Shown: one piece after another, positions 1 to 64,000 of the stretch | How positions within the stretch are numbered: position 1 is the first letter of the stretch | Layout of the letters: each line of letters begins with the position of its first letter | Assembly (NCBI RefSeq): GCF_019090095.1 | Contig: NZ_JAGQFP010000001.1 | Coordinates: forward strand, 1-64,000 | Direction: 5' to 3' | Source of the DNA: Stutzerimonas stutzeri | Lineage (GTDB): Bacteria > Pseudomonadota > Gammaproteobacteria > Pseudomonadales > Pseudomonadaceae | DNA: 64,000 nucleotides | Notes under the pieces: generated by a model | The model's database searches: none | Seen by the model: only the letters and a program-made list of their open reading frames with translations | Told to the model about the DNA's origin: nothing | Made by a program: the position numbers and the translations under genes

Positions 1-46
1 TTGCTAGCTGTAACGCACGGCGCAAAGCTCGTTGCACAGGCGAGCG

Positions 47-403
47 TCAATCGCCGCGGTACTCGCAACCACTCGTGCAGGTTTCGTGAAGTCGAATTCT
101 CGATAGCTCCGGTAGTAGCGGCTTGAGTTCATGCCAGATCCATTTGGCCAAGTTCTCGCTGGTGGGGTTTTCCAAACCGGGCAGATCATTTAGATAGTTA
201 TGATCGAGCCTCTCATAGATCGGCGTGAAGACTTGCTTTATGTCACCGAAATCCCGAATCCACCCTGTATGAGGATCCACTTCTCCTTGTAGATAAATGG
301 CTATTCGAAACGAATGACCATGAAGGCGCCCACACTTGTGCCCTTCGGGTACGTGCGGCAAGCGGTGCGCTGACTCGAACGTAAACTCCTTGAATATTTC
401 CAT
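47..403 (-). CDS. queD: 6-carboxytetrahydropterin synthase QueD
   Basis: Enzyme of the 6-pyruvoyl-tetrahydropterin synthase fold that converts dihydroneopterin triphosphate to 6-carboxytetrahydropterin in queuosine (modified tRNA base) synthesis. The 118-residue length matches the family. Zinc-ligand histidines are visible at H13 (SAHRLP) and H28/H30 (LHGH), the catalytic cysteine at C24 (KCGR), and the LDHNYLND block at 66-73. It is divergent from the antiporter gene at 593. Base and codon use are less GC-rich than in most of the window (ATA, AGA and TTG codons are common), which may mean acquisition by transfer or a mobile edge to the left. No other queuosine gene is nearby. Confidence 0.93.
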
Positions 404-592
404 TTGACCGATCCCGATAATTCTAAAGCTCCGCCGAGTTTACTGGTTTGCGCGCAACCTGTGGCGCTTGAGCGACTTTTCGTAACGCAAGCCGCGCGAA
501 GCGTTTTATGGCGTTCCGTCTTTTGACAGCCTTTCGGGCATGGGGCAAAGTACCCGGCTTTTGATTGGCATATGCCACTTTGGGGAGTTGAA

Positions 593-1909
593 ATGAATGC
601 AGTAGTGGCAGCCGTCAGCATCATGCTGATTCTAAGTCTGTGCAGAGTTCATGTTGTCGTCGCGTTGATTGCCGGAGCCTTGGCTGGTGGAGTCCTGGGT
701 GGGTTAGGACTAGAAGGTAGCTTGGCTGCATTCAACAAGGGGTTAGGTGGAGGCGCGACGGTAGCGCTCTCATATGCGTTGCTGGGGGCGTTTGCCGTTG
801 CTATTGGGAAAAGTGGCCTGGCCCATGCCTTGGCCGACCGGGCGCTGGCGATGGTGGGTAAGCGTGAATCGCACCAGGCCGGTGTGGTGAAGTGGTTAAT
901 GATTGGTCTGCTGCTGGCCGTCGCAGTGTCGTCACAGAACATCCTGCCAATCCATATCGCATTTATTCCACTACTGGTTCCACCGTTGCTCTATGTATTG
1001 AGCAAGCTGCAGATAGACCGGCGTTTGATTGCCTGCGTGTTGGCATTTGGATTGGTTACGCCCTACATGTTTCTGCCTGTGGGCTTCGGTGGCATCTTCC
1101 TGAAAGAAATCCTGCTCGCAAACGTTGCCAAAAGTGGCGTCGATGTCTCGGGCATCAACGTGAGCCAAGCGATGTTGATTCCGGCGCTTGGCATGGTCGT
1201 CGGTCTCGTGATCGCGCTGTTCAGCTACCGCAAGCCGCGCACTTACGACCTGACCAAGGTTGACCAATCGCAAGCGGTGAGTGTTCGCTACAGCCCGCTT
1301 ACTCTGCTGGTTGCCGCGTTGGCCGTTGCAGCTGCGTTTGTCGTGCAGCTCTGGCTGGACTCGATGATCATCGGCGCTCTGGTGGGATTCGTGATTTTCT
1401 CGATCTCGGGGGTGGTGCGTTGGAAAGAGGCCGACGACCTGTTTACTGAAGGCATGAAAATGATGGCCATGATCGGTTTCATCATGATCGCCGCTGCCGG
1501 CTTCGCAGAGGTCATGCGTGAAACCGGCGATGTGAAAACGCTGGTCGATGCGTCTGCCGAGTGGGTCGGTAACAGCAAAGCCATCGGCGCCCTGATGATG
1601 CTGCTGGTGGGGCTGCTGGTCACCATTGGTATCGGATCATCCTTTTCCACTGTCCCTATCATTGCCGCGATCTTCGTGCCGCTCGGGCTGCAGCTAGGGT
1701 TCAGCCCGTTGGCCATCGTCAGCTTGGTCGGGACGGCAGGCGCACTGGGAGACGCCGGCTCACCGGCCTCGGATTCCACGCTCGGTCCAACTGCCGGATT
1801 GAATGCGGACGGCCAGCATAATCACATTTGGGACACCGTTGTGCCGACCTTCGTGCACTACAACCTCCCGTTGCTGGCGTTCGGCTGGTTCGCTGCGATG
1901 ACCCTGTGA
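593..1909 (+). CDS. Na+/H+ antiporter family (YuiF-type) membrane protein
   Basis: Inner-membrane secondary transporter, 438 residues, with about ten to twelve hydrophobic segments and little soluble sequence. The N-terminal segment is followed by a glycine-rich [18 protein letters not shown] block, and the second half carries a [19 protein letters not shown] motif typical of NhaC/YuiF-type proteins (COG2056). I chose the ATG at 593 because GGGGAG lies 6-7 bases upstream; an in-frame ATG at 572 has no ribosome-binding site. The family is annotated as Na+/H+ antiporter, and some members are suspected amino-acid (histidine) carriers, so the substrate is open. Monocistronic; a GC-rich hairpin follows. 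Confidence 0.8.
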
Positions 1910-1939
1910 CAGGCTAGCAATTACTGCTCGAACCTCGGT

Positions 1940-1962
1940 GGCGTCGCCGCAACGGCGGCGCC
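1940..1962 (+). terminator. GC-rich stem-loop after the antiporter gene
   Basis: Imperfect inverted repeat GGCGTCGCCG / CGGCGGCGCC with a short loop just after the antiporter stop. The downstream T run is poor (TTCATCGTT), so this may be a weak terminator or an mRNA-stabilising hairpin. Confidence 0.4.
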
Positions 1963-2039
1963 TTCATCGTTCCGATACCCAATCGATTTAGCACTCCTCA
2001 CTACGATCGCTGACTAATAGATACAACCGCAGCGATAGG

Positions 2040-3104
2040 ATGATGATTGTGAAATCGACTCTAGAGCAGAAAGTGTTTCTCAGTCTGCTGCTCGTCGTGA
2101 CGATCGCTTTCGGCTGGATACTGTTTCCTTTCTACGGGGCGGTATTCTGGGCTGTCATTCTTGCGATCATCTTCGCGCCGCTACAGCGCCGTCTCTACCA
2201 GTCGCTTGGCAATCGCCGAAACCTCACCGCGTTGATCACTCTACTGGTCTGTTTGATCGTTGCGGTGTTGCCGGTCATCTTGATCACCGGGCTGCTGGTT
2301 CAGGAGGGAACGGCGCTTTATAAACAGATCGAAAGCGGTGAGCTCGACGTCGGCAGCCTTGTCGGAAGTGCGAAAGACTTGCTGCCCGCATCGTTGCAGT
2401 CGCAACTGCAGCGGTTTGGGTTCGGCGATGTCGATCAGATGCGCGAGCGGTTGGCCAGTGGCGCCCTGGAGGGAAGTCAGTTCCTGGCTACCAAGGCCTT
2501 CAGTTTCGGACAGGGGACCTTCCAGTTCCTGGTCAGCTTTTTCGTGATGCTGTATCTGCTGTTCTTTCTGATTCGGGATGGACGCGAACTGGTTGCGCGA
2601 ATCCGACGAGCTCTGCCGTTGAACGACAATCAGAAACGCCGGCTGTTCAGCAAGTTCACCCGGGTGGTCCGAGCTACCGTCAAGGGCAACATCGTGGTGG
2701 CCGCCACTCAAGGGTTCCTCGGTGGCGTCATCTTCGCCATCCTGGCAATTCCGGGTGCATTGTTGTGGGGCGTGCTCATGGCGTTTTTGTCCTTGCTTCC
2801 CGCTGTCGGTGCGGGGCTGATCTGGACGCCAGTGGCCATCTACTTCCTGATGAAGGGGATGATCGTTCAGGGCGTGGTGCTCACGCTGTATGGGGTTTTG
2901 GTGATCGGCCTTGTCGATAACATCCTGCGTCCGATTCTCGTTGGAAAGGACACCAAGATGCCGGATTACCTGGTACTGATTTCGACGCTGGGTGGGCTTG
3001 CCCTGTTCGGCCTGAATGGCTTCGTGATCGGACCGCTGATTGCGGCACTGTTTATGTCTGCGTGGGGGCTGTTTACGTCTGCAGAAGGTCGGGCACCCAA
3101 CTAG
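2040..3104 (+). CDS. AI-2E family transporter (PerM/YdiK-like)
   Basis: Integral membrane protein of 354 residues, the usual length for the AI-2E exporter/PerM family. It has paired N-terminal hydrophobic segments (about 12-70), a polar region at about 80-150, and a C-terminal membrane block containing LRPILVGKDTKMPDYLVLIS, a family signature, then GLNGFVIGPLIAAL. Some members export autoinducer-2, others act as ion antiporters; the substrate cannot be read from sequence. The start is uncertain: two ATGs (2040, 2043) and a GTG at 2049 stand together, and the AGGATG stretch would suit the GTG best. Single gene, convergent with phoX. Confidence 0.85.
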   Translation: MMIVKSTLEQKVFLSLLLVVTIAFGWILFPFYGAVFWAVILAIIFAPLQRRLYQSLGNRRNLTALITLLVCLIVAVLPVILITGLLVQEGTALYKQIESGELDVGSLVGSAKDLLPASLQSQLQRFGFGDVDQMRERLASGALEGSQFLATKAFSFGQGTFQFLVSFFVMLYLLFFLIRDGRELVARIRRALPLNDNQKRRLFSKFTRVVRATVKGNIVVAATQGFLGGVIFAILAIPGALLWGVLMAFLSLLPAVGAGLIWTPVAIYFLMKGMIVQGVVLTLYGVLVIGLVDNILRPILVGKDTKMPDYLVLISTLGGLALFGLNGFVIGPLIAALFMSAWGLFTSAEGRAPN

Positions 3105-3136
3105 GTGCGTCCGGCTTGGACGCACCTGCTTGCTGG

Positions 3137-5107
3137 TTAGAGGACGCGTCCGCCATCATCCCGGCTGATGATCACCGTGGCCGAGCGAGGCCTGCGGTTT
3201 GCTCCGTCCGGCCATGTGCTGGTGTATTCGGTCGAGCTGGAGCCTTCTCCCGGATGCTGGATGTTGACGAACAGGGTCCGAAAATCCGGTGTTGCGGTAA
3301 TGCCTGTCACTTCGGCGCCTACCGGGCCTACCAGGAAACGCTTGGTTTCACCTGTCCGCGGATCCGAGACCAGCATTTGATTGTTGCCGAACGGACCTCG
3401 TTCCAGCTGGCTGCCGCTCATGTCGGTCTGTATCCAGAGCCGCCCGTCGCTGTCGAACCAGAGTCCGTCTGGACTGGCCAGAATGTTCTCTTCACTCAAC
3501 GGCTTGCCCGCTGGGTCGCGGCTATCGGTCTGAGGGCCGGCGAGAAGATAGAGATCCCAGTGAAACTGTGTGCCGCTGTGGTTCGATGACGCCTCTCGCC
3601 ACCGGATGATGTGGCCATAGGGGTTAGGGGCTCGAGGATTGGCAGCGTCGGCATCTTGCCGCGCAGTGTTGTTTGTCAGCGTGAAATACACATCACCGGT
3701 GCCGGGATGCACCGCGCCCCATTCGGGCCGGTCCATGCGGGTCGCACCGACAATGTCCGCAGCGAGGCGGGTATTGATCAGGACGTCGCCCTGATCGCTG
3801 AAGGCGACACCTGCCGCAGCGCACGCCTGCTGGAAGCCTGCATCGTCGATATCCAGCGGTAACCAGTCGCCACTGCCGTCCGGGTTGAAGCGCGCTACAT
3901 ACAAAGTGCCGTCGTCAAGGAGACGGCTATCGCTGTGCTGGGGGCGGTACTTGTCACGGCTGACGTATTTGTAGATGTACTCGTTCTGCGAATCGTCGCC
4001 GGAATAGCAGACGACTGGCGCCCCCGGACGGGTAGGGGCAAACACCAGTCCTTCATGGGCAAAGCGTCCGAGGGCGGTGTGTTTGATCGGAGTGGAGTCG
4101 GGATCGAACGGATCGATCTCAACGATCCAGCCAAAGGTATTGGGCTCGTTGCGGTAGTCGGCACGAGCATCTTCGGACGACACCGTGGCATCGAAACGCT
4201 GGAACTCGTCGCCCGGAATCGTTTCCCAGCCGTAACGGCTGGTGGCGCGTATACCGTAGCGCTTCAGCTGTCGAGGCAGCTCCGCATCGCGGCTCGCGAA
4301 ATAGCCCGCCCAGTTTTCCTCGCATGTCAGATAAGTACCCCAAGGCGTATAGCCGTTCGAGCAATTGTTCAGCGTTCCCCGGGTCGAGGTACCGCTCGGG
4401 CTATACCGCGTTTTCATCAGATCATGACCCCGGGCCGGCCCCTCGATTCGCATAGGCGTGGCGCCAGTGATGCGCCGATTCCGGGCCGAAGGCAGCATGG
4501 CCCATTCGCCCCGGACGCTGCGGCGAATTTCCACGATCGATACGCCATGAGCGTTGATTTCCTTGCGGACTTCATCGGCGTTGACACGCTTGCCGTTGAC
4601 CTCGGTTGGGCCGTTGCGGTGAAGCAGCGGCGGATCGATGTATTCGTGATTCACCGCGAGCAGCCCGTGGTCGCTCTTGCGTCCTCTGAACTTCGCATCC
4701 ATCGGGAAGAAATGCATGCCATCGTGGTGCATGCCGGTCTGCTGCGCCTGGTCTTGCGCGCTGTTGCCGCCATCTTCCAGATAGCCTGGGTAGCTGCCGC
4801 AGATCGGCGTGCCCCATGGGATGAATGCCTTTGCCGTATAGCCGGATGGAACCGTAACCCTGTCCGCTCTGGTTATGCGCACGGCGTCGAATGGCAAATT
4901 GCTGCGGCGTTTGAATAGCGCTGACGGCTTGGCCGCGTCCGCCAGAGCAGGCAAGCTGCCGAGGAAGGCGAGCGCACCCAGCGCCGCACCGCCGGCCAGA
5001 ACCTTGCGCCGCCCGAGATTGATGACGTCTTGAATATGAGGATTGCCTGAACGGTTGCTCGGCAGTTCATCGCCATTGCCGAACAGGATGTTGTTATCGT
5101 CAGTCAC
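3137..5107 (-). CDS. phoX: PhoX-type alkaline phosphatase (DUF839), Tat-exported
   Basis: Calcium/iron-dependent periplasmic phosphomonoesterase of the PhoX/DUF839 family, 656 residues. The N-terminus has a long n-region and a twin-arginine motif at 33-34 (NLGRRKVLAGGAA) followed by a hydrophobic stretch ending ALADAA, so it is exported folded through Tat. Family blocks include LAVNHEYIDP, NCSNGYTPWGTYLTCEEN, HTALGRFAHEG and YSGDDSQNEYIYKYVS. The start is a GTG with GGAG 7 bases upstream. A Pho-box-like repeat lies about 50 bases upstream, consistent with PhoB control under phosphate limitation. Confidence 0.92.
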   Translation of the reverse strand: MTDDNNILFGNGDELPSNRSGNPHIQDVINLGRRKVLAGGAALGALAFLGSLPALADAAKPSALFKRRSNLPFDAVRITRADRVTVPSGYTAKAFIPWGTPICGSYPGYLEDGGNSAQDQAQQTGMHHDGMHFFPMDAKFRGRKSDHGLLAVNHEYIDPPLLHRNGPTEVNGKRVNADEVRKEINAHGVSIVEIRRSVRGEWAMLPSARNRRITGATPMRIEGPARGHDLMKTRYSPSGTSTRGTLNNCSNGYTPWGTYLTCEENWAGYFASRDAELPRQLKRYGIRATSRYGWETIPGDEFQRFDATVSSEDARADYRNEPNTFGWIVEIDPFDPDSTPIKHTALGRFAHEGLVFAPTRPGAPVVCYSGDDSQNEYIYKYVSRDKYRPQHSDSRLLDDGTLYVARFNPDGSGDWLPLDIDDAGFQQACAAAGVAFSDQGDVLINTRLAADIVGATRMDRPEWGAVHPGTGDVYFTLTNNTARQDADAANPRAPNPYGHIIRWREASSNHSGTQFHWDLYLLAGPQTDSRDPAGKPLSEENILASPDGLWFDSDGRLWIQTDMSGSQLERGPFGNNQMLVSDPRTGETKRFLVGPVGAEVTGITATPDFRTLFVNIQHPGEGSSSTEYTSTWPDGANRRPRSATVIISRDDGGRVL

Positions 5108-5157
5108 GACGCAGCTCCATAGGATAATCGACGGAACTGAGACGCTAGGCCGCGCTT

Positions 5158-5175
5158 GCGACAGCTTGGTGACAG
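5158..5175 (-). promoter_or_regulatory. Pho box upstream of phoX
   Basis: On the minus strand this reads CTGTCAC-CAAG-CTGTCGC, two 7-base repeats separated by four bases, close to the PhoB consensus CTGTCAT-N4-CTGTCAT. It sits 51-68 bases upstream of the phoX start, a sensible place for activation. Confidence 0.65.
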
Positions 5176-5219
5176 GACGATGGCGACCGACAGGCGGTCG
5201 GCGAGTGCGCGTTAGATGC

Positions 5220-5247
5220 GCCGGCCCGTTTGGCGCTGCGGGCCGGC
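5220..5247. other. Perfect 9-bp stem-loop between the TAXI gene and phoX
   Basis: GCCGGCCCG, ten unpaired bases, CGGGCCGGC. It lies downstream of the TAXI operon on the minus strand but has no T run, so it may be a 3' stabilising or Rho-associated hairpin rather than an intrinsic terminator. Confidence 0.4.
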
Positions 5248-5304
5248 ACGCGACGCCGGCATGCCTGCCACCTTCGGCGCAGCCGGCCCCGTGAAGCGAC
5301 TCCC

Positions 5305-6279
5305 TTAGAGCCAGCCTTTCTCCCGGTAAAAGCGCTCGGCGCCTTCATGCAACGGCGCGGTCAGGCCGACGCGAATCATGTCCTTGGCTTCCAGATCGGC
5401 AAATGCCGGATGCAGGCGCTTGAAGCGGTCGAGGTTGTCAAACACGGCCTTGACCAACTGATAGACGATCTCGGGATCGGTCTTGGACGTCGTGGCCAGC
5501 ACCGCCTTGCCGCCAATCGAGGGCACCGCGTTATCGACGCCGGGGTACAGCCCCGCCGGGATTTGCGCCGCGGTGTAGTAGTCGGCTTGTTGCAAGAACG
5601 CGTCGATTTCCGGCCCGGTCACCGGGATGAGCTTCGCATCGACATTGGTGAGGGCTTCCTGAATCGCCCCGCTGGGATGACCGACCACATAGGTGATGAC
5701 GTCGAGGTTGTTATCGCCCAACGCGGAAGCCATCTCGGCGGGCTTGAGCTCCCCGGCCAGCGCGAAGTCGGCGTTGCTCCAACCCTTGGCCTTCATGACC
5801 TCGTCGAAGGTGTCGCGGCTACCCGAACCGGGCACACCGATATTGACCCGCTTGCCCTTGAGGTCATCGAACGACTCGATGCCGCTGTCGCTTCGCGCGA
5901 CGACCGTGAGAATTTCGGTCTGCAAAGAAAACACCGCACGGAGTTCCTCGATCGGGCCCTTCTTGTCGAACGGAGCGAGGCCGTTCAGGGCCTTGTGCTG
6001 GTGATCGGACTGAATGAAGCCGAACTCGTATTCACCACTTTCCAGCGACACGATGTTGGTCACGCTACCGGCTGTGGACGGTGCATTGCATTTGATCGCC
6101 GGCTGCACCTCGGCGCGATTGAGAAAACGGCATACCGACTGGCCGGCCGTGTAGTAGACGCCGGTCTGACCGCCAGTGCCAATAGTGACGAAACGCTCCT
6201 GGGCGACCGCGGTGGCGGCGCTCAAAGAGCCCACCAGGGCGCACTGCAGGAAGGCCATACGGATTTTCTGCTTCATCAT
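5305..6279 (-). CDS. TAXI-family TRAP transporter substrate-binding protein
   Basis: Periplasmic binding protein of the TAXI class (324 residues). It has a signal peptide (MMKQKIRMAFLQCALVGSL, then AATAVAQ) followed by the family start RFVTIGTGGQTGVYYTAG; other TAXI blocks are YEFGFIQSDHQHKA and the lobe motif KRVNIGVPGSGSRDTFDEVM. I start at the ATG at 6279 because AGAGGG precedes it; the open frame extends further upstream without a ribosome site. It is the third gene after the dadA-like and ridA genes, so the ligand is probably an amino acid or keto acid. Oddly, no fused TRAP permease gene is near. A CA-rich Crc/Hfq-type motif touches the leader. Confidence 0.88.
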   Translation of the reverse strand: MMKQKIRMAFLQCALVGSLSAATAVAQERFVTIGTGGQTGVYYTAGQSVCRFLNRAEVQPAIKCNAPSTAGSVTNIVSLESGEYEFGFIQSDHQHKALNGLAPFDKKGPIEELRAVFSLQTEILTVVARSDSGIESFDDLKGKRVNIGVPGSGSRDTFDEVMKAKGWSNADFALAGELKPAEMASALGDNNLDVITYVVGHPSGAIQEALTNVDAKLIPVTGPEIDAFLQQADYYTAAQIPAGLYPGVDNAVPSIGGKAVLATTSKTDPEIVYQLVKAVFDNLDRFKRLHPAFADLEAKDMIRVGLTAPLHEGAERFYREKGWL

Positions 6280-6288
6280 GATTCCCTC

Positions 6289-6301
6289 TTTTGTTGTTGT
6301 T
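6289..6301 (-). promoter_or_regulatory. CA-rich (Crc/Hfq-type) motif in the TAXI gene leader
   Basis: On the minus strand AACAACAACAAAA lies directly upstream of the AGAGGG ribosome site. It fits AANAANAA, the motif bound by Hfq/Crc in Pseudomonas catabolite repression. Confidence 0.5.
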
Positions 6302-6368
6302 CGTACGGGGTTTGCGATTCCACACAGGGTAACCGTTCCATGTCGGTTGCCCGGTTCGGCGTGGCTGA

Positions 6369-6722
6369 TCAGGCAGTGGCGGCGATTACCATGACCTCCA
6401 CGAGCACGTTTGGCGAGGCGAGGCGCGCTTCGACCGTTGCCCGGGCGGGTGCGCATCCTGCTGGTAACCATTCGCACCAGACGGCGTTCATCGCCGCGAA
6501 GTCGGCCTCTATGTCTTTCAGCCAGATTTGCGCGCTGAGTATTCGCGAGCGATCGGAACCGGTCGAGGCCAGCAAACGGTCAATCTTGGCTAGGACCTGG
6601 CGGGTCTGGCCGGAAACATCTTCACCTCGGTCATCCGGTACTTGCCCGGCAAGAAAAGTCAGACCGGCAAAGGTAACGGCGGCCGACATGCGCTCCGTGG
6701 TGTCGAGGCGTTGAATTGTCAT
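6369..6722 (-). CDS. RidA family enamine/imine deaminase
   Basis: Cytoplasmic trimer-forming protein of the RidA/YjgF family (117 residues), which hydrolyses reactive enamine/imine intermediates released by amino-acid oxidation. Visible signs are the GLTFLAGQVP strand near residues 19-28, the helix block QVLAKIDRLLASTGSD, and the C-terminal APARATVEARLASPNVLVEVMV, where the family arginine (R in ARATVE) contacts the substrate carboxylate. The ribosome site GAGAGGAA precedes the ATG. It lies 27 bases after the DadA-like oxidase, and pairing RidA with a D-amino-acid dehydrogenase is chemically sensible because the oxidase makes imines. Confidence 0.92.
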   Translation of the reverse strand: MTIQRLDTTERMSAAVTFAGLTFLAGQVPDDRGEDVSGQTRQVLAKIDRLLASTGSDRSRILSAQIWLKDIEADFAAMNAVWCEWLPAGCAPARATVEARLASPNVLVEVMVIAATA

Positions 6723-6749
6723 GTGAGGTTCCTCTCTCGGTGGTGGTGA

Positions 6750-7994
6750 TCACGCCGCAAGGGTGAGGCCGTCGAGCGTAACGGCGGGGCGCTGATGGTC
6801 GATGAGGTCGCAGAGCACGTCGGCGCTGCCGCAGGCCAGGGTGAAGCCGAGACTGCCATGGCCGACGTTGAGCCAGAGGTTGTCGAACGGCGATGCACCG
6901 AGCAGCGGTGTACCCTCCGGCGTTGCTGGCCGCAGGCCTGCCCATTGCGTCGCGTTGCGATAGTCGCCAGCGCCGGGGAATGTCATGCCGGCGAGACGTT
7001 GCAGCATGGCGATCCTGCCTCGGTCGAGCGTGGCGTCCCAGCCGCCAATGTCCACCATCGCCGCTACGCGCAATTGATCGCCAAGCCGCGCGTAGACCAC
7101 CTTGTTGTCGTAGTCGGTCACGTTGGTCTCCGGCGCGTCGAGCGGGCGGCGCAGCGGTAGCGTCAGGCTATAACCCTTGAGAGGGTAGATCGGCAGCTCG
7201 ATGCCCAGCGGCTTGAGCAATGCCACACTGGCGGCGCCGGCCGCCACGACCACGTGATCCACTGCCAGCGACTCGTTATCGAGGCTCAGCGAGCGGATGC
7301 GCGCACCCTGGGTGTGCAGCGCACTGACCGCACGGCCACAGTGCAACCGGAAGCCGGGCGACTCTTCCAGCCGCTCGAGCAGCCGCTGACAAAACAACTG
7401 GCAATCGGCGGCCTCGTCGCCTGGTGAATAGAGCCCACCCTGCAGTTCATCCGCGAGCGGGCGCAAGGCGGGTTCGATTTCGCCGCATCGCTGGGCGTCG
7501 AGTACGAGCTGTCCGGTACTCGCGTCGAAGCCGCTGATGGCCTTCTCGAAACTGGACCGATCGCGATAGATCACCAGCTTGCCATTGGCACGCCAGGCAA
7601 AATCGCTCAGCCCGTCCTCCTCGCGCCACGTGCGTAGGACTTGCTGACTGTGCAGAGAGAGGCGCAACAGACGCTCGGCGTTGCGTCGATTGGTGGAGCG
7701 TCGGCAGGCGAGCAGAAAACGCAGGCACCAGCGCCACTGCTGCTTGCTCAGCCTCGGACGGAAACGCAGAGGAGCATCATCTCCGCGCAGCAGCCAGCCA
7801 AGCGCTTGCAGCGGAACACCTGCATCGGCAAGCGGCGAGACGTAGCGGTAGCTGAGCTGGCCCCCATTGGCGAAGCTGGTCTCCAGGGCAACCTGGTCCC
7901 GCTTCTCGATCAGGTCCACCTGATGGCCTCGCCGTAGCAAGGCATAGGCTGTGCTCAACCCGATGACGCCGCCACCGATCACCGCAATTCGCAT
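6750..7994 (-). CDS. FAD-dependent D-amino-acid dehydrogenase (DadA-like)
   Basis: Flavoprotein of the DAO/DadA family, 414 residues, expected to oxidise a D-amino acid (or related amine) to the imino acid at the inner face of the membrane. The N-terminal dinucleotide fold is clear (VIGGGVIGLSTAYAL, then an acidic residue at the end of the second strand). ETSFANGGQLSYRYVSPLA is the DadA-type FAD/substrate block, and GLRPATPEGTPLLGAS then GHGSLGFTLACGSA is the C-terminal FAD motif. First gene of the dadA-ridA-TAXI run on the minus strand, divergent from a LysR regulator that probably controls it. The substrate is not determined. Confidence 0.88.
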   Translation of the reverse strand: MRIAVIGGGVIGLSTAYALLRRGHQVDLIEKRDQVALETSFANGGQLSYRYVSPLADAGVPLQALGWLLRGDDAPLRFRPRLSKQQWRWCLRFLLACRRSTNRRNAERLLRLSLHSQQVLRTWREEDGLSDFAWRANGKLVIYRDRSSFEKAISGFDASTGQLVLDAQRCGEIEPALRPLADELQGGLYSPGDEAADCQLFCQRLLERLEESPGFRLHCGRAVSALHTQGARIRSLSLDNESLAVDHVVVAAGAASVALLKPLGIELPIYPLKGYSLTLPLRRPLDAPETNVTDYDNKVVYARLGDQLRVAAMVDIGGWDATLDRGRIAMLQRLAGMTFPGAGDYRNATQWAGLRPATPEGTPLLGASPFDNLWLNVGHGSLGFTLACGSADVLCDLIDHQRPAVTLDGLTLAA

Positions 7995-8119
7995 CGTGTC
8001 GCTCCAGGATTTCGATGACCGAAGCCTAAGGGCGCGATGGACGACGCTGCTAATGAAAGGATGGTGGCCACCTATAACCCGAGGTTATGCTCCGGCCAGG
8101 TCAGCTCTGGAGCGAATCC

Positions 8120-9031
8120 ATGCGTCTCCGTCACATCGAATTGTTTCAGGCCATCTTGCAGACCGGCAGCCTGACGGCGGCGGCGCAGCTGCTGCACATC
8201 TCGCAGCCGGCCGCCAGCAAGATTCTCAAGCACGCGGAACTACAGCTAGGTTTCGCGCTGTTCAGCCGCGTACGCGGCAAGCTGCAACCGACTGCCGAAG
8301 CGCGGATCCTGCAGCAGGAAACCGAGCGGATCGCCGCGGACCTGCAGAGCCTGCGACGGCTAGCCGACAACCTGGGGCGTGGTGAAGAGCGTGCGCTGCG
8401 TTTGATCTGCACGCCGGCACTGGCCCAAGCCTTGGTGCCCGAAGCACTGCGCGGCTGGCGAAAGCGCTTCGCCCGGACGCGCTGTCACCTGGCGACTCAG
8501 CACACCGCTGAAATCATCGAGGCGTTGCTGCTGCGCGAGGCGGATGTCGGCCTGACGCTGCAGGCGGTGGAGCATCCGGGGCTCAGCAGCCAGACCCTCG
8601 CACACGGACGAATGATGGTGATCGCGCCGGCTGGCTGGTGGCCGGAGGAGGCGCTTGCGCAACCCTTTCGACTGGAAGAGCTGGCCGATGCGCCACTGAT
8701 TGGTCTGGACACCCGCGATGCGCTCGGAGGTTTGTTACGCGGGCACCTCGAGGCCCTCGCTTCGCCACCGCGCATAGACACCTGGGTGCAGACCTATCAA
8801 TTGGCGCTCAGTCTGGTGGAGGCCGGGCAGGGCCTGGCCTTGGTCGATCCGCTTACGGCACAGCTGGGTAACGGGCAATTGGTACAAGCGCGGCCCCTGG
8901 AACCGCACATCCCCGTACCGCTGTATGCCTTGGTCCGGGCACAGGAGGCGTCACCTGCGGCGCAACTGGAGCTGCTCGAACAGGTGCGCCAGCAGGCCGA
9001 ACGATTGATGCGCGAACCACCCCGCGCCTGA
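8120..9031 (+). CDS. LysR family transcriptional regulator (amino-acid module)
   Basis: LysR-type regulator of 303 residues: a winged helix-turn-helix at about 1-60 (HIELFQAILQTGSLTAAAQLLHISQPAASKILKHAE) and a two-lobed effector-binding domain from about 90 onward. The ATG at 8120 is preferred over the upstream in-frame ATG at 8087 because GGAG lies eight bases before it and the protein then begins like other LysR members. It is divergent from the dadA-ridA-TAXI genes, which it most likely regulates in response to an amino acid. Confidence 0.9.
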   Translation: MRLRHIELFQAILQTGSLTAAAQLLHISQPAASKILKHAELQLGFALFSRVRGKLQPTAEARILQQETERIAADLQSLRRLADNLGRGEERALRLICTPALAQALVPEALRGWRKRFARTRCHLATQHTAEIIEALLLREADVGLTLQAVEHPGLSSQTLAHGRMMVIAPAGWWPEEALAQPFRLEELADAPLIGLDTRDALGGLLRGHLEALASPPRIDTWVQTYQLALSLVEAGQGLALVDPLTAQLGNGQLVQARPLEPHIPVPLYALVRAQEASPAAQLELLEQVRQQAERLMREPPRA

Positions 9032-9101
9032 CGACGCGCCGGCACTGGTTGCGGGCTGGCTGCGCTACCATCGCCGGATATCACTACGGGTCGGGCTTTT
9101 C

Positions 9102-10238
9102 ATGGAACACGCCACACCGCTTTCCTTGTATCGGCAAGCCGTCGAGCGTCATGGCTTCGTCAGCGACGCAGCCCAGCGGCACGCCGTCGAACAGCTGCAA
9201 GGCTGTTATGAGGCGCTGCACGGCGAGGCGGCCATCGCGCCGCGTGGCATCTACCTGTGGGGGCCGGTTGGGCGTGGCAAGACCTGGTTGATGGACATCT
9301 TCCACCGCAGCTTGCGGATCCCCTCGCGGCGGCAGCATTTTCATCACTTCATGCGCTGGGTACACATGCGCCTGTTTCAGCTCAATGGAACGGCCGACCC
9401 GCTGCAAGCGCTAGCCCGCGAACTCAGCGAGCACGTCCGAGTGCTCTGCTTCGATGAACTGTTCGTCGGCGATATCGGCGACGCCATCATCCTCGGGCGC
9501 CTGTTCCGGGTGATGTTCGAGCATGGCGTGATCGTTGTCGCCACCTCCAATCAACCGCCGCAACAGCTATACGCCGACGGCTTCAACCGTGAGCGATTTG
9601 TGCCGGCCATCGCCGCGATCGAACAGCACATGGACGTGCTCGACGTGGACGGCGGCGAGGACCATCGGTTGCGCCCGGGGGCGGCGCTGCAGCGCTACTG
9701 GGTAGCGGCGCCAGGCCGCGGCGGTGCGCTGCAGGCGGTCTTCGAGGCACTGACCGATGGCCAGCGCGTCAGCACCGCTCCGGTGGGTGTCGGCCGGCGC
9801 GCCCTGGAGACGGTGCGCTGCAGCGATTCGGTCCTGTGGTGTCGCTTCGCCGATCTTTGCGAGCAACCCTTTGCGGCGCTGGACTTCATCGAGCTGTGCG
9901 ACCGCTTCTCAGCGATTCTCATCAGTGAAGTACCGAGGCTGGGGGGCGAGCAGCGCGAAGGGCGCATTGCGCGCGGCACCGAGGATGGGGCGGCGCGGGT
10001 AGAGGCGGGGGATCGTGATCTGCCGAAGCTGGCGCCGCGCGACGATGCGGTCAGGCGCTTCATCGCGCTCGTCGATGAGTGCTACGACCGTGGCGTGCCC
10101 CTGTACCTCGAAGCCGAGGTGGCGCTGGACGCGCTGTACACGCACGGTTACCTGGCGTTCCCGTTTCGCCGAACACTGAGCCGATTGCAGGAGATGCAGC
10201 TGCAGCGATTCGGCGCGGTGATCGGTCAGTCGCGGTAG
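9102..10238 (+). CDS. zapE: Cell division ATPase ZapE (AFG1-like)
   Basis: Cytoplasmic P-loop ATPase of the AFG1/ZapE family, 378 residues, associated with the Z ring during division under stress. Walker A is GPVGRGKT at 54-61 and Walker B VLCFDEL at about 114-120; the sensor block VVATSNQPPQQLYADGFNRERFVPAI follows. The C-terminal FRRTLSRLQEMQ is also family typical. Its 3' end overlaps the convergent ppiC gene by 13 bases. Confidence 0.93.
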   Translation: MEHATPLSLYRQAVERHGFVSDAAQRHAVEQLQGCYEALHGEAAIAPRGIYLWGPVGRGKTWLMDIFHRSLRIPSRRQHFHHFMRWVHMRLFQLNGTADPLQALARELSEHVRVLCFDELFVGDIGDAIILGRLFRVMFEHGVIVVATSNQPPQQLYADGFNRERFVPAIAAIEQHMDVLDVDGGEDHRLRPGAALQRYWVAAPGRGGALQAVFEALTDGQRVSTAPVGVGRRALETVRCSDSVLWCRFADLCEQPFAALDFIELCDRFSAILISEVPRLGGEQREGRIARGTEDGAARVEAGDRDLPKLAPRDDAVRRFIALVDECYDRGVPLYLEAEVALDALYTHGYLAFPFRRTLSRLQEMQLQRFGAVIGQSR

Positions 10239-10504
10239 AACACCTGCACCAGGTGATAGCCGAATGCGCTCTTGATCGGGCCGTGGATGTCACGCAACGG
10301 CTTCTTGAAAATCACCTGATCGATGCTGCGGACCATCTGCCCGGGGCGGACCTCGCCGAGGTCGCCACCTTTCTTGCCAGACGGGCAGGTCGAATATTTG
10401 CGCGCAAGCACGTCGAAGGCCTCGCCGTTGGCAATGCGCTTTTTCAGCTGGGCCGCTTCGGCTTCGGTCTTCACCAGGATATGGCGGGCCATGGCTTTTG
10501 CCAT
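10226..10504 (-). CDS. ppiC: Parvulin-type peptidyl-prolyl cis-trans isomerase
   Basis: Single-domain parvulin of 92 residues without a signal peptide, so cytoplasmic. The full rotamase fold is visible: ARHILVKTEAEA at the start, the FDVLARKYSTCPSGKKGGDLGEV block, and GYHLVQV near the end. It catalyses proline isomerisation during folding. Overlaps the end of zapE and is divergent from the gluconate operon. Confidence 0.94.
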   Translation of the reverse strand: MAKAMARHILVKTEAEAAQLKKRIANGEAFDVLARKYSTCPSGKKGGDLGEVRPGQMVRSIDQVIFKKPLRDIHGPIKSAFGYHLVQVFYRD

Positions 10505-10640
10505 TGTGAAAGCTCCTCGTCAGGGGCGGCGATTGTAGCCAGCGTGCCGGTCAAACCGAAGCGGCATCACCGAAAACCGGACCGTTCATCGTGGATTGTT
10601 TCCGACGAACGGTCTTTCGATTGGTTTTATGGGTAGAGAT

Positions 10641-10652
10641 GTTAGCGCTACC
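10641..10652. promoter_or_regulatory. Putative GntR operator upstream of the gluconokinase-TRAP gene
   Basis: The palindrome TAGCGCTA (10643-10650) in the context TGTTAGCGCTACCA lies about 55 bases before the GTG start. Its reverse complement TGGTAGCGCTAACA matches a second site at 11285-11298 at 13 of 14 positions. TAGCGCT is, to my recollection, the core reported for Pseudomonas GntR; a LacI-type GntR is the last gene of this operon. Confidence 0.6.
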
Positions 10653-10703
10653 ATTCGGCCCAACAATCATAACGCAGCACGTCGAAGCTGCTGGAGAGCC
10701 ATA

Positions 10704-11843
10704 GTGGATCGCCACTCCAATAGCCCTTTCCCCACTGCCCACCGAGCTCTAGTGGTGATGGGGGTCAGTGGTTCGGGTAAGACCGATACCAGTCACGCCG
10801 TTGCCGATGCGCTGGGTTTCCGGCATATCGAAGCCGATCATTTTCACCCCGAAGAAAACGTCGCGCGCATGCGTGCCGGCACGCCGCTGTCGGATGCCGA
10901 TCGCGTCGAGTGGTTGCAGAAGCTGATCGTCGAGATGCAGCGCGCCATCGATGACGACGTTGGTTTCGTGCTCGCCTGTTCGGCCCTCAAGTGCCGCTAC
11001 CGCGACCTGCTGCGTCATGCCGTTCCCGGCCTACGTTTCGCCCATCTGGCCATCGATTACGACACCGCCGTGCAGCGTGTCGGCGGTCGGGCCGGGCATT
11101 TCATGCCGATCTCGCTGGTCGACAGCCAGTTCGCCACGCTCGAATCACCCGAAGGCGAACCGGGCGTGCTGGTCGTCGACGCCAGCCAGTCGCGCGAGCA
11201 GGTGCTCGAGGAAGTCGTCGATTGGATGCAGCGCGAGCCGGGGTTGGAGATCGGCGAGCGTGAAGGTTTTTCTGCCGCTCCGCCTGATAGCGCTAACACG
11301 CCGCCGCACGGTGCTGAGCTGACTGGTTCGCCGATCTACAACGGACGCGTCGCGCAAGGTTTCGATCGCATCACCGACTGGCTGATGGCGGCATTGCTGG
11401 CGTTCATGGTCGTCGTGGTGTTCAGCAGCGTGGTCCTGCGCTACGCCTTCGGCACCGGCTGGACCGGCGCCGAAGAGCTGTCGCGGCTGGCCTTCGTCTG
11501 GCTGGTGTTCGTCGGGGTCGCCTCCAGCATGCGCCGTGGCGAGCTGATGGCCTTCAGCATGATTCGCGACCGTTTCCCCCTGTTGTTCCGCCGCGTGGTG
11601 GATTCCATCAGCTGGATCATGGTCGCCGTCGCCAGCGGCCTCGCAGCAGTGGGCGGCTGGCATCAGATGCAGTTCGGCTGGAGCATCACCAGTCCAGTAG
11701 TGGGTTACCCATTGGCGGTGGCCATGCTTCCGGTGGCTGCCAGCATGGTCGCGTTGACGGTGCTGGCCTTGATCCAGCTCGTTAACGTCTGGCGTCGACA
11801 GCCGCCCGAACATATCGCCGAAGCCAACGTAACGGCCGATTGA
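10704..11843 (+). CDS. Gluconokinase fused to TRAP small permease (GntK-DctQ)
   Basis: One 379-residue reading frame encodes two normally separate proteins. Residues about 14-185 are a GntK-type gluconokinase (P-loop GVSGSGKT at 20-27, EADHFHPEENVARMRAGTPLSD, CSALKCRYRDLLR), which makes 6-phosphogluconate. Residues about 205-379 are a DctQ-type small TRAP subunit with four membrane segments, the first at DWLMAALLAFMVVVVF. The GTG at 10704 has GGAGAG six bases upstream; the frame is open further upstream but without a ribosome site. There is no ATG, GTG or TTG in frame in the linker that could restart translation before the first membrane segment. The linker codons at 195-198 (D-S-A-N) carry a second putative GntR operator, suggesting a former intergenic region. 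dctM and dctP homologues follow. Confidence 0.85.
   Translation: MDRHSNSPFPTAHRALVVMGVSGSGKTDTSHAVADALGFRHIEADHFHPEENVARMRAGTPLSDADRVEWLQKLIVEMQRAIDDDVGFVLACSALKCRYRDLLRHAVPGLRFAHLAIDYDTAVQRVGGRAGHFMPISLVDSQFATLESPEGEPGVLVVDASQSREQVLEEVVDWMQREPGLEIGEREGFSAAPPDSANTPPHGAELTGSPIYNGRVAQGFDRITDWLMAALLAFMVVVVFSSVVLRYAFGTGWTGAEELSRLAFVWLVFVGVASSMRRGELMAFSMIRDRFPLLFRRVVDSISWIMVAVASGLAAVGGWHQMQFGWSITSPVVGYPLAVAMLPVAASMVALTVLALIQLVNVWRRQPPEHIAEANVTAD
11285..11298. promoter_or_regulatory. Second putative GntR operator, inside the fusion gene
   Basis: TGATAGCGCTAACA with the palindrome TAGCGCTA at 11288-11295. It is placed exactly between the kinase and permease domains and matches the upstream site at 13 of 14 bases. 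It may act as an internal operator or be a relic of a promoter that once preceded a separate dctQ gene. Confidence 0.55.
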
Positions 11844-11852
11844 TCTTCCGAT

Positions 11853-11862
11853 AACAACAAGG
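11853..11862 (+). promoter_or_regulatory. CA-rich motif before the gluconate TRAP large permease
   Basis: AACAACAAGG in the 44-base gap between the fusion gene and the large permease gene fits the AANAANAA Hfq/Crc target; the ribosome site itself (GAGG) follows about 15 bases later. Confidence 0.4.
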
Positions 11863-11887
11863 GCAGACGCCCACCCGAGGTCCGTAC

Positions 11888-13165
11888 ATGACTGTCGTCG
11901 TCTTTCTCTCGTCATTGTTTGGCTTCATGGCCTTCGGCATGCCGATCGCCTTCGCGCTGATCCTCACCGGCGCGGTGCTGATGTGGTATCTGGATTTCTG
12001 GGACGTGCAGCTGCTCGCCCAGAACCTGCAGGCCGGGGCCGATAGCTTCCCGCTGCTGGCCGTGCCGTTCTTCATTCTCGCTGGCGAACTGATGAATGCC
12101 GGTGGCATTTCCCGGCGCATCATCAACATGGCGCAGGCCTACTTCGGCCACAAGCGCGGTGGTCTCGGCTACGTGGCGATCGCCGCATCCGTGCTGCTGG
12201 CAAGCATGTCCGGCTCGGCGCTGGCCGACACCGCCGCACTGGCGACCCTGCTGCTGCCGATGATGCGCGAACGCGGCTATCCGCTGAGCCCGTCCTCGGG
12301 GCTGGTGGCGGCCGGTGGCATCATCGCACCGATCATTCCGCCGTCGATGCCGTTCGTGATCTACGGCGTGGTCACCAACACCTCGATCAGCCAGCTGTTC
12401 CTCGCCGGGATGGTGCCGGGCCTGATCATGGGCGCCGGGCTTGTCGTGGCCTGGACGCTGATCGCCCGCAGGATCGAAGAACCGCCTCAGGCGAAGGCCA
12501 GCGGAGCCGAACGCCGCAAGGCCCTGGTCGATGGCGCCGCGGCGCTGATGCTGCCGGTGATCATCGTCGGCGGTTTGCGCTTCGGCCTGTTCACGCCCAC
12601 CGAAGCGGCCGTGGTAGCAGCGGTCTATGCGCTGCTGGTGTCGACGCTGCTGTACCGTGAGCTGAGCTGGAGCGGTGTTCTCGAGGTGCTGACCCGCGCT
12701 AGCCGCACCACGGCTTCGGTGATGTTCCTCTGTGCCGCCGCCATCGTATCGGCCTACATGATCACACTGGCCCAGCTACCGGACGAGATCGCTGCCATGC
12801 TCGGGCCGCTGGCTGAAGACCCGAAGTTGCTGATGTTCGCCATCATGGTGCTGATGATCGCCATCGGCATGGTCCTCGACCTGACCCCGACCATCCTGAT
12901 CCTGGGGCCGGTACTGGCGCCCATCGCGGTCAAGGCGGGCATCAACCCGGTGTACTTCGGCGTGATGTTCGTGCTGATCGGCTCGATCGGCCTGATCACC
13001 CCGCCGGTCGGCACGGTGCTCAACGTCGTCGGTGGGATAGGGCGGTTGCGCATGGAAACACTGGTGCGTGGTGTCACGCCGTTCTTCGCCATCTATCTGG
13101 TCATCGTACTGCTGCTGATCGCAGTGCCGTCGATCATCACCGTGCCGCTGCAGTGGCTGCGGTGA
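11888..13165 (+). CDS. TRAP transporter large permease (DctM family), probable gluconate uptake
   Basis: Large membrane subunit of a TRAP importer, 425 residues with roughly twelve hydrophobic segments. Family blocks are visible: FFILAGELMNAGGISRRIIN, SGSALADTAALATLLLPMM, IIAPIIPPSMPFVIYG, and GLITPPVGTVLNVV near the end. It uses a sodium or proton gradient and works with the DctQ half of the preceding fusion protein and the DctP protein that follows. The kinase fusion and the GntR gene argue that gluconate or a related sugar acid is carried. Confidence 0.92.
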   Translation: MTVVVFLSSLFGFMAFGMPIAFALILTGAVLMWYLDFWDVQLLAQNLQAGADSFPLLAVPFFILAGELMNAGGISRRIINMAQAYFGHKRGGLGYVAIAASVLLASMSGSALADTAALATLLLPMMRERGYPLSPSSGLVAAGGIIAPIIPPSMPFVIYGVVTNTSISQLFLAGMVPGLIMGAGLVVAWTLIARRIEEPPQAKASGAERRKALVDGAAALMLPVIIVGGLRFGLFTPTEAAVVAAVYALLVSTLLYRELSWSGVLEVLTRASRTTASVMFLCAAAIVSAYMITLAQLPDEIAAMLGPLAEDPKLLMFAIMVLMIAIGMVLDLTPTILILGPVLAPIAVKAGINPVYFGVMFVLIGSIGLITPPVGTVLNVVGGIGRLRMETLVRGVTPFFAIYLVIVLLLIAVPSIITVPLQWLR

Positions 13166-13173
13166 TCGGCCGG

Positions 13174-13212
13174 AACAACAATCGCTTCACCCAACCCTCC
13201 ACAACAACAAAA
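13174..13212 (+). promoter_or_regulatory. Two CA-rich motifs before the gluconate TRAP binding-protein gene
   Basis: AACAACAA at 13174-13181 and ACAACAACAAAA at 13201-13212; the second runs into the ribosome site AAGG before the ATG at 13224. Both fit AANAANAA, the Hfq/Crc target in Pseudomonas. Confidence 0.5.
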
Positions 13213-13223
13213 GGTACGTCAGC

Positions 13224-14240
13224 ATGAAACGTTTCTTCATCGCGGCCCTCGCCGCCACCACCCTGACCAGCGCCATCACCGCGGTAACCGCACAGGCGGC
13301 AGATGACATTCGTCCGCGCATGATTCGCTTCGGTTACGGCCTCAATGAAGACAGCAACCAGGGCCGTGCAGCCAAGGTTCTTGCCGAGGAAATCGCCAAG
13401 GCCTCCGATGGCAAGCTCAAGGTCCGCACGTTCGGCTCCGCCAGCCTGGGATCCGATGACCAGATGCAGAACGCGCTGATGGGCGGCGCCCAGGAGATGA
13501 TGGTCGGCTCGACGGCGACCCTGGTGGGTGTCGCCAAGGAGATGGCCGTCTGGGATACGCCGTTCCTGTTCGAAAGCGAGAAGCAGGCCGACTACGTGCT
13601 CGACGGTCCGGTGGGACAGAAGGTCATGGATGCCCTGGAGAGCAAGGGTCTCGTCGGCCTGGTCTACTGGGAAAACGGCTTCCGCAACCTGACCAACAAC
13701 GTGCGTCCGGTCGAGACGATGGAAGACTTCAACGGCATCAAGCTGCGCGTCATGCCCAACCCCGTGTTCATCGATACCTTCAAGCAGATGGGCGCCAACG
13801 CGGTGCCGCTGCCGTTCTCCGAGCTGTTCACCGCGCTGGAGACCAAGGCTGTGGACGGTCAGGAAAACCCCTACAACACCATCCTGTCGTCCAAGTTCTA
13901 CGAGGTGCAGAAGTACCTCAGCGTCACCAACCACGTCTACAGCCCCTGGATCGTCACCGCTTCCAAGCGCTGGTGGGACGGCCTGTCGAAGACCGAGCAG
14001 GACATCATCATGGACGCGGCGAAGAAGGCTCGCGATTCCGAACGTGAAGACACCCGTGCCGAAGCCCGCGAAGCCCTGGCGAAGATCAAGGAGCACGGCA
14101 TGCAGGTCAACAAGGTCAGCCCGGAGCAGATCCAGCGCATGCGTGAGCAGGCCAAACCGGCAATCCAGACCGTGGTCGACACGGTCGGCGAGCCGCTGTT
14201 CAACGAAGTGCAGGCCGAGATCGAGAAGGCTCCCAAGTAA
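13224..14240 (+). CDS. TRAP transporter substrate-binding protein (DctP family)
   Basis: Periplasmic binding protein of 338 residues. Signal peptide at 1-24 (MKRFFIAALAATTLTSAIT, cut after AQA). The DctP fold is shown by IRFGYGLNEDSNQGRAAKVLAEEI, YWENGFRNLTNN and the ligand-carboxylate arginine in IKLRVMPNPVFIDTF, then ALETKAVDGQENPYN. Last transport gene of the operon and followed by the gntR gene; ligand probably gluconate. Confidence 0.92.
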   Translation: MKRFFIAALAATTLTSAITAVTAQAADDIRPRMIRFGYGLNEDSNQGRAAKVLAEEIAKASDGKLKVRTFGSASLGSDDQMQNALMGGAQEMMVGSTATLVGVAKEMAVWDTPFLFESEKQADYVLDGPVGQKVMDALESKGLVGLVYWENGFRNLTNNVRPVETMEDFNGIKLRVMPNPVFIDTFKQMGANAVPLPFSELFTALETKAVDGQENPYNTILSSKFYEVQKYLSVTNHVYSPWIVTASKRWWDGLSKTEQDIIMDAAKKARDSEREDTRAEAREALAKIKEHGMQVNKVSPEQIQRMREQAKPAIQTVVDTVGEPLFNEVQAEIEKAPK

Positions 14241-14243
14241 CCT

Positions 14244-14265
14244 GGCGCGCCCCTTCGGGGGCGCC
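14244..14265 (+). terminator. Stem-loop between the binding-protein gene and gntR
   Basis: GGCGCGCCCC-TTCG-GGGGCGCC, a strong bulged hairpin with a UUCG loop and no T run after it. More likely a 3' stabiliser or partial terminator that lowers gntR expression relative to the transport genes. Confidence 0.4.
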
Positions 14266-14307
14266 GTCCCGTTGTAGAATCTCCGCCCCTTACCGCTGGA
14301 ACCTGCT

Positions 14308-15327
14308 ATGAGTTCTCGTCGTCGCCGTTCACTGGAGCGGGCCACGTTATCCGACGTCGCTCGTAGTGCCGGTTGTTCGCTGATGTCCGCTTCGCGTGCC
14401 TTGTCGCAGCCCGAACGGGTTTCCGATGCGCTGCGTGAGCGCGTGATGGCAGCGGTCAAAGCGCTGGGCTACGTGCCGCACACCGCCGCACGCAACCTGG
14501 CGAGCGCGCGATCGAATCTGGTCGCGGTCATCATCCCGTCGCTGTCGAACGCCGTGTTCGTCGACACCGTCGAGGCGATTCAGCGGGTCCTCATGCCAGC
14601 CGGTTATGAACTCATGATCGGCGTCAGTCATTACCATCCAGACGAGGACGAGCGGCTGTTGCGTGCCTATCTGGCGCATCAGCCGGCAGGCCTGCTGGTG
14701 ACTGGCTTCGAGCGCAGCGATGCCGCGCGCGAGCTATTGGGCAGCTATTCCAGCCCGATCGTGACGCTGATGGAATTGAGTGACACCGAGGAAGAGTATT
14801 GCGTCGGCTTTTCCCAATACGATGCCGGCGCGGCGATGACACGCAAACTGCTCGAACGCGGCTATCGGCACATTGCCTTTGCCGCCGCTCAGCTCGACCC
14901 GCGCACCTTGCAGCGTGCCGAGGGCTACCGAAGCGTCATGCGCGAGGCGTCCCGCTACGACGCTGCGCTGGAGCTGCTGACCCCGCAGGTTTCATCCATT
15001 GGGCTTGGCGCTGAGTTGCTCGACCGCTTGCTGGCACAGCATCCGCAGATCGATGCAGTCTTTTTCAACAACGACGACCTGGCGCTGGGTGCGCTGTTTC
15101 GTGCGCGTCAGTTGCAACTGGCCGTCCCGCAGCGCCTGGCCATAGCCGGCTTCAACGATCTGCCGGCGGCAGCCTGGATGAATCCGGCGCTGACCACGGT
15201 ACGCACGATCCGTGGCGAAATCGGCATGCTGGCCGGGAAGATGCTGCTCAGCCTGATGCGTGGCGAGGCACCGCCGCAACGGCGCATCGATGTGGGGTTC
15301 GAAGTGGTGATGCGCGACAGCGCCTGA
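14308..15327 (+). CDS. gntR: LacI-family transcriptional repressor GntR
   Basis: LacI-type repressor, 339 residues: helix-turn-helix at about 11-35 (TLSDVARSAGCSLMSASRALSQPERVS), hinge helix at about 50-60 (PHTAARNLAS), then a sugar-binding core with periplasmic-binding fold. Similar to gluconate repressors, and the final gene of the gluconokinase/TRAP operon. Expected to bind the TAGCGCTA sites at 10643 and 11288 and to be released by gluconate or 6-phosphogluconate, repressing its own operon. Confidence 0.88.
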   Translation: MSSRRRRSLERATLSDVARSAGCSLMSASRALSQPERVSDALRERVMAAVKALGYVPHTAARNLASARSNLVAVIIPSLSNAVFVDTVEAIQRVLMPAGYELMIGVSHYHPDEDERLLRAYLAHQPAGLLVTGFERSDAARELLGSYSSPIVTLMELSDTEEEYCVGFSQYDAGAAMTRKLLERGYRHIAFAAAQLDPRTLQRAEGYRSVMREASRYDAALELLTPQVSSIGLGAELLDRLLAQHPQIDAVFFNNDDLALGALFRARQLQLAVPQRLAIAGFNDLPAAAWMNPALTTVRTIRGEIGMLAGKMLLSLMRGEAPPQRRIDVGFEVVMRDSA

Positions 15328-15370
15328 ACCGGCGCGGCGCGTGTTGCACGTGCCGCCATTCACCCAGCGA

Positions 15371-16282
15371 TCAGTCCGCCTGTTGCGCCGTCACCTGTTG
15401 GGCGATTTCGATCATCTGCTCACGCATCCAGCGGTTGGCCGGATCCTGGTCGGTGCTTTCGTGCCAATAGATGTGGGTTTCCAGCGGCGGGATGTCCACC
15501 GGCAGGGGAATCTGGTGCAAATCGTGGCGACGGGCGAAACGCTCCGGCACGGTAACCGCCATGTCGGTCTGCTGAATTACCTGGGTGGCCATCATGTAGT
15601 GCTGCGAACGCAGCGCGATCTTGCGCTGCTGGCCCATCTTGCCAAGCGCCAGATCGACCATGCCCAGCCCGCTGCGACGGCTGGAGATATGGATATGCGA
15701 CAGCGACAGGTACTCGTCGACGCTGAGCTTGTCTTTGGCCAGCGGGTGGCCGCGGCGCATGGCGCAGACGTAGCGGTCTTCCAGCAGTTTGACGTGGCGC
15801 ACCTGCGGATCGGTATTGAGCGGGGCATCCATGGCGAAATCCAGGCGGCCGGCGGCGAGTTCCTTGGTGGTCTCGCGGCGTTTGGCGAGCATGCTCTCGA
15901 TCTTGACGTTGGGCGCCAGCCGACGCAGGCGCTGGAACAGCGGCGGCAGCACCACGGCCTCGGTGAGGTCGGTCATGCTGATGCGGAAGGTCTTGTTCGC
16001 TTGCAGCGGGTTGAAGGTGCGGCTTTCCTGAACCGAGACACGTAACAGCTGCAGCGCATTACGTACCGGCCCGATGATGTTCTGTGCCATCGGCGTCGGC
16101 ACCATGCCCTGCGCGGTGCGGACGAACAGCGGGTCATTGAAGGTCTCGCGCAGGCGTGCCAAGGCGTTGGAAACGGCCGGCTGGGTGATGCCGACGATCT
16201 GTCCCGCGCGGGTCAGGTTCGCCTCGGTGTAGATCGCGTCGAAGACAATGAATAGATTCAGATCGACCTTGTTCAGGTTCAT
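15371..16282 (-). CDS. LysR family transcriptional regulator
   Basis: LysR-type regulator of 303 residues from the ATG at 16282, which gives the standard start MNLNKVDLNLFIVFDAIYTE; the upstream extension is not typical of the family. Helix-turn-helix in NLTRAGQIVGITQPAVSNALARLR; effector domain from about 90. The DLNLF start places it in the NodD/LeuO/NahR-like group. Divergent from the acyl-CoA dehydrogenase gene, its most likely target, with about 145 bases of AT-rich control region between. Confidence 0.9.
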   Translation of the reverse strand: MNLNKVDLNLFIVFDAIYTEANLTRAGQIVGITQPAVSNALARLRETFNDPLFVRTAQGMVPTPMAQNIIGPVRNALQLLRVSVQESRTFNPLQANKTFRISMTDLTEAVVLPPLFQRLRRLAPNVKIESMLAKRRETTKELAAGRLDFAMDAPLNTDPQVRHVKLLEDRYVCAMRRGHPLAKDKLSVDEYLSLSHIHISSRRSGLGMVDLALGKMGQQRKIALRSQHYMMATQVIQQTDMAVTVPERFARRHDLHQIPLPVDIPPLETHIYWHESTDQDPANRWMREQMIEIAQQVTAQQAD

Positions 16283-16428
16283 TGTTGTGCTCTCTGGCGT
16301 GTATCGGAATTCGCCGATCATATATCGGTGATGAATGTTTATACACGAGGAAAATAGCTTAGATAAATCCATAAGCCTCCTCTAGCATTCAAAATTACAA
16401 AACATTACCTGCCAGAAGGTTATCACCC

Positions 16429-17655
16429 ATGGATTTCGCCTACTCCCCGAAGGTTCAAGAGCTGAGAGAGCGCGTGCAAGCGTTCATGGATGCTCACGTC
16501 TATCCCGCCGAAAAGGTCTTCTATCAGCAGGTCGCCGAGGGTGACCGCTGGCAGCCGACTGCCATCGTCGAGGAGCTCAAGGCCAAGGCCAAGGCAGAGG
16601 GCCTGTGGAATCTGTTCCTGCCGGAATCAGAACTGGGCGCGGGCCTGACCAACACCGAATATGCGCCCCTGGCGGAAATTATGGGCAGCTCGGGCCTCGG
16701 CCCGGAAGCCTTCAACTGCTCGGCACCGGATACCGGCAACATGGAAGTGCTGGTGCGCTACGGCAGCGAAGCGCAGAAGCGCGAGTGGCTGGAACCCCTG
16801 CTGCGTGGCGAAATCCGCTCGGCCTTTGGCATGACCGAGCCGGGCGTGGCCTCGTCGGATGCCACCAACATGGAAGCTCGCGCGGTACGTGAAGGTGACG
16901 AGTGGGTCATCAACGGTCGCAAGTGGTGGACCTCGGGTGCCTGCGATCCGCGCTGCAAGATCATGATCTTCATGGGGCTGACCAACCCGGATGCGCCGCG
17001 CCACGCCCAGCATTCGATGATCCTGGTGCCGATGGACACCCCCGGCGTGAAAGTGCTGCGGCCGCTGCCGGTGTTCGGCTACGACGACGCGCCGCATGGC
17101 CACGCCGAAGTGCTGCTGGAAAACGTACGCGTGCCGTATGACAACGTCATCCTCGGCGAGGGCCGCGGCTTCGAGATCGCTCAGGGCCGCCTCGGCCCAG
17201 GCCGCATTCACCATTGCATGCGTTCAATCGGCGTGGCCGAACGTGCGCTGAAACTGATGTGCGAACGCGCCGTCAGCCGTACTGCCTTCGGCAAGCCGCT
17301 GGCGCGCCTGGGTGCCAACTTCGATTACATCGCCGAGTGCCGTATCGAGATCAACATGGCGCGCCTGTTGACGCTGAACGCGGCATACATGATGGATACC
17401 GTCGGCAACAAGATCGCCGCCAGCGAGATCGCGCAGATCAAGGTGGTCGCGCCTAACGTCGCGCTGAAGGTCATCGACCGCGCCATTCAGATCCACGGTG
17501 GCGCCGGTGTTTCCGAGGACTTCCCGCTGGCGCATTGGTGGGCGATGCAGCGCACGCTGCGCCTGGCCGATGGCCCGGACGAGGTGCATCGGGTCGCCAT
17601 CGCGCGTCACGAGCTGGGCAAGTACGTGCCGCGTGAGGCGCTGCGTAGCCGCTAA
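16429..17655 (+). CDS. Acyl-CoA dehydrogenase
   Basis: FAD enzyme of 408 residues that introduces a trans-2 double bond into an acyl-CoA. Visible: N-terminal helical domain, the FAD block [20 protein letters not shown] at about 133-152, beta domain [14 protein letters not shown], and the C-terminal block [34 protein letters not shown] split over 357-390. It resembles the long ACAD10/11-like bacterial group; chain length is not readable. Single-gene unit ended by a strong terminator. Confidence 0.9.
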
Positions 17656-17680
17656 GCCGTTCACTATCGGGCAACAGTTG

Positions 17681-17715
17681 AAAGCAAAGCCACGCGAGTG
17701 GCTTTGCTTTTTTTT
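17681..17715 (+). terminator. Rho-independent terminator of the acyl-CoA dehydrogenase gene
   Basis: Perfect 13-bp stem AAAGCAAAGCCAC / GTGGCTTTGCTTT with the loop GCGA, followed by a run of T to 17715. Confidence 0.93.
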
Positions 17716-17803
17716 GTCCAGGTATCGGCAGCCGCCGGGTCATTCGCGTGGGAGTACGAACCGACGAAGCGCTGGGATCTCCGCCAAGATCGCTCGGCGT
17801 TTT

Positions 17804-19327
17804 CTAGGGCACTACTGTGCGCAGATCCGGCGGCGTTTGTTGACCATGGGTGTCGATGACCAGTCGCCGATAGCGCCGATAGGCCTGTTCATAAGCCCGG
17901 ACCGATTGCGCCTGCGGCTCGACCGCTGTGCCTTCATCGACCCGCACGCAGCGCGCGCACAGCGCCGCGAGACTTGCGATGGGGTTGCTCTGTCGCGCAT
18001 GGCACCACGCCGCCTGTATTGCGCCGCCCAGCGCCGCGGCTTCGCTGTGGGTGGTGCAGACCACCGGGGTTTCCATCACGTCGGCGACGATCTGGCGCCA
18101 CAGTGGATTCTTCGCGCCGCCGCCGATCAGCTGGATGCGCTCGCTGCGGATGCCGCTTTCGCGCAGCAGGTCCAGGCCATAGCGCAGGCCGAAGGTCACG
18201 CCCTCGACGACGGCCCGGCAAAGGTTCGCGCGGGTGAGGTTTTCGGTGGTCAGGCCGTGCAGGCTGGCGCTGGCCTGGGGCAGGGCGGGAACGCGCTCGC
18301 CGTTGAGGAAAGGCAGCATGCTGATGCCCTCGCAGCCAATCGGGGCCTGCGCGACGAGTGCGTTGAATGATTCGAGATCGAGCTGCAGCAGGTCGCGGAT
18401 CGCGGCGTTGGCGTTGGTCAGGTTCATGGTGCAAATCAGCGGCAGCCAGCCGCCACTGGACGAGCAGAAGGTGGCGACTGCTGGCTGCGGGCTGATGCGC
18501 GGCGCGTCGGAATAGGCGTACAGCGTGCCGGAGGTGCCGAGGCTCATGGTGATGGCGCCGGGGCGGATGTTGCCGGTGCCGATAGCGCCCATCATGTTGT
18601 CGCCGCCGCCGCTGGATACGATGGCGTCAGGGTTCAGCCCCAATTGCTCGGCGATCTCCGGGCGCAGCCGGCCGACCGCTTTGTCCGGCTCGATCAGCTC
18701 GGGCAATGCGGCCTCCAGCCGACCGCTCGGGTCGATGTGGCGCAGGATGCCGAGGTCCCACTCACGCGTTTGTACGTTGAAATAGCCAGTGCCGGAGGCA
18801 TCGCCGTACTCGGCGCAGGCGCGCCCGGTGAGCCAATGATTCAGGTAATCGTGGGGCAGCAGGATGTGCGCGATCCGCTCGAAGCGTGCGGGGTGCTGCG
18901 CCTTCATCCACAAGAGTTTCGAGACGGTGTAGCCCGGCGCGATGACGACGCCGAGGCGCTCGAGCGAACCCTGTTCCCCGCCCAGCCAGTCAAGCAGTGC
19001 GGCGTTTTCCGTAGCCGATTCCGTGTCGCACCAGAGCTTGGCCGGGCGCAGTACCTGGCCGTCGCGGTCGAGCGTGACCAGCCCGTGTTGCTGCCCGGAC
19101 ACACCGATGCCCAGCACCTCGCGACCGTCCACTCCGGCCTCGGTCAGGGCCGCTCTCGTCGCGGTGGCGAACGCGGTCGTCCATTGCGTAACGTCTTGCT
19201 CGCGGCGGCCATTGGCGCCGCTGATGAGCGTGTGCGCCGCCGAGCCCTGGCCCAGCACGCGCCCGCTGGCGGCGTCGAGCAGCAATGCTTTGGTGCCCTG
19301 GGTGCCGCAATCGATGCCGAGGTACAT
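17804..19327 (-). CDS. xylB: Xylulokinase
   Basis: FGGY-family sugar kinase, 507 residues, phosphorylating D-xylulose to xylulose 5-phosphate. Start block MYLGIDCGTQGTKALLLDA is the phosphate-binding motif; GVSGQQHGLVTLD and the C-terminal ATP block LIGGGAKNPLWRQIVADV are typical. It lies 10 bases after mtlD, the order seen in pseudomonad mannitol/arabinitol operons (where it is called mtlY), so it handles the xylulose made from D-arabinitol. Confidence 0.93.
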   Translation of the reverse strand: MYLGIDCGTQGTKALLLDAASGRVLGQGSAAHTLISGANGRREQDVTQWTTAFATATRAALTEAGVDGREVLGIGVSGQQHGLVTLDRDGQVLRPAKLWCDTESATENAALLDWLGGEQGSLERLGVVIAPGYTVSKLLWMKAQHPARFERIAHILLPHDYLNHWLTGRACAEYGDASGTGYFNVQTREWDLGILRHIDPSGRLEAALPELIEPDKAVGRLRPEIAEQLGLNPDAIVSSGGGDNMMGAIGTGNIRPGAITMSLGTSGTLYAYSDAPRISPQPAVATFCSSSGGWLPLICTMNLTNANAAIRDLLQLDLESFNALVAQAPIGCEGISMLPFLNGERVPALPQASASLHGLTTENLTRANLCRAVVEGVTFGLRYGLDLLRESGIRSERIQLIGGGAKNPLWRQIVADVMETPVVCTTHSEAAALGGAIQAAWCHARQSNPIASLAALCARCVRVDEGTAVEPQAQSVRAYEQAYRRYRRLVIDTHGQQTPPDLRTVVP

Positions 19328-19337
19328 GGGGCCGTCC

Positions 19338-20816
19338 TCAGCGTGTCAGCAACAGATCGAGCGTGCCGCTGACGCCGAGCGTCCGCAGTCGCAGCAGGTT
19401 GCGCTCGAACGCGTCACGAAATGCCGGGGACCGGCCAATCTGCGTCCCGAAGATTTCCTCGCGCCCCAGCAGCCGCTCGGCGAGTCCTTCATCGTCCTCT
19501 ACCAGCGACTGACAGAACGCGGCGCGCGGGTCGGGGATGCTGTACGAGGTTCCGTTCTCGTCGACGCCTTTGAGGTACAGCGCCCAGGCCGCGACGACCA
19601 GTGCCGCGCGGTCCAGCTCGGCGTTATCGGCAATCAGTCGATTGATGGTGGGCACGGTGAACTTGGGGAACTTCGATGAGCCGTCCGAACAGACCCGCTC
19701 CAGCTGATCGGCGATGGCACAGTTGGAGAAACGCTCGATCAGCGTCTGCTTGTACGCGGTCAGGTCGATACCCGGGACCGGCGCCAGTTGCGGCGTGACG
19801 TCCTCGTCCATGTAGCGGCGGATGTACTCGACGAACAGCGGGTCGGCCATGGTCTCGTGCACGAAGCGATAGCCGCGCAGGAACCCGAGGTAAGTCAGCG
19901 CGAGGTGGCTGCCGTTGAGCAGCTTGATCTTCATTTCCTCGTAGGGCGCGACATCGTCGGTGAACTGCACGCCGACCTTGTCCCAGGCTGGCCGACCGGC
20001 GACGAACCTGTCCTCCAGCACCCATTGCACGAAGGGCTCGCAGACGACGGGCCAGGCATCGTCTATGCCGTGCTGCTGTTTGAGGTCCTTGCGGTGTGCG
20101 GCGCTGGTCATCGGCGTGATCCGGTCGACCATGGCGTTGGGGAAACTGACGTTCTGCTCGATCCAACCGCCCAGCTCGGCATCCACCCGTTTGGCGAAGG
20201 CCAGGGTTGCCTTGCGGGTGACGTCACCGTTGTGGGGCAGGTTATCGCAGGACATTACCGTGAAGGGCCCCGTGCCTTCGCCCCGGCGCCGGGCGAGCGC
20301 CGCGCAGATCAGGCCGAAGACGCTGATCGGCGCCCGTGGATTGGCCAGATCATGCTGGATCTGTGGCAGCGCGGCGTTGAACTCGCCGGTGCTGTCGTCC
20401 ATGCAGTAACCGCCCTCGGTGATGGTCAGCGAGACGATGCGGATGGCCGGGTCGGCGAGCCTGGCGACTACTGCTTCGGAACCGTCCTGAGTCACAAGCA
20501 GCATGTCGCGGATGCTGCCGATCACGCGGACCTCGGTGTCTGGGCGGTCGTCGAGTTCGACCAGGGTGTAGAGGTAATCCTGCGAGGCCAGCGCATCGCG
20601 CATGGAGACCTCGTCGGCGCGGGTGCCGATGCCCCAAATACCCCAATCGAGTCCTTCACCGGTGTTCATCAGCGCATCGGTGTAGGCCGCTTGATGGGCG
20701 CGATGAAACCCGCCGACCCCGATGTGTGCGATACCGGCCGTGACCGACCCGGGCGAATAGGACGGGCGAGCGATGTGCGCCGGCAGCTGCGGCAGGTTCT
20801 GTTCATTCAACTTCAT
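19338..20816 (-). CDS. mtlD: Mannitol 2-dehydrogenase (polyol dehydrogenase)
   Basis: NAD-dependent long-chain secondary alcohol dehydrogenase, 492 residues, converting mannitol to fructose and arabinitol to xylulose. N-terminal nucleotide fold GIAHIGVGGFHRAHQAAY; catalytic residues K296, N301 and H304 in KIKLLNGSHLALTYLG match the Lys/Asn/His triad of the Pseudomonas fluorescens enzyme shifted by one. Lies between the ABC importer genes and xylulokinase, in the same orientation. Confidence 0.95.
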   Translation of the reverse strand: MKLNEQNLPQLPAHIARPSYSPGSVTAGIAHIGVGGFHRAHQAAYTDALMNTGEGLDWGIWGIGTRADEVSMRDALASQDYLYTLVELDDRPDTEVRVIGSIRDMLLVTQDGSEAVVARLADPAIRIVSLTITEGGYCMDDSTGEFNAALPQIQHDLANPRAPISVFGLICAALARRRGEGTGPFTVMSCDNLPHNGDVTRKATLAFAKRVDAELGGWIEQNVSFPNAMVDRITPMTSAAHRKDLKQQHGIDDAWPVVCEPFVQWVLEDRFVAGRPAWDKVGVQFTDDVAPYEEMKIKLLNGSHLALTYLGFLRGYRFVHETMADPLFVEYIRRYMDEDVTPQLAPVPGIDLTAYKQTLIERFSNCAIADQLERVCSDGSSKFPKFTVPTINRLIADNAELDRAALVVAAWALYLKGVDENGTSYSIPDPRAAFCQSLVEDDEGLAERLLGREEIFGTQIGRSPAFRDAFERNLLRLRTLGVSGTLDLLLTR

Positions 20817-20921
20817 GTCAGGCCTCGCTGGGCGTGAAAAGGGTAAAAGCCGGCGGCGTAATCGCTGCCGTGATGGCAGCGATACGTCGGCGAGCGGGTT
20901 GTTGCTGGATCGGTCTGGCGG

Positions 20922-22022
20922 TCAGGCGACCTGTTGCAGCGGTTGGCCGACGGCCAGTCCGTTGCGATCGAACAGGTGGCAGTGCGCGGCCTCCAGGTCC
21001 AGGGTCAATGGCTCGCCATATCGCGGCGTGAAATCGCCACGGATGCGCATCGTCAGCGGCTCGCCGGTGCGGGTGATGACGTGGCAATAGGTGTCGCTGC
21101 CCAGTCGCTCGCTGACATCGGCCTTGACGGTCAGCTGGCAATTGCCTTCGCTGCCACGGTTCAGATGCTCCGGACGAATGCCCAACGTAACCGGGTCGCC
21201 CACCGCCAGCGCGCCGCCCCGTGGCAGGTACAGGCGGCAGCCGGCTTCCAGCTCGACTTCAACGCCTGCAGCGTCGGTCCGGCTGATACGACCCTTGAGG
21301 AACCCCATTTTCGGCGTGCCGAGAAAGCCGGCGACGAACAGGTTGGAGGGGTGGTGGTAGAGCTCCATGGGCGAGCCGACCTGTTCGATGCGCCCGCCAT
21401 TGAGCACTACGACCTTGTCCGCCAGGGTCATGGCTTCGACCTGATCGTGGGTGACGTAGATCATCGTGGCCTGCAGCTCCTGGTGCAGGCGCGACAGCTC
21501 CAGGCGCATCTGCACGCGCAGTGCCGCGTCGAGGTTCGACAACGGTTCGTCGAAGAGGAAGACTTTGGGGTTACGTACGATGGCGCGGCCGATGGCGACA
21601 CGCTGGCGCTGACCGCCGGAGAGCTGGCGCGGTTTGCGTTCGAGCAGCGGCTCCAGCTCAAGTGTACGGGCGGCGGCTTCGATCTTGCGGGCGACTTCCT
21701 GCTTGTCGGCACCGGCCAGGTCGAGGGCGAAGGACATGTTCTTGCGCACCGTCATGTGCGGATACAGGGCGTAGGTCTGGAACACCATGGCCAGGTCACG
21801 CTTGGCCGGGCTGAGGTCGGTGATGTCCCGGCCATCGAGCTCGATGGTGCCGCTGCTGACTTCTTCGAGCCCGGCGATCAACCGCAGCAGGGTGGACTTG
21901 CCGCAGCCGGACGGGCCGACGAAAACGACGAATTCACGGTCGCGGATGTCCAGGTCGATGCCCTTGATGATCTCGTTGCCATCGAAGCCTTTCTTCAGGT
22001 TGTGGATCTTCAGGTCTGCCAT
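20922..22022 (-). CDS. mtlK: Polyol ABC transporter ATP-binding protein MtlK
   Basis: MalK/UgpC-type ATPase of 366 residues energising mannitol/sorbitol uptake. Walker A GPSGCGKST at about 36-44, signature LSGGQRQR, Walker B VFLFDEPLSNLDA, then a C-terminal OB-fold regulatory domain (LGIRPEHL). The ATG at 22022 is used because AGAGGA lies seven bases upstream and it gives the family start MADLKIHNLKKGF; the frame remains open upstream inside mtlG without being coding. Confidence 0.95.
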   Translation of the reverse strand: MADLKIHNLKKGFDGNEIIKGIDLDIRDREFVVFVGPSGCGKSTLLRLIAGLEEVSSGTIELDGRDITDLSPAKRDLAMVFQTYALYPHMTVRKNMSFALDLAGADKQEVARKIEAAARTLELEPLLERKPRQLSGGQRQRVAIGRAIVRNPKVFLFDEPLSNLDAALRVQMRLELSRLHQELQATMIYVTHDQVEAMTLADKVVVLNGGRIEQVGSPMELYHHPSNLFVAGFLGTPKMGFLKGRISRTDAAGVEVELEAGCRLYLPRGGALAVGDPVTLGIRPEHLNRGSEGNCQLTVKADVSERLGSDTYCHVITRTGEPLTMRIRGDFTPRYGEPLTLDLEAAHCHLFDRNGLAVGQPLQQVA

Positions 22023-22034
22023 GTTCGAATCCTC

Positions 22035-22045
22035 TGTTGTTCTTG
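22035..22045 (-). promoter_or_regulatory. CA-rich motif before mtlK
   Basis: On the minus strand CAAGAACAACA abuts the AGAGGA ribosome site; fits the Hfq/Crc AANAANAA target. Confidence 0.4.
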
Positions 22046-22069
22046 TCGGTCTTGTTGATACGGCGGCGG

Positions 22070-22903
<834 letters not shown>

Positions 22904-22913
22904 CGGTCTGTCC

Positions 22914-23858
22914 TCAGTATTTTTCGGTGAGATTCTTGCCGAGCATGCGCACCAGGATGATCGCCGCGATATTGGCGATCACCACCGCGATCAACCCGCC
23001 GGCCGAAGCCATGCCGACGTCGAACTGCAGCAGCGCCTGGTTGTAGATCAGGTAGGCAAGGTTGGTCGAGGCGTAGCCGGGGCCACCGCTGGTGGTGGTA
23101 AAGATCTCGGCGAAGACCGATAGCAGGAAGATCGTTTCGATCATCACCACCACGGCGATGGGGCGCGCCAGGTGCGGCAGCGTCAGATGCCAGAAAATCG
23201 CGATCGGGCCGGCGCCATCGAGGCGGGCTGCTTCCTTCTGCTCCTGATCGAGCGACTGCATGGCGGTCATCAGGATCAGGATCGCGAAGGGCAGCCATTG
23301 CCAGGAGACGATGATCACGATCGAGGCCAGCGGATGCTGCGCCAGCCAGTCCACCGGCTGCGCGCCGAAGAACTTCCAGACCGCCGCGAGAATGCCCGAG
23401 ACCGGGTGATAGATCAGGTTCTTCCAGACCAGGGCGCTGACGGTCGGCATGATGAAGAACGGCGAAATCAGCATCACCCGGACGATGCCGCGGCCGGCGA
23501 AGTCCGCAGCTTCGAGCAACGCCGAGATCAGCACGCCCAGCACCACGCTGATCAGCAGCACGCTGCCGACCAGGATCAGGGTGTTGATCATGCCGGGCAT
23601 GAAGCCGGCGTCGGTCAGGAAGTACTCGAAGTTTTCCAAGCCGACGAAGTCGTTCTCGCCCGGATAGAGCAGGTTGTAGCGAATCGTCGAGAAGTAGACG
23701 GTCATCGCCAGCGGTACCAGCATCCACAGCAGCAGGAGCGCAACGGACGGGCTGACGAGGAACCAGCTGGGTCCGAAGCGTCGCGGCTGGCGCGTAGTGG
23801 GCTCGCTTGCCGTGTCGGTAACGGAGGCCTTGGAAGAGGCTGTCGAGAGGGTAGCCAT
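22914..23858 (-). CDS. mtlF: Polyol ABC transporter permease MtlF
   Basis: MalF-like permease of 314 residues with a cytoplasmic N-terminus and about six membrane segments. EAA loop KEAARLDGAGPIAIFWHLTLP. Ten bases separate it from mtlG. Confidence 0.93.
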   Translation of the reverse strand: MATLSTASSKASVTDTASEPTTRQPRRFGPSWFLVSPSVALLLLWMLVPLAMTVYFSTIRYNLLYPGENDFVGLENFEYFLTDAGFMPGMINTLILVGSVLLISVVLGVLISALLEAADFAGRGIVRVMLISPFFIMPTVSALVWKNLIYHPVSGILAAVWKFFGAQPVDWLAQHPLASIVIIVSWQWLPFAILILMTAMQSLDQEQKEAARLDGAGPIAIFWHLTLPHLARPIAVVVMIETIFLLSVFAEIFTTTSGGPGYASTNLAYLIYNQALLQFDVGMASAGGLIAVVIANIAAIILVRMLGKNLTEKY

Positions 23859-23933
23859 GGGCGTGCTCCGGCTGAAAGGGACCAGTGAGGGCTCAGGTGA
23901 GCCCTGTCCGGTGGACGTGCCTAGGTGGGATGC

Positions 23934-25241
23934 CTATTTGGGATAGCCGGCGCGCTTCATCTCACGCGACGTCGATTGCTGCACCGCGGTGAGCATCTGC
24001 TCGACCGGCATCTGCCCGGTCAGCGCGGCGGAGAACATCTTGCCGACCTGGGTGCCGATGGCCTGGAACTCGGGGATGGTGACCAGCTGAATCCCGACGT
24101 AGGGCACCGGCTTGGCCGACGGCGAGGCGGGGTCAGCCTGCTTCAGCGATTCGAGGGTGATCTTGGCGAACGGCGCGGCGGCCATGTACTCGTCGCTGTA
24201 GGTCGATTCGCGGGTGCCCGGCGGCACGTTGGCGACGCCGTCGGTCTTGGCGACGAGCTCGGCGTAGTCTTTAGAGGTTGCCCAGGCGGCGAAGGTCTTG
24301 GCGGCGTCCTTTTGCTGCGAGCTGGTGGGGATTGCCAGCGCCCAGGAGTAGAGCCACGCCGAACCCTTGTCGGTCGTTTCATGCGGGGCGAAGGTAAAAC
24401 CGACCTTGTCGGCGACCTTGCTCTGGGATTCGTCGGTGACGAAGGAGCCTGCCACCGTCGCATCGACCCACATCGCGCACTTGCCGCTGTTGAACAACGC
24501 CAGGTTCTCGTTGAAACCGTTGCTCGATGCGCCCGGCGGGCCGTACTTGCCAAGGGTGTCGACATAAAACTTGGCCGCTTGGGTCCATTCCGGCCCGGTG
24601 AATTCCGGCTGCCATTGCTCATCGAACCAGCGCGCCCCGAAGGCATTGGCGATGGTGGTGACCAGCGCCATGTTCTCGCCCCAGCCGGCCTTGCCGCGCA
24701 AGCAGATGCCGTACTGGTCTTCGCCCGGCTTGTGCAGCTTCTCGGCGAACTGCGCCATCTGCGTCCAGGTGGGGTGCTCGGGCATTTCCAGGCCGGCCTG
24801 CTCGAACAGGTCGGTGCGGTAGTAGGTCATCGAGCTTTCCGCGTAGAACGGCAGGGCATACAGGGTGCCGTCCACCGACAGCCCTTCGCGCACAGAGGCG
24901 AAGACATCATCGAGGTCGTAGCTGTCGGGCAGGTCGGTCATCGGCGCAAGCCAGCCCTTCGCGCCCCAGAGCGAGGCTTCGTACATGCCGATGGTGAGCA
25001 CGTCGAACTGGCCGCCCTGGGTGGCGATATCAGTGGTCAGGCGTTGGCGCAGCACGTTCTCTTCCAGCACCACCCAGTTGAGTTTGATATCCGGGTGCTG
25101 CTCTTCGAAGGTCTTGGACAGGCGCTGCATACGGATCATGTCCGCGTTATTGACCGTTGCGACGGTCAGGGTTTCGGCAGCCTGGGCCAGGCCGAACGAG
25201 GCCATGCAGGCGGTGCCGAGCAGCAGGTGTGAAATCTTCAT
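23934..25241 (-). CDS. mtlE: Polyol ABC transporter substrate-binding protein MtlE
   Basis: Periplasmic binding protein of 435 residues (MalE-like cluster), with signal peptide at 1-21 (ending GLAQAAE). Binds mannitol, sorbitol or arabinitol for MtlFGK. First gene of the mtlE-F-G-K-D-xylB run, with a 300-base leader containing a CA-rich Crc/Hfq motif. Confidence 0.92.
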   Translation of the reverse strand: MKISHLLLGTACMASFGLAQAAETLTVATVNNADMIRMQRLSKTFEEQHPDIKLNWVVLEENVLRQRLTTDIATQGGQFDVLTIGMYEASLWGAKGWLAPMTDLPDSYDLDDVFASVREGLSVDGTLYALPFYAESSMTYYRTDLFEQAGLEMPEHPTWTQMAQFAEKLHKPGEDQYGICLRGKAGWGENMALVTTIANAFGARWFDEQWQPEFTGPEWTQAAKFYVDTLGKYGPPGASSNGFNENLALFNSGKCAMWVDATVAGSFVTDESQSKVADKVGFTFAPHETTDKGSAWLYSWALAIPTSSQQKDAAKTFAAWATSKDYAELVAKTDGVANVPPGTRESTYSDEYMAAAPFAKITLESLKQADPASPSAKPVPYVGIQLVTIPEFQAIGTQVGKMFSAALTGQMPVEQMLTAVQQSTSREMKRAGYPK

Positions 25242-25542
25242 TCCTGGACTCCTCTTCCGCGGCAGAGCAGCGGAAGTCGCTTATTGTTTTTGTTGTTGCC
25301 CGCGTCGTACGGCTACGGACGTCTCGCAGGCATTACAACGCTGGCGGCAGCAAGGCGACAAAGCCCTGACTACACTTCGTTCGATACTTTTTTGCACTGC
25401 ATCTGGATGCGCACGGTGTCCGGCTTAATGCCGGTTCTGACAGGGCGGGACGCTCAAGCATGGGGTTTCTACGCGTGCTGGCGACTCCGGATGCACGGCT
25501 CGAGGGGGATAAGGGGAATAGCGGGCGGCGGCCGGAAGCGTA
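25242..25542. promoter_or_regulatory. mtlE control region
   Basis: Gene-free gap between mtlR and mtlE. On the minus strand it carries CAACAACAAAAACAATAA (25281-25298), a clear AANAANAA-type Hfq/Crc target in the mtlE leader. MtlR is expected to bind here; I could not pick out its direct repeats with confidence. Confidence 0.55.
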
Positions 25543-26448
25543 TCAGCTGGCGAGGTTCTGCTCGGTCAGTCGCTGCTGCACCAGGCGGCGGTAGCAGGAC
25601 GGTGTCATGCCCTTGAGCTGCTGGAAGCGGCGGTTGAAGTTGGACAGGTTGTTGAAACCCGATTCGAAGCAGATGTCGGTGACCGGCTTGTCTTGGTCCA
25701 GCAGCAGCTCGCAGGACTTGCTGATGCGCAGGCTGTTGACGAACTCGACGTAGCACCGCCCCGTTGCGCGTTTGAAGAAGCGCGAGAAATAGGTGGGCTT
25801 CATGCCGAGGTGGCCAGCGACCTCTTCGAGCGGCAATTCACGCATGTAGTGGTCGAAGATGTAGTTGACCGCCATGTTGGTGCGATCGGCGTGGTGCTCG
25901 TCGCTCAGTTGCGCCGCGGTCGCACCCGAGAGCAGCTGGTAGTCATCACATCGGGCCAGAAGCTCGAGCATGATCAGGAAATAGCCGAGGCGGGTGGCGC
26001 CGCGGCTGTCGGCGATTTGCTGCATCAGCTGTCTCGCCTGGGCGATGGTCTGCGGGCAACGAAACTCGATGCCATAACGTGAGCGTTCGAGCATGGGCGC
26101 GAAGCTGCGCAGTTCCGAAAAGACGTTGTGGCCCGCCTCGAAGAGTTCGTCGGTGAAGTTGACCAGCATGTCGCGCTTGGTCACTACCTCGCCGTCCTCG
26201 ACCTGGCTGATCCAGTTGTGTGGCAGGTGGGGGCCGGTCAGGAACAGGCTGTCCGGGCCGAAGTTGCCCACATAGTCGCCGACGAAGACCTTGCCGGAGC
26301 TGGCGACGATCAGGTGCAGCTCGTACTCCTTGTGGTTGTGCCAGCGCACCAGCGGGCAAGGGAAGCCGTGCTCCCGGTAGATCAGCGAGTTGCCATGATG
26401 GTCGTCCATCAGTTCATAGGATGGATCGTTGATCCTCAGCGCTTTCAT
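25543..26448 (-). CDS. mtlR: AraC-family activator MtlR of the polyol operon
   Basis: AraC/XylS regulator, 301 residues from the ATG at 26448 (an in-frame ATG 51 bases upstream is possible). An N-terminal cupin-like sensing domain (about 20-110) precedes the two helix-turn-helix motifs: LPLEEVAGHLGMKPTYFSRFFKRAT and the second ending FNNLSNFNRRFQQLKGMTPS. Directly upstream of mtlE, which it presumably activates in the presence of mannitol, sorbitol or arabinitol. Its leader contains GAACAAAAAACAAGG, another CA-rich element. Confidence 0.9.
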   Translation of the reverse strand: MKALRINDPSYELMDDHHGNSLIYREHGFPCPLVRWHNHKEYELHLIVASSGKVFVGDYVGNFGPDSLFLTGPHLPHNWISQVEDGEVVTKRDMLVNFTDELFEAGHNVFSELRSFAPMLERSRYGIEFRCPQTIAQARQLMQQIADSRGATRLGYFLIMLELLARCDDYQLLSGATAAQLSDEHHADRTNMAVNYIFDHYMRELPLEEVAGHLGMKPTYFSRFFKRATGRCYVEFVNSLRISKSCELLLDQDKPVTDICFESGFNNLSNFNRRFQQLKGMTPSCYRRLVQQRLTEQNLAS

Positions 26449-26517
26449 GCTCGGTTCCGGCGTCCTTGTTTTTTGTTCCCTTGGGTTATAGCCGTTCACG
26501 CCGTTGCGGCCAACCGC

Positions 26518-27453
26518 TCAGGCAAATTCGTATCGGTGCGGCAGGTCCGGACCTCGCCGGGAGCAGGTAATGGCCGCTGCCTTGACTGCGAAGGCCAGCA
26601 GCGCCCGCGCCTGCTCCTGCGTGAGGGTGGTCAGCGCGGCTGGCGAGTCCAGTTGATGGGCGTGCAAATGGCTGAGCAGGGCGGCCTGAAAGGAATCGCC
26701 AGCACCCACGGTATCGCACAGGGTAATGCGGTGCGCCGTTTCGTGGAGTTCACCGTGCTGCCGGCTGAACAGCTGAGCGCCGGCCGCGCCGCGTGTCAGC
26801 AACACCAGCTCGCTGCCACCGCTCAGCCAGCGCTGGGCAATGCGCTCGGGGGCCTCGCCGGGGTAGAGCAGGGCGAGATCTTCATCGCTGACCTTGATCA
26901 GGTGAGCGCGCTCGGCGAAGGCCTCGATCCGCTCACGCCAGCGCTGCACATCGGGCTCCACGTTAAGGCGGATATTCGGGTCCAGCGAAATCAGCCGGCG
27001 TCCGCTTTCGCGGCGAACCAGCTCCAGCAGCGTGTCGGCGATCGGCGTGGTGACCAGCGAATAGGAGCCCACATGGATGCCGCGAACCTCGTCGCCAAGG
27101 CTGCCAAGATGCTTGTCGTTCGGCAGCCGATCGGCGCAGCCTTCGCCGCGGAAGCTGTAGCTTGGAACGCCATCGGCGTTCAGCGCCACCATGGCCAGGG
27201 TCGTCGGTGCATCGAAGGGCACGAGATAGCGCCCCTCGACCCCTTCCTCCTTGAGCACCTGGCGCAATTGCTGCCCCATGGGATCGCTGGAAATACCGGT
27301 GAACAGTGCGCACGGCGTCCCCAGCCTGGCCAGTCCGACCGCCACATTGAAGGGTGAGCCACCGGCGATCGCCTCGAGCGTCAGACGGTTGCGAGCGCTG
27401 CCGGCGGGCGTCATGAACACGTCGAACAGGGCTTCGCCACATACCAGATACAT
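26518..27453 (-). CDS. mtlZ: Fructokinase (PfkB family) of the polyol pathway
   Basis: Ribokinase-type sugar kinase of 311 residues phosphorylating fructose released by MtlD. Blocks: GGSPFNVAVGLARLG near 31-45 and the catalytic GAGDSFQAALLSHL with the base Asp in GAGD. In P. fluorescens mtlZ is described at the end of the operon; here it lies upstream of mtlR. Confidence 0.9.
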   Translation of the reverse strand: MYLVCGEALFDVFMTPAGSARNRLTLEAIAGGSPFNVAVGLARLGTPCALFTGISSDPMGQQLRQVLKEEGVEGRYLVPFDAPTTLAMVALNADGVPSYSFRGEGCADRLPNDKHLGSLGDEVRGIHVGSYSLVTTPIADTLLELVRRESGRRLISLDPNIRLNVEPDVQRWRERIEAFAERAHLIKVSDEDLALLYPGEAPERIAQRWLSGGSELVLLTRGAAGAQLFSRQHGELHETAHRITLCDTVGAGDSFQAALLSHLHAHQLDSPAALTTLTQEQARALLAFAVKAAAITCSRRGPDLPHRYEFA

Positions 27454-27561
27454 AGGTCGTTCCCGCGCTGAATATTTCCCAGAGCTTAGTCGCGACCCGG
27501 AGTCGGGGAACAGTACGAGGCAGGCAGTCGACTGATACGATTTTGCCGATCGCGCGGCGTT

Positions 27562-28938
27562 TCAATACACCCAGACCTCGACTCGCCGGTTCTTGATGCG
27601 CCCGGTTTCGCTGTTGGACGCCACCGGTAGTTGATCGCCCAAGCCGCGGATGTCCTTGACGAGTACTCCGCCACGCGACAGCTCGCGCCGCACCGCCATG
27701 GCGCGTAGCTTCGACAGCAGTTCGGTGCGCGTCGAGTCGCCTTTTGCGTCGCCAAAACCCACCAGTACCGCGGCATCCATGGTTTTGTCGGTGCGTCGCA
27801 AATAGTCGATCAGGCGCCCGATGTCGCGCTGGGCTTTGTTGTCCAACTGAGCGCTGCCTTCATCGAAACGGAAGTTGACCGTGAGCCGCTGAGCCTCCCT
27901 GGACAGGGCCTGGTAGAGCGGCGGCATGGCGGGCTGAGGTGGAAGCTGGATGGCGTTGATGGTTTGCGCAACGTAACCGGACTGCGCCACGATGCTTTGC
28001 CCGGCAGTGCTGTGTACGAAGTCGAGGTAGGCACGGGTCCAGTCCGATTGATGGCCTGGGTCGGCATAGAAGAACAGCCGCCGGGACAGGGGATAGTCTT
28101 CGGTCGCGACCAGGGCGGTAGAGGGCGGCATCGGCTGCGAGTCGCCATCGGCTATCGCCAGGGCTTTTGATGTGCCGACCGACGCGAGGCCGACGAAACC
28201 GATCGCACCGGGGCGGCTGCTGACTTGTTTCGAGAGCTGGTCATTGGACTCGTAGCGCGCGGCATCATCGGCCAGCGTCTTGTGCTCCCTGCCCAGCACC
28301 AGTTCCTTGAAGGTGTCGTAGGTACCGGACTGGTCATCGCGGGCGTGCAACTCCACCGCGAGATTCTCGCCGCCCAGTTCCCGCCAGTTGGTTATTTCGC
28401 CCGCGAACAGGCGCGCGACCTGCTCGACGCTGAGCGAGGCGATTCGGTTGCTCGGGTGAACGATGATGGCCAGACCGTCGATCGCGATGACCTGTTCAGC
28501 CTGAGCGCTGCGCAAGTCGCCGAGCGCGGCAAGGCTTTGCCGTTCGCTGTCCTTGATGGGGCGGGAGGCGGCGGCCAGGTCGGCGGAACCGTCTTTCAGT
28601 CCGGCAAAGCCGGTGCCTGTTCCGTGGGCGGCGACCAGTGCGTGGATCGATCGACCGCTGCTGTCGATGGCACTGATGCGCTGTTCGTTGTCACGTCCGG
28701 CCGGGGTGATGCGTACCGAACCCATGCCCTGTGCTTCGAACATCCCGGCAATCAGCATCGGTGCCAGTTTTGCCCCTACGGTATTCGATCCCTGTATGCG
28801 CAGCACGGCTTCGCTGTCGTCCTTGGCAGCGGTCGCGGCCATGACGCCGTCGACGATCGCGCCGCTGACGATCAGGCCGAGCAATGCCAGGCGCAGCGCC
28901 CGTTTTCCCAGGGTGCGTACGGACGCGGTACATGCCAT
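27562..28938 (-). CDS. PstS-like phosphate-binding domain fused to OmpA domain
   Basis: Exported protein of 458 residues. After a signal segment (about 12-34), residues about 42-315 form a PstS-like periplasmic binding domain (LRIQGSNTVGAKLAPMLIAG, DLAAASRPIKDSE, DDQSGTYDTFKELVLG). Residues about 345-458 are an OmpA peptidoglycan-binding domain (FDEGSAQLDNKAQRDIGRL ... NRRVEVWVY). Such fusions occur in pseudomonads and probably tether a phosphate- or oxyanion-binding module to the cell wall. A weak Pho-box-like repeat lies upstream. Confidence 0.85.
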   Translation of the reverse strand: MACTASVRTLGKRALRLALLGLIVSGAIVDGVMAATAAKDDSEAVLRIQGSNTVGAKLAPMLIAGMFEAQGMGSVRITPAGRDNEQRISAIDSSGRSIHALVAAHGTGTGFAGLKDGSADLAAASRPIKDSERQSLAALGDLRSAQAEQVIAIDGLAIIVHPSNRIASLSVEQVARLFAGEITNWRELGGENLAVELHARDDQSGTYDTFKELVLGREHKTLADDAARYESNDQLSKQVSSRPGAIGFVGLASVGTSKALAIADGDSQPMPPSTALVATEDYPLSRRLFFYADPGHQSDWTRAYLDFVHSTAGQSIVAQSGYVAQTINAIQLPPQPAMPPLYQALSREAQRLTVNFRFDEGSAQLDNKAQRDIGRLIDYLRRTDKTMDAAVLVGFGDAKGDSTRTELLSKLRAMAVRRELSRGGVLVKDIRGLGDQLPVASNSETGRIKNRRVEVWVY

Positions 28939-28984
28939 GTAGCGACTCTCCCTTTTTAAGAAGCGGAGAGATTAAGACGCTTTG

Positions 28985-29002
28985 GTTACCGTCCCGTGAC
29001 AG
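28985..29002 (-). promoter_or_regulatory. Weak Pho-box-like repeat upstream of the PstS/OmpA gene
   Basis: On the minus strand CTGTCAC-GGGA-CGGTAAC: the first repeat fits the PhoB half-site, the second only at 5 of 7 positions. It is 47-64 bases upstream of the start. Confidence 0.3.
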
Positions 29003-29020
29003 TGCGCCGCCAGCGTGCGC

Positions 29021-29833
29021 TTAGCTGAGGGCGATCCAGACCGGGCAGTGGTCCGAGGGCTTGTCCATGCTGCGGATGTCGTAATCGACGCCGCAATCGG
29101 TGACCCGCTGATGCAGGCCGGCGGTGGTCAGGATCAGATCGATGCGCAGCCCTCGACGCGGATCATCCTCGAAGCCGCGGCTGCGGTAGTCGAACCAGCT
29201 GAAGCGATCGACCACCTCGGGATTGAGCGTTCGGAAGCTGTCCTGCAAGCCCCAGTTCTTCAAGCGTGCCAGCCACTCGCGTTCCTCCGGCAGAAAGCTG
29301 CACTTGCCGGTCCGTAGCCAGCGTTTGGCGTTCACGTCGCCAATGCCGATGTCGCAGTCTTCGGGGGAAATGTTGAAGTCGCCCATGACCGCAACCGACT
29401 GGTCGGGTGTGAAGCGTTCTTCGAGCAGCGCCTGGAGGTCGGCATAGAACTTGGTTTTGGCGGGGAACTTGGTGGGATGCGCGCGGCTTTCGCCTTGCGG
29501 GAAATAGCCGTTCATCACGGTCACCGGCTCGCCATTGCCGTCGGCGAATCGGCCCCAGATGAAGCGCTTCTGCGATTCCTCGCCGTCGCCGGGAAAGCCC
29601 TTGTGGATTTCCAGCGGCGCCTGCCGGGACAGCAGGGCAACGCCGTAATGGCCCTTCTGGCCATGGAAGTGCACGTGATAGCCCAGCGCTTCGATTTCGG
29701 CCTGCGGGAACTGCTCATCCGCGACCTTGGTTTCCTGCAAACCGATGACGTCGGGTTGATGCTTTTCGATCAGCGCCGCCAGTTGATGAGGCCTGGCGCG
29801 TAGTCCATTGATATTGAAGGAAACAATTTTCAT
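29021..29833 (-). CDS. xthA: Exodeoxyribonuclease III
   Basis: Mg-dependent AP endonuclease/3'-exonuclease of base-excision repair, 270 residues. Visible: start [14 protein letters not shown], catalytic glutamate in GLQETKV (near residue 35), [15 protein letters not shown], and the terminal [10 protein letters not shown] with the catalytic Asp/His pair. Complete and of normal length. Confidence 0.96.
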
Positions 29834-29996
29834 GGCTGCCGCCTCTGGGAAAAACCGGGATATTAATCGTTTCGCGCGATCCGGCGCGAATCCTAACGGG
29901 AAAGCTGGCGCTGTTCCGCACTGAGGCGGCGCGAGTGCAGGGCTGGTGCTAACGTGAAATCAGCGCTTACACCAGAAGAACCAGAAGAGAACCGTC

Positions 29997-30635
29997 ATGC
30001 CGATGCCTGCTGAAGTACGCCTGCTGGACAGTGGTTACGCCAGGGAAGCCCGCTCACTGCTGTACAACGCTTATCGACACGAGCCCACCTTCGCCTATCT
30101 GTTCGAAGCCGATCGACCCGGTTACGACCAGCGCGTGCGGGCGACGATACGCGAGCTGGTCAATCAGCACCTGCTTCAGGACCAGCCTGCACTGGGCTTG
30201 TTGGTCGATGACCGGCTCATCGCCGTGGCCTTGATCGCCCCGCCGCAGCGTCGGCTGGATGTCACCGAGAGCTGGGCCTGGCGGATGCGCATGTTGTTGA
30301 CCGCCGGGTTCCGCTGTACGCGGCGCTATCTCGACTACCATGCGGCCGTGCTGGGTTGCCTGCCACCGGGGGCGTTCCATGTGCTGCCGCTGATGGGCGT
30401 CCACCCGCAGTTCCAAGGGCAGCATTACGGCGAGCAGCTGCTCGAGGCGCTGCATAACTGGTGCGCGGGCGACACGGCATCGCAAGGCCTGGTGATCGAC
30501 ACGGGTAACGCTCGTTATCTGCACTTCTACGAGCGTCAGGGCTATGAGGACATCGGGCAGGTGGCGATCGGCCCGGTGGTCGAGCATGTGTTCTTTCACC
30601 CTGCGCCGCGCCGAGTCGAAGCCCGCGGCGGCTGA
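29997..30635 (+). CDS. GNAT family N-acetyltransferase
   Basis: Acetyl-CoA-dependent transferase of 212 residues. The acetyl-CoA site is in VHPQFQGQHYGEQLLEALHNW (V-x-P-x-x-Q-G-x-x-Y-G) at about 137-157, followed by LVIDTGNARYLHFYERQGYEDIG. The substrate cannot be predicted. It sits alone, 146 bases before tamA. Confidence 0.85.
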   Translation: MPMPAEVRLLDSGYAREARSLLYNAYRHEPTFAYLFEADRPGYDQRVRATIRELVNQHLLQDQPALGLLVDDRLIAVALIAPPQRRLDVTESWAWRMRMLLTAGFRCTRRYLDYHAAVLGCLPPGAFHVLPLMGVHPQFQGQHYGEQLLEALHNWCAGDTASQGLVIDTGNARYLHFYERQGYEDIGQVAIGPVVEHVFFHPAPRRVEARGG

Positions 30636-30781
30636 AGCCGAATTTTGCACAGGCCGCGCAGTCCAACCGGTGGATGCCCGACGAAGTCCCTCCCAATGTT
30701 CTGCCTGATGCCGCTCCCAACAAGACGCACACGGCGCAGCCAGCCCGAGCGCCGGTGCGCGTCGTGCTAGCATCGCCCGCT

Positions 30782-32509
30782 ATGCGCTTATCGTTTTTTT
30801 GTCGACTCCTCGTGCTCGGCACCAGCCTGCTCGCCTCCATGGCGGTCCGCTCGGCGGAACTCGATGTGATTATCGAACCGTCCAAGCGCGCCCTGCGCGA
30901 GAACGTCGAGAACTATATCGGCAGCCTGGGCGATCGTGACGAGCAGGAGCTGCTGCGTTACAGCCGCATTGCCCAGCAACAGGCAGAGAAAGCGTTACAG
31001 GCGCTGGGCTATTACCACGGTCAGTTCGACATCGATGTCTCCGGTGGCGAGAACCCGCGAATGACCGTGCGCATTCAGCCTGGCGAACCGGTTCGCCTGC
31101 GCAACGTCACGCTGCGCGTGGAAGGGCCTGCTGCCGAACTGAGCCGCTTCAGGGTGCCGCGCAAGGTGCTCAACAGCGGCGACGTGCTCAACCACGGCCG
31201 CTACGAAGAGGCGAAGCAGCAGATTCTCAACCAGGCCTCGCGCTACGGTTTCTTCGACGGTCGCTTCCAACGCCAACGGCTGGCCATCGACCCTGCGGTG
31301 AATACCGCGGACGTCGAGCTGGTGTTCGTCAGTGGCCCGCGCTACGTCCTCGGGGATGTACGTTTCGAAGGCGATTCGCCCTTCGATCCCGATCTGCTGG
31401 CCCGCATGGTGCCGTTCGACGCCGGCACGCCCTACGACTCGGAGCTGGTAGCGGACCTGACCCAGGCGATGCAGTCGAGTGGCTATTTCGAAGGGGTTCG
31501 GGTCGACGCCAATCCGGCCAATGCCCAGCAGCAGCGCATCCCCGTGGCGGTACAGCTGACCACGCGCGAGCCGCGAACCCTGGGACTCGGCCTGGGATTC
31601 TCCACCGACGTGGGGCCGCGCATGCGTTTTGACTTCCTGCGCCACTGGGTCAACGCCAAGGGCCACAGCTACGGGCTGGAATCCGAGCTGTCGGCGCCGC
31701 GCCAGAATATCGGGCTCTGGTACGACGTGCCGCTGGACCCGCCGCTGACCGACAAACTGCGCTATGCCGCCGGCTATCAGTTCGAGCAGCTGGCCGACAG
31801 CGACAGTCAGAGCAAGCTGCTGACGGTCGGCCCCGAGTGGCACCGCAAGCTGCCCAGTGGCTGGAAGCGCGTCTGGGCGCTGAAATGGCGCCATGAACAG
31901 TACGAGCTGGGTGATGACGCCGGCATCAGCACCTTGCTGATGCCCGGAGTCAGCTACAGCTATCTGCGCAGCGACAACCGAATCGATCCCAGCCGTGGTT
32001 ATCGCCTCGAGTTCGAACTGGCCGCCGCGAAGGAAGGACTGCTGTCCGATGCCGATCTGATTCACGCGAACACCACGATCAAGGGCCTGATCACGCTCGC
32101 CGGGCGCCACCGCTTCCTCGGGCGGGTGCAGGTTGGCGGCAACTGGACCAACGAATACACCAATGTGCCGCCGTCGTTGCGCTATTTCGCCGGGGGCGAT
32201 CAGAGCGTGCGTGGCTACGACTACCAAAGCCTTTCGCCGACCAATTCGGACGGCGACAAGGTGGGCGGTCGCTATCAATTGGCGGTCAGCGCCGAGTATC
32301 AATACGCGCTGACGGACAAGTGGCGCGTCGCCTCCTTCATCGACCAGGGCAATGCGTTCAACTCGCTGGAGCTGCCATCGTTGAAGAGCAGTGTCGGGCT
32401 GGGCGTTCGCTGGGTGTCACCGGTTGGCCCGATCCGCATCGACCTGGCGCATCCGCTGGATGACGAGGGCGGCGTGCGGCTGCATTTCTCCATGGGGCCA
32501 GAGCTTTGA
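30782..32509 (+). CDS. tamA: Translocation and assembly module subunit TamA
   Basis: Outer-membrane Omp85/BamA-family protein, 575 residues from the ATG at 30782, which gives a proper signal peptide (MRLSFFCRLLVLGTSLL, cut near SA). Three POTRA domains fill about 25-265 and a 16-strand barrel the rest, with the Omp85 motif VRGYDYQSLSP and a C-terminal strand ending in a hydrophobic residue (LHFSMGPEL). Works with TamB in autotransporter insertion and phospholipid traffic. Its stop overlaps the TTG start of tamB. Confidence 0.93.
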   Translation: MRLSFFCRLLVLGTSLLASMAVRSAELDVIIEPSKRALRENVENYIGSLGDRDEQELLRYSRIAQQQAEKALQALGYYHGQFDIDVSGGENPRMTVRIQPGEPVRLRNVTLRVEGPAAELSRFRVPRKVLNSGDVLNHGRYEEAKQQILNQASRYGFFDGRFQRQRLAIDPAVNTADVELVFVSGPRYVLGDVRFEGDSPFDPDLLARMVPFDAGTPYDSELVADLTQAMQSSGYFEGVRVDANPANAQQQRIPVAVQLTTREPRTLGLGLGFSTDVGPRMRFDFLRHWVNAKGHSYGLESELSAPRQNIGLWYDVPLDPPLTDKLRYAAGYQFEQLADSDSQSKLLTVGPEWHRKLPSGWKRVWALKWRHEQYELGDDAGISTLLMPGVSYSYLRSDNRIDPSRGYRLEFELAAAKEGLLSDADLIHANTTIKGLITLAGRHRFLGRVQVGGNWTNEYTNVPPSLRYFAGGDQSVRGYDYQSLSPTNSDGDKVGGRYQLAVSAEYQYALTDKWRVASFIDQGNAFNSLELPSLKSSVGLGVRWVSPVGPIRIDLAHPLDDEGGVRLHFSMGPEL

Positions 32510-35500
32510 GGCGAACCCTGAAGGTCTTCGGCTGGGCATTACTGGGCCTGATGCTGCTGGTGTTGCTGATCGCCCTCGCGGCGGGTGCGGTACTGGGCAC
32601 CACCGCCGGCAGCCGCTGGGTGCTTGGCAAGGTACCCGGCGTGCAGGTCGAGGATTTTCGCGGGCGTCTCGCCGGCCGGTGGCAGGCGCAGCGGCTGGTG
32701 TGGGAGCAGGACGGTAGCCGCGTCGAGGTGCAGTCGCCGCATATGGACTGGTCACCGCTGTGCCTGCTGCGCCTGGCACTTTGCGTCGATGAGCTGGTAG
32801 CGGGCGATATCGAGCTGCAATTTCCACCGGCGGCCGAGGACGATAGCCCGAACGAGCCGTTCAGCCTGCCCGAACTCAAGTTGCCACTGGAGCTGCGTGT
32901 CGAACGCGTGCAGATCGGCAACCTCCGATTGAATGGCGTCGAACAACTCCAGGGCTTGCAACTGCGCGCGAACTGGCAGCGGCAGGGCCTCGACATCAAT
33001 GCGCTGGAACTGCGCCGCGAAGACCTGATCCTGGACCTCAGCGGCCAGCTTCAACCCAATGGGGAATGGCCGTTGAGGCTGGCCGGCACGGCGGCGCTGC
33101 GCTCGCCCGATGGGCAACCCTGGGCGCTGAGGATCGCCATCGATGGCGAGCTGCAAGAGCACCTGATGCTGAACGTCGAAAGCCAGGGCTATCTGGACGC
33201 CAAGCTCGGTGGTCGGATACGCCCGTTGGAGCCCTCATTGCCGGCGAAACTGGGGGTGGTGGTCGAGCGCTTCAAGGCATCCCCAGCGCTGCCCGATGCC
33301 CTGCGGCTCGAGACGCTGGAACTGACCGCCGAAGGCGACCTCGACCAGGGCTACCGGGTGGTCGGCGACGGCCGCCTGCAGGGGGAGGGCGGCGCGGTCG
33401 GTCTCGCCTTGAACGCGCTGGTCGACGCGGCGCGTGCGCAGATCGACGCGCTACAACTGGATGCTGGCGCCGACCAGCGCATCGACATCAGCGGGCAGGC
33501 CAGCTGGCAGGATGGGCTGACGGCCGATGCGCAATTGGCGTGGCGCGATTTCCCCTGGCGTCGGCTGTACCCGGACGTGGACGAGCCGCCCGTGGCATTG
33601 CGCCGTCTGGATGCCGAGATCCAGTACGACAACGGCAACTATCTGGGTAATTTCGATGCGGCCCTGACGGGGCCCTCCGGCGACTTCAGCCTGCAAAGCC
33701 CGGTCAGCGGCAACCTCGAAAAGGTCCATCTACCCCAGTTGGAGTTGCGTGCCGGCCAGGGCAGGGCCAGCGGCAACCTCAGCCTGGGGTTCAGCGATGG
33801 CATCGACTGGAGCACCCGGCTTACGCTGAGCGAGCTCGATCCCTCCTATTGGGTTGCCGAGCTGCCCGGTCAGCTTGGCGGCACCCTAGAAAGCCGCGGC
33901 GTCATGCGCGGGGAGCAGCTGGAGGCGCAGGCGCAGCTGGATCTCGATGGCCGGCTGCGCCAACAACCCCTGAGCCTGCAAGTGGAAGCAAGCGGGCAGG
34001 ATGCCGCGTGGGACATTCCGCGTCTCGATCTGCGTCTGGGCGACAACCGGATTCAGGGCCAAGGACGCTGGGCCGACTCGGTACAGGCGAATCTCGACCT
34101 GGACCTGACTCGGCTCGGACAGCTCTGGCCTGATCTACGCGGGCAACTGGCCGGGCACCTTGCCGTGAGCGGTACGCCGCAGGCACCACAGGGCGAGCTG
34201 GTGCTCGAGGGCAGCAAGATCGCCTTCCAGGACAACGGCGTGAACCAGCTGCAGTTGACGGCTGACTTGGGCGCGGATGAGCGTGCCCGGCTGCGCTTGA
34301 CCGCTGACGGGCTGCAAGCGGGCGACACCGATCTGGGCCAGTTGCAGGTCAGGGCAGCGGGCACGCGGCAGGCGCATCAGGCCGAGCTGGATCTGCGTGG
34401 CCCGCTGCTGGAACTGTCCATGGCCCTCGATGGCGCATTGCGTGGCGACGATTGGCGAGGTCGGCTGGTGCGCGCCGAATTGGACGCCAAAGAGCAGCAT
34501 TGGTCGCTGCAACAGCCCGCGACATTGGAGCGGCTGGCCAGTGGACGTGTCACCTTTGGCGCGCACTGCTGGGCCTCGGGGCCTGCCACGCTCTGTGCCG
34601 AATCCCAGCGGCTGCTGCCCGATCCCCAGCTGCGCTACAAGCTGCGCGATTTTCCGTTGCAGTCGCTCTCCGCCTATCTGCCCGACACGCTGGTCTGGCA
34701 GGGCGAGGTCAATGCCGATTTGTCCGTCGATTTGCCGAGTAGCGGCCCCAGCGGACACATTCGAGTCGATGCCGGGCCGGGTACGCTGCGTATCCGCGAC
34801 GGCGAGCAGTGGCTGGCGTTTCCTTACCAAACCCTGGCGCTGGACAGCGAACTGACGCCGCAGCGAGTCGACAGCCGTGTACGTTTCGAGGGCGGTGAGC
34901 TGGGCGAGCTGGACCTGCGTCTGCAGGTTGATCCGCGGTCCGAGGCGAAGGCGATCGCCGGCAGCTTCCGTTTAAGCCGTCTCGACCTGTCGGTGGCCAG
35001 GCCCTTCATTCCCCAGGTCGACCGCCTGAGTGGTCAACTCAACGGGACCGGCGAGCTGTCCGGCACCCTGAACCAGCCGCAAGTCAACGGTGAGTTGCAA
35101 CTGAGCGATGCCGAGATTGCGGGCAGTCAGTTGCCGGTCAGCTTCGAGCAACTGCAACTGCGAGCGCTGATCGAAGGTGAGCGTGTACGCGTCGATGGCA
35201 ACTGGCGCAGCGGCGAGCAGGGGCAAGGGCGCATTGCCGGCACGCTCGACTGGCGCGATGCGCTGGATCTAGACCTGCGGGTGAGCGGCACCCGGCTGCC
35301 GGTGATCGTCGAGCCTTACGCCGAGCTGGAGGTCGAGCCGGACTTGCGCGTCGAGCTGGCCGACGAGCAACTGGCGGTAAGCGGTAAGGTGCGCGTACCG
35401 CGCGGGAAGATTACCGTGCGTGAGTTGCCGCCCTCGACCGTGCGGGTGTCCGAAGATGCGCAGATCGTTGGCGAGGAGGCCGAGCAAGCGCAGACGCCGT

Positions 35501-36198
35501 TGGCCATTCGCATGGACATCGATGTGGAGGTGGGCAAGGACCGCCTGCGCTTCAGCGGCTTCGGTCTCACGGCTGACCTGGTCGGCCATTTGCACATCGG
35601 TGATGACCTGGACACCCGTGGCGAGCTCAATCTCAACAACGGTCGCTATCGAGCCTACGGCCAGCGCCTGACGATTCGCCGTGCCCAGTTGTTGTTCACG
35701 GGTGTGCTGTCACAACCGTTCCTGAACATCGAAGCCATACGACGGATCGAGTCGGACAACGTGATTGCCGGGCTTCGTATCACCGGCAGCGCCGAGCAGC
35801 CCCGGGTGGATGTATTCGCCGAGCCGGCGATGAGCCAGGAACAGGCCTTGTCCTATCTGGTGCTTGGTCGCCCGCTGGGTGCCGAAACCGGCGATAACAA
35901 CCTGCTGGCGCAAGCGGCACTGGGGCTCGGGCTCGCCGGTAGCTCATCATTCACTGGGAATGTCGCTCAACGATTGGGCATACAGGACTTCCAGCTCGAC
36001 ACCGAAGGGAGCGGTGCGGATACGAGCGTGGTGGCCAGCGGTCGCCTGACCGATCGATTGACGTTGCGCTATGGCGTTGGCGTGTTCGAGTCGGCCAATA
36101 CCATCGCCCTGCGTTATCAACTGACCAAGCGCATTTTCCTCGAGGCCGCCAGCGGACTCGCCAGTTCGCTGGACATCTTCTACCGCCGAAATTTCTGA
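32506..36198 (+). CDS. tamB: Translocation and assembly module subunit TamB
   Basis: Very large inner-membrane-anchored periplasmic protein (1230 residues) with one N-terminal membrane segment (about 8-30) and a long repetitive beta-rich groove. The C-terminal DUF490 domain is plain: LNLNNGRYRAYGQRLTIRRAQ, SYLVLGRPLGAETGDNNLL, and RYQLTKRIFLEAASGLASSLDIFY at the end. The start is TTG overlapping the tamA stop (TTGA), so the pair is translationally coupled. Related to bridge-like lipid transporters (AsmA/VPS13 fold). Confidence 0.94.
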   Translation: MRRTLKVFGWALLGLMLLVLLIALAAGAVLGTTAGSRWVLGKVPGVQVEDFRGRLAGRWQAQRLVWEQDGSRVEVQSPHMDWSPLCLLRLALCVDELVAGDIELQFPPAAEDDSPNEPFSLPELKLPLELRVERVQIGNLRLNGVEQLQGLQLRANWQRQGLDINALELRREDLILDLSGQLQPNGEWPLRLAGTAALRSPDGQPWALRIAIDGELQEHLMLNVESQGYLDAKLGGRIRPLEPSLPAKLGVVVERFKASPALPDALRLETLELTAEGDLDQGYRVVGDGRLQGEGGAVGLALNALVDAARAQIDALQLDAGADQRIDISGQASWQDGLTADAQLAWRDFPWRRLYPDVDEPPVALRRLDAEIQYDNGNYLGNFDAALTGPSGDFSLQSPVSGNLEKVHLPQLELRAGQGRASGNLSLGFSDGIDWSTRLTLSELDPSYWVAELPGQLGGTLESRGVMRGEQLEAQAQLDLDGRLRQQPLSLQVEASGQDAAWDIPRLDLRLGDNRIQGQGRWADSVQANLDLDLTRLGQLWPDLRGQLAGHLAVSGTPQAPQGELVLEGSKIAFQDNGVNQLQLTADLGADERARLRLTADGLQAGDTDLGQLQVRAAGTRQAHQAELDLRGPLLELSMALDGALRGDDWRGRLVRAELDAKEQHWSLQQPATLERLASGRVTFGAHCWASGPATLCAESQRLLPDPQLRYKLRDFPLQSLSAYLPDTLVWQGEVNADLSVDLPSSGPSGHIRVDAGPGTLRIRDGEQWLAFPYQTLALDSELTPQRVDSRVRFEGGELGELDLRLQVDPRSEAKAIAGSFRLSRLDLSVARPFIPQVDRLSGQLNGTGELSGTLNQPQVNGELQLSDAEIAGSQLPVSFEQLQLRALIEGERVRVDGNWRSGEQGQGRIAGTLDWRDALDLDLRVSGTRLPVIVEPYAELEVEPDLRVELADEQLAVSGKVRVPRGKITVRELPPSTVRVSEDAQIVGEEAEQAQTPLAIRMDIDVEVGKDRLRFSGFGLTADLVGHLHIGDDLDTRGELNLNNGRYRAYGQRLTIRRAQLLFTGVLSQPFLNIEAIRRIESDNVIAGLRITGSAEQPRVDVFAEPAMSQEQALSYLVLGRPLGAETGDNNLLAQAALGLGLAGSSSFTGNVAQRLGIQDFQLDTEGSGADTSVVASGRLTDRLTLRYGVGVFESANTIALRYQLTKRIFLEAASGLASSLDIFYRRNF

Positions 36199-36595
36199 GC
36201 GGCGTCGCGTTCCCGCACATTAAAAAATCGCACTGAATGGCTGGCGGTAGCGCGCCGCTGGACTACGCTGACTGAGTTTACGTAACCGGTAACCCAACGC
36301 TGGGGCAAGTTCGCCGTCCGCGGGGTGCCGGATGTGGCGAATGCCGCTGTAAACGGTGCCGCGCCAAGCGCTTGCAGTGGTGGTAGGATCGCTCGGTCGC
36401 ATCTTGCATGGCGGCTGACGCAAGGCTCTAGCATGAGTTTTGCAGGTTACCGGTAGTACCCAGCACATGAGGTCGGGGTCACTGCCGAGTCGCTTCGTAA
36501 CGGTTGGGGGAGGGCGTTCGTACGTCGTGCTTCACGCCGCTCGGTGCGGGCCGCTCGGGCAAGGATGTCTAACATAATTAATAAGGGTGCCTTGA
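36199..36595. promoter_or_regulatory. 397-base gap upstream of the AgcS symporter
   Basis: No gene seen. It contains a perfect 10-base inverted pair, ACCGGTAACC at 36285-36294 and GGTTACCGGT at 36445-36454, about 150 bases apart, which could be paired operator sites. I looked for a glycine riboswitch and did not find its conserved loops. Confidence 0.35.
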
Positions 36596-37948
36596 ATGGA
36601 ATTCCTGCAAAACCTGGTCAATAGCGTTAACGGTCTCGTCTGGGGCCCTCCCATGCTGGTGCTGATTCTGGGCACTGGTCTCTTCCTGATGACAATGCTC
36701 AAGTTCATGCCACTGGCGCGTATCGGCACCGGCTTCGCGCTGATCTGGCGCGGCCGCACGAAAGGCGACGAGGAAACGGGCGAGATCAGTCCGTTCCAGG
36801 CGCTGATGACCTGCCTGGCCGCAACGGTCGGTACCGGCAACATCGCGGGCGTGGCCACGGCGATCTTCCTTGGTGGCCCTGGCGCGTTGTTCTGGATGTG
36901 GTGTACCGCACTGGTGGGCATGGCGACCAAATATTGCGAAGTGGTGCTGGCGGTGCATTACCGCGAAAAAGATGACCGTGGCGAGCACGTCGGTGGGCCG
37001 ATGTACGCCATCAAGAACGGGCTCGGCCAGCGCTGGGTATGGCTGGGCGGCGCTTTCGCCATCTTTGGCGGCCTGGCCGGGTTCGGTATCGGCAACATGG
37101 TGCAGGTCAACAGCATGGCGCTTGCGCTCGAGGCTACGTTCTCCGTGCCGCTTTGGGTCACTGGCCTGGTCACCATGCTGTTCGTCGGCCTGGTCATCCT
37201 GGGTGGTATCAAGCGCATCGGCGCGGTTGCCGCGGCATTGGTGCCGTTCATGTGCGTCGCCTATGTCATCGCAGGCATCGTTGTGCTGGTGGTCAATGCC
37301 GCTGAGATTCCGCATGCGTTCGAACTGATCTTCACCCACGCCTTTACCCCGATTGCAGCCACCGGTGGTTTCGCTGGTGCGGCGGTGATGGCAGCCATTC
37401 GCTTTGGTGTGGCGCGCGGTATCTTCTCCAACGAAGCCGGGCTGGGTACTGCTGGTATCGCTCAGGCTGCCGGTACCACCAACAGCTCGGTTCGCTCCGG
37501 CCTGATCGGCATGATGGGCACGTTCATCGACACGATCATCATCTGCTCGATCACCGGCCTGGCCATCATCTGTTCCGGCGTCTGGACAGGCGGCGAAAGT
37601 GGTGCGGCGCTATCGGCTGCCGCTTTCGAGTCGGCCATGCCGGGCGTTGGCGGCGCGCTGCTGACGATCGCGCTGGTGGTCTTCGCCTTCACCACCATCC
37701 TTGGCTGGAGCTATTTCGGTGAGAAATGCTGGGAGTTCATGGTCGGAACCAAAGCCATCTGGCCGTTCCGGGTAATCTGGGTGCTGGCTGTGCCCTTCGG
37801 CGCGATCGCCCAACTGGATTTCGCCTGGCTGCTGGCCGATACGCTCAATGGCCTGATGGCGATTCCCAACCTGGTATCGCTGTTGTTGCTGAGCCCGGTA
37901 GTGGTCAAGCTGACCAAGGAGTATTTCGCTCGCAACCAGGCGGCGTAA
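36596..37948 (+). CDS. Alanine/glycine:cation symporter (AgcS family)
   Basis: Sodium-coupled amino-acid importer of the AGCS family, 450 residues and about eleven membrane segments. Family blocks: [22 protein letters not shown] with the substrate-site glycines, [30 protein letters not shown], and [16 protein letters not shown]. Followed after 49 bases by tpx, probably a separate unit. Confidence 0.93.
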
Positions 37949-37997
37949 TCAATCCGGGCGGCAGCTGACGCTGCGGCCCACGACCTCAGGAGTTGAT

Positions 37998-38501
37998 ATG
38001 ACTGAAGTAACCCTCAAAGGTAACCCCATCCAGGTTGCCGGTGCGTTCCCACAGGCGGGGCAGAAGGCCAAGCCGTTCAGTCTGGTTGGTGGTGACCTGG
38101 CTGATGTCACGCTGAGCGGCTTCGCTGGCAAACGCAAGGTGCTGAACGTTTTCCCGAGCATCGATACCCCGACCTGCGCCACCTCGGTGCGCAAGTTCAA
38201 CGCCCAGGCCAACGACCTGGCTAACACCGTCGTGCTGTGCATCTCTGCCGATCTGCCCTTTGCGCAAAAGCGCTTCTGCGGCGCGGAAGGACTGGAGAAC
38301 GTGGTCAACCTGTCGACCATGCGTGGACGTGATTTCCTCGAAGACTACGGCGTGCTCATCGCCTCGGGGCCCCTGGCCGGTGTGGCGGCCCGTGCGGTGA
38401 TCGTGCTGGACGAGCAGGATCAGGTGCTGCATAGCGAGCTGGTGTCGGAAATCGGTGCAGAGCCGAACTACGACGCTGCGGTCGCGGCGCTGAAAGGCTG
38501 A
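37998..38501 (+). CDS. tpx: Thiol peroxidase Tpx
   Basis: Atypical 2-Cys peroxiredoxin of 167 residues that reduces lipid and other hydroperoxides with thioredoxin. Peroxidatic C60 in [13 protein letters not shown] and resolving C94 in [15 protein letters not shown] are both present. GAGTTGAT-type ribosome site (AGGAGTTGAT) precedes the ATG. Confidence 0.96.
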
Positions 38502-38526
38502 AGCTGACGGCTTCCGTAAACGATAG

Positions 38527-38550
38527 GAGGCGGTGCAATGCCGCCTCTTT
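38527..38550 (+). terminator. Terminator after tpx
   Basis: GAGGCGG-TGCAATG-CCGCCTC followed by TTTC, 25 bases after the tpx stop. Confidence 0.75.
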
Positions 38551-38762
38551 CATGACTTTCATCTGGCGACAATAAAACAGCTTTTTCCTGCATTTTCTCA
38601 GCCACTAATCAATTGGCTGAATCCCGCCCTGAACGCTTAGCTTGGATACTGTCCGTCGCTCCATGAGCGCAGCGGGGCAGGCGATGGCGTTACGCCAGAT
38701 TTTTTTAAATTGCTACAAAATCTTTTCCTGCCGCTGCGGTCTGAGCTTTCGTTGCCTATTGA

Positions 38763-39998
38763 ATGGATTCGCTTATGTCTACCTCGCATATCAAGAAGAT
38801 CGGTGTATCCGGCACAGGAATGATCGCCCACTGTTTCATCCGGCTGATCAAGCAGCACTATCAGGACCTGGAAATCACCCGCGTACTGACCCGCCGCCCG
38901 CTGAACTCCTTCAGTGACTTCCCCTTGGCCGATCGCCTGACCAACTCCATTGACCAGATGATCGACAACGCCGACTTGATCGTCGAATGCAGCGGTGATG
39001 TATTCCACGGCACGGAAGTCATCGAGCGAGCCTTCGAAGCCGGTCTGCCGGTCGTTACCGTCAATGCCGAGTTGCAAGTCACCACCGGCTCCTATCTTGC
39101 CGGCAAGGGATTCATCACCGAGGCGGAGGGAGACCAGCCGGGCTCGCTGGCGGCGCTGCATGAAGAGGCCTTGATGATGGGCTTCAAGCCGCTGGTCTAC
39201 GGCAACATGAAAGGCTACCTGAACCACAACCCGACGCTCGAAGACATGACCTACTGGTCCAAGCGTCAGGGCATCAGCATCGACCAGACCACGTCCTTCA
39301 CCGACGGCACCAAGGTGCAGATCGAACAGGTGATCGTCGGCAATGGTCTCGGTGCCACTATCACCCGACAAGGCCTCGAAGGCCTGGCCTCGACCAACCT
39401 GACCGAAACCGGCAACCTGCTGGGCATGATGGCTGAGCGCCTCGGGAAACCCTTCGTCGATTACGTCATCCCGTCCGGCTACCCGGCAGGCGGGGTGTTT
39501 CTCGTTTGCCGCCATGACGAGAGCCAGCAGGCGGCCATCGAGTACTTCAAGCTTGGCGCGGGCCCTTACTACACGCTGGTTCGCCCGTTTCATCTGTGCT
39601 CCCTGGAAGTCGGCAAGACCGTCAGGCGCGTGCTCAACGGCGGCGGCGTGTTGCTGAACAATTCGACCGCGCCGACATTGGGTGTGGGTGCTGTGGCCAA
39701 GCGCGCCATGCGTCCCGGTGAGCTTATCGAGCGTGGTATCGGCGGGTTCCAGTTCCGCGGTGAGGCGCTCAGGCTCGATCAGAATCCGGACCATGTGCCG
39801 ATCGGCCTGCTGCGCAAGACGGCGCTCAAACGCGCGGTTGAGCCAGGCCAGCTGATCACCTTCGATGATGTCGACCTTCTGCCGAGCCGTGCGCTGGATA
39901 TCGTCATGCAGCAGCGTACAGAGCGCCTAGCCGCTGCCGCTCGGACAGCCGCAACGAATAGCGTTGGGCCTGTCGAAATGGTCGCACTGGGCAGTTGA
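38763..39998 (+). CDS. COG4091-type NAD(P)-dependent oxidoreductase with SAF domain
   Basis: 411-residue protein with an N-terminal Rossmann fold (KKIGVSGTGMIAHCFIRLI), a homoserine-dehydrogenase-like middle (DLIVECSGDVFHGTEVIERAFEAGLPVVTVNAEL; KGYLNHNPTLEDM), and a C-terminal SAF domain from about 310 (GVGAVAKRAMRPGELIERG ... LKRAVEPGQLITFDDV). This is the architecture of the predicted homoserine dehydrogenases with SAF domain; the true substrate is not known, and similar proteins occur beside carbohydrate genes. A second in-frame ATG at 38775 is an equally possible start. Strong terminator follows. Confidence 0.75.
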   Translation: MDSLMSTSHIKKIGVSGTGMIAHCFIRLIKQHYQDLEITRVLTRRPLNSFSDFPLADRLTNSIDQMIDNADLIVECSGDVFHGTEVIERAFEAGLPVVTVNAELQVTTGSYLAGKGFITEAEGDQPGSLAALHEEALMMGFKPLVYGNMKGYLNHNPTLEDMTYWSKRQGISIDQTTSFTDGTKVQIEQVIVGNGLGATITRQGLEGLASTNLTETGNLLGMMAERLGKPFVDYVIPSGYPAGGVFLVCRHDESQQAAIEYFKLGAGPYYTLVRPFHLCSLEVGKTVRRVLNGGGVLLNNSTAPTLGVGAVAKRAMRPGELIERGIGGFQFRGEALRLDQNPDHVPIGLLRKTALKRAVEPGQLITFDDVDLLPSRALDIVMQQRTERLAAAARTAATNSVGPVEMVALGS

Positions 39999-40096
39999 TC
40001 ACCGTGGTCCGGCGCCGGAGCGGGTTCGTTCCGGCGCCGTTGGGCCGTGACCAAGCGGTTACGACCGCACGCTCTCAGATGATGCGTAAGATGAAT

Positions 40097-40122
40097 ACGC
40101 CCGGCATGCCGGGCGTTTTTTT
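40097..40122 (+). terminator. Rho-independent terminator after the COG4091 gene
   Basis: ACGCCCGGC-AT-GCCGGGCGT followed by seven T. The effective loop is four bases wide. It separates this gene from the convergent TRAP operon. Confidence 0.92.
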
Positions 40123-40242
40123 GCCGCGTTAGGCCGACGCTGCGCTGACGCGCCAATCGATTCAGGACGCTAACCCGCATCTGTGCGACGTCGGGTTCGC
40201 CGTCCCGTGTGCCTGGCCGCGCGACCAGGCATGAATCAGCCG

Positions 40243-41538
40243 TTAGACCGCATACCCCAGGACCCGTGGGAGCCACAGCGCGATTTCCGGGAACAGGGCA
40301 ACCAATACCAGCGCACTGCTCATGACCAGCACGAAAAGCAGTGCCCAGCCGACCGTCTGCTCCAGGCGTATCCGCGCCACTTCGGCGGTAACCATCAGGT
40401 TGATCGCCACCGGCGGGGTGAATTGCCCGATGGCGATGTTCATCGCCAGCAGGATGCCGAACCACACCGGATTCCAGCCAAAGTGCTGCATGACCGGGAT
40501 CAGGATCGGCATGAGGATGAGGTAGATCGAAATCGCATCCAGCAACATGCCGGCCAGCAGGACGGCGACCATCACCAGGAGCAGCAGTACTGCGCCATTG
40601 TCCGACAGCGAGATCAACCATTCGGCGAGATGGCGGAAGGTACCGAGCATCGTGCCGGCCCAGGCGAAAATGCCTGCCAACGCGATGATCAGCATGACGA
40701 CCCCGGAGATCACGGCCGCCTCGCCGCAGAGGCGCCACAGATTGCGCCAGTCCAGCTCACGGGTGATGAACAGACCGACCAGCACACCATAGGTCACGCC
40801 GGCGACGGCCGCTTCGGTCGGCGTGAACAGGCCGCTGCGAAGGCCGCCAAGGATGAGTACAGGCGCGAACAACGCTGGCAGCGCTTGGCGGAAACTTTCA
40901 CCCAGCGGAGGGCGCTCGGTGTGTTCCGGGTCTTCCCAGCCGTAACGGCGAGACAGCAGCCAGGCCGGCAGCAGCAAGACCAGCCCGGCGATGATGCCGG
41001 GAAACAGTCCGGCAGCGAACAGTGCGCGCAGGTCCACGCCAGGCACGACGATCGAGTAAAGAATCAACGCGATCGAAGGCGGGATCAAAATAGCGGTGGA
41101 GGCCGACGCTGCGATCAGCGTCGCCGAGAAGGGCTTTGGATAGCCGGCTCGGATCATGCTCGGCAGCATCACCATGGCCACCGCGGCGGCGTCCGCAGGG
41201 CCTGATCCGCTCATCCCGCCCATGATCAGGCAAACCAGTATCGCGACCATCGCCAACCCGCCATGGCGCGGCCCGATCACTGCCTGAGCGAAACGCACCA
41301 GGCGCAGCGCCACGCCGGATTTCTCGAATACCAGGCCGGTCAGGATGAAGAGGGGAATGGCGATCAGCGGGTACTTGGCGACCCCGTTGTAGGTATTGGT
41401 GCCGAGCGTCGCCAGCATGTCCGGCGTCAGCCCGACCAAGATGCCGATGGCGCCGGACAAGGCCAGCGAAAAAGCGACCGGAACGCCGATCAGCAGCATG
41501 AGCAAAAAGCTGGCGAGCATCCATGCATCAGGACTCAT
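40243..41538 (-). CDS. TRAP transporter large permease (DctM family)
   Basis: Membrane subunit of 431 residues, about twelve segments. Family blocks FILTGLVFEKSGVALRLVRFA, MSGSGPADAAAVAMVMLPSM, AILIPPSIALILYSIV, QFTPPVAINLMVT. Overlaps the small-permease gene by 11 bases, indicating coupled translation. Substrate undetermined; see the binding protein at 42050. Confidence 0.93.
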   Translation of the reverse strand: MSPDAWMLASFLLMLLIGVPVAFSLALSGAIGILVGLTPDMLATLGTNTYNGVAKYPLIAIPLFILTGLVFEKSGVALRLVRFAQAVIGPRHGGLAMVAILVCLIMGGMSGSGPADAAAVAMVMLPSMIRAGYPKPFSATLIAASASTAILIPPSIALILYSIVVPGVDLRALFAAGLFPGIIAGLVLLLPAWLLSRRYGWEDPEHTERPPLGESFRQALPALFAPVLILGGLRSGLFTPTEAAVAGVTYGVLVGLFITRELDWRNLWRLCGEAAVISGVVMLIIALAGIFAWAGTMLGTFRHLAEWLISLSDNGAVLLLLVMVAVLLAGMLLDAISIYLILMPILIPVMQHFGWNPVWFGILLAMNIAIGQFTPPVAINLMVTAEVARIRLEQTVGWALLFVLVMSSALVLVALFPEIALWLPRVLGYAV

Positions 41539-42004
41539 CAGGCAGGCTCCCTCGCAGGCGATCGAGTGTCATCTGGGTCAGCCGTACCGCCATCGCCAAC
41601 CCCAACAGCGGCAGCCAGATCACGTACCACCAGTTCGGCAGGCCCAGGCCGGGCGACTCCGAATCCCATTGGTACTCCTCCAAAGCGAACTGCCCGCCGA
41701 ACCAGATCACCAGGCCGAGCACCAGCATGCTGGCGATCCACTGCGTGACGATCAGCGGCGCGCGTAGCCGTGGGAACAGCCGCTCCATCAGGCCGATGCG
41801 AATGTGGCGATTGCTGCGGATGGCCACGCTTGCCCCGGCAAAGGTCAGGAGGACCAGCAAGAAGACGGAAAACTCTTCGGTAAAGGCAAAGGAGGCGTCA
41901 GTGAAATAGCGGACCACTACGTTGGCCAGGCTGATCAGGCCGATGATCACCAGCGCCAGCGTGGCCAGCACGCGCTCGAGGCGCGCGTCCTGTCGATTGT
42001 TCAT
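41528..42004 (-). CDS. TRAP transporter small permease (DctQ family)
   Basis: 158-residue membrane protein with four segments, the usual DctQ size. The first segment includes VLATLALVIIGLISLANVVVRYF and the FSVFLLVLLTFAGASVAIRSNRHIRIG block is the DctQ signature. Lies 45 bases after the binding-protein gene. Confidence 0.92.
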   Translation of the reverse strand: MNNRQDARLERVLATLALVIIGLISLANVVVRYFTDASFAFTEEFSVFLLVLLTFAGASVAIRSNRHIRIGLMERLFPRLRAPLIVTQWIASMLVLGLVIWFGGQFALEEYQWDSESPGLGLPNWWYVIWLPLLGLAMAVRLTQMTLDRLRGSLPDES

Positions 42005-42049
42005 GGTTTCCTCAAAACCGGCGGCGCGGCGCCGCCGGGCAGAACGGTT

Positions 42050-43048
42050 TTACTGGGCGTTGATGGCGCTGCGGGCAGCTTCGACCAGTTCGGCGCCAAT
42101 CTTCGGCGTCCAGCTTTGCTGAACGCTGTGGGTCGCTTGCACGAAGGCCTCGTGCTCTTGTTCGGTCAATTCGACCACCTCTACGCCGCGGGCGCGGATG
42201 TCTTCCAGCCGCTTGGCTTCGGCGCTACGCGAGAGTTCGATCTCCCATTTGCCCGCATCGATCGCCGCCTGGCGGAGCAGTTCGCGGTCAGCTTCCGGCA
42301 ACTGCTTCCACACGCGTTGGTTCACCGCGAAGATCAGCGGGTCGGCCATGTAATGCCAGAGCGTCAGGTGCTTCTGGCCGACCTGATCGACTCGAGCGAC
42401 GTCGAACACCGACAAGGGGTTTTCCTGGCCATCGACGGCACCGGTGGTCAACGCCGGCTTGGCATCGGCCCAGCTCATCTGGGTGGGATTGGCGCCCAGG
42501 GCGGTGAAGGTGTCCTGGAACAACGGCGAGCCGACCACCCGGATCTTCAGGCCTGACAGGTCCTCAGGGGTCCGTATCGGCTTGACGGAGTTGGACAGCT
42601 CGCGGAAACCATTCTCCCCCCATGCCAGCGGGACGATGCCACGCTTCTCAATCGCTTCGAATGCCTGCTTGCCCGCCTCACCCTGGGTAATGGCGTCGAG
42701 GTCGGCGCTGTCGGCCATCAGGAACGGCAGCGAGAACAGATTCAGCTCCGGCACCTGCGGCGACCAGTTGATGGTCGAGCCGACTGCCATGTCGATCAGC
42801 CCTGAGCGCATGGCCGAGAATTCTTTGGTCTGGTCGCCGGCGACCAGTTGGGCATTGGGGTAGACACGCAGCGTGATTTCGCCCTTGGAGCGTTCCTCGA
42901 CCAGATCGGCCCATTTCTGCGCGGCCTGACCCCAGGGGAAGGCGTCGGAGAGCACGGTGGAGACGGAGTATTCGCGGGCCGCGGCGGAGAAGCTCGCGGA
43001 CAGTGTGGCGGCGACGGCCAGCGCGGTGAAGCAACGGGTCAGTTTCAT
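42050..43048 (-). CDS. TRAP transporter substrate-binding protein (DctP family)
   Basis: Periplasmic protein of 332 residues with a signal peptide cut near SAAA|REYSV. Ligand arginine in LSGLKIRVVGSPLFQDTF and the motif TTGAVDGQENPLSV are typical of carboxylate-binding DctP proteins. First gene of a complete three-gene TRAP operon on the minus strand. No catabolic or regulatory gene is attached, so the ligand cannot be inferred beyond an organic acid. Confidence 0.92.
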   Translation of the reverse strand: MKLTRCFTALAVAATLSASFSAAAREYSVSTVLSDAFPWGQAAQKWADLVEERSKGEITLRVYPNAQLVAGDQTKEFSAMRSGLIDMAVGSTINWSPQVPELNLFSLPFLMADSADLDAITQGEAGKQAFEAIEKRGIVPLAWGENGFRELSNSVKPIRTPEDLSGLKIRVVGSPLFQDTFTALGANPTQMSWADAKPALTTGAVDGQENPLSVFDVARVDQVGQKHLTLWHYMADPLIFAVNQRVWKQLPEADRELLRQAAIDAGKWEIELSRSAEAKRLEDIRARGVEVVELTEQEHEAFVQATHSVQQSWTPKIGAELVEAARSAINAQ

Positions 43049-43497
43049 GGGGCGTCCTTGTTCGGATCGGTCTTTTGGTTGTTATCGGCGAACGGCCGGG
43101 CGCTGACGGGGCAGCGGCGGGCTCGGCGATGGCGGGTTGGCCATCGGGACGCGCGGGTAGCGCGCAAACGGGACGCGGCAGATTGCGCAAGGGTACTGGC
43201 AGCAAAGCGCCTATCGCGTCACGAGCACCAAATGCCTTGTGGGCAAGGGTGTGCCAGCCGCAACGCGACTGGTCGTACAACTATCGCAGAAGGTGCCAGC
43301 GAGTGCTATTGCCGGTTGCCGGCAACGCCATGGGCCAGATGCCCAGCGCCGCTCGTCGAGACACTGCCAACGCAGGCCAGGCGCTGTTCCGGGGGCCGCA
43401 GGCGGCACTCGGCCGCCTGGTCGAGGATTGGTCTGGCCCGTCCTCGGATTCGCTTGAACGTGCCCGCGGCTGGCGTCCGAGCGCGAACGATTGATCG
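43049..43497. other. 449-base gap without a convincing gene
   Basis: Upstream region of the TRAP operon (minus strand, with TAACAACCAAAAGA at 43071-43084 as a partial CA motif) plus the 3' side of the glycosyltransferase gene. Open frames here have no ribosome site and no recognisable product. I see no clear terminator. Confidence 0.4.
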
Positions 43498-44289
43498 CTA
43501 GCGCAGCTGACGGACGATGATCGGGACGATGCGAATCGCGTCCGTCACGTAGCGTTTCGCCAGCCGTCTGGGTTCCGTGCACATGCGATGCAACCATTCG
43601 AGCGACATGCGCTGCATCCATTTCGGGGCACGCTTGACCCTGCCGGACAGGAAATTGATCGACGCACCCACGCAAAGTCCGACGCCCTTTGCGCCTCCGT
43701 TTGCATGAATCAGCTGGCCGAGCAGTTCCTGGCGCGGGCACCCGACCGCAAGCACGACGAGGTGCGCAGGGTGAGTGGTCACGAAATCCAGGCACGCTTG
43801 AATGAGTTCCGGACGATCCCAGAACCCCATGGGTGGGTTGTGATGGAAGAAGGTCACATGCGGGTATCGCCGGCGCATCGTCCTTATTTCCGCGGCTTCA
43901 TTGCCGATGACGGTGACCGACCATCTCCTGGCCTCGGCAATGCTCATGAGCTCTTCGGTCAGACTGCTGCCAGGAATGACCTCGCGCACGGGGATGCGCA
44001 TGAGCTTCATCAGGCCCTGCAAGACCTGGCTATCGCAGATCCGGTGGCTGGCGTTGGCATAAGCACTGCGCAGCGCCGGGTCGTCCTGGAGCTTGACCAC
44101 ATGGTTGACGTTTGGCGTAACGATATAGCTGAACTCACTGTCGCTCGCGTCGATGATCTGCGAGACGAGTGCCGCATGTGATCCATTGTAGAAGTCGATA
44201 TCGAATACCCTGAGCGTGCTTTGTCTTTCATGGCAACAGGACGATCCGTCGTCTGCACGAGGCTCATTCCATCGCGAGTGTTTTGGCAA
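43498..44289 (-). CDS. WecG/TagA/CpsF family glycosyltransferase (GT26)
   Basis: Peripheral membrane transferase that adds an aminosugar to a lipid-linked carrier in surface polysaccharide synthesis. 263 residues from a TTG start. Family signs: FDIDFYNGSHAALV, YIVTPNVNHVVKL, the nucleotide-sugar block VTVIGNEAAEIRTMRRRYP, LVVLAVGCPRQELLG and VGLCVGASINFLSGRVKRAPKWMQRMSLEWLHRM. The TTG at 44289 has GGAGG seven bases upstream; the frame continues upstream to an ATG at 44442 with low-similarity sequence. A neighbouring frame offers an ATG start near 44250, so a frameshift near the N-terminus is possible. No other polysaccharide gene is in the window. Confidence 0.8.
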   Translation of the reverse strand: MPKHSRWNEPRADDGSSCCHERQSTLRVFDIDFYNGSHAALVSQIIDASDSEFSYIVTPNVNHVVKLQDDPALRSAYANASHRICDSQVLQGLMKLMRIPVREVIPGSSLTEELMSIAEARRWSVTVIGNEAAEIRTMRRRYPHVTFFHHNPPMGFWDRPELIQACLDFVTTHPAHLVVLAVGCPRQELLGQLIHANGGAKGVGLCVGASINFLSGRVKRAPKWMQRMSLEWLHRMCTEPRRLAKRYVTDAIRIVPIIVRQLR

Positions 44290-44521
44290 AACGTTGCCTC
44301 CCGATCGGCATATTGGCGTGCGTTCAAGTTGAAAACAGCAGGGCCGCTGCGGTTTCCGTTGTCCTTGAACTGAGCCCAGCCGGACGCAGAGGTTCGAGCG
44401 AGACGCCGAAAGGTCGATGGAGATCGAACCGGCATCGGACACGCTCAGGCGTGTCTTCGGGCGGTTCGGATCATCCTTCTCGGGCGGAGCTGGCGTGCTC
44501 TCGACTTGCCGCCGCTCGGGT

Positions 44522-46531
44522 TCAACCCCGTTCGCGACGCATCAGCCAGAGGAAATATGGACAGCCGATGAATGCGGCCAGCAGCCCCGCGGAGACGGGC
44601 CAGGGGTAGGCGATGCTGCGTCCCAGCCAGTCGGCTATCAGCATGATCGATCCCCCGATCAACGCGGCAAGCGATAGCTGTGGCACGGCGTGGCGGATGC
44701 CGAGCTGACGGACGATGTGAGGCGCGATCAACCCGACGAAGCTGAGCGGGCCGACGATTAGCGTCCCGGCGGCAGTCAACAACGCCGCAAGCATCAGGAT
44801 CGTCAGTTGGCTCAGACGCAGGCGCAGCCCCAGGGCCGAGGCCGGTCCCGTCCCTAACGTCAGCAACTCGAGCGGCCGCGCCAGCAGCAGACTTGACGGA
44901 AGCAGCAGGCCGGCAACACCTAGCGCCACCCATGCCCGTGTCTCATCGACATGGTAGGTCGAACCGGTCATCCAGCTCATCAGCATGGTCATGCGCGGAT
45001 CGCCGCTGGCCATCATCAGCGTGCTCAGCGAGCCGAGCAGGGTGGTCAGGCAGACCCCGGTGAGCAGCATGCGCTCGGCGCTGAAGGCGCTGCGCCAGCC
45101 GAGCCACAGCAGCAAGCCGAGCGTAAGCAGGGCGCCAACACTCGCGGCCGGCAGCATCAGCGGTTCCGGCCGGCTCGCCACGAGAAACAGGATCAGCACC
45201 GCCAGCGCGGCGCCGGAACTGGCTCCGAGCACTTCCGGGCTGGCCATGGGATTACCGGTCAGGCGCTGAACCAAGAGGCCGGCGGCCGCCAGCATGGCAC
45301 CGGCTGCAATCGCCGCCACGACGCGAGGCAGCCGCCATTGCAGTACCGGCTGCAACTGGTCGAGCGAACTCCATTGCCAGCCGTCCGCCACCGGCGCCAG
45401 GAATAGCGCGACCGGCAGTAGCAGGAGCAACAACAAAGCGACACCCACGATCGCCCGCCTGGAGGACACCGCACGGCCGCCGCTGCTGGCGCGTGCCGGA
45501 CGAATACCGCCGGCACGCTGGCGGCTCAGCAGCCAGAGCAGCAGGGGCACGCTGAAAACGGAGGTGAGGATGCCGGCTGGAACTTCTCCAACGAAACGCG
45601 AGATTTCCCGGGCGCTCTGATCGACCAGGCAGAGCAGCACGGCACCCAGTAGCGGCGCCCAGATCAGCCGCTGGCGCAGGGTGCGGGCACCGGTCAGACG
45701 CGCGATGGCCGGCGCGGCGAGCCCGACGAACCCGATGATGCCGACGCAACTGGTGACGAAGGCGCTCAGCGCCACCGCGCTGAGCAATGCCAGGCTGCGC
45801 GTGGTGCGCAGCGAGACGCCAAGGCTGGAAGCGCTCTCGTCTTCAAGGCCGAGCGCCGCCAGCGGGCGCAGCAAGAGCCCGGCGAGCAGTGCCGCGCCAA
45901 GCAGGCGAGGCAGCAGATAGGTGACGCCGTCCCAGCCGCTCTGGTTCAGTGAGCCGGCCTGCCAGAGCAGCAAGTCGATCAGGTAGTCGTGATTGAACAG
46001 CACGAGCAACGCGTTGATGGCGTTGCAGTAGAGGCTGATCACCATGCCGGCAAGGATGAAGCGCAATGGCGAAAGCGTCCGTCCCCAGGCAATGGAGAAC
46101 AAAGCCAGCGTTGCCAGCCCGGCCCCCAGCAGCGTGGCCCATTCGACACCGAAGCGGGCCAGCAGCCCAGGCGCGCCGATGGTGAACACCGACAGCGCCA
46201 GATTGGCGCCGCCCGCAACCCCGAGCGTCACCGGCTCGGCGAGCGGGTTGCGCAGCACCTGCTGGAACAGCGTGCCGGCCAGCCCCAGGGCGGCGCCGGC
46301 CAACAGGCTGACCAGCAGCCGAGGCGCGAAGCTGTAGTGCAGCATGACCTGACGCGAATCGTCGAGATCCGGGTTCCACAGTGCTTGCCACCAGACCTCC
46401 CGGGGAAGCAGCCCTTGCAGGCCGTGGACCGCCAGGGACAGGGCGACCAACCCGAGCGCCAGGACCCAGGGCAGCGGGTTGCGGTAGGACTCGCCACGTC
46501 CGGCGGGCAAGGCGGTGAGGGAATCAGACAT
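44522..46531 (-). CDS. FhuB-like fused iron-siderophore ABC permease (FecCD family)
   Basis: 669-residue inner-membrane protein with two FecCD/BtuC-type halves joined in tandem, the size and layout of FhuB. Each half repeats the family blocks: GLAGTLFQQVLRNPLAEPVTLG and ILAGMVISLYCNAINALLVLF in the first; LLVQRLTGNPMASPEVLGASSGA and LLTGVCLTTLLGSLSTLMM in the second, ending VGLIAPHIVRQLGIRHAVPQ. About 18-20 membrane segments. Overlaps the binding-protein gene by 8 bases. Its ATPase is probably the FhuC-like gene at 56944. Confidence 0.93.
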   Translation of the reverse strand: MSDSLTALPAGRGESYRNPLPWVLALGLVALSLAVHGLQGLLPREVWWQALWNPDLDDSRQVMLHYSFAPRLLVSLLAGAALGLAGTLFQQVLRNPLAEPVTLGVAGGANLALSVFTIGAPGLLARFGVEWATLLGAGLATLALFSIAWGRTLSPLRFILAGMVISLYCNAINALLVLFNHDYLIDLLLWQAGSLNQSGWDGVTYLLPRLLGAALLAGLLLRPLAALGLEDESASSLGVSLRTTRSLALLSAVALSAFVTSCVGIIGFVGLAAPAIARLTGARTLRQRLIWAPLLGAVLLCLVDQSAREISRFVGEVPAGILTSVFSVPLLLWLLSRQRAGGIRPARASSGGRAVSSRRAIVGVALLLLLLLPVALFLAPVADGWQWSSLDQLQPVLQWRLPRVVAAIAAGAMLAAAGLLVQRLTGNPMASPEVLGASSGAALAVLILFLVASRPEPLMLPAASVGALLTLGLLLWLGWRSAFSAERMLLTGVCLTTLLGSLSTLMMASGDPRMTMLMSWMTGSTYHVDETRAWVALGVAGLLLPSSLLLARPLELLTLGTGPASALGLRLRLSQLTILMLAALLTAAGTLIVGPLSFVGLIAPHIVRQLGIRHAVPQLSLAALIGGSIMLIADWLGRSIAYPWPVSAGLLAAFIGCPYFLWLMRRERG

Positions 46532-47426
46532 GCGGATCGCTCTTCAAGAGGTAGTCGGCGATGCGTTCGGCCAGGCTCAGAGCGGAGGCAACGCCACCGT
46601 AGGGGTAGAACTTGCCGAGAGGCTGGCTCTGGCCGTTACGCACGGACGGCAGGTTGTCCCATAACGCGTTGGGCTGGCGCAGGCTCTGCAGACGCGCCGA
46701 GGTGGTCGGGATCTCGATGTAGAGCAGGTGGGTATTGGGCGTTTCGGCGAGCCGCTCAACCCCGGTCAGGCTGAAACCCATGGCATTGCTCGGACCCTGC
46801 CAGGCATTGACCAGCCCGAGCCGATCGAGCACATCCTGGGCCATGCTGTGCCGGCCATAGACCGTCGCGTGGCGGCCATCCTGGTTGAGCACCGCGATAC
46901 ACAAAGGCGGCTGCGGGCGGCTTGCCAATTGCTTGGCCAACGCCTCGAGACGCTCATTGGCCATCTGCAGATAGGCCACGGCACGCGGCTCCAGGTCCAG
47001 GCGTTCGGCGAGCCGCAATGTGAATATGCTGGCGCTGTGCCAGACACCTTGCTCGGTGGGGTAGATGTCTACCACCTCGGTGGGTGCAATGCTGCGTAGC
47101 GCACGGTCGACCGTAGGGGGCAGCGGATCGCAGAGGATCAGTTCTGGCTTCAGTTGCTGGAGCAGCTCCAGGTTCGGCTCCCAGTAGGGGCCGATATCCA
47201 GCACCGGCGGCTTCACCGACCAGGTCGGCATTCGCCGGTTGTAGTAGCCGACATCGGAGATGGCCAGCGGGGCGACACCGAGGGTGAGCAGGGTTTCCGC
47301 CGCGGCCCAGTTGATCGCGACGACGCGCCGCAGGGGTTCGGCCCTGATGCGCAGCGGCAGCCCGGCCGCCAGCGCCAACCCTCCCATGCCGAGCTGGCCG
47401 AGCAGTTGGCGGCGACTCAGTGACAT
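46524..47426 (-). CDS. FhuD-like iron-siderophore binding protein
   Basis: Periplasmic class III binding protein, 300 residues from the ATG at 47426 (TGGAG seven bases upstream). The N-terminus is a Tat signal (LSRRQLLGQLGMGGLALAA), as in E. coli FhuD. Fold blocks: RVVAINWAAAETLLTLGVAPLAISD, LELLQQLKPELILCDP. Delivers the ferric hydroxamate siderophore to the FhuB-like permease translated next. Confidence 0.9.
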   Translation of the reverse strand: MSLSRRQLLGQLGMGGLALAAGLPLRIRAEPLRRVVAINWAAAETLLTLGVAPLAISDVGYYNRRMPTWSVKPPVLDIGPYWEPNLELLQQLKPELILCDPLPPTVDRALRSIAPTEVVDIYPTEQGVWHSASIFTLRLAERLDLEPRAVAYLQMANERLEALAKQLASRPQPPLCIAVLNQDGRHATVYGRHSMAQDVLDRLGLVNAWQGPSNAMGFSLTGVERLAETPNTHLLYIEIPTTSARLQSLRQPNALWDNLPSVRNGQSQPLGKFYPYGGVASALSLAERIADYLLKSDPHV

Positions 47427-47475
47427 GCGGGACTCCAGTGTTTCGAAAGCAGCATGACGGCTCCGGAAATGCGTC

Positions 47476-47496
47476 GGGCCCCTCGCTGAGGGGCCC
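47476..47496 (-). terminator. Strong stem-loop between the TonB receptor and the binding-protein gene
   Basis: GGGCCCCTC-GCT-GAGGGGCCC, nine paired bases with a three-base loop. No T run follows on the minus strand, so it may attenuate or protect mRNA ends within the uptake operon. Confidence 0.45.
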
Positions 47497-47529
47497 GGGA
47501 TGGTGGGCAATCGGTAGTACGCGGAGGGG

Positions 47530-49947
47530 TTACCAGGCGTACTTCACGCTAGCCATGAGGTTGCGCTCCAGACCCGGATAGCAGCTGGTCGCCGAATCGC
47601 AGGTGGCGGTGTAGTCCTCGTTCAGCAGGTTCTGTGCGTACAGCCCCAGGGTGACCTGTGGGGTTAACGCGTAGCTGGCCGAGGCATCGAACAGGGTGTA
47701 GCTGTCGGCGCCGAAGGTGTTGGCGCTGTTGCCGTACATCGAGCCGACATAGCGGGCACCGCCGCCAAGGGTCAGGCCGTGCAGCGTGCCGTCGGTGAAG
47801 CTGTAGTTAACCCAGGCCGAGGCCATATGCTCCGGCACGTTGGCCGGGCGGTTCCCCTGATTGCCATCGTTACTGCGAGTAATCTCGGCTTTGGTGTAGG
47901 TATAGGAAGCCAGCACATCCCAATGCTCGCCCAACTTGGCGCGGGCTTCCGCCTCGATGCCTCGTGAGCGCTGCTTGCCTTCGGCGACGTTGAAGCCGGT
48001 TGTGGCACCGCTGCTGTCACGCTCTGCGGTCAGCACGTTGGTCTTGATCAGGTCGAAGGCCGCCAGGGTTAGCAGCAGATCATCATGCGGCTGGTATTTC
48101 ACCCCGGCTTCCCACTGGTTGGCCTCGCTCGGATCGAAGGTACGGCTCAATCGATCCACCCCGCTGTTGGGGGCGAAGGATTCGGCGTAGCTGATATAGG
48201 GGGCCAGGCCGAAGTCGGTCAGGTAGGTCAAGCCGACGCGACCAGTAAAGGCGTCGTCCTTCTGGTTTGTCGATGCGCCGACGTTGTTGTCGAAGTCGTT
48301 GCGCACACGGTCGTGACGGCCGCCAAGGGTCAGCAACCAGTTGTTGTCGAGGTGAATCTGATCCTGTACGTAGGCGCCGAGCTGCTCGATGGTTTGGTCG
48401 TAGTCTGCTCGAGTCTGGGTCAGGGGATTGCCCGGCTCTGGCGTCGGAATCGGCTGCCCATAAATTGGGTTGTTTACGCTCAGCGGCGGAGTCTGCCCAC
48501 CGAAGCCCAGCGGCAGGTTGCGATAGAACTTGATATCGGCGTCCTGCCAGCTGTAATCGATGCCGGTCAGCAGAGTATGGCGGATCGTACCGGTGGCGAA
48601 ATCGACCTGCAGCTGGTTGTCCACGGCGAAGGTGTCCAGGTGCTGCTGGCGCCGGTCTGCCGCGCGAATCACGGTGCCGCTGGCGGTATCAACGAGTGCG
48701 GGTAGCAGGTTGTTGAAGGTCAGATCAACCTGACCGTAGCGCAGGTTTTGGCGGAACTCCAAGGCATCGTTGAAGCGGTGACGGAACTCATAGCCGAGGC
48801 TGTACTGGTCCTGGTCGAAGTGGTTGAAGCTGTGGTCGCCCAGCAGGGTGTCGGTGGTGTGGCCGTTGGGCTTGGTGTAGACGAACAGGCTGCCGCCGTT
48901 GCGATCACGGAGGAAATCGGTGAGCAGGGTCAGGCTGGTGTCTTCGTCAGGCGCCCAAGTAAAGGACGGCGCGATGTACTGGCGGTCGTCTTCCAGCTCG
49001 TGGCCATCGTCGTATTCGACCTGAGTGTTTGCATCGCGATATAAGCCGACGACCCGGTAAAGGAATTGGTTCTGCTCGTCGAGGGCACCACCGACGTCGA
49101 ACTGACCTTGGCGGCGGTCATGACTGCCGGCCGTGAGCTGCACCTCATTGAGTTGTTTTGCCGTCGGCCTCTTGCTTACCCGGTTGATCACGCCGCCAGC
49201 ATCGCCCTGGCCAAACAGTGTCGAGGCCGGGCCGCGAACCACATCGATACGTTCCAGGGCATAGGGCTCACTGCGGAACAGCGCATAGTCGTTGTTCTGC
49301 TGGCGCAGGCCGTTGAGGTAGTCGCTGGTGCTCTGACCGTTGAAGCCACGGATGAACAGCCAGTCGTAGCCTTTAGGATCCAGGCCATAGGTTTCCACCT
49401 TGACCCCGGGTACGTAGCGCAGCGCTTCGGTGACGGTCTGTGCGCCCTGAGTCTCGAGCTGGGCGCGGGTGATTACCGAGACCGACTGGGGGATCTCGAG
49501 GATCGGCGTGTCGGTCTTGCTGCCGCTGTTCGACATCTTCGGCACGAAGCTGTCGTGACCTTCGATGACGCCTTCGACTACCGTTTCGGGCATGACCAGA
49601 GGGGCGGTATCGCTGGTTTCGTCAGCCATCAGAGACACCCGGTTACCGTCGATCCGGTAGCGAATGCCTGTATCACGGAGCAAGGTTTCCAGTGCCTCGG
49701 TCGGCTCCATCTCGCCGCGGACGCCGGAGGTGCGCAGATTCTGTACCTGAGCCTGATTGAAGAGAATCTGCAGGTCGGTCTGTGCACCCAGGTTTGTCAG
49801 CGCAGACGCCAAGGGTTGAGCGGGAACATCGATACTGACCGGCGCGGCGAAGGCGCCGGTGGCGCTCAATGTCAGCCCAATCGCGGCGGCACGGACAATC
49901 GCGGCCAGTGGCTTTTTGCGATGCGAAGCGCTGAGAGACCGTTTCAC
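47530..49947 (-). CDS. TonB-dependent ferric-siderophore receptor with STN signalling domain
   Basis: Outer-membrane receptor of 805 residues. Signal peptide at 1-34 (ending GAFAA); STN signalling domain at about 36-108 (VSIDVPAQPLASALTNLGAQ ... RYRIDGNRVSLM); plug domain at about 140-260 (EIPQSVSVITRAQLETQGA, VRGPASTLFGQGDAGGVINRVSK); 22-strand barrel to the C-terminal aromatic (SVKYAW). The STN domain means it signals to the FecR/FpvR-type protein at 51868, as FpvA does. Follows the exporter gene in the same orientation. Confidence 0.94.
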   Translation of the reverse strand: MKRSLSASHRKKPLAAIVRAAAIGLTLSATGAFAAPVSIDVPAQPLASALTNLGAQTDLQILFNQAQVQNLRTSGVRGEMEPTEALETLLRDTGIRYRIDGNRVSLMADETSDTAPLVMPETVVEGVIEGHDSFVPKMSNSGSKTDTPILEIPQSVSVITRAQLETQGAQTVTEALRYVPGVKVETYGLDPKGYDWLFIRGFNGQSTSDYLNGLRQQNNDYALFRSEPYALERIDVVRGPASTLFGQGDAGGVINRVSKRPTAKQLNEVQLTAGSHDRRQGQFDVGGALDEQNQFLYRVVGLYRDANTQVEYDDGHELEDDRQYIAPSFTWAPDEDTSLTLLTDFLRDRNGGSLFVYTKPNGHTTDTLLGDHSFNHFDQDQYSLGYEFRHRFNDALEFRQNLRYGQVDLTFNNLLPALVDTASGTVIRAADRRQQHLDTFAVDNQLQVDFATGTIRHTLLTGIDYSWQDADIKFYRNLPLGFGGQTPPLSVNNPIYGQPIPTPEPGNPLTQTRADYDQTIEQLGAYVQDQIHLDNNWLLTLGGRHDRVRNDFDNNVGASTNQKDDAFTGRVGLTYLTDFGLAPYISYAESFAPNSGVDRLSRTFDPSEANQWEAGVKYQPHDDLLLTLAAFDLIKTNVLTAERDSSGATTGFNVAEGKQRSRGIEAEARAKLGEHWDVLASYTYTKAEITRSNDGNQGNRPANVPEHMASAWVNYSFTDGTLHGLTLGGGARYVGSMYGNSANTFGADSYTLFDASASYALTPQVTLGLYAQNLLNEDYTATCDSATSCYPGLERNLMASVKYAW

Positions 49948-50035
49948 TGTGTAGCTCCTTGGATAGAAGTGTTGTTAAGAACGATTTAGATTTATATGAC
50001 GCAGCAGCAATCAAAAACCGGAAAAAATAGTTGTC

Positions 50036-51718
50036 TCAATGCACCGCAGCGTCGTGCGGCTGCGTGTGGCGCGGGTTTTCGCGAATTTCCGTGATGCGCC
50101 CCGCGCTCATTCTCAGCAGGCGGTCGGCCACATCGAAATACCGATCGTCGTGAGAAATCACGATCAGCGTGCGGCCCTGGGCGCGCAGTTCCGGCAGCAA
50201 CTCGGTGTAGAAGATGCGCCGGAATTCCGGGTCCTGGTCGGCCGCCCATTCGTCGAACACCAGCACTGGGCGTTTTTCCAGCCAGGCCTGGACCAGGGCC
50301 AGACGCTTGCGCTGGCCGGTGGAGAGGTCGATGGTGGAGTAGTTATGCCCGTCCAGCGTGACCTTGTGGGCGATCTCCAGACGCTCCAGGTAGCGACTGG
50401 CTTCGACGGGAATGTCCTCGCTTTCCTTGAGCAGGTCTTCGAAGAGGAAATAGTCCGCAAAAATCGTGGTGAACAGCTGGCGATAGTCGTCGCGGTTGCG
50501 GTCCGTCACCGGCTGGCCGTTGATCCTCAGCTCGCCGCCCTGGGGCACATAGAGGCCGAGCAGTAGCTTGATCAGCGTGGTTTTCCCGCAGCCGTTCTCG
50601 CCGGCAATGAAGAGGATTTCCCCCGGGCGCACGGTCAGGTCCAGCGGGCCGACACCAAAGCCTTGGCTGCCGTCTTCGGTGGGGTAGTGGTAGTGCAGGC
50701 CGCGCAGCTCGATCCCGTTCATGGGCAGCGCGGGGCGACCATCGTCACGCAGCAGCAGGTTGGGTTCCGGGGACGAGAAGCGCACCGATAGCTCGGCGAT
50801 GCGGCGGAAGGCGACCTGCGCGCGGCTGACGATGGGCAGTTGCCCGATCAGGTGTTCCAGCGGGCCTTTCATGTACAGCAGCACGAGGATGAAACCGCTC
50901 AGGGTGGCCTTGTCGGTGCTCGGCCAGATCGTCTGGTACGCCAGCGCGACACCGATGACGATAAAGAACAGCGTCGAGCCGAAGCCTTTGGCGATCACGA
51001 ACAGGTTGATCGAGCTGACCTGGATGTCGCAGATGCGGTCAGCAGTGCCCTGCAAGCGCTCGCTGTAGTGCTGGAAACGGCGTGGGCGGCTGATGCGCAG
51101 TTCTTTCGCACCTTCGGCCATGGCGCGGTAGTGCTTCTGCAGTTCATCTTCTTCGTCGCGGGCTTCGAAGAAGCCGCGAATACCCTTGCTGCGCGCGACG
51201 TACTGCACAGCGCTGCCGATCACGATGGCCAGTGCGGTCGCAAGAAACATCGGCAGCGACAGCGAGGCCAGGTAGCCCAGGCAGCCGATGCTGACGGTGA
51301 AGGACACGGCCAATGGTGCGAAGGCGAAGGCGAAGTCGCTGATGGTGTCGATGTCGTGGGTCAGCACCGGAATCAGACGGTGGCTGCGGTAGCGCTCGAT
51401 CTGATCGATTGGCGCGGAGATGATCTTGCTGCCGAGATCCTTGCGCAGCCGGGCGATGACGTGTTGCCCGACATAGTTGGTGCCGATATCGGACACGACC
51501 GAGCCCAGCAGCGCCATCAGGCACAGGCCGGCGAAGCCCAGCAGCAGGCCGCTTTGCAGGCCATCGTCCGAATGCAGACTGTAGTTGATCGTGGCCAGCA
51601 GGGCAGTGATGCTGGCGCCACCGAGCATACCGAGCAGCGTGGCGCCGAACAGTTGCGGGCCGAATGGCCGAAGGAGCCGGAAAAGTTCGCGGAGCGTGCT
51701 GTTCGTGGATGTCTGCAT
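50036..51718 (-). CDS. PvdE-like cyclic peptide/siderophore ABC exporter
   Basis: 560-residue half-transporter: six membrane segments in about 1-320, then an ATPase with Walker A AGENGCGKTT, signature DLSTGQRKRLALVQAWLEKRPVLVFDEWAADQDP (signature and Walker B together), and the switch His in VISHDDRYF. The DEWAADQDP form and length place it with PvdE/SyrD-type peptide exporters, which move a siderophore precursor from cytoplasm to periplasm. Lies between the FpvR-type gene and the receptor, as in pyoverdine loci. Confidence 0.9.
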   Translation of the reverse strand: MQTSTNSTLRELFRLLRPFGPQLFGATLLGMLGGASITALLATINYSLHSDDGLQSGLLLGFAGLCLMALLGSVVSDIGTNYVGQHVIARLRKDLGSKIISAPIDQIERYRSHRLIPVLTHDIDTISDFAFAFAPLAVSFTVSIGCLGYLASLSLPMFLATALAIVIGSAVQYVARSKGIRGFFEARDEEDELQKHYRAMAEGAKELRISRPRRFQHYSERLQGTADRICDIQVSSINLFVIAKGFGSTLFFIVIGVALAYQTIWPSTDKATLSGFILVLLYMKGPLEHLIGQLPIVSRAQVAFRRIAELSVRFSSPEPNLLLRDDGRPALPMNGIELRGLHYHYPTEDGSQGFGVGPLDLTVRPGEILFIAGENGCGKTTLIKLLLGLYVPQGGELRINGQPVTDRNRDDYRQLFTTIFADYFLFEDLLKESEDIPVEASRYLERLEIAHKVTLDGHNYSTIDLSTGQRKRLALVQAWLEKRPVLVFDEWAADQDPEFRRIFYTELLPELRAQGRTLIVISHDDRYFDVADRLLRMSAGRITEIRENPRHTQPHDAAVH

Positions 51719-51867
51719 CGTGGGGTCCTAACAGGAAGTCGCGGGCGAATCGCTACCGGCCAGCGGCGGTAAATCCGAATCGTTCCTGTTAAGACGGATG
51801 AGGCGGCAAAAAACTGAATAAAAAAATCAGCTTCTTGCGTCAGCCTTGTGCTGATGAGCGAAGGCGC

Positions 51868-52884
51868 TCAGAGCGCCTTTTTGCGACTCATCAGGACGGT
51901 GCTGTCGCCGCGCTGCGTGAGCTCAATCGGCAGAACGACCGGCAGCGAATCGATCAACGCCCGCAGGTCGTTGGTCTGGTAAACGCCGCCGATGCGCATC
52001 GCGCCCGCTTCGTCATCGCCGAGGCGAACCGGTTTCTCCAGGTAGCGATTGATCAGCGGAAGGGCGCTGCTCAATGGCAGGTCGTCCAGCACCAGCTTGC
52101 CCTGAATCCAGGCGATGGCGCCTGCCGGCGTCACCTGCTCCACCTCGATTCGCCTGCTGACCTGACTGTAGCGGGCCTGCATGCCAGGCATCAGTTGGGC
52201 GCTGTTGCCGCTCACGCCTTCGGGCGGGCTGACGGTCACCGAGCCGTCCAGCAGCGTGACGAGCAACTGCTGCGGGTTGGTCCAGACGTTGAAGCGGGTG
52301 CCGGTCACGCGCACCTGGCCGTTGTCGGTGTGCACGGTGAAAGGCTGTGATCGGTCGTGGCGGACCTCGAAGAAGGCTTCGCCACCGCCGTTCAACCAGG
52401 CACTTCGACGGTCGCGATAACTGGCGAAAATCAGCCGGGTATGGCTGTTGAGCTGGACTTGCGAATGATCGGCCAGTTCGACCTTGCGCGGCGCGTTTTC
52501 AGCGGCGTAATAGCCTATCCGTGACGGCAGCATACCCACCGACCAACCGGCCGACCACAGCGTGCCGACGGCAACTACCAGCACCGCGGCAGCCGCGGCG
52601 ACGCGCCCCAGGCGGTGCCGGCCGCGCGGGCGGATGGGCGGGTGGATGTGCGCTACGGTCGAGGACGCAGCGGCTGACGGGTTGGGTTGCTTCAGATTCT
52701 CGGCCAACTGCCAGATGCTCAGCATCGCATCGTACTCGGCGCGGTGGCGCGGGTCTTCTGCGAGCCAACGGACGAAGTCCCGGCGGTCTTCCACCGAGCA
52801 GTCCTGGTCGTGCATACGCGTGCACCAGAGTGCGGCTTCGGCGCTCAGGCGATCATGGTCAGAGGGGGGCGGTTTGCCAGTCAT
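51868..52884 (-). CDS. FecR/FpvR-type anti-sigma factor
   Basis: 338-residue inner-membrane regulator. Cytoplasmic anti-sigma domain at about 10-60 (AALWCTRMHDQDCSVEDRRDFVRWLAEDPRHRAEYD), one membrane segment at about 96-112 (VAAAAAVLVVAVGTLWSAGW), periplasmic FecR domain after it (FEVRHDRSQPFTVHTDNGQVRVTGTRFNVW) and a C-terminal DUF4974-type STN-docking region. Divergent from its presumed sigma partner at 53044, the same arrangement as fpvR/fpvI of P. aeruginosa. Confidence 0.92.
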   Translation of the reverse strand: MTGKPPPSDHDRLSAEAALWCTRMHDQDCSVEDRRDFVRWLAEDPRHRAEYDAMLSIWQLAENLKQPNPSAAASSTVAHIHPPIRPRGRHRLGRVAAAAAVLVVAVGTLWSAGWSVGMLPSRIGYYAAENAPRKVELADHSQVQLNSHTRLIFASYRDRRSAWLNGGGEAFFEVRHDRSQPFTVHTDNGQVRVTGTRFNVWTNPQQLLVTLLDGSVTVSPPEGVSGNSAQLMPGMQARYSQVSRRIEVEQVTPAGAIAWIQGKLVLDDLPLSSALPLINRYLEKPVRLGDDEAGAMRIGGVYQTNDLRALIDSLPVVLPIELTQRGDSTVLMSRKKAL

Positions 52885-52928
52885 TCGAGGAATCCGGAAG
52901 CGTTAGCACGCTTTCATTTCAAAAAAAT

Positions 52929-52946
52929 GCGAGTGATTATAAGTAT
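52929..52946. promoter_or_regulatory. Weak Fur-box candidate between the fpvR-like and fpvI-like genes
   Basis: GCGAGT-GATTAT-AAGTAT, three Fur-like hexamers of which only the middle one is good (5 of 6). It sits in the shared divergent promoter region. Confidence 0.3.
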
Positions 52947-53043
52947 GGGGTGACATGGACTGCCAGCATGCATCCGCACGTTGTGTCTCGCCCGGATACC
53001 TGCATGGTGCGGTTTCAGGCGGGAACGCCGAAGGGAAGCCGCT

Positions 53044-53520
53044 GTGATCCACCATTATCAGGAAATCATCCACTACCTCAGTCGGCGGCTTGGCGATCGT
53101 CAGGCTGCCACCGATTTGGCGCACGATGCCTTTGTGCGCCTGCTCGATCGCAGGGCGGAGAGCGATATCGAGCAGCCTCGCGCCTTTCTCTTCAAGACCG
53201 CCACCAACCTCAGCATCGACCTGCATCGCCGCGCCCGGGTGCGACGTAGCGAACCGCTCGACAGCCTCGATCACGAGCAGTGTCTGGACGAGCACGATCC
53301 CGAAGAGCATGCCATTCAGGCCCAGCAGTTGATGCTGCTGCGCCGGGCGCTGGACGAATTGCCGGCGGCGTGTCGCGAGGCGTTTCTGTTGCGCAAGGTG
53401 GAAGGCTGCTCTCACGCGGAAATCGCTGAACGCCTTTGCTTGTCCCGGGACATGGTGGAGAAGCACATCGTAAATGCAATGAAGCATTGTCGCGTCCGCC
53501 TGCTCAGTTGGACCCGCTGA
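53044..53520 (+). CDS. ECF sigma factor, FecI/FpvI type
   Basis: 158-residue extracytoplasmic-function sigma factor. Region 2 in YLSRRLGDRQAATDLAHDAFVRLLDR and PRAFLFKTATNLSIDLHRRARVR; region 4 helix-turn-helix in LPAACREAFLLRKVEGCSHAEIAERLCLSRDMVEKHI. GTG start at 53044 with GAAGGGAAG upstream. Held by the divergent FpvR-type protein until the STN receptor binds ferric siderophore, then drives receptor transcription. Confidence 0.9.
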   Translation: MIHHYQEIIHYLSRRLGDRQAATDLAHDAFVRLLDRRAESDIEQPRAFLFKTATNLSIDLHRRARVRRSEPLDSLDHEQCLDEHDPEEHAIQAQQLMLLRRALDELPAACREAFLLRKVEGCSHAEIAERLCLSRDMVEKHIVNAMKHCRVRLLSWTR

Positions 53521-53555
53521 TCGTCGGCATTCGTTCGGGCCAACGTGCTGTGAAT

Positions 53556-53574
53556 GAGAATGATTCTAAATTTC
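53556..53574. promoter_or_regulatory. Fur box upstream of pvdA
   Basis: GAGAATGATTCTAAATTTC agrees with the 19-base Fur consensus at 13 positions. It overlaps the -35 element of the PvdS-type promoter that follows. Confidence 0.65.
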
Positions 53575-53590
53575 TCGGTCGCTGCCTCGT
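53567..53590 (+). promoter_or_regulatory. PvdS-type (iron starvation box) promoter of pvdA
   Basis: TAAAT at 53567-53571, exactly 16 bases, then CGT at 53588-53590: the TAAAT-N16/17-CGT promoter recognised by PvdS. It is 111 bases before the pvdA ATG. Shares the flanks TCTAA and CGTCTTC with the promoter before the mbtH gene. Confidence 0.78.
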
Positions 53591-53700
53591 CTTCTCTTCA
53601 AAGCCGCTTTCACCCCGTCGGCATGACGGCGGAGGCGTGCTTCCGGTGGTCGGCGCGTATGCGTCGGTCCGTGGTAAACGGCTAGAGGACACAGGCACCC

Positions 53701-55026
53701 ATGACTCAATTGATCGCTCCAACGTATGACGTGCTGGGCATCGGCTTCGGCCCCTCCAATCTGGCGCTGGCCATCGCCTTGCAGGAGCAGACCCAGCGCC
53801 AGAAGCGCGATTGCCACATGCTGTTTCTCGACAAGCAGCAGGATTATCGCTGGCATGGCAATACCCTGGTGGCGCAGAGCGAACTGCAGATTTCCTTTCT
53901 CAAGGATCTGGTGACGCTGCGCAATCCCACCAGCCCCTACAGCTTCGTCAACTACCTGCACGAGCAGGGCAGGCTGATCGATTTCATCAACCTGGGCACC
54001 TTTTATCCCTGCCGTCTCGAGTACAACGACTACCTGCGCTGGGTGGGACGCCAGTTCGCTGACCAGTGCGCCTATGGCGAGACGGTGAAGCGTGTCGAGC
54101 CCGTATCCAGTGCCCAGGGCATCGATCGGCTCAAGGTAATCTCGACCGATGCCCAGGGGCGTGAGCATTTTCGTCTGGCGCGTTCCATCGTGCTCAGTAC
54201 CGGCGGCACGCCGCGTATTCCCGAGGCCTTTGCGCCGTTGCGTAGCGACTCCCGAGTTTTCCACCATTCGCGTTATCTGGAGTGCATGGCCCAGCAACGC
54301 TGCACCCGGCACGAGCCGATGCGCATCGCAGTGGTGGGCGGCGGTCAGAGTGCGGCCGAAGCCTTCATCGATCTGAACGACAGCTTCCCGTCCGTGCAGG
54401 TGGACATGATCCTGCGTGCCGCCGTCCTGAAGCCGGCTGATGACAGTCCTTTCGTCAACGAGATTTTCGCGCCGAACTACACCGACCTGGTGTTCAACGA
54501 GCCGGAAAGCGAGCGCGAGAAGCTGATTCAGGAGTATCACAACACCAACTATTCGGTGGTCGATCTCGACCTGATCGAGCGCATCTATGGCATTTTCTAT
54601 CGCCAGAAGGTCGCCAATGACGCCCGTCACAGCTTCCTCTGTCGTCGGTCGGTAGAGGCGGCCCGCGCCGATGCGAACGGTGTCGAGCTGACCCTGTGCG
54701 ACAGCGCCACCGGCATGGTGGAGAGCCGTCGCTACGATGCGGTCATTCTGGCCACCGGCTACGAACGCACCTCGCACCGCGAGCTGCTGGCGCCGTTGCA
54801 GGAGTATCTGGGTGACTTCAGCGTCGGGCGCGATTACCGGGTTCAAGCCGACGACCGCTTGCGTGCCGGCATCTATCTGCAAGGGTTCAGCCAGGACAGC
54901 CACGGCCTCAGCGATACCTTGCTGTCGGTACTGCCGATGCGTGCCGAGGAGATCGCCGCTTCGCTGTTGGACAACCTGCCGGCGGTCGCAACGGTGCCGC
55001 ATGCCCGCACCGCGGAAAGTGCCTGA
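53701..55026 (+). CDS. pvdA: L-ornithine N5-monooxygenase
   Basis: FAD- and NADPH-dependent hydroxylase (441 residues) making N5-hydroxyornithine for hydroxamate groups. FAD site VLGIGFGPSNLALAIAL at 8-24; the block YRWHGNTLVAQSELQISFLK and NPTSPYSFVNYLHEQGRLIDF are near-identical to what I recall of P. aeruginosa PvdA, much closer than to lysine hydroxylases. NADPH site VVGGGQSAAEAF at about 217-228 and ATGYERTSHR near 353. Has its own Fur box and PvdS-type promoter. The acyltransferase and reductase genes follow in the same direction. Confidence 0.95.
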   Translation: MTQLIAPTYDVLGIGFGPSNLALAIALQEQTQRQKRDCHMLFLDKQQDYRWHGNTLVAQSELQISFLKDLVTLRNPTSPYSFVNYLHEQGRLIDFINLGTFYPCRLEYNDYLRWVGRQFADQCAYGETVKRVEPVSSAQGIDRLKVISTDAQGREHFRLARSIVLSTGGTPRIPEAFAPLRSDSRVFHHSRYLECMAQQRCTRHEPMRIAVVGGGQSAAEAFIDLNDSFPSVQVDMILRAAVLKPADDSPFVNEIFAPNYTDLVFNEPESEREKLIQEYHNTNYSVVDLDLIERIYGIFYRQKVANDARHSFLCRRSVEAARADANGVELTLCDSATGMVESRRYDAVILATGYERTSHRELLAPLQEYLGDFSVGRDYRVQADDRLRAGIYLQGFSQDSHGLSDTLLSVLPMRAEEIAASLLDNLPAVATVPHARTAESA

Positions 55027-55129
55027 GTATCGCTGACCGCGTTGGCGATTCGAGTCGTTCGGTTGATTTTCACCGAGCGACTAATTTTTTCGGGTGCTCG
55101 TTCGTCTTGGGTTTTTCGAGGTAATAAAC

Positions 55130-56110
55130 ATGACCGGTTGCACCATCCCTTTGCCTGATGGCCGGCAGTTGCTCGTCGATGGCGGCGATCACGCGCTGAG
55201 CCTGCTGGTCGACGATCAAATGCTGGGCCGAGCCGAGCGTCAGGGCGATTCCTGGCGACTGTCGGCCGTCGACATGCGCCAGGCGGTCTGGCTGTTGGCC
55301 TACCAGGCGTTTGCCAGTGACCCGTTGTGCCAGCGGCTGGCGCTGAGCCTGGACGAGTGCCCGGCGGAGCTGGTGCACAGCGGCCTGCTCAACCGGGACT
55401 CGAGCGGCGCCTGGCAGGTGGAGCGGGCGACGTTCTGGCAATTGCCGACACCCTGGCGTCCTGGTCCGGCCAGCGAAGGCTATCCGCAGCGCCTGCGCGT
55501 CACCGAGGGCAAGCGCCATCCGTTGCGCCCGCCAAAGCCGAGCGGCGAGCTGTACCGTCGTTTCGATGTGCGGCTGGGCAGCTGGATCTCGTTTCGTGCC
55601 CTGGAAGTCGATACCGATCTGCAGCGCTTCAATCGCTGGCAGAATCAGCCACGGGTCGCGGCATTCTGGCAGGAGGAGGGCAGTCTCGAGCAGCATCGGC
55701 AGTACCTGGAAAAGCTTGCGGCCGACCCCCATACGCTGGCCCTCATTGGCTGCTTCGATGGTGAGCCGTTCGGCTACTTCGAGGCCTACTGGGCCAAGGA
55801 GGACCGCATCGCGCCGTTCTACTCCGCCGATGACTACGACCGGGGTATCCACATGCTGGTAGGAGAGGATGCGCACCGCGGTCCGCACAAGGTGGAAAGC
55901 TGGCTGCCGGCGCTGGTTCACTACCTGTTGCTGGACGAGCCACGTACCCAGCGCATCGTGGCTGAGCCGCGCGCCGACAACGCCCGGATGATCGGGCATA
56001 TGCAGCGCCTGGGTTTCTGGCTGGAAAAGGAGTTCGACTTTCCGCACAAGCGTGCCGCGCTGATGGTGCAAAGCCGCGAGCGCTTCTTCGAGCGATGCCG
56101 GTTGTGCTGA
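55130..56110 (+). CDS. N5-hydroxyornithine acyltransferase (IucB/PvdYII-like)
   Basis: 326-residue protein whose C-terminal half (about 150-320) is the siderophore-type GNAT domain: FGYFEAYWAKEDRIAPFY, DRGIHMLVGEDAHRGPHKVESW and RIVAEPRADNARMIGHMQRLGF, then FDFPHKRAALM. It acylates (usually acetylates) the hydroxylamine made by PvdA to complete the iron-binding hydroxamate. ATG at 55130 has GAGG nine bases upstream. The N-terminal half is the extra domain found in longer family members. Confidence 0.88.
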   Translation: MTGCTIPLPDGRQLLVDGGDHALSLLVDDQMLGRAERQGDSWRLSAVDMRQAVWLLAYQAFASDPLCQRLALSLDECPAELVHSGLLNRDSSGAWQVERATFWQLPTPWRPGPASEGYPQRLRVTEGKRHPLRPPKPSGELYRRFDVRLGSWISFRALEVDTDLQRFNRWQNQPRVAAFWQEEGSLEQHRQYLEKLAADPHTLALIGCFDGEPFGYFEAYWAKEDRIAPFYSADDYDRGIHMLVGEDAHRGPHKVESWLPALVHYLLLDEPRTQRIVAEPRADNARMIGHMQRLGFWLEKEFDFPHKRAALMVQSRERFFERCRLC

Positions 56111-56141
56111 GTTGCACGCCGTGCGATGACCGGGAGCGGCG

Positions 56142-56894
56142 ATGATCACCGCCCTCGCGCCGCTGTATGTCGGCGAGTTCGCCAGCTACCGGGATGTCCT
56201 GACGACTCGGGACGATGCGCGTCCGTCGATACCGGCGTCCCAGTTGCTGCAACCGGCTCGGCTCGAGGCGATCTTCCAGCGTTTCGACCCGTTGCATACC
56301 GGGCAGGACCGTCGTGCGCTGGCTTCCCAATGGTCCAAGTACTACCTGGTGCGGCTGATTCCGCCAGTGGTGGCCGCCGCCCTGGTGCTCAATTGGCGTC
56401 TGCCGCTGGCTTTCGACAGCGTCGAGGTGGTGCTGGACGAGCAGGGGTTGCCGCAGGCCTTCAAGCTGCCCGATGACGGTGGGCCGTTCAGTGCGCCGCC
56501 GGGTGATCCGTTCCAGCGTTTCGGCGAGCTGATCGACGCCAATCTGCAGCCCTTCATCCAGGGGCTGGCATCGGAGGTACGGCTGTCGCCCAAGGTGCTG
56601 TGGAGCAGCGCGGGCAATTATCTGGAGTGGTTCCTCGGCGAGATGGCCAAGGCGTTGCCGGGCGTGGCGCTCACCCATGGCCATGAACTGCTGACCAGCG
56701 AGCGCCGCCCCGATGGACGCCGCAATCCGCTGTTCCGGCCTGTGCGTTACGTGGAGGTCAGCCCGGCGCTGCGTCCGGACGGTCTCTGGCGTCAGCGTCG
56801 GGTCTGCTGCATTCGTTACCGGCTGGAGCATTTCGAGCACTGCGACAACTGTCCGCTGCTGGACCAGCCGCCAGCCTATGTGAGCGATCTGTAG
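56142..56894 (+). CDS. fhuF: FhuF-like ferric siderophore reductase
   Basis: 250-residue cytoplasmic protein. The C-terminus has the unusual 2Fe-2S ligand pattern C-C-x10-C-x2-C (VCCIRYRLEHFEHCDNCPLL), diagnostic of FhuF. It reduces Fe(III) in imported hydroxamate siderophore to release iron. Third gene of the pvdA run and convergent with the FhuC-like ATPase. Confidence 0.92.
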   Translation: MITALAPLYVGEFASYRDVLTTRDDARPSIPASQLLQPARLEAIFQRFDPLHTGQDRRALASQWSKYYLVRLIPPVVAAALVLNWRLPLAFDSVEVVLDEQGLPQAFKLPDDGGPFSAPPGDPFQRFGELIDANLQPFIQGLASEVRLSPKVLWSSAGNYLEWFLGEMAKALPGVALTHGHELLTSERRPDGRRNPLFRPVRYVEVSPALRPDGLWRQRRVCCIRYRLEHFEHCDNCPLLDQPPAYVSDL

Positions 56895-56943
56895 TCACGC
56901 CGGCTCGATCTGCAGGGCAGGGCGCTGTGGTGACATGCCCCGC

Positions 56944-57720
56944 TCAGTGCACGTAGCAGATCGGCGACCCGTCCGCTGGATTGGCCAGCACACCCATGGA
57001 AATGCCGTAGATGCGCTCCAGGGTTTCACCGTGCATGAGCTCGGCTGGATTGCCTTGAGCCAGCAGCCGGCCGCTGTGTAACGCCAGCAGATCATCACAG
57101 TAGCGCGCCGCCATGTTGATATCGTGCAGCACCACCAGTACGCCGAGACCGAGCTCGCGGCTGAGGTCCTGGACACGCGACAGGACTTCCACCTGGTGGG
57201 CGATATCCAGCGCCGAGGTGGGCTCATCCAGCAGGAGGTAGCGTGTGTTCTGCGCCAGCAACATGGCCAGCCAGACGCGCTGGCGTTCGCCACCGGACAA
57301 CTGATCCACCAGCCGGTCGGCGAAGGCGCTGGTGTCGGTCAGTTCGAGCGCGCGTTGCACCTGGGCGCGGTCCTCGCTGGTGAAGCGTCCCAGTGCGCCA
57401 TGCCAGGGATAGCGGCCGAAACCTACCAGTTCCCGAACGGTCAGCCCATCGGTCTGTGGCAGCTGCTGCGGCAGGTATGCGACCTGCTGGGCGAAGTCGC
57501 GTTGGCTCCAGTCCGACAAGGCTTTGCCGTCGAGGCGAATAAGCCCGGCGCTGGGCAATTGCTGGCGGGCCAGCAGCTTGATGAGCGTGGACTTGCCGGA
57601 GCCGTTGTGACCGATCAGGCCGACCATGCGCCCGGACGGAATGCTCAGGCTCAGGGGATGCAAGAGCGTGCGCTCGGGAATGCTGAAGCTGACGCTGTCC
57701 AGTTCGAACATGGGGTCCAT
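56944..57720 (-). CDS. FhuC/FecE-like iron-siderophore ABC transporter ATPase
   Basis: 258-residue ATPase: Walker A GHNGSGKST at about 38-46, Q-loop AYLPQQLPQT, signature LSGGERQRVWLAMLLAQ, Walker B YLLLDEPTSALD, switch His in VLHDINMA. This class energises ferric siderophore uptake. The FhuB-like permease and FhuD-like protein lie 10 kb away in the same locus and lack an ATPase of their own. A second ATG (codon 4) is also possible. A Fur box is 41 bases upstream. Confidence 0.93.
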   Translation of the reverse strand: MDPMFELDSVSFSIPERTLLHPLSLSIPSGRMVGLIGHNGSGKSTLIKLLARQQLPSAGLIRLDGKALSDWSQRDFAQQVAYLPQQLPQTDGLTVRELVGFGRYPWHGALGRFTSEDRAQVQRALELTDTSAFADRLVDQLSGGERQRVWLAMLLAQNTRYLLLDEPTSALDIAHQVEVLSRVQDLSRELGLGVLVVLHDINMAARYCDDLLALHSGRLLAQGNPAELMHGETLERIYGISMGVLANPADGSPICYVH

Positions 57721-57760
57721 CCGCCGGAAATTTTCGGGAAGCCGTAAAGCCTAATTCAAA

Positions 57761-57775
57761 TGGTAATGGTTATCA
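57761..57775. promoter_or_regulatory. Fur box upstream of the FhuC-like ATPase gene
   Basis: TGGTAATGGTTATCA matches the palindromic Fur core TGATAAT-N-ATTATCA at 12 of 14 positions, 41 bases before the start codon. Confidence 0.75.
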
Positions 57776-57854
57776 ATTTTGCAGCTGCTATCGGAGTTTC
57801 CCGATAAGACACCGCCAAGAAAGTGGATAAGACGATCTGAATTGCACGATGCCC

Positions 57855-57877
57855 GTGGGAGCGGTCTTGACCGCGAA
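57855..57877. repeat. Pseudomonas-type REP hairpin
   Basis: GTGGGAGCGGTCTTGACCGC then GAA, with the perfect inverted repeat GCGGTC/GACCGC at 57861-57874. It resembles the common pseudomonad REP unit (GTGGGAGCGGGCTTGCCCGC). Single copy seen, in the gap between the ATPase and sigma-factor genes. Confidence 0.7.
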
Positions 57878-57961
57878 GAGTGGTCGATGCCGTTCCGTCA
57901 AGCGGCGTGCGACCGCGAGCCCGCATCCGCTCGGCTTCGACCGTCGCCTTTGCGGTTGGCC

Positions 57962-58498
57962 TTAGCGGTCCTTTCGCTCGAGCTTCTGAAGGGCTTGCCG
58001 GCAATGGATCAGCGTGTCGCGCACCATGAAGTTGACCAGCGTTGGCGAGACCCCCAGTTCAGCCGCGATCGCACTCTGCGTTTTCCCTTGCAAGCGGTAC
58101 ATCTCGAAGGCGTAGCGGGTGCGTTCCGGCAGCTGCGCGAGGGCTTCGGAGAGTGCTTCCAGCGTCTGCCTGCTTTCGTGGAGGCCCTCCGGAGAGGCCC
58201 CTGAGGCACAGACGTAGAGTCCTTCTTCCTCGCTGCCCGAATAGCGCTTTTCCAGCGCCTGTCGGCGATAGCGGTCAATGGCCAGGTTGCGCACCACGCG
58301 CAGCAGATAACTGATCTGCGAGGTTGGGCCGGGAATCGCAGCAGTCCCACGCAGCTTCAGATACGCATCGTGCACCACGTCTTCGGCATGGCTGCGACAC
58401 CCGAGAATGCGCGCGGCGGCATTGATGAAGGTCTGCCTGTTCGTGACGAACATGTCATTCAGGGCCGGGTGCTGCTCTGCTGAAATTGTTTTAGGCAT
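57962..58498 (-). CDS. PvdS-like iron-starvation ECF sigma factor
   Basis: 178-residue ECF sigma factor close to PvdS/PbrA. Region 2: AARILGCRSHAEDVVHDAYLKLRG and LLRVVRNLAIDRYRRQALEKRYSGSEEEGL; region 4: LPERTRYAFEMYRLQGKTQSAIAAELGVSPTLVNFMVRDTLIHC. RYSGSEEEGL, ASPE and LPxRTRYAFEMYRL are PvdS hallmarks I recognise. A strong Fur box lies about 130 bases upstream. Two TAAAT/TAACT-N16-CGT promoters in the window are its likely targets. Confidence 0.9.
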   Translation of the reverse strand: MPKTISAEQHPALNDMFVTNRQTFINAAARILGCRSHAEDVVHDAYLKLRGTAAIPGPTSQISYLLRVVRNLAIDRYRRQALEKRYSGSEEEGLYVCASGASPEGLHESRQTLEALSEALAQLPERTRYAFEMYRLQGKTQSAIAAELGVSPTLVNFMVRDTLIHCRQALQKLERKDR

Positions 58499-58626
58499 GT
58501 GAGTTTTCCTGTACGACGCGAAGGCGGACGTCCATATGGCTTGGACTGTCCTGGGGCAGCCGAGCGTGCTACCCGCTCAGCCTGGCCCACCTGTACTGGC
58601 TCGAAGGCGAGTCAATCTAGTCCAAA

Positions 58627-58641
58627 TGATAATACTTATCA
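58627..58641. promoter_or_regulatory. Strong Fur box between the pvdS-like gene and mbtH
   Basis: TGATAATACTTATCA matches the palindromic core TGATAAT-N-ATTATCA at 13 of 14 positions. Placed to repress the sigma-factor gene directly and possibly the mbtH side too. Confidence 0.85.
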
Positions 58642-58750
58642 ATTCGTTCGGTGCGACGTTTGCAGCTTTCTGCTCAATGGAGGCGCTCGTCGGACTCTCG
58701 TATCAACCACATGTTCCGTTGAAATGAGAATAAATCGCATACGCGAAGTC

Positions 58751-58774
58751 TAACTATTCAGCTCACTCCTTCGT
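58751..58774 (+). promoter_or_regulatory. PvdS-type promoter of the mbtH/NRPS operon
   Basis: TAACT at 58751-58755, 16 bases, CGT at 58772-58774. It differs from the PvdS consensus by one base in the -35 element but shares TCTAA and CGTCTTC flanks and several spacer bases with the pvdA promoter. It is 80 bases before the mbtH start. Confidence 0.65.
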
Positions 58775-58853
58775 CTTCATCGGAAAGCGGCCAACAGGTG
58801 CTCGGTCACCGTGCCGCCCGATCAACCGCCCCGCGGGGCGAAGGAGAGTAGAG

Positions 58854-59072
58854 ATGGCATTCGATCGCGAAGACGCGCTGTTCAAAGTCCTGGTCAACCA
58901 CGAAGAGCAGTACTCCCTCTGGCCGGACTACAAAGCGGTTCCGGCCGGCTGGCGGGAGACCGGCCAACGCGGCAGCAAGGCGGAGTGCCTGGCCTACGTC
59001 GATCGTGAGTGGACCGACATGCGGCCGCTGAGCCTGCGCCAGGCAATGGACGAACAAGCGGCGGGGCAGTGA
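58854..59072 (+). CDS. MbtH family NRPS accessory protein
   Basis: 72-residue chaperone-like activator of NRPS adenylation domains. The family motif [19 protein letters not shown] occupies 15-33 and [12 protein letters not shown] is near the end. First gene of the biosynthetic operon, with AAGGAGAG upstream; two bases separate its stop from the thioesterase start. Confidence 0.96.
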
Positions 59073-59074
59073 CG

Positions 59075-59806
59075 ATGGTCGCTCGCCTGCGTCTGTTCTG
59101 CCTGCCGTATTCCGGCGCCAGTGCGATGGTCTATGCACGTTGGCGCCGGTCCCTGCCGGAGTGGGTCGAGGTGGTTCCACTGGAGCTGCCTGGCCGTGGC
59201 CGGCGCTTCAACGAGCCGCTGCAGACCGACCTGCTCGGCCTGGCCGACCAACTCGCCGGCGAGCTGGAAGAGCGGCTGGACCTGCCTTATGCGCTGTTCG
59301 GCCATAGCCTCGGCGGCCTGCTGGTCTTCGAATTGGCGCACGCATTCCGCCAGCGCGGCCTGCCGGCACCGCAGGCGTTGTTCGTCTCGGCTGCACCGGC
59401 GCCGTCGCGCCGCGAAAACCATATCGAGCTGGCGGTGGAGCAGAGCGATGCCCAGCTGCTGCAGCGCCTGCGCAGCCTTGGCGGCACGCCCGAGGCGGTA
59501 TTCGCTGACGAGGAAATGCTGCGTCTGACCCTCCCGGTGCTGCGCGCCGACTTCCTGCTGTGTGGCCGTTACCGCTATTACCGCCGTGCACTGCTGGCCT
59601 GTCCGACCCATGTATTCGGTGGCAAGGCCGATCGGGTCTCGGTGGACGCGCTGGCTGCCTGGCAGGACGAAACCGCCGAAGGCTTCTCGTTGGAGATGCT
59701 CGAGGGCGATCACTTCTTCATCAATGCCTGCGAGGCGCGCCTGCTCGAACTGATGCTCGGCAAGCTGCGTCAGCGCGGGCGCGATCTCCAGGCCCTCTGG
59801 GCCTGA
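59075..59806 (+). CDS. Type II thioesterase of the NRPS system (PvdG/GrsT-like)
   Basis: Alpha/beta hydrolase of 243 residues that clears misloaded acyl groups from carrier domains. Catalytic S78 in FGHSLGG, D186 in GGKADRVS and H213 in EGDHFF; N-terminal LFCLPYSGASAMVYARW is the family start. The ATG at 59075 lies two bases after the mbtH stop, so translation is probably coupled. Confidence 0.93.
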   Translation: MVARLRLFCLPYSGASAMVYARWRRSLPEWVEVVPLELPGRGRRFNEPLQTDLLGLADQLAGELEERLDLPYALFGHSLGGLLVFELAHAFRQRGLPAPQALFVSAAPAPSRRENHIELAVEQSDAQLLQRLRSLGGTPEAVFADEEMLRLTLPVLRADFLLCGRYRYYRRALLACPTHVFGGKADRVSVDALAAWQDETAEGFSLEMLEGDHFFINACEARLLELMLGKLRQRGRDLQALWA

Positions 59807-59818
59807 ATGGAGAGCTCG

Positions 59819-60796
59819 ATGGCACTGTTTTCCATCCAACCCCTGGCCGAAGCACCTGATGGGCTGCCGCTGTTGGTCCAGGCCGAGGGCGAGGTCGACC
59901 TGCTGGACGCCCAGGCTGCATTGCGTGGGCTGACCGATGAACATCTCGAACGCTGCGGCGGTGTACTGCTGCGCGGTTTTCGCGTTGGCGAGGCGGAACG
60001 CTTCCGCGCTTTCGCCGCCGGCTTTGGCGATCCATTGCTCAACTACGAGTTCGGCTCGACGCCGCGCAGCAACGTTACCGCTGGCGTCTACACCTCCACC
60101 GAGTACCCACCGCACCAGCATATTCCTCTGCACAACGAGCAGGCCTACACCCGCGAATGGCCGATGCGTATCTGGTTCTACTGCGTGCAAGCCGCGCAGA
60201 GCGGTGGCGAGACGCCTATCGCCGACAGTCGGGTGATCTACCGCCAGGTCGGCGAGGCGATCCGCCAGCGCTTCGCCGAGCGCGGGCTGATGTACGTGCG
60301 CAACTTCGGCAATGGCCTGGATGTGGCCTGGGAACAGGTGTTCAACAGCGACGACCGCGCCGTGGTCGAGGCCTATTGCCGCGCCCACCGCATCGAGTGC
60401 GAGTGGAAGGACGACGGCGAGCTGCGTACCCGCCAACGCTGCCAGGCGGTTGCGCGCCATCCGCGCACCGGTGAGTGGGTGTGGTTCAACCAGGCGCACC
60501 TGTTCCATGTCTCCAACCTGCCGGAGGAGGTGCGCGAGAGTCTGCTGGAGATCGTCGATGAGGAAGATCTGCCGCGCAACGTCTACTACGGCGACGGCAG
60601 CCCCATCGAGGAATCCCTGCTCGACGACATCCGCGGCGTGCTGGCCGAGGCCACGGTGAGCTTTCCCTGGTACAGCGGCGACGTGCTGATGCTCGACAAC
60701 ATGCTCACCGCCCACGCCCGTGCGCCGTTCAGTGGGCCGCGCAAGGTCATCGTTGCCATGGCGCAAGGCCACGGACTTGACCATCCCAAGGCCTGA
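59819..60796 (+). CDS. SyrP-like TauD/clavaminate-synthase family beta-hydroxylase
   Basis: Fe(II)/2-oxoglutarate-dependent dioxygenase, 325 residues. The iron triad is visible: H105 and E107 in PLHNEQAY (H-x-E, as in clavaminate synthase and SyrP) and H299 in TAHARAPFSGPRKV, whose arginine binds 2-oxoglutarate. SyrP-type enzymes in NRPS operons hydroxylate aspartate held on a carrier domain, giving an extra iron ligand. I prefer the ATG at 59819 (GGAG upstream) over the one at 59807 that overlaps the thioesterase stop. Confidence 0.85.
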   Translation: MALFSIQPLAEAPDGLPLLVQAEGEVDLLDAQAALRGLTDEHLERCGGVLLRGFRVGEAERFRAFAAGFGDPLLNYEFGSTPRSNVTAGVYTSTEYPPHQHIPLHNEQAYTREWPMRIWFYCVQAAQSGGETPIADSRVIYRQVGEAIRQRFAERGLMYVRNFGNGLDVAWEQVFNSDDRAVVEAYCRAHRIECEWKDDGELRTRQRCQAVARHPRTGEWVWFNQAHLFHVSNLPEEVRESLLEIVDEEDLPRNVYYGDGSPIEESLLDDIRGVLAEATVSFPWYSGDVLMLDNMLTAHARAPFSGPRKVIVAMAQGHGLDHPKA

Positions 60797-60858
60797 GGGC
60801 CGCGATTTTCCAATTTCTCGGTGGGTGCCAGACACCCGCCGCGTTTCAAGGTGATGCC

Positions 60859-63800
60859 ATGAACGATCGTTACGACGCTGCCGCCAACCTGGTCGAGGTG
60901 CTGTGCCAGCGCGCCGCCGAAACGCCACACGATATCGCCCTGCGCTTCATTGCCGAAGGGGTCGACGAACCGCTGACGTATCGCGCACTGGACGAGCGCG
61001 CCCGGGAGATGGCCGTCTGGTTGCTGCAACATGGCCGGCCCGGCGACCGCGCCGTGTTGCTGTTGCACAGCAGCACGGAATACGTGACGGCCTTCTTCGC
61101 CTGCCTCTATGCCGGCATCATCGCGGTGCCGGCCTATCCGCCGGAATCGGTGCGCCCCCAGCACCTGGCGCGTTTGCGGGCGATCCTCGACGACGCCGAG
61201 CCCAGCCTGGTCCTCACCGACTCCAGCCTTCTCGATGGCCTGCGTCCGGCTTGCCAGCGCACTGCCGGTGCCTCGCCGCAGCTGCTCGCGGTCGACCAGA
61301 CGCCCACCGGCCTCGCGCCGGAATGGGGGATGCCGGAACTGAGCGATACGCACATCGCCTTCCTGCAATACACCTCCGGCTCGACCTCGACGCCCAAGGG
61401 CGTACAGGTCAGCCATGGCAACCTGCTGGCCAACGAGCGGTTGATCCGCCATGGGCTGGACATGCGGGCCGACGACGTGATGGTCAGCTGGCTGCCGCTG
61501 TTTCATGACATGGGCCTGATCGGCGGCCTGCTGCAGCCGATCTACAGCGGTATTCCCTGTGTACTGATGTCACCGCGCTACTTCCTCGAGCGTCCGCGGC
61601 GCTGGCTGGAAGCGATTTCGCGCTATGGCGGCACGGTGAGCGGCGGCCCGGACTTCGCCTTCCGGCTGTGCTGCGAGCGCATCCGTGAGTCGGCGATGGA
61701 CGGCCTCGACCTGAGCAGCTGGCGGCTGGCGTTCTCCGGTTCCGAACCGATCCGCCCCGATACCCTGGAGCGTTTCGCCAGCACCTTGGCCCCGGTGGGG
61801 TTCGATCCGAACGCGCTCTACGCGTCCTACGGCCTCGCCGAAGCGACGCTGTTCGTCGCCGGCGGCCTGCGCGGCAAGGGCATCCGTCTGATGGCCGTGG
61901 ATCCGACGGCGCTGGCCGCCAATCAAGGCCGTCCCGGCCAGGGCACCACCCTGGTCAGTTGCGGGCGTCCGCAACCGGGCCACGACGTGCAGCTGGTCGA
62001 CCCGGTCAGCGGTGAGACGGTGGCGCCGGGTGGCGTCGGTGAAATCTGGAGCAGCGGTCCGAGTGTGGCGCTGGGCTACTGGCGCAACCCCGAGGCCAGC
62101 GCACAGGTGTTCATCGAACGCGACGGCCGCACCTGGCTGCGCACCGGCGATCTGGGCTTCCTGTACAACGATGAGCTGTACGTGACCGGCCGGCTCAAGG
62201 ACATGATCATCGTCCGCGGCCAGAACCTTTACCCGCAGGATATTGAGCGCTGCGTGGAAGAGGAGGTGGACGTGGTGCGCAAGGGTCGCGTGTCGGCCTT
62301 CGCCGTTGAGCACAATGGTCGTGAAGGCATCGGCATCGCCGCCGAGGTCGGTCGCAGCGTGCGCAAGCTGGTGCCAGCCGCCACGCTGATCAAGGCGATC
62401 AGCGCCGCCCTGGCGGAAACCTTCCAGGAAGCGCCGCTGGTGGTGGCGTTGCTGGAGCCGGGCGCATTGCCGAAGACCTCCAGCGGCAAGTTGCAGCGCT
62501 CCGCCTGCCGACACAAATTGGCCGACGGTACCCTCGATGCCTATGCCGTACAGCGCGCCGGGGAGTCTTCGGTCGCTGATCCGGCGACTGCCACCGTGGC
62601 ACCGCTGAATGAGGCCGAGCAGGCCATGGCCGCGCTCTGGTGCGAGGTGCTGCAGGTGCCGCAGGTCGCTCGCGACGACCACTTCTTCGCCCTCGGCGGC
62701 GACTCGATCCGCGCCACCCAACTGCTGGCTCGCCTACGGGAACGCCAGGGACATGCGGTGGACATGCGGCTGTTGTTCGAAGCGCCCGAACTGGGCACGT
62801 TCGTCGCGGCCCTGGCCAACCACACGGCATCCGCTGGAGCACCGCGCAACGTGCCCCGCCTGGCGCGGGCGGATCTGTTGCCCCTGTCACCGGCCCAGCG
62901 CCGTCTGTGGTTTCTCTGGAAGCTGGAGCCGCACAGCCCGCTCTATCACATCGCCGGCAGCCTGACCCTGTGTGGCGAGCTGGATCGCCCCGCGTTGCGA
63001 CAGGCATTCGCCGATCTGCTCGTGCGCCACGAAACCCTGCGCAGCCGCTTCATCGAAAGCGCCGACGGTGAGGTCCAGCTGCGACTCGCCGAGCCTGGCG
63101 CGGTGCCCTTCAGCGATATCGACCTGAGCGCCCAGCCGGATACCGCCGAGGCCGATGCGGCCGGTTTCGCCGCCGAGCCCTTCGATCTGGCCAGCGGCCC
63201 GCTACTGCGCCTGCGTTTGCAACGCCTGGGTGAAGGTCGACAGACGCTGCTGCTATGCGTGCACCACATCGTCGCGGACGGGGCCTCGCTGAATCTGCTG
63301 CTGGAGGAGTTCGCCGCCTGCTATGCGGCGCGCCTGCAAGACCGCTTCGCCACGCTGCCGGCACTCGAGGTCCAGTACCTCGACATCGCCGCCGCTCAAC
63401 AGCAGGCCCTGGACGCCGGGGAGGGCGCACGTCTGCTGGATTGGTGGCGTGCGCATCTGGGCGACGAGCATTCACCGCTGGAGCTGCCTTACGCCTTGGC
63501 CAGTACTCACAAGGCGGGGCGCAGCGCCGGTTTCGTCCAACAGCGCCTCGATGACCGCCTCGCTGCCGAGCTGCGCGGCCTTGCCCAGCGTCATGGCGTC
63601 ACCCTGGCCATGCTCCTGCTGGCCGCCTTCAACCTGCTGCTGCAGCGCTTCACCGGCCAGCACGACCTGCGCGTCGGGCTCACCCAGGCCGGCCGCGACG
63701 GGCTTGCCAGCGAGCGGCTGGTGGGCTTCTTCGTCAACCTGCTGGTGATGCGCAGTGACCTGTCGGCCAACCCGAGCCTGGCCGGGCTGCTGCGCCAGGT

Positions 63801-64000
63801 ACGGGACGGCTTGCTCGAGGCCCAGGCGCACCAGGGCCTGCCGTTCGAGCAACTGGTCGAAGCCTTGCAGCCCGAGCGTAGCCATGGCCGGCATCCGTTG
63901 TGCCAGGTGGCCTATGACTACCAGGTGCGCACCGATCCCAGCCTGCCGGGCCTGGCCGTGGAAAGCCTGCGGCAGATCGACCTGGAAACCCCTTTCGACC
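60859..64000 (+). CDS. NRPS with N-terminal fatty-acyl-AMP ligase (partial, runs off the window)
   Basis: Open frame of at least 1047 residues with no stop before the window ends. Domains: fatty-acyl-AMP ligase at about 1-575 (YTSGSTSTPKG at 171-181, WLPLFHDMGLIGG, SGGPDFAFRLC, TGDLGF near 427, KDMIIVRGQNLYPQDIE near 445, TSSGKLQR near 540); carrier domain at about 590-660 with phosphopantetheine Ser616 (LGGDSIRATQLL); condensation domain from about 670 with LSPAQRRLWFLWKL and HHIVADG at 802-808. This ligase-carrier-condensation start is that of PvdL and of acylated siderophore synthetases: a fatty acid is loaded and joined to the first amino acid. No adenylation domain falls in the window. 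Confidence 0.93.
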   Translation, partial: MNDRYDAAANLVEVLCQRAAETPHDIALRFIAEGVDEPLTYRALDERAREMAVWLLQHGRPGDRAVLLLHSSTEYVTAFFACLYAGIIAVPAYPPESVRPQHLARLRAILDDAEPSLVLTDSSLLDGLRPACQRTAGASPQLLAVDQTPTGLAPEWGMPELSDTHIAFLQYTSGSTSTPKGVQVSHGNLLANERLIRHGLDMRADDVMVSWLPLFHDMGLIGGLLQPIYSGIPCVLMSPRYFLERPRRWLEAISRYGGTVSGGPDFAFRLCCERIRESAMDGLDLSSWRLAFSGSEPIRPDTLERFASTLAPVGFDPNALYASYGLAEATLFVAGGLRGKGIRLMAVDPTALAANQGRPGQGTTLVSCGRPQPGHDVQLVDPVSGETVAPGGVGEIWSSGPSVALGYWRNPEASAQVFIERDGRTWLRTGDLGFLYNDELYVTGRLKDMIIVRGQNLYPQDIERCVEEEVDVVRKGRVSAFAVEHNGREGIGIAAEVGRSVRKLVPAATLIKAISAALAETFQEAPLVVALLEPGALPKTSSGKLQRSACRHKLADGTLDAYAVQRAGESSVADPATATVAPLNEAEQAMAALWCEVLQVPQVARDDHFFALGGDSIRATQLLARLRERQGHAVDMRLLFEAPELGTFVAALANHTASAGAPRNVPRLARADLLPLSPAQRRLWFLWKLEPHSPLYHIAGSLTLCGELDRPALRQAFADLLVRHETLRSRFIESADGEVQLRLAEPGAVPFSDIDLSAQPDTAEADAAGFAAEPFDLASGPLLRLRLQRLGEGRQTLLLCVHHIVADGASLNLLLEEFAACYAARLQDRFATLPALEVQYLDIAAAQQQALDAGEGARLLDWWRAHLGDEHSPLELPYALASTHKAGRSAGFVQQRLDDRLAAELRGLAQRHGVTLAMLLLAAFNLLLQRFTGQHDLRVGLTQAGRDGLASERLVGFFVNLLVMRSDLSANPSLAGLLRQVRDGLLEAQAHQGLPFEQLVEALQPERSHGRHPLCQVAYDYQVRTDPSLPGLAVESLRQIDLETPFD

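Follow-up and report, generated by a model that had tools for sequence, protein, structure and literature searches.

An in-frame fusion of gluconokinase to a TRAP small permease subunit, common in Pseudomonadaceae, with a conserved GntR-operator-like word in its coding linker

In operons under LacI/GalR-type repressors, auxiliary operators can lie inside coding sequence, as does lac O2 in lacZ. The GntR repressor of Pseudomonas aeruginosa has a site with TAGCGCT and represses gntR and gntP, and it is released by gluconate and 6-phosphogluconate, as reported in the accessible part of PMC5902321. GntR footprints on AGCGCT sites, one of them between gntK and gntP, are described for P. plecoglossicida in the part of PMC12195362 that was available, and the form GACAGCGCTA is also among those footprints.

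Here we describe an operon in a 64,000-nucleotide stretch of Stutzerimonas stutzeri DNA (the window) in which a gluconokinase and the small subunit of a TRAP importer are encoded by one gene. Its features are as follows.

10640..10653, no strand assigned: O1, operator-like palindrome TGTTAGCGCTACCA upstream of the gene; TAGCGCTA lies upstream in the compared loci too
10693..10698, plus strand: Shine-Dalgarno-like GGAGAG, five bases 5´ of the GTG at 10704, spotted by eye
10704..11843, plus strand: fusion gene gluconokinase-linker-DctQ, GTG start, 379 aa, from the open frame and profile matches
10749..11231, plus strand: gluconokinase domain, residues 16-176 (TIGR01313; PDB gluconokinases by sequence and fold)
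11232..11345, plus strand: linker, residues 177-214, mostly with pLDDT < 50
11285..11298, no strand assigned: O2, operator-like palindrome TGATAGCGCTAACA within the part of the gene that encodes the linker
11346..11795, plus strand: DctQ, TRAP small subunit (PF04290; model helices 215-249, 256-277, 293-327 and 334-364)
11888..13165, plus strand: DctM, TRAP large permease (PF06808, TIGR00786)
13224..14240, plus strand: DctP, TRAP solute-binding protein (PF03480, TIGR00787; nearest solved relative 7bbr)
14308..15327, plus strand: GntR, LacI-family repressor (NF052440, 477 bits, cut-off 400)

A preliminary description of this DNA had proposed that a GntK kinase, with its P-loop and gluconate block, shares one frame with a four-segment DctQ, and each of these elements was borne out. 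The frame is open from 10704 to 11843, and profile searches placed both domains above their cut-offs: TIGR01313 gluconokinase at residues 16-176 (176.3 bits versus 113.75, profile positions 1-163 of 164) and PF04290 DctQ, full-length, at residues 235-365 (83.9 bits versus 28.3, positions 1-132 of 132). The P-loop GVSGSGKT is intact, and G20, G25, K26, D45 and H48, among other residues, are invariant in 28 aligned fusions. The best solved relatives of the kinase part by sequence are the gluconokinases 4eun, 3t61 and 1knq; those of the DctQ part are weak and are the TRAP permeases 8y4w (27.3 bits) and 9pym (25.9 bits). In a structure model built from 28 sequences (mean pLDDT 70.9, pTM 0.47), the kinase is mostly confident, the linker, predicted to be disordered, mostly falls below 50 and four long helices are seen at moderate confidence, with gluconokinases ranking first in a Foldseek search. 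Four predicted helices and a DctM gene next door are what is expected of a TRAP small subunit. The single-frame GntK-DctQ fusion is real; by curated score, its kinase, with intact P-loop and gluconate block, is of the GntK/IdnK type, and phosphorylation of gluconate is predicted.

The middle loop of the DctQ part carries six lysines plus arginines, the other two loops one and none. Since these charges favour an inside N-terminus, the kinase would be held at the cytoplasmic face by a flexible linker of ~38 residues; a location at the inner membrane face, as had been suggested, fits the loop charges and the predicted topology, with the membrane tether itself a prediction. Tethering through the linker would give equal numbers and closeness of kinase and importer; it would not by itself amount to substrate channelling, at which the preliminary description had taken the coupling to hint.

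The rest of the operon points to a sugar acid. GntR exceeds the equivalog cut-off of NF052440, the Pseudomonas GntR model; it had been called adjacent to the fusion, which holds insofar as the two share an operon but is loose wording for what is the fourth gene. By far the closest solved relative of DctP is 7bbr (344 bits), which we take to be CxaP. The ligands of CxaP are given as xylonate, fuconate, galactonate and gluconate in the accessible portion of PMC12076931. Because gntR and a gluconokinase share the operon, and in line with the closest solved relative of DctP, the importer most likely takes up gluconate; the GntR and DctP matches agree with the earlier reading of a gluconate-type operon, in which the substrate is still a prediction. 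We considered whether the TRAP importer replaces GntP, for which this genome has a weak match only (26.2 bits, cut-off 22.5), and rejected the idea: several genomes of the genus combine a strong GntP match with the fusion, which shows that one does not exclude the other. Elsewhere in the same genome, an unlinked second gluconokinase-like gene (L002, G000:C4:51124-51600; 36% identical) adjoins what by eye is an apparent Rieske-type oxygenase gene. The window also encodes, upstream of the operon, a TAXI-family TRAP solute-binding protein (5305-6477, minus strand; TIGR02122, 323.9 bits), a TRAP class different from that of the operon, and, a few kilobases from the sugar-acid operon, a xylulokinase (17804-19327, minus strand; TIGR01312, 601 bits).

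The genome search proposed with the preliminary description, for GntK-DctQ fusions as against separate genes, found the fusion in 45 of 56 genomes of the genus by row count: 42 end-to-end matches plus three with a longer linker in one open frame (G023, G032, G053). In the other 11, the domains are in different frames (G047), a close kinase stands alone (G007, G016, G044), the kinase is of the GntP-associated type (G035), only a more distant kinase is found (four genomes) or none is (two). At least 72 of 398 family genomes carry the fusion, with genus codes g1 (45), g15 (22), g6 (3) and g4 (2) among the matches listed. Named records, which largely overlap with the genomes of the genus and family draws, match over both domains at 72 of 80 loci among the matches listed; the carriers are Stutzerimonas species and Pseudomonas species such as P. 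mendocina, P. oleovorans, P. alcaliphila and P. luteola. Across 71 in-frame loci, the linker has 16 different lengths, from 31 to 64 codons, and the frame is conserved.

Unfused neighbours were found outside the family. Draws of 369 class genomes and 398 phylum genomes, the latter including family members, gave no fusion outside Pseudomonadaceae among matches with an E value of 1e-25 or lower; more distant fusions could escape, and the protein search covered the best 120 of 740 proteins. Outside the family, G937 alone gave a spanning match, which a stop interrupts between the domains, and L211, which first looked spanning, is two genes overlapping by four bases. Within the genus, G047 is the only genome with kinase and DctQ in different frames; there (L087, about 4681-5765) the kinase stop overlaps a TTG able to start DctQ, a re-splitting or an assembly error, and relatives have intact copies.

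The coupling of a kinase to a TRAP subunit had been called unusual, a view that does not hold within Pseudomonadaceae, where it is common and the kinases form one clade. In a tree of 54 kinase rows, this clade unites all 19 sampled fusion kinases (100/100), and the split form (G047) and the kinase-only relatives fall inside it. Since both nest there, they are most simply read as later losses, and the fusion has probably been maintained in Pseudomonadaceae from one origin. The GntR of fusion operons, represented by two fusions and G047, groups with that of five unfused TRAP operons (100/99). An AU test rejected fusion and GntP-type kinases as one clade when L068 was left out (p 0.0154), but gave p 0.398 with it; L068 groups with the GntP-type kinases in the kinase tree. 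The fusion kinase may have come either from the unfused TRAP operons or from GntP-type pseudomonads. At the kinase-only loci of G007, G044 and G016 (L088, L089, L090), no match to DctQ, DctM, DctP or GntR was found within the 12 kb read, and a closer reading of two of them showed the kinase frame running into the next, LysR-type gene before it ends. These genomes keep the kinase without TRAP genes or gntR there, so the tether is not a requirement of the kinase domain.

The linker also contains a conserved DNA word. O2 (TGATAGCGCTAACA), which encodes the DSAN block, is a near twin of O1 (TGTTAGCGCTACCA), and both are palindromes with the TAGCGCT/AGCGCT core of the GntR operator consensus; binding of GntR to them is predicted. 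The TAGCGCTA core is found in the linker of 65 of 71 in-frame fusions versus 1.3 expected under synonymous randomisation with each gene's own codon use, a count that treats loci as independent when many are close relatives, such that the spread over g1, g4 and g15 is the better argument. Adding the split G047 gives 66 of 72 loci; with G031 as well, the core is present in 66 of 72 in-frame fusions, or 67 of 73 loci overall. In 66 of 66 loci, the third base of the codon preceding the block is T, across nine different encoded residues (T makes up 13.5% of third positions); G031, with TTA, is the exception to this rule. At the alanine of the block, GCT is used in 98% of 66 rows, compared with 12.1% of the alanine codons in these genes. 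Mean pairwise identity among 13 diverse fusions is 85% in the DSAN block and 70% in the kinase domain, but 25% before the block and 23% after it. Conservation of O2 is thus at the level of DNA. Five fused loci have no linker site (L017, L101, L102, L103, L114) and another has the variant GACAGCGCTA (L127); since these six of 73 loci stay fused without TAGCGCTA, O2 is not essential to the fusion. O1 and O2 are 645 bp apart in the window and 629-664 bp apart in 66 loci, among which their helical phasing showed no single phase and no clear pattern. A GltR word, GGTTTTTC, noticed by eye in the linker at about 11264, was dropped, as some relatives encode other residues there.

The 14-base palindrome is also specific genome-wide. 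In the genome of the window, TGNTAGCGCTANCA occurs at O1 and O2 only, and 47 of the 56 genus genomes have the site, 42 exactly twice and five (G001, G031, G043, G050, G052) once. It is absent from G007, G011, G016, G022 (only 71% complete), G025, G035, G038, G044 and G051, all nine without the fusion. The control pattern, read backwards, was found zero to two times per genome across the 56, in 23 places in all versus 89. Allowing up to two mismatches gave six matches in the window, a number reached by 6 of 100 shuffles, so only exact matches carry weight. Individual positions of the sites cover the genomes up to G046. G009 is an exception, with two TGNTAGCGCTANCA sites but no fusion. These sites (L220, about 3375-7000, G009:C66) are 201 bp apart and lie between another LacI-type gene and what by eye is an apparent TonB-type receptor; the LacI-type gene is 37% identical to GntR and perhaps encodes a sister regulator with a similar operator.

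Comparison with unfused relatives suggests where the word may have come from. Of 12 unfused loci, all with a GntP-family permease gene after gntK, 9 have an AGCGCT site that follows the gntK stop at a distance of 6-27 bp. The three without a site (L081, L093, L098) have a distinct GntP subtype that shares 84-100% identity with the one in G035, compared with 35-36% for the subtype of the nine site-bearing loci. The distance from the kinase domain end to the site is 36-47 nt in these nine unfused loci, and in 63 of 66 fusions it is 57 or 60 nt (42, 54 and 69 in the others). Because the distances are similar, the linker site occupies roughly the place that the intergenic operator has in the relatives, and the linker looks like a translated intergenic region that is still kept as a repressor site. 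Five unfused TRAP operons (L034, L036, L060, L061, L067; L060, L034 and L061 were read further as L091, L094 and L095) keep kinase and DctQ as two genes, with DctM next and gntR divergent; none has an AGCGCT site within 250 bp after gntK, so common descent of the linker site and the intergenic operator is no more than a possibility. In L211, a Brucella endophytica record, TGAAAGCGCTTTCA at 1166 is upstream of gntK and a similar TGAAAGCGCTTGCG is found at 1784, at the dctQ start, perhaps a parallel operator at the gntK-dctQ junction.

Several other explanations for the fusion and its linker word were weighed. A sequencing or assembly error hiding a stop or start between the domains, named at the outset as a case that would undo the fusion, is ruled out by the relatives: no point in its favour was found, dozens of other assemblies have this frame open as well, and the chance of such an error is negligible. 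A less remote but still unlikely alternative is that an internal promoter at the linker site yields downstream proteins without the kinase, perhaps including a separate DctQ, with the fusion being one of two products. Action of GntR at a gntP promoter is reported for P. aeruginosa (PMC5902321, accessible part), and in 37 of 71 in-frame loci a start codon in frame lies past the linker operator, accompanied by a Shine-Dalgarno-like word in 7 of the 37. Against this, ATG, GTG and TTG are all absent between the kinase domain and the first membrane helix in 20 of the 71, and no start position is common to all loci. The preliminary description had stated that these codons are missing between the domains of the fusion. 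Taken literally, this is wrong, as an in-frame TTG (11244-11246, residue 181) sits there, flanked by an ATG at the end of the kinase domain (11226, residue 175) and another in the first membrane helix (11385, residue 228); in substance it stands, there being no conserved internal start, and in the window none lies in the domain gap after the site. A scan of 10500-15400 found no sigma-70-like promoter (0.9 expected by chance), though it also missed any at O1, and the P. plecoglossicida authors, in the available part of PMC12195362, speculate that the gntK-gntP gap is without a -10 element. The case for a separate DctQ from an internal start is weak.

Two further alternatives concern the word itself. 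It could be a relic of a former intergenic operator, with no present role, kept by chance and shared descent, as the six loci that stay fused without the exact core and the inflation of the counts by close relatives would allow. We regard this as improbable, given that the core is kept in fusions of g1, g4 and g15 and its preceding third base across nine residues, while the flanks average 23-25% identity. Selection for the peptide rather than the DNA is more improbable again: DSAN or DSAT is indeed conserved in the protein, but the codons GCT, AGC and GAT are fixed far beyond their usage, the base before the block is fixed over nine residues, and the word matches an upstream site where no protein is read.

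We therefore favour, as the probable reading, a maintained fusion in which the kinase is attached at the cytoplasmic N-terminus of DctQ in a sugar-acid TRAP importer, likely for gluconate, and the linker holds a GntR operator, O2. Gluconate captured by DctP in the periplasm would be taken in through DctQ-DctM and turned into 6-phosphogluconate by the attached kinase while still at the membrane. GntR, the product of the last gene of the operon, would sit on O1 and on O2, 645 bp further on, and let go once gluconate or 6-phosphogluconate binds. O2 might strengthen repression, either through a loop formed with O1 or as a roadblock to RNA polymerase ahead of the transporter part; that this GntR binds O2, and how O2 acts, is what we infer from the comparisons above. 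A fuller proposal, which we offer only tentatively, is regulation at the seam: the linker would serve as tether in the protein and as a working GntR stop between kinase and transporter, the gap having become coding without losing its role, and the kinase would phosphorylate gluconate as it enters.

The fusion is well supported and partly recognised by automatic naming, since databases already label some members as fusions, with names such as "Multifunctional fusion protein"; the new point, absent from the preliminary description, is the conserved repressor-type site in the coding linker. A literature search, with most subscription journals outside it, turned up no recognised account of a gluconokinase-TRAP fusion or of a linker operator, and to our knowledge no TRAP importer carries its own metabolic enzyme. 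With the first catabolic step covalently tied to an importer, and this arrangement common across two well-studied genera, kinase-transporter coupling becomes testable in strains that laboratories commonly grow. The linker is a clean case of how intergenic DNA may become coding yet keep a regulatory word, and a comparison set exists in the unfused, fused, fused but site-less and kinase-only relatives. Synonymous codons alone could alter the operator, making the role of the DNA separable from that of the protein.

Among known systems, O2 resembles lac O2 in being a second operator inside the coding region of its own operon and at a distance (645 bp from O1), but its place is the linker that joins two fused proteins, unfused relatives have a similar site in intergenic DNA, and looping is putative. 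The CxaP-type sugar-acid TRAP importer represented by 7bbr has the closest solved binding protein to DctP, whose ligand here is predicted; we know of no kinase fusion for that importer. TRAP Q-M fusions such as 9pym "DctMQ" likewise place the small subunit in a fused polypeptide, but join two transporter subunits, whereas here the partner is an enzyme. The unfused gntK-dctQ-dctM(-dctP) operons with divergent gntR (L034, L036, L060, L061, L067, L211) have the same gene order as the fusion operon, and their GntR groups with that of the fusion operon in a tree without L211; they differ in having separate kinase and DctQ genes, and the five other than L211 have no AGCGCT within 250 bp. Finally, Pseudomonas gntR/gntK-gntP, as described in the accessible parts of PMC5902321 and PMC12195362, likewise has a LacI-type GntR, a GntK-type kinase and sites upstream of gntK and between the kinase and transporter genes; here, by contrast, the transporter is of the TRAP type with its small subunit fused to the kinase, the second site is coding, and gntR is downstream instead of divergent.
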